Origin: Candidatus Buchananbacteria bacterium
Lineage (GTDB): Bacteria > Patescibacteriota > Patescibacteriia > 2-01-FULL-39-33
NCBI GenBank assembly: GCA_030650095.1
Contig: JAUSEE010000060.1
Span: 1-46,147, forward strand
DNA: 46,147 nt
Reading direction: 5' to 3'
In this document: positions 1 to 46,147 of the stretch, piece by piece
Layout of the letters: the number at the start of each line of letters is the position of its first letter
Position numbering within the stretch: position 1 is the first letter of the stretch
The notes under the pieces: model-generated
What the model saw: the letters and a program-made list of their open reading frames with translations, nothing else
What the model was told of the DNA's origin: nothing
Databases searched by the model: none
Position numbers and translations under genes: made by a program

Positions 1-8
1 TGAACCCG

Positions 9-30
9 ACCCCGCTCTAAAGAGCGGGGT
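9..30. repeat. Perfect short inverted repeat ACCCCGCTCT-aa-AGAGCGGGGT
   Basis: Read directly; 10-bp arms. Confidence 0.85.
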
Positions 31-85
31 ATCTGGGCGGTTTCAAATGGAAGGTGTCGGCTCCGCCGACGTATTTTTCCTCACA

Positions 86-129
86 CTGCCCTTCATCCCC
101 TGGCTTAAAAGCCAGGGGATGAAGGGCAG
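86..129. repeat. 21-bp-arm palindrome CTGCCCTTCATCCCCTGGCTT / AAGCCAGGGGATGAAGGGCAG
   Basis: Read directly; perfect arms with a 2-nt centre, downstream of trxB. Confidence 0.9.
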
Positions 130-148
130 CAACATTATAAATATTGTT

Positions 149-1156
149 TTATTCTTCGGCTATTTTTATTTCGACGGTTTTTTCTGTTGCTGGCAAGTCG
201 CATTTGCCCCAATCAGGAATAGTAACCTTGCCTTCGCGGCCCACAATGTATTTATAAGCCTGGAGAGCGGCTTTGGCTCCTTCGCCGGCAGAAATGACAA
301 TCTGCTTGTAATGGGTATCGCTGCAATCACCAGCGGCAAAAATGCCCGGGGTAGAAGTGTTGCCGCTTCTGTCTACGATTATCTCACCGCGGCTGTTTAA
401 ATCCACCACGCCTTTGAGCCAATAGGTTTTGGCCTGATAGCCTATTTCTATAAAAACGCCATCCACTTTTAATTCTTCCGTTTTTGATTTATTTTCCGCA
501 TTAACCACCTTGATCGATTTAACCACTCCCTCGCCTTTTATCTCCGATATTTCCGTGAAACAGAAAAAGTCTATATTTTTTTTGCTCTTAGCATGCTCTA
601 AGGCAACCGGCGTGGCCCGGAATTGATCCGTTCTGTTTATGACATAAACTTTTTTAGCTATTCTAGTCATATATTCGGCCGCTTCAATGGCCGAATTGCC
701 GCCGCCTACCACCGCCACCACTTTATCCTTATACAGAGGGCCGTCGCAAATGGCGCAATAAGTTACCCCGCGGCCGGCAAATTCCTTCTCGCCTATAACA
801 TTCAACTTGCGAGGAGTCAAACCGAAAGATAAAATGATCGTTTTAACTTCATAATCATCATTTTTAGTCTTAACAATAAAGAGATCTTTATTTTTTTCAA
901 TTTCTAGAACTTCTTCAAAAACAAAATCAGCGCCGAATTTTTCGGCTTGAACTTTCATATTGTTGGCTAGGGTGAAGCCGTCAATTTGTTCAAAACCGGG
1001 ATAATTTTCTATCTCATTGGTTAAAGCCATTTGTCCGCCAATAGTCATGGAAACCACGGCTGTTTTTAATTTTCGGCGCGTAGCATAAACAGCAGCTGCC
1101 AGCCCAGCCGGGCCGCCGCCGACGATTAAAAGATCATATTGTTTTCTCTCGGACAT
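149..1156 (-). CDS. trxB: Thioredoxin-disulfide reductase
   Basis: FAD motif GGGPAGLAAAVYATRR, redox motif CAIC, NADPH motif VGGGNSAIEAAEY, C-terminal GIFAAGDC. Confidence 0.96.
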   Translation of the reverse strand: MSERKQYDLLIVGGGPAGLAAAVYATRRKLKTAVVSMTIGGQMALTNEIENYPGFEQIDGFTLANNMKVQAEKFGADFVFEEVLEIEKNKDLFIVKTKNDDYEVKTIILSFGLTPRKLNVIGEKEFAGRGVTYCAICDGPLYKDKVVAVVGGGNSAIEAAEYMTRIAKKVYVINRTDQFRATPVALEHAKSKKNIDFFCFTEISEIKGEGVVKSIKVVNAENKSKTEELKVDGVFIEIGYQAKTYWLKGVVDLNSRGEIIVDRSGNTSTPGIFAAGDCSDTHYKQIVISAGEGAKAALQAYKYIVGREGKVTIPDWGKCDLPATEKTVEIKIAEE

Positions 1157-1167
1157 AATCTGATTTA

Positions 1168-1488
1168 TTAAGCCAATTTATTAAGCTTTTCAATTAATGA
1201 ATCTTTGGTTTGAACGCCGATCATAGTTTCCACTGCTTGGCCGTCTTTAAAAATTATTAGAGTAGGAATAGACATAACGCTGTATTTTTGAGACACTTCC
1301 TGATTTTCATCAACATTCAATTTACCCACTTTAGCTTTATCACCCAAACTATTAGCCACTTCTTCAACAATCGGTCCCTGCATTTTGCATGGTCCGCACC
1401 AATCGGCATAAAAATCAACTAAAACCGGGCCCTTGGCCTTTATCACCTCTGCTTCAAAATTGGAGTTAGACAAAACAACTTCGCTCAT
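1168..1488 (-). CDS. trxA: Thioredoxin
   Basis: WCGPCK active site, typical length, adjacent to trxB. Confidence 0.97.
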   Translation of the reverse strand: MSEVVLSNSNFEAEVIKAKGPVLVDFYADWCGPCKMQGPIVEEVANSLGDKAKVGKLNVDENQEVSQKYSVMSIPTLIIFKDGQAVETMIGVQTKDSLIEKLNKLA

Positions 1489-1662
1489 AAAAATTTAAAT
1501 TAATTATTAGTTAATTGATTGTAGCAAATTTAAACCTTTATTTCAAAATGCCTTAAATAATCTTTAGTCTCAAAAGTTAATTAAAAAACAATAATTAAAC
1601 CACCGGTTCTGGTGTTTATTCCAGCGCAGCAGCTGGAATTGGACAGGTTCGAAGTAGGTTAT

Positions 1663-1827
1663 TTAACCCTTGATGCCTAGGGCGGCTTGGGTAGTAGGAA
1701 CTGCAGACAAATCGAAGACTACCCCAGCCGCTGCTAAAATCGGCACGACAAGTAAAATTAAAGCCAACACCAGTTTTCTTCTGATCTGTCGTTTTTCTTT
1801 CAATTTTCCTATTTTAAGAAATGGCAT
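1663..1827 (-). CDS. Small predicted membrane or exported peptide, 54 aa (MPFLKIGKLKEKRQIRRKLVLALILLVVPILAAAGVVFDLSAVPTTQAALGIKG)
   Basis: Not in ORF track (below cutoff). ATG overlaps the end of the upstream HTH gene region; basic N-terminus followed by a hydrophobic helix; hairpins plus T-rich tract downstream. Confidence 0.55.
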   Translation of the reverse strand: MPFLKIGKLKEKRQIRRKLVLALILLVVPILAAAGVVFDLSAVPTTQAALGIKG

Positions 1828-1829
1828 AT

Positions 1830-2069
1830 TTATTTATTCTTTTCCCCCTGCTTTTGTTTGGAATAAACAAACTCAATAAAATCACGCTCAAAAATACGGT
1901 AAGTTCTCTTGCCGACATAAGACACGGGCAGTTCCCCACTATCTATCCAACGATAAACAGTCTTGAGGGAGACTCCGAGTTTTTTAGCAACTTCTTGCAT
2001 TGTTAGCAGATCATAAACTGCCATATTATTTTTGCGTTTTAATAAACAATAATATCGCTTATCTATCAA
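1830..2069 (-). CDS. Helix-turn-helix (excisionase/MerR-like) DNA-binding protein
   Basis: LLTMQEVAKKLGVSLKTVYRWIDSGELPVSYVGKRTYRI is a classic excisionase-family HTH. The true start is probably the internal Met (MAVYDLLTMQ...). Confidence 0.85.
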   Translation of the reverse strand: MIDKRYYCLLKRKNNMAVYDLLTMQEVAKKLGVSLKTVYRWIDSGELPVSYVGKRTYRIFERDFIEFVYSKQKQGEKNK

Positions 2070-2200
2070 TAATTTTACAACTACGTGTCTTCTTATGTCA
2101 AATAATGTATTACTATGTCCTACTATTTATAATATTTCATCTAAATTATAACAAATAATTATTAGTAATTTATAGTGTTATTAACACTATAAAATCACAT

Positions 2201-2209
2201 TTATCCACA
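2201..2209 (+). promoter_or_regulatory. DnaA-box-like 9-mer TTATCCACA
   Basis: Exact match to the E. coli consensus 9-mer; adjacent to a TTTATAGTGTTA-t-TAACACTATAAA palindrome (2169-2193). Confidence 0.45.
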
Positions 2210-2237
2210 TCTTGCCCGTTTAACAATAAATGGGCAA

Positions 2238-2275
2238 CTAAAAAAGCCCTCACTTTATATGAGAGCTTTTTATCT
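2238..2275. terminator. Rho-independent terminator for the GerMN-domain gene
   Basis: aaaaagccctcactttatatgagagcttttt stem-loop with T-run on the minus strand. Confidence 0.7.
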
Positions 2276-2289
2276 GCTGCCTGATTAAA

Positions 2290-3222
2290 CTAAGGCTGTA
2301 AAATTTCGTCTTGGTTGCAATTATTTTCAATGCAAATATTAACCGATTTAATGTAGGGGAATTGCAATAAAGTTTTTTCTATCTGTGATCTAATGGCTAA
2401 CACGCGGCATGAACCGGCAACTTTGTTTAAAGATGAAGAGAACACGGCTTGAGCCACGCCATTTTTAATAGTAACTTTTTGAACATAGGTTCCGTCAGGA
2501 ATACTCGAGATCCAACCCTGCGCTGATTCTTCGGCTGAAAGGGGAGTTAGCAGGCCTCGAACGGTATTAATCACATCTGAATCGTATTTTTTCTCGGCTA
2601 TTCTCTCTAAAGAAGTTACGTTTTCACATTCATTAGTGCCTATTTTATTGTAAAAAGCTACAATTTTAACAGTATCACCGCTTATACTCGAATCAATATT
2701 TTCATTTTCATTACCAATAATTGTTACATTGCCGGTTTCTGGATTAGAGTCTACCACTATGTTCACATTGTTACTATCATTACTATCACCTGTCTGACCA
2801 GAATTTTTTTTATTAACCTGCCAAATGCCGGCTGCCACTACGATAATAACTATAATAGTTATAATATTGCCCATTCGACTCTTTTTATCATTGTCATTAT
2901 CGTTGGATTTATCAAAACTGCCTGGGTAATTATAATCTTTAGACTCCGAATTATTAACATCCGAGGTATAATCATCTAAGTTTATATTAGATTGATTACC
3001 GCCAGTCTCGCCACTGCCTGAACCGGTTTGGCCAGAAGTTGGCGTTTGGCTTTGATTATTATTAACCAAGGCCGAATTATCACTGGGCTTATTTGGTGGC
3101 TCAATTGTTGGATTAGCAGGCGTTGGTCCTGAAAACCCAGATGATGACGCATTTGTATTCGTACCAGAACTGGTTTGGACATTTCCTTGACCAGCCTGTG
3201 GCTTATCTTCTTGGTTGTCCAT
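2290..3222 (-). CDS. Membrane-anchored protein: low-complexity Ser/Asn/Gly/Pro N-terminus, one TM helix, C-terminal GerMN-like domain
   Basis: TM segment MGNIITIIVIIVVAAGIWQV; C-terminus resembles the GerMN/sporulation-germination fold (TVKIVAFYNK..., RGLLTPLSAEESAQGWISSIPDGTYVQKVTIKNGVAQAVFSSSL). Confidence 0.7.
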   Translation of the reverse strand: MDNQEDKPQAGQGNVQTSSGTNTNASSSGFSGPTPANPTIEPPNKPSDNSALVNNNQSQTPTSGQTGSGSGETGGNQSNINLDDYTSDVNNSESKDYNYPGSFDKSNDNDNDKKSRMGNIITIIVIIVVAAGIWQVNKKNSGQTGDSNDSNNVNIVVDSNPETGNVTIIGNENENIDSSISGDTVKIVAFYNKIGTNECENVTSLERIAEKKYDSDVINTVRGLLTPLSAEESAQGWISSIPDGTYVQKVTIKNGVAQAVFSSSLNKVAGSCRVLAIRSQIEKTLLQFPYIKSVNICIENNCNQDEILQP

Positions 3223-3352
3223 AATATTGTTTTATTTTTTATATTTCCTCCTTATTATTTATATCAATGATTTATTTTATAAATCAGAGTTGTATTTTAA
3301 TTGTTTTTGTTCAGCTGATTATTATAGAGAGAGATGAATGAGATTTTTGATG

Positions 3353-3425
3353 TGGACCCTACCGGGATCGAACCGGTCACCTCTTCCATGCCATGGAAGC
3401 GCTCTACCAAATGAGCTAAGGGCCC
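3353..3425 (-). tRNA. tRNA-Ala(GGC)
   Basis: Cloverleaf: acceptor GGGCCCT/AGGGTCC, anticodon arm CTTCC-ATGGCAT-GGAAG, T-arm ACCGG-TTCGATC-CCGGT. Confidence 0.93.
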
Positions 3426-3653
3426 CAAAATTAAGGTTAATATCACCATCTTACATTATTTTTATAAAAGATTCAAATATGCAACAAGTTTAAAATAAGG
3501 ATCCAAATTCACATGAAACGTAGAAGATGCTTTATCATATTTCACTTGAACTTAAATGAATAATTGAATTAAAATATTGAGCAAATAAACTAATACTCCC
3601 TTACAGACATGACATTTTACAATTTAATTTTATATTGTACACTGTCTTCATTT

Positions 3654-3712
3654 GTCATCCCGACTGAAGCGAGAGCGAAATGGAGGGATCCCTCGACTAT
3701 GCTCGCAATGAC
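3654..3712. repeat. Interspersed palindromic repeat, GTCATCCCGACTGAAGCGAGAGC...CTCGCAATGAC type
   Basis: Shares GTCATTGCGAG-like termini with copies at 9485-9585, 17243-17385 and 19082-19126. Confidence 0.7.
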
Positions 3713-3871
3713 AAATAAAGGAAGAGAGTAGAAAATACTTCATCTATGGGCTAACATCCATAGTATTTCATAGGTTAAATGAAGAATTTTTTGGCTAAAT
3801 TTAGATAAATTATTATTTTTTGGCTAAATTTAGATAAAAAAACAAGTAATCAACAGCCTCTAAAAAAGATT

Positions 3872-4057
3872 TGTCTAGACATGTCTAGACATTTATCCAC
3901 ACAAATCACAGCTTATCAACAGATATCCACATAAAAAGTTAGAAATATCTATCATAATTATGGGTAATGATTATTTAAAAAATGTGAAACAATGATCAAT
4001 CTACCAATATTCAACTATTTATGACTTATGTCTAGACATGTCTAGACATAAGTCATA
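3872..4057. promoter_or_regulatory. Putative replication origin (oriC-like) or operator region
   Basis: TGTCTAGACATGTCTAGACA (3872-3891); 9-mers TTATCCACA (3893-3901), TTATCAACA (3913-3921), ATATCCACA (3923-3931); 38-bp perfect palindrome (4020-4057) around a second TGTCTAGACATGTCTAGACA; AT-rich; largely divergent gene orientation on either side. Confidence 0.55.
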
Positions 4058-4088
4058 GTAAATAGCATATTTATTGACAAAACATTGA

Positions 4089-4117
4089 TTGACATAGTTA
4101 GATTAATATGGTAGAAT
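4089..4117 (+). promoter_or_regulatory. Sigma70-type promoter TTGACA-N17-TAGAAT
   Basis: Read directly; upstream of the ORF at 4172. Confidence 0.6.
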
Positions 4118-4171
4118 GACAAATCAGCAAAAACGCTGATAAATTGAATATCAACGTAAGGAGGAAGTGCC

Positions 4172-4405
4172 ATGAAGGTGATTGATGAGAAAATTTGGTG
4201 GGAGTTTGTTTGTAGGGCCTGTGGATCTACGTGCCAAGCTGAACCGGAAGACGTCACATCCAGACCCAATACAGACTGCGACGGAGATGTCGTTGGACAT
4301 ATCTGCGTTGTGGAATGTGGGAAGTGTGGTGCGCAGCATGATGTACCGACGCGCAAAGTGACTGAGAAAATTGAGGGAATCGCAGCACGAAAGCGCAAAC
4401 GCTAG
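4172..4405 (+). CDS. Small zinc-ribbon-like protein, 77 aa
   Basis: CRAC...C...CGKC cysteine pattern; SD-like AAGGAGG upstream (4157-4163); promoter upstream. Confidence 0.65.
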   Translation: MKVIDEKIWWEFVCRACGSTCQAEPEDVTSRPNTDCDGDVVGHICVVECGKCGAQHDVPTRKVTEKIEGIAARKRKR

Positions 4406-4640
4406 AGTCCAATCATTAGCAACCTGAGCCTCTCGTAGATAAAACTACCTGGGGCTCATTTCTTAAAAAAATTTAAAATGAACGCATTAAAAAAAGTTCT
4501 TTGTTGTTCAAAACTTTGATTTACTGCCATATCCTAGGAGATATTTCCGATAACTGGACGCTAGCAGATGCCGTCCAACCAATTAATTTCTTCATCATTG
4601 AATCAACAATGATGTATATCCTTTTCCGCCGTAAAACGCC

Positions 4641-4678
4641 AACACCGTCATGAACAATGTTTATGACGGTGTTTTATT
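4641..4678 (+). terminator. Strong intrinsic terminator AACACCGTCAT...ATGACGGTGTT + T-rich tract
   Basis: 11-bp perfect stem followed by TTATTTT. Confidence 0.75.
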
Positions 4679-4699
4679 TTGGCATTTATCTTATACTGG

Positions 4700-4771
4700 T
4701 GTCCCGAGCAGGAATCGAACCTGCATTTAGCCCTTAGGAGAGGCTTGTTCTATCCATTGAACTATCAGGAC
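4700..4771 (-). tRNA. tRNA-Arg(CCT)
   Basis: Acceptor GTCCTGA/TCGGGAC, D-arm GTTC...GAAC, anticodon loop CTCCTAA. Confidence 0.9.
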
Positions 4772-4914
4772 AATTACACTTGAACTTAGACTTATTTTGT
4801 AGTAAAATAAGTAGGAAATAACCCTAGTTAAATAAAGGTTTATAAGGTGATTAAAATCGCCCTAAAGAGCATTGTTTTAACGAGGCAAGCTTAAATTACC
4901 ATAACACAAATTCT

Positions 4915-5562
4915 ATGCAGATTCAATGGCTTGGCCAATCATGTTTTAAAATACAAACCAAAAACAACGGAGAAGAAATTACGATTGTCACCGATCCTTA
5001 TGACGGTGATGATATTGGTTTAAAACCTTTGAAACTTCAAGCCGACATAGTAACTGTTTCCCATGATCACAGCGATCATAACAATCTAGATGCCATAAAA
5101 AATGATTCGTTTATAATAAGCACCCCCGGTGAATACGAAACCAAGGGAGTTTTTATTTACGGTTTTCCAGCTTATCACGATAATAAAGAAGGAAAAGAAA
5201 AAGGCAACATTACCATATTCAAAATAAATGCCGAAAATATCAGTCTGGCCCATCTAAGCGATTTAGGACATGATCTTAATGATGAACTGCTGGATAAGAT
5301 AGGCAATATAGACATTTTATTCTTGCCCATTGGCGGAACATTTACTATTGATGCCAAGAAAGCCGCAGAAGTGGTATCGGCTATTGAACCTAGAATTGTT
5401 ATTCCTATGCACTATAAAATTCCCAATTTGAAAGTAAAACTTAATTCCATAGATGACTTCTTAAAAGAATCAGGTTTGCCTTCGGAAAAAATGGATAAAT
5501 TAAAAATTACCAAAAAGGATCTGCCCCAGGAGGAAACCAAAATAATAATTCTTAACCCTTAA
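4915..5562 (+). CDS. MBL-fold metal-dependent hydrolase (UPF0173-like)
   Basis: MQIQWLGQSCFKI..., SHDHSDHNN, FLPIGGTFTIDAKKA, VIPMHYK motifs. Confidence 0.88.
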   Translation: MQIQWLGQSCFKIQTKNNGEEITIVTDPYDGDDIGLKPLKLQADIVTVSHDHSDHNNLDAIKNDSFIISTPGEYETKGVFIYGFPAYHDNKEGKEKGNITIFKINAENISLAHLSDLGHDLNDELLDKIGNIDILFLPIGGTFTIDAKKAAEVVSAIEPRIVIPMHYKIPNLKVKLNSIDDFLKESGLPSEKMDKLKITKKDLPQEETKIIILNP

Positions 5563-5579
5563 AAATTAAATTCAAACGT

Positions 5580-6047
5580 ATGGCCGAAAAAATGGAACAC
5601 CAAATGGATTCCTTGGAATCAATTTCCACCGAAGATGAATTGAACGAATTATCGGATAAATTAGACAGCTTGGATGATGAGATGGTAGCCAGCAGCACTG
5701 TCACCGGCGAATTATTCAACTTAAGCGAAGATGGCGAAGATATCGTGATTAAAAGAATAGAAAATATTGAAGATGAAAGCGCCAAAGATGAAGCTCTATT
5801 TAGAATCGCCAATCTCTACTATAGAGTAAAGCAGGATATTGATGCCGCTTTGTCCAAAGCCGGTGAAATAGACAGTAAAGATGAAAAAACCAGATGTTTG
5901 GTCCAGTTGGCTGTGGCTGTTTTAAATACCGAAAACAATTTGGAATTAGCCGATTCCATTATTGCCCAAGCGGAACAAGACGGCGAGGGTTATATTAAAT
6001 ATTACCAGTCAGAGAAACAAAAATTCATCGATAAAAACCAGAAATAA
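5580..6047 (+). CDS. Hypothetical acidic helical-repeat protein
   Basis: Intact ORF in a collinear run leading to gyrA; no recognised motif. Confidence 0.7.
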   Translation: MAEKMEHQMDSLESISTEDELNELSDKLDSLDDEMVASSTVTGELFNLSEDGEDIVIKRIENIEDESAKDEALFRIANLYYRVKQDIDAALSKAGEIDSKDEKTRCLVQLAVAVLNTENNLELADSIIAQAEQDGEGYIKYYQSEKQKFIDKNQK

Positions 6048-6061
6048 AATTTTCAAATCCC

Positions 6062-6910
6062 ATGCCTCCAACTAAAAAGCGAGTTAGTAAAAAAAGTACC
6101 GGCCTAGCTAAAAAAAGAAAGACTTTGGCCAGTTCTGTCATGCTGGAAACAGACGAACTGCTTATGCCCGAGAAACAATTTATAAATGTTTATGATAAGG
6201 ATCCGGTTATTTTGGCCAAATCAAAATTGGCCTGGCTGATAGTGGGGATTATCATGATTATTATAGTTTCTTTTTGGTTTTGGTCGCTTAAAACAAGCAT
6301 GAAAAACAAGGAAAATGACACGGCGGATTTAAACGAAATAACAGCCGAAATTAATAATGTAATCAGTGAATTCAAAAGCATGGTCGGCAACACTAAAAAT
6401 GCCATTGATCAAGCCGGCAGCCAAATTGACAGGCAAGCCGAACTGGAAAAAATAAAAAATGAAGTTTTAGCTCAAATACAAATAAACTCCGATAGCGCTA
6501 ATTGGCCGGAACACTCTTCACAACTTTTAAACTTATCCTTAAAATATCCGGCTAACTGGGACAAGCAAGAAATAAAAGATTCACTCGCTCTGGCCAGCTA
6601 TGATTTAAAATCAACCACTACTCCGGAAATATCAGCTAAAATCATTATCACTAAGATAAAAAATAACAGCCAAAAAACTGAAGATCTGATTGAAAATAAA
6701 TCAGATTACCAAAAAAGCACCGAGGAAATTTTTATAGATTTGGTGCCGGCTGAAAAATATAATTCAAAGGCCACAAAAGAGAATGCTTTATCTTATCTGC
6801 TATTTGTTACCGGAGCCAAAAATATCTACCAGATAGACATCTACACCAGTGATAGCAATATTTTTGAAACGACTATAAATAAAATATTATCAACAATTGA
6901 TTTATTATAA
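6062..6910 (+). CDS. Hypothetical single-TM protein (PsbP-like C-terminus possible)
   Basis: TM helix LAWLIVGIIMIIIVSFWFW; LSLKYPANWDKQEIKDS resembles PsbP/lipoprotein-like extracytoplasmic domains. Confidence 0.7.
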   Translation: MPPTKKRVSKKSTGLAKKRKTLASSVMLETDELLMPEKQFINVYDKDPVILAKSKLAWLIVGIIMIIIVSFWFWSLKTSMKNKENDTADLNEITAEINNVISEFKSMVGNTKNAIDQAGSQIDRQAELEKIKNEVLAQIQINSDSANWPEHSSQLLNLSLKYPANWDKQEIKDSLALASYDLKSTTTPEISAKIIITKIKNNSQKTEDLIENKSDYQKSTEEIFIDLVPAEKYNSKATKENALSYLLFVTGAKNIYQIDIYTSDSNIFETTINKILSTIDLL

Positions 6911-6912
6911 CT

Positions 6913-9414
6913 ATGCCTAAAAAAGTAAGCAAAGAAAAAGCGGACAAGCCCAAAGCTGTTCAAAATGAAATCAGCGGCTTGGATAATGCCGGCGGAATTT
7001 CCAATCAAGTCATAACCGATGAAGTCCAGCAAAGCTATTTGGATTATGCCATGTCGGTTATCGTGGCACGCGCCTTGCCTGATGTGCGAGACGGTTTAAA
7101 ACCGGTTCATCGCCGCGTGCTTTATGCCATGTGGGATATCGGCTTGAAAGCTAACGCCAAATTCAGGAAATCAGCCAATGTGGTCGGTGAAGTTATGGCC
7201 AAATACCATCCTCATGGCGATGTGGCCATTTACGATACCTTGGTTAGAATGGCCCAGGACTTTTCTTTGCGTCATCCTTTGGTCCGAGGCCAAGGCAACT
7301 TCGGTTCTATGGACGGCGATGGCGCAGCTGCTATGCGTTATACCGAGGCTAAATTGGAATCTTTGGCTGAAGAAATTCTATTTGATATAGACAAAAACAC
7401 AGTTGATTTTATTCCCAATTACGACGGCGCCCACATGGAACCGGTTGTCTTGCCGGCTAAAGTTCCTAATTTACTGATCAACGGCGCTCAAGGCATAGCC
7501 GTGGGCATGGCCACCAATATTCCGCCCCACAATTTGGGCGAGGTGATAGACGGCGCCATGCATTTGATAGACAACCCCGACTGCGATGTTGACGACCTGA
7601 TGAAATTCATCAAAGGGCCTGATTTTCCCACCGGCGGAATTATTTATAATACTAAAGACATAAAACTAGCTTACACCACCGGCCGAGGCGGCGTGGTTTG
7701 CCGAGCTAAAACAGAAATTGAAGAAACCAAGGCTGGAGCTTTTAGGATTATTGTTTCGGAAGTGGTTTATCAAACCAACAAAGCCAGCCTCTTAGAAAAA
7801 ATAGCCGACCTGGTTAAAGAAAAGAAAATCGAAGGCATTAGGGACCTGCGAGATGAATCCAATAAAGACGGCGTACGGGTTGTCATTGAACTTAAAAAAG
7901 ATGCTTACCCGAAAAAAATATTAAACCAGCTTTTTAAGCACACCCAACTTCAATCCACTTTCCATTCCAATATTCTGGCTTTGGTTGACGGCATTCAACC
8001 CAGAGTTTTGAATTTAAAAACAGTTCTGGAAGAATACATCAAACACCGAAAAGAGGTTATCACCAGGCGCACCAAATATGAACTGGATAAAGCCAAAGAC
8101 CGGGCTCACATTTTGGCAGGTTTGGTTTTGGCTTTGAGCAAAATTGATCAGATTATCGCCACTATTAAAAAATCCAAAGATAAAGATGAGGCCAAGATTA
8201 ATTTGATGAGCAAATTCAAATTAAGCGAAAGGCAGACTTTGGCTATTTTGGAAATGAGATTGCAGCAACTGGCCAACTTGGAAAGAATTAAAATTGAAAA
8301 TGAATTGAAAGAGAAATTAAAACTTACTAAAGAATTGGAATCCATCCTGGGATCAGCGGCTAAAATAAAAACTATCATTAAAACCGAGGCTTCGGAATTA
8401 AGGGCAAAATTCGCCACTCCGCGCCGCACCCAAATCATAGCTCATGGCGTAGATAGTTTTTCCATGGAAGATTTGGTGCCGGATGAAGAAATAATCGTTA
8501 TGGCCACAGCTGACGGCTATATTAAAAGATTGCCGCCGGATACTTTTAAAACCCAAGGCCGGGGGGGGAAAGGCATTATCGGCTTAACCACCAAAGAAGA
8601 AGATATTGTGGAACATTTTTTTACCACCTCCACTCACGCTGATTTATTATTCTTCACCACCAAAGGACGCGTCTTTCAATTAAAAGGCTACGATTTGCCG
8701 CAAGCTTCACGCACCGCCAAAGGACAAGCCTTGGTAAACTTCTTGCAACTGGCACAGAGTGAAAAAGTTTCTTCCATTTTGCCCTCCACCGAGATTGAAA
8801 ACGATAAATATTTGGTTATGGTAACCAGCCAAGGCACTATTAAGAAAACAGCTATTGAAGATTTTGCCAATGTCAGGCGCAGCGGCTTGATTGCTTTGAA
8901 ATTAAAAGGCAACGATAATCTGGAATGGGTGAAACCGTCTAAGGGCGTAGAAAATGTGGTTTTAGTGACAGCCGGCGGACAAGCCATTAGATTTGAAGAG
9001 AAAAATGTCAGGCCCATGGGCCGAGCCGCTTCCGGTGTTAGAGGCATAAAATTAAAAGGCACCGATAAAATTGTGGGCATGGGCATATTGGATCCAAAAA
9101 TAAACAAAGATGCCAAACTGCTGATAATTATGGAAAAAGGTTTTGGCAAACAAACAGCCATCAGCGCTTACAAAGTCCAAGGCCGAGGAGGCAGCGGCAT
9201 TAAGACCGCTAAAATCACTCCAAAAACCGGCAAGATTGTCAGCGGCAGAATTATTAATGATCAAGACGAGGATTTGATTATAATTTCTTCCAAGGGACAG
9301 GTTATTAGGTTAGACATCAGGGGTGTTAATGTTTTAGGACGAGATACTCAAGGCGTAAGAGTGATGAGATTTAAAGATGTTAACGATACAGTGGCTAATG
9401 TGACGATGATTTAG
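6913..9414 (+). CDS. gyrA: DNA gyrase subunit A
   Basis: ARALPDVRDGLKPVHRRVLYAM, catalytic Tyr motif AAAMRYTEAKL, GyrA-box-like QGRGGKGI, beta-pinwheel repeats. Confidence 0.97.
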   Translation: MPKKVSKEKADKPKAVQNEISGLDNAGGISNQVITDEVQQSYLDYAMSVIVARALPDVRDGLKPVHRRVLYAMWDIGLKANAKFRKSANVVGEVMAKYHPHGDVAIYDTLVRMAQDFSLRHPLVRGQGNFGSMDGDGAAAMRYTEAKLESLAEEILFDIDKNTVDFIPNYDGAHMEPVVLPAKVPNLLINGAQGIAVGMATNIPPHNLGEVIDGAMHLIDNPDCDVDDLMKFIKGPDFPTGGIIYNTKDIKLAYTTGRGGVVCRAKTEIEETKAGAFRIIVSEVVYQTNKASLLEKIADLVKEKKIEGIRDLRDESNKDGVRVVIELKKDAYPKKILNQLFKHTQLQSTFHSNILALVDGIQPRVLNLKTVLEEYIKHRKEVITRRTKYELDKAKDRAHILAGLVLALSKIDQIIATIKKSKDKDEAKINLMSKFKLSERQTLAILEMRLQQLANLERIKIENELKEKLKLTKELESILGSAAKIKTIIKTEASELRAKFATPRRTQIIAHGVDSFSMEDLVPDEEIIVMATADGYIKRLPPDTFKTQGRGGKGIIGLTTKEEDIVEHFFTTSTHADLLFFTTKGRVFQLKGYDLPQASRTAKGQALVNFLQLAQSEKVSSILPSTEIENDKYLVMVTSQGTIKKTAIEDFANVRRSGLIALKLKGNDNLEWVKPSKGVENVVLVTAGGQAIRFEEKNVRPMGRAASGVRGIKLKGTDKIVGMGILDPKINKDAKLLIIMEKGFGKQTAISAYKVQGRGGSGIKTAKITPKTGKIVSGRIINDQDEDLIIISSKGQVIRLDIRGVNVLGRDTQGVRVMRFKDVNDTVANVTMI

Positions 9415-9484
9415 AGTGTAATGGGTAGGTTGTAGTTTCTGATCGTCATTGCGAAATACAAGGTAATTTAACATTTTACATATC

Positions 9485-9585
9485 GTCATTGCGAGGAACG
9501 AAGCAATCCCACTTGATATACACACGAGATTGCTTCGTCCGTCATCCTCCGCCAGTTGGCAGATGGCGGACTCCCTCGCAATGAC
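9485..9585. repeat. Interspersed palindromic repeat GTCATTGCGAGGAACGAAGCAATCCC...GATTGCTTCGTC...CTCGCAATGAC
   Basis: Nested inverted repeat; related copy at 17301-17385. Confidence 0.85.
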
Positions 9586-9675
9586 AAAGTGCTTTATGTA
9601 CTATCTATTGGTTTATTTCGTATAGAAACGAGTTATGACGAAATAAAAATTAATAATTATTTAACAAACAAAAAT

Positions 9676-10101
9676 ATGGGGTTTGAAACACCGGAAGCGC
9701 CAACTCCACGAGAAAAATTTGAAAAAGCCGAGAAAGATGTTCACATTGAACAGGTAGATCTTGAAACACAAAAGAAACGACGAGCTGAACACGTAGCTGA
9801 ATTCAAGAAAACTATTAAGGATAGCCCGTTTTCTATTTTAACAATCATAGATCTTTTGCCAACAAATCTTGATGTTCTTTTGGCAAAACGAAGATTAAAT
9901 TCGGCCGAGAAAAAAGTATCAGGATTGATTGATGCAGATCATGGAGAAGCTACCAGACTTAATCAAAGATATGATGAATTGAAAAATGAAGTTATAGAAA
10001 CCGAGAAAGATTTCAAAGAAGCGCTCCAAAAATTAGCCGATTTTGAAACTGACAGCCTAGGAATGAATGATAAAATAGAAGCTCCAGAAGAAGCGCAATA
10101 A
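9676..10101 (+). CDS. Hypothetical coiled-coil protein (start likely 9676 rather than 9556)
   Basis: MGFETPEAPTPREKFEKAEKDVHIEQ...; the extension from 9556 lies partly in the palindromic repeat. Confidence 0.6.
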   Translation: MGFETPEAPTPREKFEKAEKDVHIEQVDLETQKKRRAEHVAEFKKTIKDSPFSILTIIDLLPTNLDVLLAKRRLNSAEKKVSGLIDADHGEATRLNQRYDELKNEVIETEKDFKEALQKLADFETDSLGMNDKIEAPEEAQ

Positions 10102-10148
10102 AATTGCCAAAAATTATTTATTTGTAAAGAAATATACATTCTAAAATT

Positions 10149-10832
10149 ATGCAAACTCCAGCTGAAAAATACTTGATAAAAAAAGTTGCTCAAATTCTCA
10201 TGCAAAGCAACAATTTAGAAAACGCCAGGATACTTAATGTTGGCGCGGGAGAAAGTATTGTTCTTGAAAGCAGCATCCTAAGTATTGTTGGCAACAAATT
10301 TATCTGCGACCGCATGGATGTTACCGATTGTCGCGTAAAGCATCCTAATACCGGTGAATGTTTTATTGCGTCAGTGGAATCAATGCCCGAAATAAAATCA
10401 AATCAATATGAACTGGCTTTTGCAAACTACGTTTTGGAGCATGTGGCAGACCTTGGTAAGGCGGCGGCAGAAATTCATCGCGTTTTAAAACCATCGGGCT
10501 ATTTTATAACATCACTACCAAACATTTCCGCGCCAGAATTCATTTTATCTAAATACACGCCTACGAAATTCCACCAATTTATCAAAGGAGAGGGTGAGGG
10601 AAGACATGCCTATGAAACTCAATATGCGTTTAAGAACATTAAAGGGTTTATTAAAGTCTTTGAAAAATATTTTTCAGTTGTTGAAATAAGATACTGGTCG
10701 AATACGTTGGGTTATCTTTATAGATTTCCCGTCATAAGTATTATTAGCAAAGTTTATGATAAAATAATCAATTATTTAAATATTAAAATGCTAATGGGCA
10801 ATGTGTGCATAGTTTTTAAAAAAAATGTTTAA
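10149..10832 (+). CDS. Class I SAM-dependent methyltransferase
   Basis: LNVGAGES, FANYVLEHVADLGKAAAEIHRVLKPSGYFITSLPN motifs. Confidence 0.87.
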   Translation: MQTPAEKYLIKKVAQILMQSNNLENARILNVGAGESIVLESSILSIVGNKFICDRMDVTDCRVKHPNTGECFIASVESMPEIKSNQYELAFANYVLEHVADLGKAAAEIHRVLKPSGYFITSLPNISAPEFILSKYTPTKFHQFIKGEGEGRHAYETQYAFKNIKGFIKVFEKYFSVVEIRYWSNTLGYLYRFPVISIISKVYDKIINYLNIKMLMGNVCIVFKKNV

Positions 10833-11484
10833 AAAAATCCTAACATTAATAAATCAGTTTTTTGGTATTTTATTTTTCCTTAGTTTTTTCGGGACATTTG
10901 TTAGTATTTTTATTTTCACCCATTTCATGATTCAAAACCATTACTTCACCACTGGGGCGGTTTTAATTACTCTGGTCTTTTTCAGTTTTTTAATAACGTT
11001 TATTTTAAAACCTATTTTAAAAGATGGAACTGGGATGCAAAATACATTTGTCTCCAAAAAAAATTATTACCCAATTATTATTATAATTTCATTGTTTCTT
11101 TTGCTTTTCGGATATTTTACCATTTACCAGCCATTAACTAGCCAATTTTTAGGTGCAATCAATCTCAATATGAAGCAAAGTGTAGACAATAATATAATTG
11201 TGCGAGCTAAAAGCGGCACGGAAATATATTTTCAATTCGATGTCAGCCAATTTGTTGAAGATGGAACAAAAGTGGAAGTGATTATTACCGGTCCGGATAA
11301 TTGGACAACTAATAAAACCTATACTATTGCCAAAAAAGATTTAAATGATGATAGTAATGTTACCAGCGGCACTGAAACCACTTCCAGCCTGGAAAAACTC
11401 CCAAAAGACGGGGAATATAATATATCGATTAGACAATTAGACATTAAGACATTAATTAAAAGAGTAGTTGTTTTAGGAAAATAA
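10825..11484 (+). CDS. Hypothetical membrane protein with three TM helices and an extracytoplasmic domain
   Basis: Hydrophobic N-terminal segments; overlaps the end of the methyltransferase gene. Confidence 0.7.
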   Translation: MFKKILTLINQFFGILFFLSFFGTFVSIFIFTHFMIQNHYFTTGAVLITLVFFSFLITFILKPILKDGTGMQNTFVSKKNYYPIIIIISLFLLLFGYFTIYQPLTSQFLGAINLNMKQSVDNNIIVRAKSGTEIYFQFDVSQFVEDGTKVEVIITGPDNWTTNKTYTIAKKDLNDDSNVTSGTETTSSLEKLPKDGEYNISIRQLDIKTLIKRVVVLGK

Positions 11485-11534
11485 AAAAATATTAAATTCC
11501 TGCCTGCGCAGGAATGACACTATAAATAAATACC

Positions 11535-12491
11535 ATGTTCACATATATTTTATTAATCTTTGGTTTTATCTTCCTCATCAAAGGAGCGGAACTCCTGGTT
11601 GACGGCTCTTCATCACTGGCCAAAAGATTTAAAATATCCAACTTGGTTATCGGCCTGACTATCGTGGCCCTAGGCACTTCGGCTCCGGAACTGGTGATTA
11701 ATATAATATCCAGCTTAAAGGGCTCGGCTGACTTGGCCATAGGCAATATTGTCGGCTCCACTATTGCCAATATTCTTTTAATCGGCGGCATAGCCGCTAT
11801 GATTTATCCTTTGAAGATACTGGGTGGCACAGCTAAAAAAGAAATTCCTCTTAGTTTGGGAGCGATTATACTTTTGCTTCTTTTAGCCAATGATTTTTTC
11901 TTGCCCAAAACCGGCATGCTGTTTTTAAGCCGGCTCGACGGCGTGATACTTCTGGGATCATTTTTGATATTTATTTATTACACTTTCGGTTTGCTTAAAA
12001 CCGAATCCAAAGAAACCGAAGAGTACCCCAAACATCACTTTGGCACTACCTTGGCTTACATTGTTATCGGCGTAGCCGGTCTTTCTTTGGGCGGAAAATG
12101 GGTGGTTGAAAGCGTTTCGCAGATTGCTTTGGATTTGGGTTTCAGCCAAGCGTTGATGGGCTTAACTATAATCGCTATTGGCACTTCTTTGCCGGAACTG
12201 GCCACTTCGGCCGTGGCCGCTTACAAAAAAAATGCCGATTTGGCTATTGGCAATATTGTCGGCTCCAATATATTCAATATCTTTTGGATTCTAGGACTAA
12301 GCGCCATTATAAAACCGCTGGCTTTCAACGAAAGCTTGAACACCGATATTTTAGTGGCTATCGGCTCAACTGTTATTTTGTTTTATTTCGTTTTAACCGG
12401 CAAAGAAAACAGGCGTGTGGAACGCTGGGAAGGCGTGGCTCTGTTTTGCTTGTATATGGTTTATTTAACCTTTCTGATTTGGCGAGGATAA
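11535..12491 (+). CDS. Calcium/sodium antiporter (YrbG/CaCA family)
   Basis: Two inverted alpha-repeats: ALGTSAPELVINIISSLKGSADLAIGNIVGSTIANI and AIGTSLPELATSAVAAYKKNADLAIGNIVGSNIFNI. Confidence 0.95.
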   Translation: MFTYILLIFGFIFLIKGAELLVDGSSSLAKRFKISNLVIGLTIVALGTSAPELVINIISSLKGSADLAIGNIVGSTIANILLIGGIAAMIYPLKILGGTAKKEIPLSLGAIILLLLLANDFFLPKTGMLFLSRLDGVILLGSFLIFIYYTFGLLKTESKETEEYPKHHFGTTLAYIVIGVAGLSLGGKWVVESVSQIALDLGFSQALMGLTIIAIGTSLPELATSAVAAYKKNADLAIGNIVGSNIFNIFWILGLSAIIKPLAFNESLNTDILVAIGSTVILFYFVLTGKENRRVERWEGVALFCLYMVYLTFLIWRG

Positions 12492-12506
12492 GAGTAGAGG
12501 AAATAA

Positions 12507-12545
12507 AAAGCCCGGTCACCTATAGGCGATCGGGTTGTTTTAATT
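12507..12545. terminator. Bidirectional terminator between convergent genes
   Basis: aaaaagcccggtcacctataggcgatcgggttgtttt. Confidence 0.7.
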
Positions 12546-12548
12546 TAA

Positions 12549-12977
12549 TTATTTATTTTTCTTAAAACTTGAACTCTCGGGATTGTAAGGAACTGCATAG
12601 GCTTTTGGCGAGTCACTAGTCGGCGATAAAATCTCGGCTTGTTTCTTGTTGTACAGGCTATAGCCCACATCAGCGCCGCCAAAAAGGCAGACATCGTAAA
12701 TTTCCCAATAAATTCCCGCATCGCTCTCGGCTGAAATATCATAGCAATCATCAGGAATGCCATAGATTGTAACACTATCACCGGGATAAAGAACATAATC
12801 AAGTTGATTTGATCCCCAATTGACGCTCGAAGTGGGCGAAACATAGACTCCGACTATCACTTCGTAAGAATCATTATAAATGGTAATGATATTATTATTG
12901 GGCGTAGCTACCGGCGGCGGACAGCCCAATAGAATAATTGATACCAAAACGATTAAAAATGGATAACAAATCTTCAT
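12549..12977 (-). CDS. Hypothetical lipoprotein
   Basis: Signal peptide with lipobox ILLGC; no recognised domain. Confidence 0.7.
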   Translation of the reverse strand: MKICYPFLIVLVSIILLGCPPPVATPNNNIITIYNDSYEVIVGVYVSPTSSVNWGSNQLDYVLYPGDSVTIYGIPDDCYDISAESDAGIYWEIYDVCLFGGADVGYSLYNKKQAEILSPTSDSPKAYAVPYNPESSSFKKNK

Positions 12978-13074
12978 TTTCTTTCATCTCCTGGTTAGGT
13001 TTAAACTGGAAGCACGGAGAAACTAAAGAACATTAAAAGACTATGATATTTTTGTAAAATTGTCAATCAACGGA

Positions 13075-15957
13075 CTATTTGACTGAAGACTTTAATTTGA
13101 ATTGCTTATAAGACAGCCAGGATATTATTAGTCCTAAAAATATAACAAGAGCTATAAAATACGGCTGATTATTTTTGGCTGAAGACGGCGCAATTTCTTC
13201 TTGCGCTCCTTGGACTTCTCCTAAAATCAAAATATCGGTATTATAGCGAGGAAGCAGCCTGTACTCTGCGCCCGATTTAACAACTAGGCCGACCATTTCA
13301 ATTTTTTCGCCTTCTTTAAAAACCGATTTATCAATCTGGGCTGATTGTTTAAGATAAACTTTAATTTCCTCAGAACCGTCATCGACAAAAACATAATTAC
13401 CTTTCACTTCTATCACTTCTCCGGCTACTTTAACTAGTTGTCCCAGGTATGAATCATCAATATCAGACCAAAGGACGCTAGCCGGTTGAACTTCGTTTTG
13501 TCGGCTGATTATTTTGATATCACTTTGGGTTTTAATCTTAATTCTTTTCTCGCTGGCGGTCTCCGATATTTCACCGGTTACTTCCACTCTGTCACCAACC
13601 TCTAATTTAGGAAAATCTTTTTTATAAGAATAGACTTGGATATCTTCACTGGCAATATAAAATATCTGCGCGCCCAAAACTCCCGGCTCGACCAAAACCG
13701 TACCGGTGATTTTAACAATTTTACTTGGACTCACAGATGTTTTATTTTCTTTTGGCTCTGTTTTAATTTCATTTTCTTCCCCGGGAGTCGGTTCTAAAGT
13801 GAGTTGCCATTTACTGTTGGCGTCCAGAGCATAAGACAACCCTTCTTTGGCAGTTTCATAGCCTATCTCGTTGACAATTTCAGCTAACGGATTAATCAAT
13901 CTGGCTTTATCGTTAGTGTTGTTTAAAGCCAGCCCCGTGTCTTTCCTAAAAAAAGACAAATATTCATGCGGTTCTATTACTAAACCAAAAATCTTATAAG
14001 GCCGGCTGCCGCCTTCCATGTCGTCTAGGAGCCAATTGCTTAAATCAACCGCTTGATCATTGGGATTATAAATCTCTATGAATTCATTTTCCATATCGGA
14101 GCCGGTTGGGTTAGCCAACACCTCGGTAATAATCACTTTTTGATAATCAGTAGGTGTTTTAATTTCTTCGGCCGGCTTTACAGCTTCTTTATTTTCTTCG
14201 CTGCTAATGATATTGGGCAAGCCTTTGGTGGAAGAGCTGGTTATTTGAAAATCATTATAGTCAATATTCGTATCCCGGCCGTCAATTATCCTGGCGATGG
14301 AACTGGGATCATCGCTTTTGGGAGCGTTGTCGAAAACATTGCTGTCATCATAATTGCCATAAGCCACCTGATCAATAACTGCCTTGCTAGCATCTTTTAA
14401 AACCACCAGATCGCCCGAATTATTCAAATTTCCTTTGGGGCTGGCAATGATTTTAAACTGATGGCCGGAAATTTGACCGGATAGATCTGTTTCCTGGCCG
14501 GAACCATCAATTATAAACCAACCTTTCAATTCAATGGAATCAGTCGTGTTATTATAAAGTTCAATCCATTCCACTTCGCCATCAGCTGGATCAGAAACTA
14601 ATTCGTTTATAACCACAGTCGATGGATTAAAACTGATTATAACCGGCTGGTTGACACCGCCTCCGGAAGATGGGGGCGAGGGAGTTGTTTTAACCAGCGG
14701 CGCGGTAATTACATTGGCCATATTTTTGCTAGGAGTAGTTGTGATAGCAAAATCATTTTTGTCTAAACCGCTTCTTTGCCCGTCAATTTTTCTGGCGAGA
14801 GAATCGGGGTTATCAGCGGCCTGCGCGTTATCGGCTAAATTGCCGTCATCATAATCGCCGTAAGTTACTTGATCAATCACGGCATCCTGATAGTTTAAAA
14901 CTACTTTATCACCGCTGTTATTTAATTTACTGCTTGAAAGTTCAAAAGTTTTAAAATCATGCGGGAGAATATCGCCGCTAAGAATAGAAATTGTGCCCAC
15001 GCCGTCTTTCAATAACAAACCGGATAAATTAATAGTGGAAGTGGTGTTATTATATAATTCAATCCATTCTTTTTGCCCGTCGGCGGGATCGGACACAAAT
15101 TCATTGATAACTATGTCGCCGGAGTTTATGTTTAGGGTGGTGGTAGGAGTTTCACTGACACTGACAATCAAGTTATCAGAACTAGTAGCGCCTTGATTAT
15201 CGGTAACTATTAAAACAACCGTAAATAATCCTACTGAATTGTAAGCGTGTAAAGCAGAAACTCCGCTGGCTGTAACGCTATCGCCAAAATCCCAATTATA
15301 ATTTGAAATTGTGCCATCGCTATCCGATGAACCGCTGCCGTCAAACAAAGCTTCCTTGCCTAAGAGAATATCTTGGTCATCGCCGGCTGCGGCGATAGGA
15401 CTGACATTAGCTGCAGCCAAAACAGAATTTTGAGCTTGGGGTGTGCCATTTGGCAGTTGGCTAGTAGACCAATTACTGGCTTGGCTGGGTAAAGATGAGT
15501 CTATTCTTTCCATAGTTTTCTTATTGTCGTTATCGCCCGAAAACCAGCCGGCTGAAGCATCAAGCAAATCAATTAAATTACCATCAGCGTCTTTTAATTC
15601 CAAAACTTCTCCGCTATTGCCTAAGGCCCCAGTATAAATCTGGTCGGCCGTAATTTGGGGCAAACTGTCATCACTGGTTCTTTCCAGTAAAAAATAACCG
15701 CCGGCTGAAATTGTGCCGGATAAAGAAATAGAGGGCGTGCCATCTTGGGCGTTTAATGTCCAGCCGGACAAATCAATGTCTAAATCGCTGTTGTTGTATA
15801 ATTCCAGCCATTCGCTGTTAGCGGATTCGACTGTTCCCATCCAAGCTACTTCGTTGATTACCACTTCTAAATTGTTAAAGGCCGAGGATGTTTTTAAAAA
15901 TAAAAAAAATCCCGCCAAGAGAAGAGGGATAATAAAGCACAACTTTTTTACAAACAT
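13075..15957 (-). CDS. Multidomain surface protein: lamin-tail (LTD) repeats, PKD domain, OB-fold-like domain, C-terminal TM
   Basis: Repeated VVINEVxxxPADGExEWIELYNNT...; PKD GDDQDILLGKEALFDGSGSSDSDGTISNYNWDFGD; OB-like ITGTVLVEPGVLGAQIFYI...VGDRVEVTGEIS; terminal TM YFIALVIFLGLIISWLSY. Confidence 0.88.
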   Translation of the reverse strand: MFVKKLCFIIPLLLAGFFLFLKTSSAFNNLEVVINEVAWMGTVESANSEWLELYNNSDLDIDLSGWTLNAQDGTPSISLSGTISAGGYFLLERTSDDSLPQITADQIYTGALGNSGEVLELKDADGNLIDLLDASAGWFSGDNDNKKTMERIDSSLPSQASNWSTSQLPNGTPQAQNSVLAAANVSPIAAAGDDQDILLGKEALFDGSGSSDSDGTISNYNWDFGDSVTASGVSALHAYNSVGLFTVVLIVTDNQGATSSDNLIVSVSETPTTTLNINSGDIVINEFVSDPADGQKEWIELYNNTTSTINLSGLLLKDGVGTISILSGDILPHDFKTFELSSSKLNNSGDKVVLNYQDAVIDQVTYGDYDDGNLADNAQAADNPDSLARKIDGQRSGLDKNDFAITTTPSKNMANVITAPLVKTTPSPPSSGGGVNQPVIISFNPSTVVINELVSDPADGEVEWIELYNNTTDSIELKGWFIIDGSGQETDLSGQISGHQFKIIASPKGNLNNSGDLVVLKDASKAVIDQVAYGNYDDSNVFDNAPKSDDPSSIARIIDGRDTNIDYNDFQITSSSTKGLPNIISSEENKEAVKPAEEIKTPTDYQKVIITEVLANPTGSDMENEFIEIYNPNDQAVDLSNWLLDDMEGGSRPYKIFGLVIEPHEYLSFFRKDTGLALNNTNDKARLINPLAEIVNEIGYETAKEGLSYALDANSKWQLTLEPTPGEENEIKTEPKENKTSVSPSKIVKITGTVLVEPGVLGAQIFYIASEDIQVYSYKKDFPKLEVGDRVEVTGEISETASEKRIKIKTQSDIKIISRQNEVQPASVLWSDIDDSYLGQLVKVAGEVIEVKGNYVFVDDGSEEIKVYLKQSAQIDKSVFKEGEKIEMVGLVVKSGAEYRLLPRYNTDILILGEVQGAQEEIAPSSAKNNQPYFIALVIFLGLIISWLSYKQFKLKSSVK

Positions 15958-16093
15958 AATTTTATGTCGTTTTAATAAGTATACTTGAATTATATAATAT
16001 TATTTTTATTTTTAAAATGTGGTTGACATTCCATTTTGATTTATGATAATTTAAAGTCTTAGAACTTTGACAAAACCCATGAAAGGATAAAAC

Positions 16094-17134
16094 ATGTCAA
16101 AAAAAGTTATCATCACCGGTATACCCGGCAGCGGCAGCACGGATTTCTGCTCCCGTTACTCGGCTTTGGATTCTTTGAAAGTCAGAACTTATAATATGGG
16201 CGATAGACTGCTGGAAACGGCCCAGGAATCGCCGCAAAAGCCTTTTATCACGGCGGAAAATCTTCTTAATCTTCATCCTGAATTTTTATGCGCTCTAAGA
16301 GACCGCTCTTTTGACAGGACACTTTTAATGATGAAACTTGATCAGCGCATTTACAACCGTTTTCTTTTTGACATGCACTGCCAATTCTTTTGGAATGATG
16401 TTTTAACCAACGCTTATGATTGGCGCTATCTAACGCAAATAAGCGCTGATATGTTTATAACTATTATTGACAAGCCCTCAATTATAAAAGAAAGGCAAAT
16501 GGCCACCAACCCGGGCCAATTGCAAGATCATGATTTTCGCGATTTGCTCTTGTGGCAGAATACCGAGGCTAACATTACCAGCGGTTGGGCGGCTAATTTA
16601 TGTCGGCCGGCTTATGTGTTACCGAGCCAGCAGGATCCAATCATAATCGAAAGTCTGCTTGAAAACGCTTTTCTGATTTATTTTCAGATGCCTATGACAG
16701 ACGCCAGTTCCGAAGCCGATGCCATGATTACCGCTTTCAAAGAAAGATTGCTAGCAGTCGGCCAAGAATTAACCGGCCGGCCTACGCCCTTGATTGATCC
16801 CAGGACAATTGATATTGAAACAGGCGAGGGCTTGTCCCAAAAAGAAGAAAGGGCTATTAGGATACACACTGTCCACCGCGATTTGAACTGGTATATTCCT
16901 CAAGCTTCTGATTTGGTAGCTTATTATCCTCCCGGCACGATGCTTTCTAAAGGAGTGAGTGATGAGTCAACACGCGGTTTTGAAACAGGCAAAAACGCCT
17001 TTGTGATTTTTTCCAATGAAAACACCAGCCCCTTTATGGACATATCAACGCGGGTTTTCACCTCCGAGGAAGAGTTCTTTGACTTCTTTCCAGAGTATAT
17101 GGAAAACAGACTGGAAACCTTACAGCGCGTCTAA
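16094..17134 (+). CDS. Hypothetical protein with N-terminal P-loop (nucleoside-kinase-like)
   Basis: KKVIITGIPGSGSTDFCSRY Walker-A-like motif. Confidence 0.65.
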   Translation: MSKKVIITGIPGSGSTDFCSRYSALDSLKVRTYNMGDRLLETAQESPQKPFITAENLLNLHPEFLCALRDRSFDRTLLMMKLDQRIYNRFLFDMHCQFFWNDVLTNAYDWRYLTQISADMFITIIDKPSIIKERQMATNPGQLQDHDFRDLLLWQNTEANITSGWAANLCRPAYVLPSQQDPIIIESLLENAFLIYFQMPMTDASSEADAMITAFKERLLAVGQELTGRPTPLIDPRTIDIETGEGLSQKEERAIRIHTVHRDLNWYIPQASDLVAYYPPGTMLSKGVSDESTRGFETGKNAFVIFSNENTSPFMDISTRVFTSEEEFFDFFPEYMENRLETLQRV

Positions 17135-17145
17135 CGCTTAACCAA

Positions 17146-17182
17146 ATATCGAGCACCTAAAAACTGCTCGATTTTTTATTTC
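17146..17182 (+). terminator. Intrinsic terminator
   Basis: TCGAGCA...TGCTCGA followed by TTTTTTATTT. Confidence 0.8.
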
Positions 17183-17242
17183 ATTTACAAAATAATCATA
17201 AGGACTAATCCAGAGATAGAATATTTTCCATTATCCTTATTT

Positions 17243-17385
17243 GTCATCCCGAGCGTAGCCGAGCTTGACTGCCGGCTAGGCAATGGATCCATTTTTATTT
17301 GTCATTGCGAGGTACGAAGCAATCTCATATATTAAACCATAAGATTGCCACGTCGTCCGCTAAAAAGCGGACTCCTCGCAATGAC
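17243..17385. repeat. Composite interspersed palindromic repeats (GTCATCCCGAGCG... plus GTCATTGCGAGGTACGAAGCAATC...CTCGCAATGAC)
   Basis: Same family as 9485-9585. Confidence 0.8.
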
Positions 17386-17457
17386 AAAAAAGTTTATCCC
17401 AAAAAATAATAGATGAACAAAACTTAAACTATGTGATTTAAAATAATACAAAAATCA

Positions 17458-17485
17458 TTGACTTTTTAGTTAAAAGTTTTATAAT
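17458..17485 (+). promoter_or_regulatory. Strong sigma70-type promoter TTGACT-N16-TATAAT
   Basis: Read directly; 20 nt upstream of a structured RNA element. Confidence 0.65.
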
Positions 17486-17504
17486 ATAAGAGCAATTCAA
17501 AAAC

Positions 17505-17589
17505 GCCCGGGTGGATTGAATACGACCTAAAGGAGTATTCAATGGGTGGCAAAAGCCACCCCGGTATCAACCGGGCAACAGTTTTTTAA
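17505..17589 (+). ncRNA. Candidate structured leader RNA with embedded 15-codon ORF (17542-17589, MGGKSHPGINRATVF)
   Basis: Outer stem GCCCGG(17505-17510)/CCGGGC(17571-17576); ATTGAATAC/GTATTCAAT (17515-17523/17535-17543); GGGTGGC-aaaa-GCCACCC (17544-17561). Confidence 0.5.
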
Positions 17590-17601
17590 ATTATAAAATA
17601 A

Positions 17602-17686
17602 GCCCGGGTGGTGAAATTGGTATACACGCTTGCCTTAGGAGCAAGTGCCGCAAGGCATGAGAGTTCGAGTCTCTCCTCGGGCACCA
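17602..17686 (+). tRNA. tRNA-Leu(TAG), CCA encoded
   Basis: Acceptor GCCCGGG/CTCGGGC, anticodon arm CTTGC-CTTAGGA-GCAAG, long variable arm, T-arm GTTCGAGTC. Confidence 0.95.
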
Positions 17687-17770
17687 AAGTAAAAACCGTT
17701 TAAGCGGTTTTTTATTTTTTATAACTTCATAAATGTAAATTAATAAGCTATAATTTAATCAAACAAAAAA

Positions 17771-17795
17771 CCTGTTTCAATTTTTTAGAAACAGG
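17771..17795 (-). terminator. Intrinsic terminator for the small ORF at 17799-17936
   Basis: CCTGTTTC...GAAACAGG with TTTTTTGTTT on the minus strand. Confidence 0.7.
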
Positions 17796-17798
17796 TGG

Positions 17799-17936
17799 TC
17801 AATTAAAGATAATCATCAGCTTGTAATAGATAGCTAGAATAAAATCAACCAGAAAACGGACTAGGCTGCCTAATACAGGAATTTTGTATATTTTTTGAAA
17901 AGTACTATTTATGATGCCCAGCAAGGATTTACGCAT
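17799..17936 (-). CDS. Small hydrophobic/amphipathic protein, 45 aa (MRKSLLGIINSTFQKIYKIPVLGSLVRFLVDFILAIYYKLMIIFN)
   Basis: Not in ORF track; SD AAGGAGGAACCGGCC-ATG; own terminator. Confidence 0.65.
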   Translation of the reverse strand: MRKSLLGIINSTFQKIYKIPVLGSLVRFLVDFILAIYYKLMIIFN

Positions 17937-17982
17937 GGCCGGTTCCTCCTTATATCAACTAATATAATAATAACACAAACTT

Positions 17983-18300
17983 ATGTCAGAAGAAATAAAA
18001 GATCAAACCCCGGAAGAAATAAAATCATTAAAACTGGAAGTTTTAAATAAAATGACCGATTTAGCCACCGCCGGCTTCGGTTTGGTGGCCGCTATCGCCT
18101 GGAATGATGCCATTAAAGCCCTGTTTATGATCATATTTCCAACAACCGGCACTGTAATTGCCCAATTTGTTTATGCTATAATCGTCACAATTATCATTGT
18201 TATGGTTACTATAAAACTTGGAAAATTGACCGATGTGGCCAAAAAAACCTCTTTAAAGATAAATATTAAGCCTAATTTTAGCAGTTTTAAGAAAAAATAA
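17983..18300 (+). CDS. Small two-TM membrane protein (DUF5654-like)
   Basis: MTDLATAGFGLVAAIAWNDAIKALF...FVYAIIVTIIIVMVT resembles the DUF5654 family, from memory. Confidence 0.7.
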   Translation: MSEEIKDQTPEEIKSLKLEVLNKMTDLATAGFGLVAAIAWNDAIKALFMIIFPTTGTVIAQFVYAIIVTIIIVMVTIKLGKLTDVAKKTSLKINIKPNFSSFKKK

Positions 18301-18358
18301 AAGGACGCCTAAACTAATAAGCGTCCGATATGATTTTTTTACGTCTGGTATGGGTTAA

Positions 18359-18742
18359 TTAACTATTAGCTATAAAAGCAACCTTTGAACGGCGAGGAAA
18401 TATACCTAAAATATCCAAAATGCCATCAATAATGCTACGCGGAATTCTTATGTCCACCTCTTTAACGCCGCACCTTTGAACTTCGACGTCGGGATGAATA
18501 AATTGGAACAGATCGACTCTGATAAGCTGAAGAATTATGATATTAAAGCTATAAAGCCTGGTATTATCATCTTGTTTGATATCGCGCAGAAATACAGGTT
18601 TGATTTTTTCTGGAACGTCACCATACATCAAACTGCCATCATCTTTATAGCAGCCAGTAGGTTTTTTCACCTCCTGTTCATCAATAAAAGCCACTAATTC
18701 AGAGAATTTTTCTGCCGAGATATTTTCCACCTTGATAATCAT
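18359..18742 (-). CDS. Hypothetical protein
   Basis: Intact ORF with a GAAAGTGAG SD-like upstream; no recognised domain. Confidence 0.6.
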   Translation of the reverse strand: MIIKVENISAEKFSELVAFIDEQEVKKPTGCYKDDGSLMYGDVPEKIKPVFLRDIKQDDNTRLYSFNIIILQLIRVDLFQFIHPDVEVQRCGVKEVDIRIPRSIIDGILDILGIFPRRSKVAFIANS

Positions 18743-18879
18743 CTGCTACTCACTTTCTCCAGCCCTGCTGGAAAGTTGTGCCTGATTGCCCCGCAATCAG
18801 ACTTTTTATGGACTCACCCTGAGTACCACTGTTAAAAATATATCATTAAAAATGTTTTTTGTCAATAGTTATATAATAA

Positions 18880-19078
18880 TTTTAGCTTAATTTAGCTAAA
18901 AAATAAATGATAATTAGTAACCAGTAATTAGTAGATAGTGATTGGTAATTAAAATTTATCATAATTCCAATTTTTATCTAAAATTAGAATAAATTCATTA
19001 AAATACTAAACCAAATTACTAATTTCCAGTTACTAATTACTGACCACTTATCATTTTTATCTTAATTTAGATAAAAAA
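18880..19078. repeat. AT-rich long imperfect inverted repeat / foldback element
   Basis: Left arm ...AAATGATAATTAGTAACCAGTAATTAGTAG... matches the reverse complement of the right arm ...AGTTACTAATTACTGACCACTTATCATTTTTATC.... Confidence 0.65.
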
Positions 19079-19161
19079 AGAGATCCCTTGATTACGTTCG
19101 CTTTGCTTACTTCACTCGGGATGACATTTCCAATAATGCGGATAAAAACCCGCTTTAATAT

Positions 19162-19190
19162 TTGACAAGCTATTAAAAATGATATATAGT
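19162..19190 (+). promoter_or_regulatory. Sigma70-type promoter TTGACA-N17-TATAGT upstream of the 23S leader
   Basis: Read directly. Confidence 0.6.
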
Positions 19191-19372
19191 TAACACCATA
19201 TTAAGGATTATTATCCACACTTTATTAGACAAAAGAGGGGCTGGACAAGAACGAAATAATAATATAAAATAATTCAGTTGTCTTTAAATTAACCATATGA
19301 GACAAATCTATACTTTATCAAACATTAACTCTCCAAGTACTTGAGGCGTTTTTTTAACGCGTAGCTATACGA

Positions 19373-19397
19373 CCGCTTGGAGCCAGGCGGTTTTTTT
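19373..19397 (+). terminator. Intrinsic terminator/attenuator in the 23S leader
   Basis: CCGCTTGG-ag-CCAGGCGG followed by TTTTTTT. Confidence 0.75.
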
Positions 19398-20269
19398 AAC
19401 TCCTAAAGTTGGGGCGAGCAAGCAGATTGCTAATCATACTTTGGGAATTAAAAATCAGTTGCCCGAATTAATAACTCATCTAAGTTATAACTTGAGAAGC
19501 GCAACTAATCTACCCAGGGGAACTTTGAAAATTCATCAAGTAAATTCAACAATCATAAAAAAAGCAATTTCATACACATTTTGAGGTAGTTACAAAACTA
19601 TCTCAATATAATATAATTTATAATCACAATTCTTGTGATTAAGCATATTTAAGTGCAGTTGGTGGATGCCTAGACATTAAAAGACGATGAAGGACGTAGC
19701 AGCCTGCGAAAAGCCTCGGTAAGGTGGCAAGCAACCTTTGACCCGGGGATATCCGAATGGGGAAACCCATCTAGTTGAAGACTAGATATCCGTGCCTGAA
19801 TACATAGGGTATCGGAAGACGACCCAGCGAAGTGAAACATCTCAGTAGCTGGAGGAAAAGAAAATAATAAATGCCTACAGATTTATCTTCTCTCATTTAT
19901 GAGAGGAAATAAATCTGCGGGTTGTATTCCGTTAGTAGTGGCGAGCGAAAGCGGAGCAGTCCAAACCTATTTCAGTGTTGTATCAGTTTGGTGAAGTTCT
20001 CACGAATGGATCTAAGCTGGTACTTAAAGATACATGTCGTTGCTGTTAAGGGGTTATAGATAATTACGTTTGTCAGCATGTAGTGGCAAGGTAGAGAAGA
20101 TATGACTTCCCTAGTGGAGTGGTCCTGGAAAGGCCAACCAAAGCGGGTGAAAGTCCCATACGCGAAAGGGGTTATATCTCTACGGTTTTTATCTCGAGTA
20201 CCACGGGACTCGTGAAATCCTGTGGGAATTTGTCGTGACTATGCGATAAGACTAAATACTTTTAATGAT

Positions 20270-20308
<39 letters not shown>

Positions 20309-20899
20309 GGCCGGTAAGGCCGATGAAATAGTATCTGAAACCAATTGCATACAATGAGTTGGAGCTCAAGTGTCCCGATTTATCGGGGATTACTGGGTGA
20401 CAGCGTTCCTATTGAAGAATGAGCCAACGAGTTTGTTCTACGTTGCTTGTTTAATCCCGCAAAGGGAGAAGGCAAAGTGAAAGCGAGGCTTAATAGGCCG
20501 ATTTATAGCAGCGTGGACAAGACCCGAAACCGGGTGACCTAACCATGACCAGGGTGAACCAGGTGTAACAACCTGGGGAAGCCCGAACCCACGAGCCGTG
20601 CAACAGTCGGGGATGAGTTGTGGTTAGCGGAGAAATTCCAATCGAACTCGGTAATAGCTGGTTCTCCTCGAAATAGCTTTAGGGCTAGCTTTAAGATTAG
20701 ACTCAGGGGTAGAGCACTGAATGAGAACAGGTCCGTAAGGTTACTGTTTTCAATCAAACTCCGAATACTGAGTATCCGTATCTTAAAAGTCAGACTATGG
20801 GGGCTAAGCTCCATCAGTCAAAAGGGAAACAGCCCAGATCACAATCTAAGGTCCCTAAATCCATGTTAAGTGTAGAAGGTGGTATTATAACAATGACAA

Positions 20900-20930
<31 letters not shown>

Positions 20931-21029
20931 TAAAGATAGCGTAACAGCTCACTGGTCAAGTCGTTTTGCGCCTAAAATGTTCGGGGCTAAACATGGTACC
21001 GAAGATGTGGAACCAGTGCTATGCACTGG

Positions 21030-21109
21030 AAATTCTAAATCTAAAATCTAAAATACCAAATATTTTTTAAATAAAAAAATTGGAAATTGGAAATTGGAAA
21101 TTGGAAATT
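21030..21109 (+). repeat. Tandem-repeat insertion within 23S rRNA: (TTGGAAA)x4 at 21080-21107 plus TCTAAA-type repeats
   Basis: Read directly between hairpins CCAGTGctatGCACTGG and CCAGCGCgtaGCGCTGG. Confidence 0.8.
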
Positions 21110-21856
21110 CCAGCGCGTAGCGCTGGTTGGTAGAGGAGTATTCCAACTGGAATGAAGTCGGACCCGCGAGGGCCGGTGGACTGGTTGGAAGTAAGAATGT
21201 TGGCATGAGTAGCAAAAATCAGGGTGAGAGTCCCTGACACCGTAAGTCCAAGGTTTCCTGGGTAACGAGAATCGACCCAGGGTTAGTCGGTCCTAAGGCG
21301 AGGCTGAAAGGCGTAGTCGATGGACAAGCTGGTTAATATTCCAGCACTACCTTAATTTTCCGATGGGGGGACACATTAGCAGAGGTTGAGCGTTTTTTGG
21401 CTATAGGCGTTGCTGGTCTAAGATGTGATAGATAGGTAAATCCGTTTATCATTAGCATCTAAATTGGCAGAAGAGAAAACCGCAAGGTGGACTCAATTCA
21501 ATTAAAGTTGGTGTCAAGAAAAACCTCTAGGGTTAAGATTAAGGTATCCGTACTGCAAACCGACTCAGGTGGACGAGGCGAGTAGCCTCAGGTGTACGAG
21601 AGAAACATTGTTCAGGACCTCGGCAAAATAGCGACCGTAACTTCGGGATAAGGTCTGCCTGTCGCAAGATAGGCCGCAGCTAAAGATGCCAAGCGACTGT
21701 TTACCAAAAACACAGGTCTCTGCTAAACCGTAAGGTGATGTATAGGGGCTGATGCCTGGCCAGTGTCTGAACGTTAAGGGGAGGGGTTAGCCGCAAGGTG
21801 AAGCCTTGAACCGAAGCGCAGATGAACGCCGGCGGTAACTATAACCGTCCTAAGGT

Positions 21857-22564
21857 TTTGTACTTATTTAATTATGAGTACAGAAGGACTGGGACGGTTA
21901 TAATAGATTCGTTGCCTCTTATTACAGTAATGTAATAGTGGTCCTAAAACACTTAGCTATATGCTGGAAAGCTGGCAGATTAATATTATTCTATGGTATA
22001 ACAGTACCATAGATAAAAATAAAATCATGTCAGACAATCAGCAGGAAAGACTAAGGATCGATAATTGGATAGCGGGATTCACTGATGGAGAAGGATGTTT
22101 CTCTGTTAGTATTATAAAAAATTCAACTACCAAATCAGGCTGGCAAATATTCCCAGAATTTGTAATAACGCAAGGTGAGAAAAGTTTACCCATACTTGAA
22201 ACAATTAAAAAACGTTTTAAGTGCGGTAAAATTTATGTCAATCGTCGAAAAGATAACCATAAAGAAAACTTGCACCGTTATTGCGTTAGATCAATTGGGG
22301 AATTGTCAGATATTATTATTCCATTTTTCATCAAGAATAAACTAAGAACAGCTAAAGCTGATGATTTTAAAAAATTTACCAGAATAATCAATAAAATAAA
22401 AAATCATAAGCATTTAACTGCCAAGGGGATGAGAGATATTGCTCGGATAATCGAGCAAATGAATCGTAAAAGACCTGCTAGATTCTTAGAATCCTCAGAG
22501 ACTACACGCTAAGCGCCTGTAATCCACAGGCTGAAGATATAGTCCAAAGCATAAAGGATGCTAG
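21857..22564 (+). other. Group I intron in 23S rRNA at the conserved TAACTATAAC(C/G)GTCCTAAGG^TAGCGAAATTCC region
   Basis: Exon sequence interrupted at CCTAAGGT/AGCGAAATT; group I core motif AAGATATAGTCC (22533-22544); exon-complementary GACGGTTAT near the intron 5' end; boundaries approximate by a few nt. Confidence 0.87.
22027..22512 (+). CDS. LAGLIDADG homing endonuclease, intron-encoded (start may be 21961)
   Basis: WIAGFTDGEGCFSVSI motif; location within the group I intron. Confidence 0.92.
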   Translation: MSDNQQERLRIDNWIAGFTDGEGCFSVSIIKNSTTKSGWQIFPEFVITQGEKSLPILETIKKRFKCGKIYVNRRKDNHKENLHRYCVRSIGELSDIIIPFFIKNKLRTAKADDFKKFTRIINKIKNHKHLTAKGMRDIARIIEQMNRKRPARFLESSETTR

Positions 22565-22603
<39 letters not shown>

Positions 22604-23179
22604 TGGCATAACGACTTGGCAACTGTCTTAACAATGTACTCGGCGAAATTGCAATTGTCGTGAAGATGCGACATACCCATAGTTAGACGAAAAGACCCCG
22701 TGAAGCTTTACTACAACTTGGTACTGAATTATGTTATTGCATGTTTAGAATAGGTGGGAGCCGTAAGGCGCCAGTGAAATACCACCCTTGTTCTATTGTA
22801 ATTCTAACCTACTCCCATGAATCTGGGAGAGGGACAGTATCTGGTGGGTAGTTTAACTGGGGCGGTTGCCTCCCAAAATGTAACGGAGGCGTTTACAAAG
22901 GTTGGCTAACTCCGGATGGAAATCGGAGTGATAGTGTAAAGGCACAAGCCAGCTTTACTGCAAGACCAGCAAGTCGAGCAGTTACGAAAGTAGAACTTAG
23001 TGATCCGACCGTACGAAATAGGACGGCGGAAGCTCATCGGATAAAAGCTACTCCGGGGATAACAGGCTAGTCTCCTCCAAGAGTCCACATCGACGAGGAG
23101 GTTCGGCACCTCGATGTCGGCCCGTCCTATCCTGGAGCTGAAGAAGGTTCCAAGGGTTTGGCTGTTCGCCAATTAAAAG

Positions 23180-23223
<44 letters not shown>

Positions 23224-23521
23224 CTATCTACTATGGGCGTTGAAATTTGAGAGGGCCGTTTCCTAGTACGAGAGGACCGGAAACGACTGACCTCTGGTGT
23301 ACCAGCTGTTCTGCCAAGGGCATCGCTGGGTAGCTAAGTCGGGTTAGGATAAACGCTGAAAGCATATAAGCGTGAAGCCGTCCTCAAGATAAGATTTCAT
23401 TAAGACCGCTTGTAGATGACAAGCTTGATAGGCTCCAGGTGTAAGTGTAGTAATACATTCAGCCGAGGAGTACTAATGGTTTACGTATGTTTAATCACAA
23501 GAATTGGATTATAATTTAGGG

Positions 23522-23576
23522 TTGTTATAAAGCTATTTTATCCATTAAAAATCGGATAAATATAGTTTTATAACCA
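23522..23576 (+). repeat. Long hairpin in the 23S-5S spacer
   Basis: GTTATAAAgCTATtTTATCC / GGATAAaTATAGtTTTATAAC. Confidence 0.7.
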
Positions 23577-23633
23577 TCTTATTGTACAAATTGCGTTTTT
23601 TATGATATAATAGTTGTATAAATTTGAATGTAG

Positions 23634-23748
23634 AGTCTGGGTGCTTCTAGCGGAGGAGCTACACCTGTTCCCATCTCGAACACAGAAGTTAAGACCCCCA
23701 GCGCCGATGATACTCTTCATTGGGGAAAGTAGGTCAGCGCCCGGACTC
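23634..23748 (+). rRNA. rrf: 5S rRNA
   Basis: ACACCTGTTCCCATCTCGAACACAGAAGTTAAG core and flanking complementary GAATGTAGAGTC/GACTCTGCATTC. Confidence 0.95.
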
Positions 23749-24029
23749 TGCATTCAAAGGAGTGCATGTACATTTTCAAAAAACTAGCATTGATAGTTAA
23801 TTAGTCCTTTTTTATATCGGACACCAAGTAATTTATAATTATCAGCGCCAGTTGACCAATAATTTTTTGATTTCTGAGGAAAGCAAAAAGCGACTCCTTT
23901 TAAAGGATCAGTCCAAACCGTCATCTACGGGGTTAGGATGCAACCAGCATCCCAAGTAGGAACTAATATTCCGAAAACAGGTGGATTTCTAATTCATCTA
24001 AGACTAAGCAGAAAAGCAAAAAAACAAAT

Positions 24030-24066
24030 AAGGCGTGCTCACAGGAGGACGCCTTCTTTTTTTGCC
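24030..24066 (+). terminator. Intrinsic terminator after the 5S-downstream region
   Basis: AAGGCGTgCTC-acag-GAGgACGCCTT followed by cTTTTTTT. Confidence 0.8.
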
Positions 24067-24162
24067 AAAATTATCTTATTGACAAAATAGCCATTAAGTT
24101 GTAAGGTCAAATTAGAAAAAATATTTCGGCACTTTAAAATTCAATACCAAAGGAACCTAAAC

Positions 24163-25404
24163 ATGAAAAGAAAGAAGGGCACTCTGGTTATTTCTATTCT
24201 TGCTGTTATTTTAATCTCCCTTACTTCTTTTGGTTGTTTAGATGAGAGTGTTTTGGTAGAAATCAGCCGCTGTCTTTTTATTAATTATAAGATTGATTAT
24301 GCTATTGATAAATTAGATTATTTGGATGCGCAGATGGCCCTCGCTTATGATTATCCGGTTTTTGAAATTGAAAAAAAGATTTATTCTTTTACTGAAAATA
24401 ACGGCCGGGTTTTAAAAACGCTGGTTTGGTATCCAAAAAATAAAACCGACAAAAGCCCGGTGGTTCTATTTTCCCATGGCTTTAGCAATTCGGGTGAAAG
24501 CCAGCTTTATTTGCTCAAAGGACTGGCTCGAAGAGGCAATATTGTTATTGCTCCTGATCACTTAGATATAGTTAACTTTGATCATATCGGCTTATTTGAC
24601 AAGCAAAAAAACTCCACGCTATCATCAACCGATTTAATCGGCGTTATAGATTATGTCATCCTAAACATGATAAGAAATGAAGCAGCCAACTACATCAGGT
24701 ATTTTAACTTATCAGAAGAAGAAATAGAATTTTTAGCTGACAGCGGGGAACTTTTTAACCGCTTTAATATTTTATTCAATTATAGGATTAATGATATTAA
24801 TTTTCTGTTGGAGAAATTAACAGAACTTAACGCATCAGATGCTACTTTCAAAGGCAAAATTGATTTTAACAGATTGGTCTTGGGCGGACATTCCTTGGGC
24901 GGCTACGCTGTAATTAAAAGAGTCTTTACCCAGCATCCTTTCAAGGCTCTATTCTGTTTGTCGCCCGACCTTGAACCGTTCAACCAAAATGATCTGGCCA
25001 AAATAAACGTGCCCGTGTTGTATATGACAGGCGATTTGGATCATTTTCATGATGATATTGCTTGGGCGTTTGACAATACTGCCGTGCCTAAAGTTTTTCA
25101 AAGTATTTTAGACGGCGGCCATAATATTTTTACCGACCGGCCTTTCTTGTACGGCTTGGGCATTCCTTTTATCAGTGGCGGTGAAACCGGTTTTACCGAT
25201 AATCTGCCTTTTGACAAGGAAAGAGGCAATTCCAATTACTGCTACCCAGAGCAACTTAAAGATTACCAAGGCAAAGCGTTGACTATTTTAAAAAGCGTCA
25301 GCGCCTTTGTGGATTTTTATGTGAGCGGCAATGAAAACGGCCTGGAAATACTAAATGATATGCAAAATGATTATTTTATCAGCCAAGAAATAATTGAGGA
25401 ATAA
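24163..25404 (+). CDS. Alpha/beta-hydrolase lipoprotein (platelet-activating-factor acetylhydrolase-like)
   Basis: Lipobox TSFGC; VVLFSHGFSNSGES; nucleophile elbow GGHSLGGYA; C-terminal DGGHNIF. Confidence 0.85.
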   Translation: MKRKKGTLVISILAVILISLTSFGCLDESVLVEISRCLFINYKIDYAIDKLDYLDAQMALAYDYPVFEIEKKIYSFTENNGRVLKTLVWYPKNKTDKSPVVLFSHGFSNSGESQLYLLKGLARRGNIVIAPDHLDIVNFDHIGLFDKQKNSTLSSTDLIGVIDYVILNMIRNEAANYIRYFNLSEEEIEFLADSGELFNRFNILFNYRINDINFLLEKLTELNASDATFKGKIDFNRLVLGGHSLGGYAVIKRVFTQHPFKALFCLSPDLEPFNQNDLAKINVPVLYMTGDLDHFHDDIAWAFDNTAVPKVFQSILDGGHNIFTDRPFLYGLGIPFISGGETGFTDNLPFDKERGNSNYCYPEQLKDYQGKALTILKSVSAFVDFYVSGNENGLEILNDMQNDYFISQEIIEE

Positions 25405-25436
25405 AACCTAAATCCCAACCACCAGGAGAAATAATA

Positions 25437-25826
25437 ATGGCTTTAGTCAGAACATGTTCGCGTTGCGGACGAAGCAGAGTGATTGATACTTTTTGCAGTG
25501 GAAGCTTTGAATATATTTGTTTTGGCTGCTTTGATAACTGCAATGATTTAGCCCATAAGCCAGGTTGCCATGTAGCGGCCAAGAGATTAAAGGACAAAAG
25601 AAGAGCTGTGGCTAAGATCCATGATGAAATTGATAAACAGCGGGAAAGTATTGGTGAATCAATGGCCACACTGGAAGCTTTGGTATTTTCCTTGCGCATC
25701 ATCGATCCCTGCCCGGAATGCAAAGGTATAAATCATGAATCATGCAGGCAGTGCAATCAACTCGGTTACGGGCCAAAACCCAGCCAAGAAATGCTGGAAG
25801 AAGAACTGCCACCAACTAAATATTAG
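25437..25826 (+). CDS. Hypothetical double zinc-ribbon-like protein
   Basis: CSRCGRS...CFGC and CPECKGINHESCRQCNQLGYG. Confidence 0.65.
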   Translation: MALVRTCSRCGRSRVIDTFCSGSFEYICFGCFDNCNDLAHKPGCHVAAKRLKDKRRAVAKIHDEIDKQRESIGESMATLEALVFSLRIIDPCPECKGINHESCRQCNQLGYGPKPSQEMLEEELPPTKY

Positions 25827-25874
25827 CCAAGCGGACAATAATTGCCCGCTTTTTTTATTGTTAAGCCACCTATT

Positions 25875-25903
25875 GACAAAATATTATTAGTGTTATATAA
25901 TGA
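25875..25903 (+). promoter_or_regulatory. Sigma70-type promoter TTGACA-N17-TATAAT
   Basis: Read directly upstream of the ORF at 25940. Confidence 0.55.
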
Positions 25904-25939
25904 TTTGTCGCACCTAACACAAACGGAAAGGAGAATGAG

Positions 25940-26311
25940 TTGAAAAATCGAGCGGGACGTCCCTGGACTCAAGAAGAAATTGATCTGATTATTGATGATT
26001 CACCAAATAAACTGTCAGCTAAAGATATTAGCGAACTTATTGATAGGTCTGTTAGCGCAATTTACAACAAGAGAAGAATATTGCTTCATCCCGAATACAG
26101 AATTAAATTAAAGACTGCCTATTACAGGCGCCATCGCTTGGGAAAAATTAATTCTTTAATCAAAAAACGTTGGACTGAAGAAGAAACTGAAGCTATCACC
26201 TCGCCAAACCAGCCCAGTGACGTTGAACTTTCAAAAATACTCGACCGATCTGTTGCAGCTATTCAGGTTAGAAGATCTGTGTTGCGACAACAAGAATTAT
26301 GCTTTATTTAA
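25940..26311 (+). CDS. Tandem SANT/Myb-like or HTH-repeat protein (TTG start)
   Basis: Internal duplication: RPWTQEEIDLIIDDSPNKLSAKDISELIDRSVSAIYNKRRIL and KRWTEEETEAITSPNQPSDVELSKILDRSVAAIQVRRSVL. Confidence 0.7.
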   Translation: MKNRAGRPWTQEEIDLIIDDSPNKLSAKDISELIDRSVSAIYNKRRILLHPEYRIKLKTAYYRRHRLGKINSLIKKRWTEEETEAITSPNQPSDVELSKILDRSVAAIQVRRSVLRQQELCFI

Positions 26312-26334
26312 TATGATATTTATTATGATATCTG

Positions 26335-26364
26335 TGTCCCACATTTGTGGGACTTTTTTATTTT
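26335..26364 (+). terminator. Intrinsic terminator
   Basis: GTCCCACatttGTGGGAC + TTTTTTATTTTT. Confidence 0.85.
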
Positions 26365-26398
26365 TGAAAAAAAATACTTAAAGTGTTAAACTGGCTTT

Positions 26399-26986
26399 AT
26401 GAACAAAGAAGAAGAATTACAACAATTAAACCGGGATTTTTCCCAAAAAATAAAATCTCCGCTTCTTGGGACTTGCAAGCAAATAGTAGCCGGAACAGGC
26501 AACGCCGAGGCTGATATTATGCTTATCGGCGAAGCTCCCGGCAAAAAAGAAGACGAAACAGGAGAGCCTTTTGTCGGTTCAGCTGGAAAATTTCTAGATC
26601 AAATGTTAGAAACTATCAGTTTAAAACGTAAGGATATTTATATTACCAATATCGTTAAATGCCGGCCACCCAATAATCGTGACCCTCTGCCAGAGGAAAA
26701 GGAAGAGTTTTGGCCCTGGCTGATGGCTCAAATTAAGTTAATTAAGCCAAAACTGGTAGTTACTTTAGGACGCCATTCCTTATCCAGTTTTGTGGCCGAT
26801 CCGATAATGTCCAGGGTCCATGGCACTATTTTGCGCAAAAATATTCCCGAGTTAGGCAGGGTTAGGATTTATGCTCTTTACCATCCGGCTGCCGCATTAT
26901 ACAACGGGGGTATGCGCGAAACCTTAATCAAAGATTTTAAAAAAATACCTAAGATATTAGCTTTGATAGAAAAAGGAGAAATATAA
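26399..26986 (+). CDS. Uracil-DNA glycosylase, family 4 type
   Basis: IGEAPGKKEDETGEPFVGSAGKFLDQML, YITNIVKCRPPNNRDPLPEE, YHPAAALYN. Confidence 0.95.
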   Translation: MNKEEELQQLNRDFSQKIKSPLLGTCKQIVAGTGNAEADIMLIGEAPGKKEDETGEPFVGSAGKFLDQMLETISLKRKDIYITNIVKCRPPNNRDPLPEEKEEFWPWLMAQIKLIKPKLVVTLGRHSLSSFVADPIMSRVHGTILRKNIPELGRVRIYALYHPAAALYNGGMRETLIKDFKKIPKILALIEKGEI

Positions 26987-27007
26987 AAGTTAAATATTTT
27001 TTCAATA

Positions 27008-27042
27008 ATAAAACCCCTCTCCGGAGATAGGGGCTTTATTTT
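27008..27042. terminator. Bidirectional terminator between convergent genes
   Basis: aataaaacccctctccggagataggggctttatttttt. Confidence 0.7.
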
Positions 27043-27054
27043 TTAAGAAAAATT

Positions 27055-27123
27055 TTATCTCTTTTTCTTTTTAGCTGCTTTTTTCTTAGTAGCTTTCTTT
27101 TTTGCTTTTTTCTTTGCTGCCAT
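27055..27123 (-). CDS. 22-aa Lys/Ala-rich microprotein (MAAKKKAKKKATKKKAAKKKKR)
   Basis: Not in ORF track; near-perfect SD GAAAGGAGGTGAACACAC-ATG; downstream terminator. Confidence 0.7.
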   Translation of the reverse strand: MAAKKKAKKKATKKKAAKKKKR

Positions 27124-27266
27124 GTGTGTTCACCTCCTTTCAAAATGAGAATTATATTTTGAAATAATTAAAACATAACTACTTCAAACTATTTTTATTA
27201 TACCATAAAAAAAAGTTGTCAACAACACTTGTCCACAGTTTTTTTGTAAAAAAAAATTAAAATAAT

Positions 27267-27647
27267 TTATTGATTATAAACAAATTTGTAATCAATATTT
27301 TTTTTCTTCAAGTATTTTTCAAAACTGGCCGGAGTTTTAAAATAAATTTTCTCAGCCGGATCATTATTATACCTAACACAATCAACTTGTTTATAATCAC
27401 GGCAAATTTTCGGCCGATTTTCATAAACAGCGCAAAGACTTGTTTTTTTATCCAAAGCCAAACAGGGAGTTTCAAACTCCACATACCAATCGTTGTCATG
27501 GTCAACAAAAATATTGACATTCTCATGCCATAATTGCCAAATTATATTTTGATAATCGGTTTTGCTTTTTGGCTTATCTATGCCAATAGCCACGTATTTG
27601 CAACATAAATCGCATTTATGGCATAGTTCTTTATTTTTTTCAGACAT
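27267..27647 (-). CDS. YkgJ-type cysteine-cluster protein (zinc/iron-binding)
   Basis: CHKCDLCCKYV...CLALDKKTSLCAVYENRPKICRDYKQVDC. Confidence 0.85.
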   Translation of the reverse strand: MSEKNKELCHKCDLCCKYVAIGIDKPKSKTDYQNIIWQLWHENVNIFVDHDNDWYVEFETPCLALDKKTSLCAVYENRPKICRDYKQVDCVRYNNDPAEKIYFKTPASFEKYLKKKNIDYKFVYNQ

Positions 27648-27686
27648 ATATTAATAGTTATTAATTTAAATAAAAAATCCGCTATT

Positions 27687-28202
27687 TTAGGAAGCGGATG
27701 ATTTAAAAAGACATTTTAATCTTTCAATCCCATCTTCAATTGTTTCTACTCGTTGCCCTAAACGACTAAGATGCTTTTTGGGGTAATCAGGCACGACATT
27801 CTGAGGCCATAGAATCACCAAGTTATCAAGGCCAATCTGGCAATCACCATGGTTATGCATAGTATAATACATTCCAGCCTCAATAGCTACTAGCGGAAAC
27901 GGAAAATCAGGCACTAAAATAAACATAGATCTGGATAACTTTACAGCCAGGCAATTGTTTATAAACCAATCGCCTGTTTGATGTTCTTCCGGATCATAAA
28001 GCGCTAAATCAGGAAAAGCAGCTTTGATTATTTGTTTATAGGGGATAGGAGAATAATCCTCCCAAGGACCGCCTAAAAAAATATCATATCCTGTTGCTTC
28101 TATCGTCTCGCAGGGATTCAAACATTTCAGACAAACAAAACAACATTGATGGGTATCCTCCACCGCCCTGAACATACAGCACTTTGATGTCTGGTAATAC
28201 AT
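27687..28202 (-). CDS. Nucleoside 2-deoxyribosyltransferase-like protein with N-terminal Cys-rich segment (start probably 28202)
   Basis: DIFLGGPWEDYSP...LYDPEEHQTGDWFINNCLAVKLSRSMFILVPDFPFPLVAIEAGMYY; directly follows cytidine deaminase. Confidence 0.6.
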   Translation of the reverse strand: MYYQTSKCCMFRAVEDTHQCCFVCLKCLNPCETIEATGYDIFLGGPWEDYSPIPYKQIIKAAFPDLALYDPEEHQTGDWFINNCLAVKLSRSMFILVPDFPFPLVAIEAGMYYTMHNHGDCQIGLDNLVILWPQNVVPDYPKKHLSRLGQRVETIEDGIERLKCLFKSSAS

Positions 28203-28203
28203 T

Positions 28204-28731
28204 TTAGGCCCTTCTTGGTTCAAAAACATTGAGATTAAGATTATTTGGTCCAAATCGAACGGGCAATAATGAACCAATGTCAGACATGGCCACTAAATTA
28301 TCGCCCAAATCACTGATAATAGCTGTGTTTTTATTAGAGCAATTCTCCCAAATTATTTGCAAACAATGTCCGCAAGGAAAAATAATATCATTTAAAGATA
28401 TATTATACCGATTTATTTTCCTGGGCTGATTAATCCCACATATAGCTATAACCTCAATAGCGACTGGCCCATGCTGAGCCACCAAACTGTCTATGGCATT
28501 TTGTTCGGCATGAGTAGTTTGAGTATAAGTGCATCTTTCTACATTAACACCCAAACTGACATGGCCATGTATATCAAGTACCGCCGCTCCTACTTTAAAC
28601 CCGGAATACGGCGCTTGAGCATTGGTTTGTACCGATTGGGCAGAAAGCACTAATTCTTTTAAATAGCTTAGTAAACCATCAATTTCATAAATCATAATTG
28701 TACCGTTTATTACCAGACTTTTGGCCAACAT
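28204..28731 (-). CDS. cdd: Cytidine deaminase
   Basis: APYSGFKVGAAVLD, THAEQNAI, FPCGHCLQIIWE. Confidence 0.9.
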   Translation of the reverse strand: MLAKSLVINGTIMIYEIDGLLSYLKELVLSAQSVQTNAQAPYSGFKVGAAVLDIHGHVSLGVNVERCTYTQTTHAEQNAIDSLVAQHGPVAIEVIAICGINQPRKINRYNISLNDIIFPCGHCLQIIWENCSNKNTAIISDLGDNLVAMSDIGSLLPVRFGPNNLNLNVFEPRRA

Positions 28732-28890
28732 AACTATCTCCCTTGTTGTTTTGTTTTTACATTTTAAAGTTCAAATCACTGGCCATCTTACCATGGAATT
28801 AGATTGAAGTCAAGGCGAAGAAATAATTGACATTAACCTCTATTATTACTTATCCTAAAAATAGGAGATAATACAATAATATAATTTAAT

Positions 28891-31317
28891 ATGGGAGATA
28901 ATTATAAAATCAAAGGATTAACTAGAGAAGAAGCGGAAATAAGGTTAAAAAAATATGGTCGAAACCAAATTTTTACGCCCCAAAAAATAAGTTTCTTTGG
29001 CATATTTAAGGAAGAAATTACCGAACCGATGATTATTTTGCTTTTGGTGGTCGGCTTGTTTTATAGTTTCTGGGGAAAATTAGAAGATACTGTTACTATT
29101 TTAGCGGTAATTATGGCTTTAGTTTTAGCCGAAGTTTACAATGAATTTAAAGCCAAAAAGGCTATTTCGGCTTTAACTAAAATTGCTTCTTTAAAAACCA
29201 AGGTTTTACGAAACAATCAAATCACAGAAATTGATTCAGAGGAAGTGACAATAGATGATGTTTTGATATTAACCGCCGGAACTAAGATAGCAGCTGACGC
29301 TAAAATATTAAAATCAATCGGTTTGACTATCGATGAATCATCACTCACCGGCGAATCATTTCCTCAAAACAAGAAAGCTGATGATTTAATCTGGGCCGGC
29401 ACAACTATTATCACCGGCGCAGGCCAAGCTCTGGTTGCCATCACCGGCGTCAAAACCAAAATAGGCCAGATCGCCGCCAAAACCAAATTTATAAAACCGC
29501 CCAAAACCGAACTGCAACTGGCGATGAAATCATTGGCTAAGAAATTGGTTTATGTGGCAATATTTTTTTCGGTGGCTATTCCGGTTCTAGGCATATTAAG
29601 AGGCCAGGATTTAAAAACCATGATCTTAACCGGACTATCCTTGTCTTTTGCTACCATACCGGAAGAATTGCCGATTGTTATAACCATGGTTTTGGGTTTG
29701 GGCGCCTACACTCTTTCTAAAAATAATTTTCTCATCAAAAGAATCAAGGCGGCCGAAACCTTGGGCACGGCTACTGTTATTTTAACCGATAAAACCGGAA
29801 CGATTACCGAAAATAAAATGGCTATAGCCTCAATTTATCCCAAAGATAAATTGAAAGAAATCATATCAGCCGGTTCCAAGACTATTTTAAAATATTCATT
29901 TTCGCCCCTAGATCAGGCTATAGAAAAAGAAGCTGTTAAGTTAAAAATAAAAGATGATTTCGAAATCATAAATCAAAGGATATTCGATGGCCATAGAAAA
30001 ACTAAATCAATCATAAGAAAAATTGACAATGATTTTATGCTCTTTACCAGCGGCGCTCCGGAAGAAGTTTTTAGTCTCTGTAAAAATGTGGGGGGAAATA
30101 TTAAAGACGAGCTAGACAAGCAAACAAAAAACGGCCGCCGGGTAATTGCCGTAGCTTACAAAAAAATAACAGCTAAAGAATTTGATTTTAAAAAAATAGA
30201 AAACAATCTTGATTTTATCGGCTTAATAAGCTTTGAAGACCCACCGCGATCGGGAGTAAAAGAAACGATTGCGCAAGTTAAAAGGGCCGGCATTAAGACT
30301 ATTATGGTCACAGGCGATCACCCCTTAACCGCCCTCTACATTGCTAAAAATGTCGGTATTATCACAGATCATAACAATCAAATATTAACAGGCGAACAGT
30401 TGGATAAATTAAGTGATGATGATTTAAAAAAATCACTAAAAAATATTTCTGTTTTTGCCCGGACAACTCCGGAACATAAATATAGGCTGGTTAAGGCTCT
30501 GCAAGAGAGTGGGGAAATCGTGGCGGTTACCGGCGACGGTATTAACGATGCCTTGGCTCTCAAGAGCGCTAATATCGGCATCGCTATGGGCATCCGCGGC
30601 ACTGATGTGGCCAAAGAGGCAGCCGAGGTTGTTTTGGCTGATGATAATTACATCACTATTACTCAAGGCATTTTTGAAGGACGGAAATTCTTTGATAATT
30701 TAAAAAAGGGCATTAAATATTATTTATCAGTTAAATTTGCTTTGATTTTAATTTTTCTACTGCCGGTGGTTTTGGGCCTAGCTATGCCCCTTTCACCCAT
30801 CCAAATAATAACTTTGGAATTGTTTATGGATTTGGCCGCTTCGGCCGGCTTTGTTTTGGAACCAAGAGAAAAAAACATTTACTCGAGGCGGCCTCGATCG
30901 TCTAAGAAAAACTTATTTGATAATCAAGCTATTTTTGATGTAGTTATAAAGGGCAGCCTATTGTTTATCAGTGTTATTTCGGTCTACCTTTATGCTATTT
31001 ACAAAAATTTCAGTTTGGCAGAAGCGCAGACATTTGCCTTTTCGGCTTGGATTTTCGGCCATATTATTTTAGCTTTCGTTTCTCGTTCCGAAGACGAGTC
31101 AATATTTAAAATAGGTATTTTTTCTAACAAGCTGATAAATTTGTGGGCGATGGCGGCAGTGGTTTTTCTTTTTTTAGGCATTTATGTTCCGCTTTTAAAC
31201 AGGCAATTCAATCTGATTAATATTAATTTAAGCCAACTACTCTTGATTGGTTTATTTATGATCATACTTGTCGGCTTGCTGGAGATTAAAAAAATATTCC
31301 GCCATAAAACTGCTTGA
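28891..31317 (+). CDS. Cation-transporting P-type ATPase (calcium-pump-like)
   Basis: DKTGTITENKM, GDGINDALALKSANIGIAMG, SLTGES, PEELPIVITMVLGLG. Confidence 0.94.
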   Translation: MGDNYKIKGLTREEAEIRLKKYGRNQIFTPQKISFFGIFKEEITEPMIILLLVVGLFYSFWGKLEDTVTILAVIMALVLAEVYNEFKAKKAISALTKIASLKTKVLRNNQITEIDSEEVTIDDVLILTAGTKIAADAKILKSIGLTIDESSLTGESFPQNKKADDLIWAGTTIITGAGQALVAITGVKTKIGQIAAKTKFIKPPKTELQLAMKSLAKKLVYVAIFFSVAIPVLGILRGQDLKTMILTGLSLSFATIPEELPIVITMVLGLGAYTLSKNNFLIKRIKAAETLGTATVILTDKTGTITENKMAIASIYPKDKLKEIISAGSKTILKYSFSPLDQAIEKEAVKLKIKDDFEIINQRIFDGHRKTKSIIRKIDNDFMLFTSGAPEEVFSLCKNVGGNIKDELDKQTKNGRRVIAVAYKKITAKEFDFKKIENNLDFIGLISFEDPPRSGVKETIAQVKRAGIKTIMVTGDHPLTALYIAKNVGIITDHNNQILTGEQLDKLSDDDLKKSLKNISVFARTTPEHKYRLVKALQESGEIVAVTGDGINDALALKSANIGIAMGIRGTDVAKEAAEVVLADDNYITITQGIFEGRKFFDNLKKGIKYYLSVKFALILIFLLPVVLGLAMPLSPIQIITLELFMDLAASAGFVLEPREKNIYSRRPRSSKKNLFDNQAIFDVVIKGSLLFISVISVYLYAIYKNFSLAEAQTFAFSAWIFGHIILAFVSRSEDESIFKIGIFSNKLINLWAMAAVVFLFLGIYVPLLNRQFNLININLSQLLLIGLFMIILVGLLEIKKIFRHKTA

Positions 31318-31328
31318 TGATTTAAATA

Positions 31329-31360
31329 AAAAAACACTCCAAACTGGAGTGTTTTTTTTT
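31329..31360 (+). terminator. Intrinsic terminator
   Basis: AACACTCCaaactGGAGTGTT + T-run. Confidence 0.85.
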
Positions 31361-31362
31361 AG

Positions 31363-31437
31363 TGGTGGACCGGACAGGACTCGAACCCGCTACCTCCTCA
31401 GTGCAAACGAGGCGCTCTACCAGATGAGCTACCGGCC
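31363..31437 (-). tRNA. tRNA-Ala(TGC), CCA encoded
   Basis: Acceptor GGCCGGT/ACCGGTCC region; anticodon loop TTTGCAC. Confidence 0.94.
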
Positions 31438-31775
31438 TATCTGCCAATGGGCATGGCAGGCAGATCGAACACTTGTTTATTTTTAGCTTCGTAAAAAATA
31501 TTTCATCTGTAGTGGCCATAAATTACCCCGCTCCCAAGGGTTGTATTTTTTGTCGTTCGCCTATGTCTGCAAATATTTTTTCATCTTAAAGATTTATGAC
31601 TGTATAATTAATAATTATCATGGGTTATAATAAAAAAGCTGAATCTTAATTTATCTTGATGGGCCCCTACTCTATCTATTGACATTTTATTTAACTTTAA
31701 TTAAAATAAAAAATCAGGAAGTAAGTGTTCTTTAAATAATATTTACAAGCATTCAAACCAAAAGGAGTAATCGAT

Positions 31776-32822
31776 ATGAATTTAGGTAAAGTCGTTTTAG
31801 TTGGCGGAACCGGAATGGTTGGCCGAGAAATTTTAGAAGTAATGAAAAAACATGATCTTAAACCATCCAAGCTGATTATTACTGGATTACGTACTATTGG
31901 CACAAACTCAATAACACCTTATGGTGAATTACCGGTTGTCGCCTTAGATGAAAATACTCTAATAGATGCTCAATTTGTATTTTTTGCAGCTGGCGCTTCA
32001 GTTAGTAGAGAGCTAATTCCTAAGCTTCGTGGCCGTGATTTTCGAATTATCGATCTTAGCTCTGCTTTTCGCTATAAGACCGATGTACCCTTAATTATTC
32101 CTTCAATTAATGGTGATGCTATTGGCCAAGCCGATTTAATCTCTTGCCCAAACTGCACTACCTCGATTGCTTTAATGGCTTTGGCGCCGATTCATAAAAA
32201 TTGTGGTATTACTCGAGTAAATTTAGTATCTTATCAAGCCGCCTCCGGAGCTGGTAAAGATGCCTTGGATGATTTGGAAAATCAAATTGAAGCCTGGTCA
32301 TTAAATGGTTTTCCGATAGTTGACGACTGTCATACTGGCAATGTCCCATTACCTTTGGCTGGTAATTTAATCCCGCGAATTGATGTTTTAGATCCAATTT
32401 GGTGTGGTTTTACTAAAGAAGAAATGAAAACTCAATGGGAATCACAGAAAATACTTTTTGGATTAAATAATAAAGAAAAAGTTTTTGTTAATTCCACCTG
32501 TGTGCGTGTCCCAATCAGACGCTGTCACAGTATGGTTTTAACAATTGAACTTGAGCATACATCTAATAGTTTGGAGATAGAAAATATTCTTAACAATGCC
32601 TTCGGAGTAACGGTAATTGATGACGCTCAGAATTGGTCTTTGCCAATACCGCTTAAAATGGAGGGTAAAGAAGAAATCGGGGTCGGTCGAATACGCTTTT
32701 CACCCGACAAAAATGGCAAGGAACTTATATTATGGATTTGTGGTGACCAGTTATTACGTGGAGCAGCGCTAACTGCAGTAGAAATTGTTGAGTTCATTTT
32801 AGACAAAAAAATATCCTACTGA
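31776..32822 (+). CDS. asd: Aspartate-semialdehyde dehydrogenase
   Basis: LVGGTGMVGREILEVM, SCPNCTTSIALMAL active Cys, SYQAASGAGKDALDDLENQ, STCVRVPIRRCHSMVLTIE. Confidence 0.95.
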   Translation: MNLGKVVLVGGTGMVGREILEVMKKHDLKPSKLIITGLRTIGTNSITPYGELPVVALDENTLIDAQFVFFAAGASVSRELIPKLRGRDFRIIDLSSAFRYKTDVPLIIPSINGDAIGQADLISCPNCTTSIALMALAPIHKNCGITRVNLVSYQAASGAGKDALDDLENQIEAWSLNGFPIVDDCHTGNVPLPLAGNLIPRIDVLDPIWCGFTKEEMKTQWESQKILFGLNNKEKVFVNSTCVRVPIRRCHSMVLTIELEHTSNSLEIENILNNAFGVTVIDDAQNWSLPIPLKMEGKEEIGVGRIRFSPDKNGKELILWICGDQLLRGAALTAVEIVEFILDKKISY

Positions 32823-32828
32823 TAAATA

Positions 32829-32861
32829 AAAACCGCTATTTGTTAAAATAGCGGTTTTTTA
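32829..32861 (+). terminator. Intrinsic terminator
   Basis: AAAACCGCTATTT-gtt-AAAATAGCGGTTTTTT. Confidence 0.9.
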
Positions 32862-32964
32862 CTGCCAACTAATTTATCAACGGCTGGAATTAATCAGTTA
32901 TGTTAAAAATAAGAAGAGAAAGAAAAAATAAAACAACTTATCAGTAGCTAAGTTGTTTTATCTG

Positions 32965-33036
32965 TGGACCGGACAGGACTCGAACCCGCTACCTCCTCGG
33001 TGCAAACGAGGCGCTCTACCAGATGAGCTACCGGCC
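32965..33036 (-). tRNA. tRNA-Ala(TGC), second copy
   Basis: Nearly identical to 31363-31437; fully paired anticodon stem; CCA not encoded. Confidence 0.94.
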
Positions 33037-33101
33037 CATAATATTTTATATATTGTGTTAAATAAAAAAACTAATTATTAATCTAAATCATTTATAAACT
33101 T

Positions 33102-33193
33102 ACTTGCCTCGCCGAAGCTTAAAAGCGAAGGCGGGCCGGCCCATGATGTATTTTATTTCAACCCGCCTTCACTAAGGTTTCGGCGAGGCAAGT
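33102..33193. repeat. Palindromic repeat ACTTGCCTCGCCGAA...GAAGGCGGG / CCCGCCTTC...TTCGGCGAGGCAAGT
   Basis: Two perfect arm blocks (15 and 9 bp); overlaps the end of the 33172 ORF. Confidence 0.9.
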
Positions 33194-33432
33194 CCGCCAA
33201 AAAGCGGTGCTAAAACCGACAATAAAATTCCTTGGATTAATCCTGTCATAGCCATGACAGAAACTATAATCACAATAATGCCAATAGCCTGATAGGCGGT
33301 GGCAGCTCGGCCTGCGCCGAATATTTTTTCCGACCAGCCCGGTTCTCCAATCGCTTCCACAAATTTACTTGGTTTCAAAACCATTAAAAATCCGACAATT
33401 AATCCAAATAAACCTAAAAAAAATATAGCCAT
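33172..33432 (-). CDS. Small membrane protein (about two TM helices)
   Basis: MAIFFLGLFGLIVGFLMVLKPSKFV...GIIVIIVSVMAMTGLIQGILLS; last residues LASPKP encoded inside the palindromic repeat. Confidence 0.7.
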   Translation of the reverse strand: MAIFFLGLFGLIVGFLMVLKPSKFVEAIGEPGWSEKIFGAGRAATAYQAIGIIVIIVSVMAMTGLIQGILLSVLAPLFGGLASPKP

Positions 33433-33441
33433 GGGATTTAT

Positions 33442-33618
33442 TGAGATAGTTATAAAATTATTCTGGCATAAATTTATCCTTTTCGGCTGCGACTTCGTCA
33501 GACTGGCGCAAAATTATTTTCACCATAGCTCTGCTATGCCTCAATTATTTTGCTGGTCTTCCTAGTATCGCTCGAAAAGTCTTAAATTTCTTTACAAAAT
33601 AGTTTTATAACTATCTCA
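33442..33618. mobile_element. MITE-like element with about 22-bp TIRs (TGAGATAGTTATAAAAytATT)
   Basis: 33442-33462 is the near-perfect inverse of 33596-33618; internal nested palindromes including CATAGC-tct-GCTATG. Confidence 0.65.
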
Positions 33619-33686
33619 CTTTATTTTTTTAATCTTTTATAAATAACTGTTAAGAGTCAATAGTTAACTGCTAATGGTTATTATGG

Positions 33687-33850
33687 TGCACACTGAGGGA
33701 TTTACGCATCGTTTAGCCGGCTGAAACCGGCTAAACTCTTTGTCCTCAGTAGAGCCAGAAGCTCCTGTTGGTCGCTTCTGTCTACGCTCGATTATTTCAC
33801 CTCGTCTTCCGACTCGGCTTATATCTCGCTCCTACTGGTTCGAATCCCTA
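33687..33850. repeat. Palindrome-rich element bounded by tRNA-like T-arm fragments
   Basis: tgcacactgagggatt at the left resembles the tRNA-Val 3' end; ggttcgaatccct at the right; internal TTTAGCCGG/CCGGCTAAA and AGAAGC/GCTTCT. Confidence 0.5.
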
Positions 33851-33902
33851 ATTGTCAAAGACAATAAGCATGCATTTTAATCAGCTAATTAAAGCTAACT
33901 TG

Positions 33903-33976
33903 TGCACGCTGAGGGATTCGAACCCCCGACCCTCTCGGTGTAAACGAGATGCTCTAACCAACTGAGCTAAGCGTGC
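33903..33976 (-). tRNA. tRNA-Val(TAC)
   Basis: Acceptor GCACGCT/AGCGTGC; anticodon arm TCTCG-TTTACAC-CGAGA. Confidence 0.94.
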
Positions 33977-33979
33977 TCA

Positions 33980-34064
33980 TGGTGCCCAGAGCGGGACTTG
34001 AACCCGCACCCTCTTGCGAGGCCAGCCCCTCAAGCTGGTGTGTATGCCATTCCACCATCTGGGC
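33980..34064 (-). tRNA. tRNA-Leu(GAG), CCA encoded
   Basis: Acceptor GCCCAGA/TCTGGGC; anticodon arm CCAGC-TTGAGGG-GCTGG; long variable arm. Confidence 0.93.
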
Positions 34065-34089
34065 CCGTCGTGCACTAATAAATATAAAT

Positions 34090-34446
34090 TTAAGAAACTT
34101 TGGTTTTTTCTTTTAATTTTTTCTTATAAGATGGTAAGAAATTGAGTTTAGCTCTCCTAACTTTAGCCGCTCTGACAAATTCAATTTTGGAAATATTAGG
34201 AGAATAGATAGGAAAAATTTTCTCTACGCCAATACCACCGGCAGCTACTTTTCTGACAGTAATAGTAGCATTTTTTTGTCTGCCGCTCTGGTGTGCCAAA
34301 ATAATACCTTCAAAAATCTGAATTCTTTCTTTTTCCTCACCTTTAACATTTTTTTCCTTGATCTTTTGATGCACCTTGATAGTAGCCCCGGCTTTTAACT
34401 GAGGTAAAATGCCCTCTAACCAATTGTTTTTTTCTTTTTCAGCCAT
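34090..34446 (-). CDS. rplS: 50S ribosomal protein L19
   Basis: GATIKVHQKIKEKNVKGEEKERIQIFEGIILAHQ...TITVRKVAAGGIGVEKIFPIYSPNISKIEFVRAAKVRRAKLNFL. Confidence 0.96.
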   Translation of the reverse strand: MAEKEKNNWLEGILPQLKAGATIKVHQKIKEKNVKGEEKERIQIFEGIILAHQSGRQKNATITVRKVAAGGIGVEKIFPIYSPNISKIEFVRAAKVRRAKLNFLPSYKKKLKEKTKVS

Positions 34447-34587
34447 ATTTTTTATTTTTCTATGAATTTTTATGTTTTTAGTTTATAAAATCCTGGCTTA
34501 TTTTAGCCAAGATTTTAGCTATTATTACTAGCTAATAGTAACTAATTTTAAGTAAAAAGTCAAGCTCCTATGCCTTATGAAAGACAT

Positions 34588-34631
34588 ACTAGAGATGATG
34601 GCTTATGCAAATATAAGCCATCATCTCTAGT
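34588..34631. repeat. Perfect 19-bp stem hairpin abutting the tRNA-Leu(TAA) 3' end
   Basis: ACTAGAGATGATGGCTTAT-gcaaat-ATAAGCCATCATCTCTAGT. Confidence 0.92.
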
Positions 34632-34715
34632 GCCCAAGGCGGGACTCGAACCCGCACGGAGTATTAATCCAAAGGATTTTAAGTCCTTCGTGTCTACCAG
34701 TTCCACCACCTGGGC
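34631..34715 (-). tRNA. tRNA-Leu(TAA)
   Basis: Acceptor GCCCAGG/CTTGGGC; anticodon arm AAGGA-CTTAAAA-TCCTT; long variable arm. Confidence 0.94.
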
Positions 34716-34721
34716 CCATAT

Positions 34722-34793
34722 AACAATAAACAATTAACTTTTAACAGTTAACAGTTAATAAAATCTAATTAGCTGTGTTAATTGTTTATTGTT
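34722..34793. repeat. 17-bp perfect inverted repeat AACAATAAACAATTAAC ... GTTAATTGTTTATTGTT
   Basis: Read directly; fills the tRNA-Leu/tRNA-Gly spacer. Confidence 0.9.
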
Positions 34794-34801
34794 TTTATCG
34801 G

Positions 34802-34875
34802 AGCGGCGAACCGGATTCGAACCGGCGACCTCTTCCTTGGCAAGGAAGCGTTCTAGCCAACTGAACTACCGCCGC
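34802..34875 (-). tRNA. tRNA-Gly(GCC)
   Basis: Acceptor GCGGCGG/TCGCCGC; anticodon arm CTTCC-TTGCCAA-GGAAG. Confidence 0.94.
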
Positions 34876-35138
34876 ATGTATATCTTCTAAACAACTAAAC
34901 TATAAATAAAAATATCTTAGTCCAACCTGCGGTTGGATCGTTCTATCCTGGGTTGGCGTCCAATCTGCCACCGGCAGATTGTTCGGCGCTCAACTTCGCC
35001 TCGCTTTAAGCTCGGCTTGTTTTACTGCCAACCCGTCTCGGCTAACAGCCTCGACCCAACTGCCCGCCTCGCGTCGACAAGCGACAGCGAGTCGAGGCGG
35101 GAACTACCGCCGCATGTATACCTTCTAAACAACTAAAC
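34863..35138. repeat. Direct-repeat-flanked structured insertion at the tRNA-Gly 5' end
   Basis: 38-bp repeats at 34863-34900 and 35101-35138 (one mismatch), separated by 200 bp of nested palindromes. Confidence 0.85.
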
Positions 35139-35199
35139 CATCACAAATTACTGAATTAGCATAGCATATAAGCGCTAAATTGTAAAGAATCAGGGATAT

Positions 35200-36237
35200 T
35201 TAGGTGAAATAACTTATGATCTGATCCAGCTTCCTAAAAATAGCCATTTCATTCTTATTTTTATACTTTAACAAACTACTTTTAAACTCTGGAATACGCC
35301 TGATAAATGATTTTATTTCCTGTTCATTTGATTTAATCATTTCCAAACCATAACCCAGTTCTACCAAATATTTAGCATTAATCATTTGTTCGGTTTGTTT
35401 TTTAATCGGTATTGATAAATAGGGTTTTTTAAGATACAAGGCTTCTGATATCAAGCTCAAACCGGCGGTGCCGATTATGGCTTTGCAATTAGCTAGATAT
35501 TTCAACCACTCATGAGAACTATAATCCTTAAATTCAATATTACCAGCAGTTCCTTTCCGATTGGAACCAAAAACCACAAACTTATAATCTATTAAACCAA
35601 GGGTTTTGATCAGATCCTTAAAATCTGAATTCTGATAAACCAAAATATAATCTTCATCTTGCGGTATAAGCTGTCTCACCTCTCTTCTAACTATAGGCGG
35701 AAACAAGAAAGTATCTTTTCTTCTAACAAGGGTTTCAAAAAAACTAGTCACCAGATAATATTTAGCTCCCCAAACTACGGATTTAACCACTAATTTATCA
35801 GCTAGAAAATCTTTTTTATATTGGCTGCTTATTTCTATTTTGGTGTTGGTTAATTGATGTTGGTTATCAATGGAAATCAAGGGGACTCTTTGCAGTTTGG
35901 CTAGTAGTGCTGTGAGCGGTTCAAAATCAGTAATGACAATATCCGGATCAAAAGATCGGAATTTTTCCAATATTTTATTCCAATGCCTGGATTGTTTGGC
36001 CACTTGGTATACATTCTGATAAATAGTCTGCCAATAAATCAATTTATTATTTTTATAGGTTAGGCCTAAGCCGGGGACTTCAAAAACATCAAAGTCTTCA
36101 TCCAAAAAAAATAAAGCCTGGCCATAAGTAAAAACTAAGACCTGATGACCTTTGCTAACCAAATATTGCAGTACCTCCCTGCTTCTGGTGGAGTGGCCAA
36201 AACCTTGGCCGGAAACACCGTAAATTATCTTTGCCAT
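35200..36237 (-). CDS. Glycosyltransferase, MurG/UDP-glycosyltransferase-like
   Basis: KIIYGVSGQGFGHSTRSREVLQYL; C-terminal GTAGLSLISEALYLKKPYLSIPIKKQTEQMINAKYLVELGYG. Confidence 0.85.
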   Translation of the reverse strand: MAKIIYGVSGQGFGHSTRSREVLQYLVSKGHQVLVFTYGQALFFLDEDFDVFEVPGLGLTYKNNKLIYWQTIYQNVYQVAKQSRHWNKILEKFRSFDPDIVITDFEPLTALLAKLQRVPLISIDNQHQLTNTKIEISSQYKKDFLADKLVVKSVVWGAKYYLVTSFFETLVRRKDTFLFPPIVRREVRQLIPQDEDYILVYQNSDFKDLIKTLGLIDYKFVVFGSNRKGTAGNIEFKDYSSHEWLKYLANCKAIIGTAGLSLISEALYLKKPYLSIPIKKQTEQMINAKYLVELGYGLEMIKSNEQEIKSFIRRIPEFKSSLLKYKNKNEMAIFRKLDQIISYFT

Positions 36238-36305
36238 AAGTTAATAATATACCACATAACCAGCAATAATCAACCATTATATCTGATTGTATTTTTATCG
36301 GTCAA

Positions 36306-37370
36306 ATGTTAATATTACCACAGATAAAAAGATCAATTATGGAAAATTCCGAAGAAGAAAATTTAACCTCAGCCAAAGAAGAAAACGGCGATAATCTGAT
36401 AGATTTTACTCTCCGTCCGCAAAAATTAAATGAATATGTCGGCCAGGAAACAGCCAAAGAAAACCTAAAGATATTCATAGAAGCGGCCAAATCACGGGGC
36501 GAATCGTTGGAACATGTTTTGATTTTTGGCCCGCCCGGATTAGGCAAAACCACTCTGGCTCATATTATTGCCAATGAAATGGGCAGTAATATAAAAGTCA
36601 CTTCCGGTCCGGCCATAGAACGCGCCGGTGATTTGGCTGCCATACTCACCAATTTATCAGACGGTGATGTTTTATTTATTGATGAAATACACCGCATGAA
36701 TAAAACCATAGAGGAAATACTTTATCCGGCCATGGAAGATTATGCCCTGGATATAGTTATTGGCAAAGGCCCTTCAGCCAGAACTCTAAGATTGGATCTG
36801 CCAAAATTCACCATTATCGGGGCGACCACCAAAGTCAGCGGCCTATCTTCCCCCTTGCGAGATCGTTTCGGCAATGTCTTTAGATTGAATTTTTATTCGC
36901 CGGCCGAAATAGAACTGATAGTTAACAGGGCGGCCAGGATACTTAATACCGAAATCGATAGTGAGTCGCTTCAAGAAATAGCCAAGAGATCCAGACAAAC
37001 CCCCAGAATAGCCAACCGCCTCCTAAAAAGAGTGCGGGATTTCGCTCAAGTTAAGAAAAATGGTAAAATAGATAAAGAAATCGCCAAAGAAGCTTTGGAT
37101 ATGTTGGAAGTAGACAGCCGCGGCTTGGATAATATTGATCGACAGTTTTTAAAAGCCTTAATCGAAAAGTTTGCTGGCGGACCAACCGGCTTAAACACTC
37201 TAGCTTCTTCTCTATCGGAAGAAATGGACACTATAGAAGACGTTATCGAGCCGTTTCTGCTGCAAATCGGCTTCATTAATAGAACGCCGCGAGGACGAGT
37301 CGCTACCGAATCAGCCTATCGCCACCTTAATTTGGAGCCGCCGCTAAACTTACAAGACAAATTAATTTAA
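36306..37370 (+). CDS. ruvB: Holliday junction branch migration helicase RuvB (start likely at internal ATG 36339)
   Basis: [71 protein letters not shown]. Confidence 0.97.
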
Positions 37371-37374
37371 TTAA

Positions 37375-37632
37375 ATGATCACTATTGTCGTATTTTATTA
37401 TCTTTATTTGGTTATAGTATTATTTTTTGTAATTTACAGCTTTTTTAATATTTACCATTTGATCCGATTCGGCTTTGCCAGTTTCACCAATATAATAATC
37501 ATTGTGGCTTATTTAATAGCCGCTACCTTTTTAATAGCCTATTCCTTTATTTTATTAAACCAAGTGGATTGGAGCTTGCCCCTGATTAATTTACCCGTCG
37601 GCCAATTAGGCGGCAGTGACATTAATATTTAA
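37375..37632 (+). CDS. Small two-TM membrane protein
   Basis: Hydrophobic segments; between ruvB and the PH-domain gene. Confidence 0.65.
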   Translation: MITIVVFYYLYLVIVLFFVIYSFFNIYHLIRFGFASFTNIIIIVAYLIAATFLIAYSFILLNQVDWSLPLINLPVGQLGGSDINI

Positions 37633-37635
37633 TTT

Positions 37636-38181
37636 ATGATTTCCAAAAATAGCCTACCCGATCAGCATGTTGGAGAAGAGGTCGTCCTGCATTTAAGAAG
37701 GCATTGGTTTATTTTTTTAAAGATATTTCTATTTGTTGTGATTTTGGCTTTAATACCGATGGCCTTATACTATATGATAAGCCAAAACATTCCCACAATT
37801 ATAGAAAGTGACATTGGCTACCCGCTGCTGTTAGTATTGTTTCTGTCGTATTACCTTATCCTTTTAGTGGCTATACTCACTGTTTGGACAGAAAATTATC
37901 TTGATGTTTGGACTATAACCACAGACAGAATAATTAACCGAGAGCAAAACAGCTTATTTAACCGCATCGTTTCGGAACTGGAACTAAAGATGGTTCAAGA
38001 TGTGACAGCCGAACAAAAAGGATTTTTCCCGACTGTCTTTTATTACGGCGATGTTTATATCCAATCGGCCGGTGAAAAAGAAAGGTTTGTCTTCGAACAA
38101 ATACCCCAGCCCTATAAGATAGCCAAAATAATACAACAACTAGATGAAAAGGCCAAAAAAAACTCTCCTGAAAGAATTTGA
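37636..38181 (+). CDS. Membrane protein with bacterial PH-like domain
   Basis: Two TM segments followed by DVWTITTDRIINREQNSLFNRIVSELELKMVQDVTAEQKGFFPTVFYYGDVYIQSAGEKERFVFEQIPQP. Confidence 0.8.
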   Translation: MISKNSLPDQHVGEEVVLHLRRHWFIFLKIFLFVVILALIPMALYYMISQNIPTIIESDIGYPLLLVLFLSYYLILLVAILTVWTENYLDVWTITTDRIINREQNSLFNRIVSELELKMVQDVTAEQKGFFPTVFYYGDVYIQSAGEKERFVFEQIPQPYKIAKIIQQLDEKAKKNSPERI

Positions 38182-39205
38182 TTATAATTTGCCAGCTAAC
38201 TTAATAGGCCAAAAACCAATCAAACCGCGAGACTCTGCGCGGTTATTAATTTTAGACAAAAAAACCGGTAGGATAGAGCATAAAAGATTTTATGATATGG
38301 CTTTTTATCTCCAAGCCGGTGATGTTCTGGTTTTAAATAATTCCAAAGTCATACCGGCCAGATTAGTAGGGCAGAAAATAACCGGCGGAAAAATAGAAAT
38401 ATTTTTGCTTACAAAAATGTCATTGAAAGAGGGTGAAAACGACCGAGACAATCACATGTCTACAAAAAATATTTGGCAGGTTTTAGTGAAAGGCAAAATA
38501 AAAATCGGGCAAGAAATATTTTTTAAAAAAAACATTAAAGTTAAAATAATAAAAAAAGTTGATGAGACATCTTTTTTAGCCCGGTTTAATGTTTCCGATA
38601 AAAAAATATTTTCCATCGGCCAAGTGCCTCTGCCGCCTTATATAAAAAAATCTGCCAAGATGTCTGATTATCAAACTGTTTATGCTAGCCTGGCCGGATC
38701 AGTGGCCGCTCCCACTGCGGGCCTGCATTTTACCAAAAAACTGATAAGCCAAATAAAGAAAAGCGGTGTAACCATAGAATACATTACCCTTCATGTCGGT
38801 CTGGGCACTTTTTTGCCGGTTAAAAGTAAATACATCGAGGATCATAAAATCCATAACGAGTTGGCTGATTTATCTAAAAAAACAGCTGAAAATATAAATC
38901 AAGCCAAAAAATCCGGCCATAAAATAATCGCTGTCGGCACTACCAGCCTTAGGACGCTAGAGGCCTTTAGCGACAGGCTGGGGAAAGTAAAAGCGCAAAA
39001 TAAATGGGTGGATATATTCATTTATCCGGGCTATAAATTTAAAGCGGCAGACTCCCTCATAACCAATTTTCATTTGCCCAAATCAACGCTTTTAATGCTC
39101 GTCTCTGCTTTCGCCGGCCAAAAATCAATCAAAAAATCATACCAAGAAGCCATTATTGAAAAATATAAGTTTTTCAGTTTCGGCGATGCTATGCTGATTA
39201 AATAA
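38144..39205 (+). CDS. queA: S-adenosylmethionine:tRNA ribosyltransferase-isomerase
   Basis: FDYNLPANLIGQKPIKPRDSARLLILD, VAAPTAGLHFT, YITLHVGLGTFLPV, GTTSLRTLE, NFHLPKSTLLMLVSAF; start overlaps the upstream gene. Confidence 0.96.
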   Translation: MKRPKKTLLKEFDYNLPANLIGQKPIKPRDSARLLILDKKTGRIEHKRFYDMAFYLQAGDVLVLNNSKVIPARLVGQKITGGKIEIFLLTKMSLKEGENDRDNHMSTKNIWQVLVKGKIKIGQEIFFKKNIKVKIIKKVDETSFLARFNVSDKKIFSIGQVPLPPYIKKSAKMSDYQTVYASLAGSVAAPTAGLHFTKKLISQIKKSGVTIEYITLHVGLGTFLPVKSKYIEDHKIHNELADLSKKTAENINQAKKSGHKIIAVGTTSLRTLEAFSDRLGKVKAQNKWVDIFIYPGYKFKAADSLITNFHLPKSTLLMLVSAFAGQKSIKKSYQEAIIEKYKFFSFGDAMLIK

Positions 39206-39273
39206 ATTTGACAAGCCATCTTGGATACAATAACATTAGGCCAGTGTTCATTTATAACCAGAAGGAAACTCAA

Positions 39274-39619
39274 TATGCCTTGGCCATTTTATCTGACTTT
39301 GTTATTTTTATGTTGCCTGATAACTTTTGCCCTAGCTTATAAATATGGTAAGAAAAATTACCAATTTGAAAATATAGGCTGTCCGCTGACGCTAAAAGAT
39401 ATTATCAAGGTCCATGGCCTGGATCTATTATGCAAGGAATTGGCTACTTTGTATTGTATTAAATCTAAATTAGGTTATTTTCTTTGCCTAGCTAAAGACC
39501 AGGAAACTGAAAAAATATATTATTTCAAATTTAATAATCATCCTGGAAAGTTTTTTATTTTTTATGTACAAGAAAAGATGCCCAAACAGTTTGAGATTAT
39601 CCTAACAACCAATTCTTAA
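39274..39619 (+). CDS. Hypothetical protein (start likely about 39274, not 39221)
   Basis: SD-like GAAGGAAACTCAAT before ATGCCTTGGCC; N-terminal TM. Confidence 0.6.
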
Positions 39620-39644
39620 AAACTCGCCTAGACGAGTTTTTATT

Positions 39645-40568
39645 TTGATCGTTAAAACTGCTATAATCTATACTATGACTTGGTTTACCATCGCTATCAT
39701 CGCTTATTTTTTAAATGCCATAGCTGTAACTATTGATAAGTTTTTGTTGTCCAAAAAAATCAGCAACCCGGCTGTCTACGCTATTTTTATTTCCACTCTA
39801 AGCCTGCTGTCTCTGGTTTTAATGCCTTTTGGCTTTAAGCTTTATTCCGCTAGTCAGATTTTAATCGCTCTTTTGGCCGGACTCATTTTTACCTTCGCTT
39901 TGTTTTACATGTTTAAAGCCTTAAGCCAAAATGAAGCTTCACGCATTACTCCTTTCATGGGCGGCCTGCAGCCAATTTTTGTTTTTATACTGGCCTTATT
40001 CTTTTTAAACGAAAACTTGGGTTTGCAACAAATCGTGGCCTTTGTAATTATCATCATTGGCACAGTGGCAATTTCCTGGCAAGGCAGTTCTAAAACCGAT
40101 AAAAAAACCGCTTATTTATTCGCTGCCATAGCCACTCTCTTGTTTGCTATTTCCTATACCATCAATAAATATTCATTTATCAATCAGGATTTCATCTCCG
40201 GTTTTATTTGGACAAGAGTGGGCGCTTTCATCGGCGCTTTGGTTCTTTTGGCTTCAGCCAAAAATAGATGCGACATTATGCTAGAATTAAGGAAGCCGAA
40301 AAAGCAGGCGGGCGGGCTCTTTCTTATTGGGCAACTAGCGGGAGCCTTGAGCTTTATTTTAATTAATTACGCTATTGCCATCTCCAGCAGCGTCGCCTTG
40401 GTTAATGCTTTGCAAGGCTTGCAATATGTTTTTCTGCTGGCAATCGTTTTCTCTTTGTCTTCTAAATTTCCCCGGCTTTTGGAAGAAAAATTCACCACGG
40501 CTATCGTAATCAAAAAAATAATCGCTACTCTTTTGATCATCGTGGGCTTATTTATATTATTTGTTTAA
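39645..40568 (+). CDS. EamA/DMT-family transporter
   Basis: Two five-TM halves; ALSQNEASRITPFMGGLQPIFVFILALFFLNENLGLQQ. Confidence 0.87.
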   Translation: MIVKTAIIYTMTWFTIAIIAYFLNAIAVTIDKFLLSKKISNPAVYAIFISTLSLLSLVLMPFGFKLYSASQILIALLAGLIFTFALFYMFKALSQNEASRITPFMGGLQPIFVFILALFFLNENLGLQQIVAFVIIIIGTVAISWQGSSKTDKKTAYLFAAIATLLFAISYTINKYSFINQDFISGFIWTRVGAFIGALVLLASAKNRCDIMLELRKPKKQAGGLFLIGQLAGALSFILINYAIAISSSVALVNALQGLQYVFLLAIVFSLSSKFPRLLEEKFTTAIVIKKIIATLLIIVGLFILFV

Positions 40569-41573
40569 ATGAAAATAAAAGGTAAAAAAATAATCATTCT
40601 GCTGGCTATTGTAGTTATTTTGGCCTTATGTGCCTCTTCCTTTTTGTTTAATTTTTCTAAAGAAAACATCAAATGGGGCGTTACTTTTTCTGCCAAATAT
40701 GCCCAGGATGAGCTGGGTTTGAATTGGCAAGAAACTTATTTGGCCATATTGGACGATTTAAAAGTGGATAATATCAGATTATCGGCTTACTGGGATAGTA
40801 TTGAAATAGAAAGAGACAACTACGATTTCAGCCAGTTAGATTATCAGATAAACGAGGCCAGCAAAAGAAACGTGAATATTATCTTGGCTGTAGGCCGAAG
40901 ATTACCCAGATGGCCAGAGTGCCATGATCCTAGCTGGCTGGCTAATTTGTCTAAAGATGAAGCCAGGCAAGAACAATTGGAACTAGTTGATCTGGTGATC
41001 AAGCGCTATGATAAAAATGAAAATATCAAATCATGGCAAATTGAAAATGAACCATATTTAGGAACTTTCGGCCAGTGCCCTCCTTTAGATGAAGAACTCT
41101 TTTTGCAAGAAATCGCCCTCGCTAAAGAATTGAGCTCAAAACCGATTCTGGTAACCGATAGCGGCGAGCTTAACTTTTGGATTAAAGCGGCTAAAACCAG
41201 GGCCGAAATAATCGGCAGCACTCTTTACCGAGTGGTTTACAATAAAAAAATAGGTTATGTCAGATATCCTATACCGCCTATTTTTTATTATGCTAAAGCC
41301 AGTTTTATTAAGCATATTTTCAAAACAAAAAGCGTAATAAACTCCGAATTGCAAACAGAAGCTTGGCATACCGCCGAAAAAGACTTGGCCCAAATGACAG
41401 CAGAAGAAACAGCCAAGTCAATGGATTTGAAGCAATTCAAGAAAAATGTGGCTTTCGCCCAAAGAGCTGGCTTTGATGAAATATATCTTTGGGGAGCCGA
41501 GTGGTGGTACTTCTTAAAAGTAAAACAAGACCATGATGAGATCTGGAACGAAGCTAAAAAAATCTGGCCCTAA
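40569..41573 (+). CDS. TIM-barrel glycoside hydrolase-like exported protein
   Basis: N-terminal TM/signal; WGVTFSAKYAQDELGLNWQETYLAILDDLKVDNIRLSAYWDSIE, QIENEPYLG (acid/base-like NEP), INSELQTEAW. Confidence 0.78.
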   Translation: MKIKGKKIIILLAIVVILALCASSFLFNFSKENIKWGVTFSAKYAQDELGLNWQETYLAILDDLKVDNIRLSAYWDSIEIERDNYDFSQLDYQINEASKRNVNIILAVGRRLPRWPECHDPSWLANLSKDEARQEQLELVDLVIKRYDKNENIKSWQIENEPYLGTFGQCPPLDEELFLQEIALAKELSSKPILVTDSGELNFWIKAAKTRAEIIGSTLYRVVYNKKIGYVRYPIPPIFYYAKASFIKHIFKTKSVINSELQTEAWHTAEKDLAQMTAEETAKSMDLKQFKKNVAFAQRAGFDEIYLWGAEWWYFLKVKQDHDEIWNEAKKIWP

Positions 41574-41583
41574 TTTATAATTT

Positions 41584-42726
41584 ATGCGAGAAAAAATTTA
41601 TAAAAATCCCGATTGGTATAAAAATCCCGATTTGATAAAAGTTAAGGTCGGCGATCGCATCGAGACATCAGAAAGCCGTAGGATTAAGCGCCAGGAAAAA
41701 TTGAAGTCGGGAGAAATCGAACAATATAAGCTGGAAGATTTTGTCGAATTAAGCGCTGGGGAAGCGGAAGAAATCCTGAAGCATCTTGAGTCGCATGGCG
41801 ATAAGTTTGGCGGCCGAGTATTATCGGCTGAAGATTTGGAAGGAAACGGCCAAAGGCCGAAATATGTCGCCACGATCGGCGAGCGAAAAATATATTTGCC
41901 TGAAGAACCTTATCAATTCGAAGAACGTCGTTGCGCCACTGTCTATGTCGAGAGTGATGACAAGAAAAGGATTGTTCCGCGCACTTATTATTTAAGCAAC
42001 TCTGCCGCCAGTTGGCGTTATCTGCCTGAATATACCTTAAATGTCAGGGGCGAAGTCAGCCATTTTGGCAAGGGCTATGAGGAACAAAGCTTGAATGCGC
42101 CTCTAGCTGTGCAGAAAAAGCTTGCCAGCCTAAGCGGCAAAGATAATCCTCTGGCCAAATCACAAAACAGCGATTTAATTTTTGCCGGCACCGCCCGCAA
42201 AATTAATTATGACAGCGATGCTTCGTATTTTCGATCAGTCGAATCCTCGCCAATTGTCATTGAGGGTGATTTTCGCCGCCAGGAAGATTTATCCGACCGG
42301 GATCCCAATCAGACTCTTTACGGTTTAAGGACGATGCAGAAACCGGAGGATATCGCTTTCCGCCATGATTCTGATGAGCCCGATTTTGACCATTTAGTTG
42401 ATAGTTGGATGCAATATTCTGATTTATATGGGGAAGTCAAAGTTAGGGTATTCGAATCAAACGATGGCCAGAACAGATATTTTTTCGGGACGGACAAATT
42501 AGGACGGTCATGGCCGATTAGCGGAGAGACATCGGCGAAAGTCGGGACTAATGGTCTGCGCCAAACCTGGTTAAGTTTGGGTGATTTTTTCACTCCGGCT
42601 TATGAATATGACACACAAGCCGGCAGTTATGGCAACAATAGTTTGCACCGGGGTAAATACGTTGATATGTATAAGAATTATTTGAGTAAGATACCGTTAA
42701 TTCAGAAATTCGAAAATAGTAAATAA
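41584..42726 (+). CDS. Hypothetical protein
   Basis: Long intact ORF without recognised domain. Confidence 0.7.
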   Translation: MREKIYKNPDWYKNPDLIKVKVGDRIETSESRRIKRQEKLKSGEIEQYKLEDFVELSAGEAEEILKHLESHGDKFGGRVLSAEDLEGNGQRPKYVATIGERKIYLPEEPYQFEERRCATVYVESDDKKRIVPRTYYLSNSAASWRYLPEYTLNVRGEVSHFGKGYEEQSLNAPLAVQKKLASLSGKDNPLAKSQNSDLIFAGTARKINYDSDASYFRSVESSPIVIEGDFRRQEDLSDRDPNQTLYGLRTMQKPEDIAFRHDSDEPDFDHLVDSWMQYSDLYGEVKVRVFESNDGQNRYFFGTDKLGRSWPISGETSAKVGTNGLRQTWLSLGDFFTPAYEYDTQAGSYGNNSLHRGKYVDMYKNYLSKIPLIQKFENSK

Positions 42727-42801
42727 TCTATCGATGTATTATGGCCTCGGTTTACCCCATAGATAAAAAAATCCCGTTTAATTTACGGGATTTATGGTTT
42801 T

Positions 42802-43275
42802 TTACTCTTTATTCTCTTTTCTTTTTTGCTCGTCTTTAAAATCTTTTAAAATGGCATCAATATCAACTGGCTTAAAAGCCAAACCTAGGGGATCAATGAG
42901 TGTTTCTGCGGTTTCATCATTATTCTGATTAATAGTTCCAATATTAGCTATATTTTCATCAAAATTTTGGGCGAATTCGCCAAAAACCTGGCTAAAATTA
43001 ACCACGATATCGCCGCCCATGCCTATAGCCGAAGCGCAAATAAAAGAATGATCGCTTAATTTGACAAAGAAGATATAACTATGAAAACGCTCGTCCAAAG
43101 GAGCAACATTTATAAACATGTGCAAGTAATCAATGTCCAAACCAGAAATGCTCCGCTGGAAAAAATTGACTATCGCCTTAATTTGCTTGGCCACTAATTG
43201 GTCGAATTCATAAATCCTGATAAACAAAAGCTTGTTGCCATCCTGGTATTTTATTTCCTGTTTCGGTACGATCAT
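42802..43275 (-). CDS. Hypothetical protein
   Basis: Intact ORF with SD (aaggagaag) and a terminator hairpin downstream (ATCCCGT...ACGGGAT). Confidence 0.65.
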   Translation of the reverse strand: MIVPKQEIKYQDGNKLLFIRIYEFDQLVAKQIKAIVNFFQRSISGLDIDYLHMFINVAPLDERFHSYIFFVKLSDHSFICASAIGMGGDIVVNFSQVFGEFAQNFDENIANIGTINQNNDETAETLIDPLGLAFKPVDIDAILKDFKDEQKRKENKE

Positions 43276-43443
43276 GATAACTTCTCCTTGAAGTTGATTT
43301 TAAAAGAACCAAGCCCTAAAGAACCAAGCTTCATATTATTACATTTCTTTAAAAAAGGCAATTGAAAATGAAGCTTAAAAATGGTAGGCTTAAATTAACA
43401 AATTTTTGTTTATTTCTTCTGTTTTAACCCTAATATCAAACCA

Positions 43444-44865
43444 ATGTCACTTCTATCCCATATAGCCAGAAATGCCTCCTACCAAGCTTTTAGCAAGTTT
43501 TTCGGGGCTATTATCGGCTTGTTAACCGTGGCTTTAATGACCCGCTATTTAGGGCAAACCGGTTATGGTTATTACACTACTATAGTCGCCTTTCTGCAAT
43601 TTTTCGGAGTTTTAGCCGACTTCGGCTTACAAATGACCACCACTAAAATGCTCTCCGAACCAGGTACTGATAATAATAAAATATTCGGCAATATTTTTAC
43701 CCTCCGGATTCTTTCTTCCATATTATTCTTGGGTTCTTCGGTTTTGATTGTCTGGCTGCTGCCTTATCCGCTTCTAATCAAAGAGGGCATATCAATTGCC
43801 AGCTTGTCGTTCTTCTTCATTTCTCTGCAATCTATTTTCGTCAGCATATTCCAAAAAAATATTGCTATGGCCCGTGTCGCTTTGGCCGAAATTTTAACCA
43901 GAAGCGTGGCCTTGCTAGGCATCTGGCTGTCTGTTTATAACGATTTAGGATTGCTTTTAATTATCGCTTCCATTGTTTGCGGCAATGCTATCAGTTTTGG
44001 CATCCTATTTTTCTCTTCAGCTAAATATTTGAAATTAAGACCGGAAATAAATTTGGCAATTTGGAAAAAAATTTGGTCTGCAACTTGGCCATTGGCTTTA
44101 ACCATCGCTCTGACTTTGATTTATTTTAGAGCTGATACTGTGATACTGTCTTTGTTTCGGCCGCAGAGCGAAGTCGGAATTTATGGCGCCACCTATAAAG
44201 TTTTGGAGGTATTGGTGCAGTTCCCTTATTTATTTTTGGGATTGATCCTGCCTCTTTTGACAAGTTTCTTCGTCAGCAATAGAAAAATATTTGAACTCAT
44301 AATCCAAAAGGGGTTTGATTTTTTGATAATCATTGTCATGCCTATGATTTTTTCGATTTTATTTCTAGGAGAAAAAATCATGGTTTTTATTGCCGGGCCG
44401 GAATTTATAATTTCTGGAGCATTGCTGAAAATCCTAATTTTTGCCACCGCTTTGATTTATATAGGCGCTCTCTTCGGTTATGCTATCGTGGCCGCCGGTT
44501 TGCCCAAAAAAATGATCAAATTTTATTTTATTGATGCTGTTATCTCCCTAGTGCTCTACCTTATATTCATTCCCATATTTTCTTATTGGGCCGCCGCTTA
44601 TATCACCATCTTAACCGAGCTTATCATAACCTGGTCGTCTTATTATGTTCTAAAGAAATACACCCGCATTAAAATTAATCCCAAAATAATTTATAAATCT
44701 CTTGGCGCCAGCTTGATTATGTCGATTTTTTTATTTGTTTTAATAAACCAAAACTTGATGACTTTGGTTATTGTCGGCGTCTTAATTTACTTTTGGGCCT
44801 TATATATCCTCAAGGGATTTTCTAAAAAAATGGTTTTAGAAATAATAAATCCGCTTAAAAAATAA
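43444..44865 (+). CDS. Oligosaccharide flippase (Wzx/MATE-like polysaccharide transporter)
   Basis: Multi-TM; ARNASYQAFSKFFGAIIGLLTVALMTRYLGQTGYGYYTTIVAFLQFFGVLADFGLQ. Confidence 0.92.
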   Translation: MSLLSHIARNASYQAFSKFFGAIIGLLTVALMTRYLGQTGYGYYTTIVAFLQFFGVLADFGLQMTTTKMLSEPGTDNNKIFGNIFTLRILSSILFLGSSVLIVWLLPYPLLIKEGISIASLSFFFISLQSIFVSIFQKNIAMARVALAEILTRSVALLGIWLSVYNDLGLLLIIASIVCGNAISFGILFFSSAKYLKLRPEINLAIWKKIWSATWPLALTIALTLIYFRADTVILSLFRPQSEVGIYGATYKVLEVLVQFPYLFLGLILPLLTSFFVSNRKIFELIIQKGFDFLIIIVMPMIFSILFLGEKIMVFIAGPEFIISGALLKILIFATALIYIGALFGYAIVAAGLPKKMIKFYFIDAVISLVLYLIFIPIFSYWAAAYITILTELIITWSSYYVLKKYTRIKINPKIIYKSLGASLIMSIFLFVLINQNLMTLVIVGVLIYFWALYILKGFSKKMVLEIINPLKK

Positions 44866-44872
44866 GTTACTT

Positions 44873-46147
44873 ATGATAATAGCCGCCTTGGTTTTCTGCC
44901 TTTTATTCGCTTATTTGTCTTTCAGCAATTTTAAATTGTCGCTTTATTTAACTATTGCCTGTCTGCCCAGCTACCTCATAAGGTTCACTTTATTTGGCAT
45001 ACCTTTTACTTTACTGGAAGCGATGATAATTATCGCTTGCCTCTTTTTTTTATTAAAATACAAATTGGCCTGGTGGAAAGAATTCACAGCTAATACTTTC
45101 TTCTGGCCGATAACTCTTGTTTTGATTATCTCTCTTGTGGCAATAATTATTTCTCCTAATCAGGTAGGCGGAGCTGGCATTTGGAAAGCTTATTTCTTAG
45201 AACCGATCTTATTTTATATCCTGGTGATAAACACTATTAAATCCAAAAAAGATTTGCAAAATATTTTCTGGTGTTTGGGATTATCGGCTTTATACTTAAG
45301 CCTGATTTCTTTCTGGCAATTTTTTAGCGGCTGGAACATGCCCGAAGCTTTCTTAAAAGCTGATGGCTCTGTTGATAGAGTCGTGTCTGTTTTCGGCTAT
45401 CCCAATGCTTTGGGTCTTTATCTAAGCCCTGTAATAATACTCTTTACCGGTTTCCTCTTCTGGTCTAAAGATAAAATAGCCATTCAACTGTTAAAAACAG
45501 TGACAATTTTATTTAGCTTTACAACTATAATTCTAGCCCAATCAGAAGCGGCTATTTTATCAGTTATGGGTATTTGGTTGTTACTGGGATTAACACTCAA
45601 AAAAACAAGGTATTACGTTTTAAGTTTAGTTATTATTTTAATATTGTCTTTCATTTTTATACCAACTGTTAATAACTATCTATCAGAAAAAATTTTGCTG
45701 CAGGATTATTCCGGTTTTATCAGAAGGCTTATTTGGCAAGAGAGCTTTACCATGATAAAAGACAATTGGTTTTGGGGCGCCGGCTTGGCTGGCTATCAGA
45801 CCAAGATAATCCCTTACCATTTGCCGAAATTTGAAATATTTTTATATCCGCATAATATAATCCTGAACTTCTGGAGCGAATTGGGACTGCTAGGCTTATT
45901 AGCCTTTGTTTGGATTTTTATCAAATCCTTCTGGCAAAATACAAGAGCTTATTTGAGGAGTAGTCATAATCTAATAAACTTGACTCTGGCGTTAGTTATA
46001 GTACAATTACTGGTCCATGGCCTGGTGGATGTGCCTTATTTCAAGAATGATCTGTCGGTGCTGTTTTGGCTGGTAATCAGTTTTTATACGGTTAACAAAA
46101 ATATTAATAATGATGGGGTGGCTGAGCTGGTTGAAGGCGCCGCTCTC
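44873..46147 (+). CDS. O-antigen ligase (Wzy/WaaL-like) family protein, runs off or ends near the window edge
   Basis: Multi-TM ORF absent from the track because no stop falls in the window; motifs VFGYPNALGLYLSP, ESFTMIKDNWFWGAGLAGYQ, YPHNIILNFWSELGLLGL. Confidence 0.85.
   Translation, partial: MIIAALVFCLLFAYLSFSNFKLSLYLTIACLPSYLIRFTLFGIPFTLLEAMIIIACLFFLLKYKLAWWKEFTANTFFWPITLVLIISLVAIIISPNQVGGAGIWKAYFLEPILFYILVINTIKSKKDLQNIFWCLGLSALYLSLISFWQFFSGWNMPEAFLKADGSVDRVVSVFGYPNALGLYLSPVIILFTGFLFWSKDKIAIQLLKTVTILFSFTTIILAQSEAAILSVMGIWLLLGLTLKKTRYYVLSLVIILILSFIFIPTVNNYLSEKILLQDYSGFIRRLIWQESFTMIKDNWFWGAGLAGYQTKIIPYHLPKFEIFLYPHNIILNFWSELGLLGLLAFVWIFIKSFWQNTRAYLRSSHNLINLTLALVIVQLLVHGLVDVPYFKNDLSVLFWLVISFYTVNKNINNDGVAELVEGAAL
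46112..46147 (+). tRNA. Truncated tRNA-Ser 5' part (anticodon not complete, C34 visible)
   Basis: GATGGGGTGGCTGAGCTGGTTGAAGGCGCCGCTCTC matches the tRNA-Ser 5' half pattern (TGGCTGAG..GGTTGAAGGCGCCGCTCTC). Confidence 0.75.

What the first reader, a model, noticed from the sequence alone, without database searches (positions are those of the whole stretch)
17458..17686. Compact three-stem leader RNA with buried SD and 15-codon ORF upstream of tRNA-Leu, sharing the tRNA's 5' end
Seen: strong promoter TTGACT-N16-TATAAT, then GCCCGG[tgg]-(ATTGAATAC gacctaaagga GTATTCAAT)-(GGGTGGC aaaa GCCACCC)-cggtatcaa-CCGGGC. The SD AAAGGAG sits in the loop of the second stem, and the start codon of MGGKSHPGINRATVF* is in its 3' arm. 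The first 10 nt, GCCCGGGTGG, are identical to the first 10 nt of the tRNA-Leu(TAG) that starts 97 nt later. The leader's CCGGGC could therefore pair with its own 5' end or with the tRNA acceptor 5' strand. Inference: a regulatory RNA, such as a translation/charging-sensitive switch or tRNA-processing attenuator, or a tRNA-derived structured RNA. I cannot match it to a known riboswitch or ribozyme class.
Basis: partly seen in the sequence, partly recalled or inferred. Interest (0 to 1): 0.75.

Follow-up and report, generated by a model that had tools for sequence, protein, structure and literature searches.

The report
tRNA-gene-invading three-stem mini-element
The odd folded leader in front of this tRNA gene is a small inserted element that copies the start of the tRNA and carries a strand complementary to it, and it belongs to an apparently undescribed family that invades tRNA genes across the ultra-small Patescibacteria.

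Summary
The three-stem leader is exactly as described, and it is real. It folds far better than shuffles (z -4.9), matches no Rfam family, and a covariance model made from it alone finds relatives in 10 other genomes of its class; a refined model finds four more in two genomes outside it. All three stems show compensatory changes (19 of 22 pairs; slid controls far lower).

It is probably not a charging switch, and the 15-codon ORF is not conserved. In a sister species (Ca. Buchananbacteria) the same promoter runs straight into the same tRNA-Leu. The window therefore carries an insertion after tRNA nucleotide 10, flanked by a 10-bp repeat of the tRNA 5' end. The sister has a relative of the leader at tRNA-Leu(TAA), where this genome has none. 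Relatives sit just upstream of Ser and Leu tRNAs on the same strand. Each starts with a copy of its own tRNA's 5' end and carries a strand complementary to it (0 of 200,000 permutations). The second stem also links it to a larger family of tRNA-gene insertions, with members beside tRNA-Val and probably tRNA-Gly in this window.

Best reading: a small non-autonomous mobile element targeting tRNA genes. The mobilising enzyme is unknown. It appears undescribed.

The parts
17458..17485 (+). sigma-70-type promoter TTGACT-N16-TATAAT, the ancestral tRNA-Leu promoter
   Evidence: the same promoter stands directly before the tRNA in G002
17505..17514 (+). first copy of the tRNA 5' end, GCCCGGGTGG; 17505-17510 is the 5' strand of P1
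   Evidence: lies at the ancestral distance from the promoter
17515..17543 (+). P2 hairpin (H_C): ATTGAATAC-GACCTAAAGGA-GTATTCAAT
   Evidence: family model R1, 21.9 bits, E 5e-5; covariation
17544..17561 (+). P3 hairpin: GGGTGGC-AAAA-GCCACCC
17562..17570 (+). linker CGGTATCAA; the CGG or a close variant recurs in relatives
17571..17576 (+). CCGGGC, inverted copy of the tRNA 5' end, 3' strand of P1
17577..17601 (+). element tail AACAGTTTTTTAAATTATAAAATAA; shorter than in relatives, which carry T-run + GAYYGAGGC-N3-GCCGAG here
17602..17686 (+). intact tRNA-Leu(TAG); its first 10 nt are the second copy of the direct repeat
33684..33849 (-). related element after tRNA-Val: inverted T-arm copy, core with H_C (33739-33789), copy of the tRNA 3' end
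34942..35113 (-). probable related element before tRNA-Gly: tRNA-Gly 5' fragment with inserted hairpins and a core ending CCCAGGA
   Evidence: read by eye; only a weak R1 match, 9.5 bits

Best explanation
The leader is a small, protein-free insertion element that landed in the tRNA-Leu(TAG) gene right after ...GGGTGG (tRNA position 10) and duplicated the tRNA 5' end, so an intact tRNA gene remains downstream. It is a three-way junction: P1 is formed by the duplicated tRNA 5' end and an inverted copy of it carried by the element; P2 and P3 are the element's own conserved hairpins. Shown: an insertion relative to an empty site, a conserved fold, a tRNA-specific P1, and many tRNA-linked relatives. 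Inferred: it was moved in trans by an unknown enzyme that recognises P2/P3, as ssDNA or RNA, at TGG in tRNA 5' regions. Inferred: in this cell it is transcribed from the old tRNA promoter and removed with the 5' leader by RNase P, with no established regulatory role.
For: Empty site with synteny on both sides in same-genus G002. Reciprocal case: G002 has a leader-type copy before tRNA-Leu(TAA) (L089), absent at 34630-34800 in the window. Leader-only model hits 10 other class genomes; the refined model hits 2 more genomes outside the class, one with three copies. 19 of 22 pairs with changes on both sides. P1 3' strand pairs best with its own tRNA, 0 of 200,000 permutations. 10 of 14 copies have an intact Ser or Leu tRNA 21-38 nt downstream, same strand. 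Exact direct repeats of 8-44 nt ending at the insertion point and a near-constant period. P2 matches the wider family model built without it.
Against: Mobility is inferred from presence and absence; no mobilising gene was found, and Y1_Tnp is not enriched (33 of 71 element-bearing genomes against 184 of 381 overall; my count). The duplication in this copy is only 10 nt and its tail is diverged, so it may be an old or shortened copy. Complementarity to the tRNA could also be kept by selection for a function. Loss of an old leader in G002, instead of gain here, is not formally excluded.
Confidence: 0.75

Rival explanations
1. A functional cis-acting leader RNA that regulates tRNA maturation: CCGGGC switches between its own 5' copy (tRNA acceptor free) and the real tRNA 5' strand (tRNA misfolded, RNase P blocked), perhaps with attenuation at the following U-run.
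For: Conserved fold and P1 complementary to its own tRNA across distant genomes; position just upstream of the tRNA on the same strand; a U-run after P1 in most copies.
Against: Present or absent at orthologous tRNAs within one genus; occurs at Leu, Ser and an Ile tRNA; direct repeats of up to 44 nt look like insertion scars; a related hairpin family also inserts after tRNAs with copies of the 3' end; the U-run starts several nt after the stem.
Confidence: 0.15
2. A leader-peptide system in which translation of MGGKSHPGINRATVF* from the buried SD controls the tRNA.
For: AAAGGAG with good spacing to an ATG in this copy; L090 also has an ATG at this place.
Against: Only 2 of 14 copies have the ATG; the other 12 lack it, and the loop varies around the family motif.
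Confidence: 0.03
3. A chance hairpin or a one-off rearrangement of the tRNA gene (template switching that copied the tRNA 5' end back and forth).
For: Much of P1 and P3 resembles sense or inverted tRNA 5' sequence in this copy; only 10 nt are duplicated.
Against: Relatives in distant genomes share P2, P3, linker and length with other tRNA sequences.
Confidence: 0.02

Closest known systems
REP sequences/REPINs mobilised by RAYT (TnpA-REP, Y1 HUH) transposases
   Same: short, gene-free, hairpin-forming DNA units dispersed in genomes and thought to be moved in trans
   Different: these copies sit in tRNA genes, duplicate the target and carry its complement; element-bearing genomes are not enriched for Y1_Tnp; the GTAG-type foot known from REPs (own knowledge) is not a shared feature
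MITEs
   Same: small non-autonomous insertion with a target duplication and no gene
   Different: no terminal inverted repeats of a DDE transposon were seen; target duplications are long and variable, 8-44 nt; one strand is complementary to the target
tRNA-gene integrating islands of tyrosine recombinases
   Same: insertion at a tRNA gene that leaves an intact tRNA and a partial copy
   Different: about 100 nt with no integrase or cargo; each copy matches its own tRNA, so there is no fixed att core
Group I and group II introns (IGS or EBS pairing with the exon)
   Same: an element strand pairs with the target sequence flanking the insertion point
   Different: no intron core and no Rfam match; the tRNA is restored by duplication, not shown to be spliced
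T-box and other tRNA-related leader RNAs
   Same: structured leader with tRNA complementarity
   Different: precedes tRNA genes, not mRNAs; complementary to the tRNA 5' end; no Rfam match

Membership tests
leader-type tRNA-invading elements (defined here, models R2/R3) | three-stem fold P1-P2-P3 supported by covariation | tested here: met
   the window copy is the seed, so its own match is by construction
leader-type tRNA-invading elements (defined here, models R2/R3) | copy of the 5' end of the adjacent tRNA plus a strand complementary to it | tested here: met
leader-type tRNA-invading elements (defined here, models R2/R3) | tail T-run + GAYYGAGGC-N3-GCCGAG before the intact tRNA | tested here: not met
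   the window copy keeps the T-run only; most relatives have the tail. It is common, not universal (L096 lacks it)
wider tRNA-inserted family with hairpin H_C (model R1) | hairpin H_C with its loop motif | tested here: met
   21.9 bits, E 5e-5, model built without the leader
wider tRNA-inserted family with hairpin H_C (model R1) | full core GGGCAG...GAGCG-H_C-CTGCCC-AGGACAAG | tested here: not met
   R1 matches only positions 10-34 of 51 in the leader; it is a related sub-type, not a full-core member
REP/RAYT elements | a Y1 (HUH) transposase in element-bearing genomes | tested here: not met
   33 of 71 element-bearing genomes against 184 of 381 overall; same-genus G002 bears elements without a Y1_Tnp match
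Any Rfam riboswitch, ribozyme or leader family | score above the curated gathering threshold | tested here: not met
tRNA-processing or charging switch | ligand- or charge-dependent change in tRNA output | not testable with these tools
   needs an experiment
Retroelement (reverse-transcribed insertion) | reverse transcriptase in cis or trans | not tested

The most novel reading that the evidence does not exclude
The strand complementary to the tRNA is a guide: these are RNA- or ssDNA-guided mini-elements that find tRNA genes by base pairing with the tRNA 5' end (leader type) or T-arm (3' type), rebuild the tRNA by duplicating the target, and are moved by an enzyme not yet known in Patescibacteria.
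Probability: 0.2. Interest if true: 0.9.

Novelty: new variant of a known kind. Interest (0 to 1): 0.7.

Why it matters
It reveals an apparently undescribed, phylum-spread family of tiny structured elements that invade essential tRNA genes without destroying them, in bacteria with very reduced genomes. Nearly every copy carries its own tRNA's complement, which makes a target-choice mechanism testable. It also explains partial tRNA genes and odd leaders that could be misannotated or misread as regulatory RNAs.

Tried and rejected
Rfam at gathering and permissive thresholds: nothing. Plain DNA similarity in own, family and class genomes: only itself and one weak hairpin match, which led to the wider family. 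Phage records: only short chance matches; IMG/VR: no exact hairpin. Leader peptide: rejected. Y1/REP mobilisation: no association. Group I intron, hammerhead ribozyme and integron attC readings were weighed by eye and dropped for lack of core motifs. The same tRNA in G001 has an independent 5'-fragment insertion that is not leader-type. Literature: seven searches of an open-access library found nothing describing such elements.

Full report
Observation. The leader 17505-17590 folds at -37.7 kcal/mol against -21.3 +/- 3.3 for shuffles. No Rfam family matches the leader at its threshold.

Insertion, not ancestral leader. The window is a contig of a 1.16-Mb genome. A neighbouring 346-aa ORF finds its closest named relatives in Candidatus Buchananbacteria MAGs. 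In the same-genus genome G002 (PEZY01000008.1) the conserved promoter TTGACT...TATAAT is followed after about 18 nt directly by the tRNA-Leu(TAG), 83/83 nt identical, between the same two ORFs. In the window the first GCCCGGGTGG lies at that ancestral distance from the promoter, and the intact tRNA starts 97 nt after it. The shared 5' end is therefore best read as a target duplication. The second same-genus genome, G001, has at the same gene a different, independent insertion after a 24-nt tRNA 5' fragment (L084; no R3 match), so this tRNA gene is a repeated target.

A wider family. A 24-nt match of the P2 hairpin in G009 led to elements lying beside tRNAs in the same genomes, including one after tRNA-Val at 33684-33849 and probably one before tRNA-Gly at 34942-35113 of this window. 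Their anatomy in the 3' type: tRNA, often a terminator, an inverted copy of the T-arm (GGGATTCGAAC), GGGCAG, a variable hairpin, GAGCG, the conserved hairpin H_C, CTGCCC, AGGACAAG, then a copy of the tRNA 3' end, sometimes with the terminator (L061, L070, L075). A covariance model of H_C built from 11 of them without the leader (R1) ranks the leader's P2 second in the window (21.9 bits, E 5e-5) after a training member; the next match has E 0.08. R1 finds 71 of 381 class genomes and 7 of 192 across the phylum, own genome included. Of the 30 best class loci I count 24 with a tRNA gene within 140 nt. H_C covaries strongly (9 of 10 pairs, score 0.54 against at most 0.09 when slid).

The leader's own sub-type. 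A model of the leader alone (R2) finds 10 other class genomes, the best at E 4e-15, and a model of the 11 copies (R3) finds further strong copies in two genomes outside the class, three of them in one genome. The layout is constant: tRNA 5' fragment ending in TGG or similar, P2, P3 GGGTNGC-AAAA-GCNACCC, CGG linker, inverted copy of that tRNA's 5' end, T-run, GAYYGAGGC-N3-GCCGAG, then the intact tRNA. Ten of 14 copies have an intact tRNA 21-38 nt downstream on the same strand, all Ser or Leu. Nineteen of 22 pairs change on both sides in 14 sequences. This alignment is fitted to the model and the shuffles ignore relatedness, but the slid controls are far lower. The P1 3' strand pairs best with its own tRNA: sum -206.9 against -146.6 +/- 9.9, 0 of 200,000 permutations. 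Direct repeats end exactly at the insertion point, 8 to 44 nt without mismatch, and the distance from the insertion point to the same place in the intact tRNA is 114-116 nt in 7 of 10 copies, 97 in the window. The window copy lacks the conserved tail. Reciprocal absence: G002 has a leader-type copy before tRNA-Leu(TAA) (L089), while the window's tRNA-Leu(TAA) at 34630-34715 has none before it.

Mechanism. Shown: insertion relative to an empty site, duplication, conserved three-stem fold, tRNA-specific P1, spread over many genomes and tRNAs. Inferred: mobility in trans, since no copy examined contains a gene; recognition of P2/P3 by an enzyme; removal of the leader by RNase P after transcription from the ancestral promoter. 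In several relatives the tail places a TTGAYY box about 17-18 nt before an A+T-rich stretch at the tRNA start (clearest in L089, TTGATT-N18-TATAAT), so the element may re-supply a promoter; this is inference. How each copy comes to hold its own tRNA's complement is open: inverted copying at insertion, base-paired target choice, or later co-evolution. Y1 transposase genes are not enriched in element-bearing genomes (33 of 71 against 184 of 381; my count). Reverse transcriptases were not tested.

Against the switch reading. The SD-like loop is the family loop; only this copy and L090 have an ATG there. The element sits at unrelated tRNAs and is absent from orthologous ones. A mild effect on tRNA processing through alternative pairing of CCGGGC remains possible.

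Limits. Model E-values are rough; the link between leader-type and R1-type elements rests on H_C; genome handles outside the genus are unnamed; the literature library is open access only, so 'undescribed' is provisional.

Noticed in passing
window 33684-33849 (-) and 34942-35113 (-): Two further tRNA-linked insertions of the wider family, one after tRNA-Val with a copy of its 3' end and an inverted T-arm, one before tRNA-Gly with a copy of its 5' end that itself holds an extra hairpin.
   Followed up: partly
window 21961-22512 (+): A 183-aa ORF resembling a LAGLIDADG homing endonuclease lies inside the 23S rRNA match 19639-23496 (which is about 900 nt longer than the Rfam model), so the 23S gene probably holds an intron.
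   Followed up: no
window 17300-17386: A 13-bp perfect inverted repeat (TGTCATTGCGAGG...CCTCGCAATGACA) just upstream of the tRNA-Leu promoter looks like another MITE-like repeat; the G002 spacer at this place is shorter and lacks it.
   Followed up: no
L084 about 4200-4290: In G001 the orthologous tRNA-Leu(TAG) gene has an unrelated insertion after a 24-nt copy of the tRNA 5' end, so the same gene was hit independently.
   Followed up: partly
L093, L098, L099, L104: The conserved tail GAGGC-N3-GCCGAG (or a variant) also occurs upstream of the first tRNA fragment, which suggests repeated insertion or tandem duplication at the same tRNA.
   Followed up: partly
L087 (JAUSIT010000007.1): A contig titled Nanoarchaeota carries a 58%-identical homologue of the Buchananbacteria 346-aa ORF; horizontal transfer or misbinning.
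   Followed up: no
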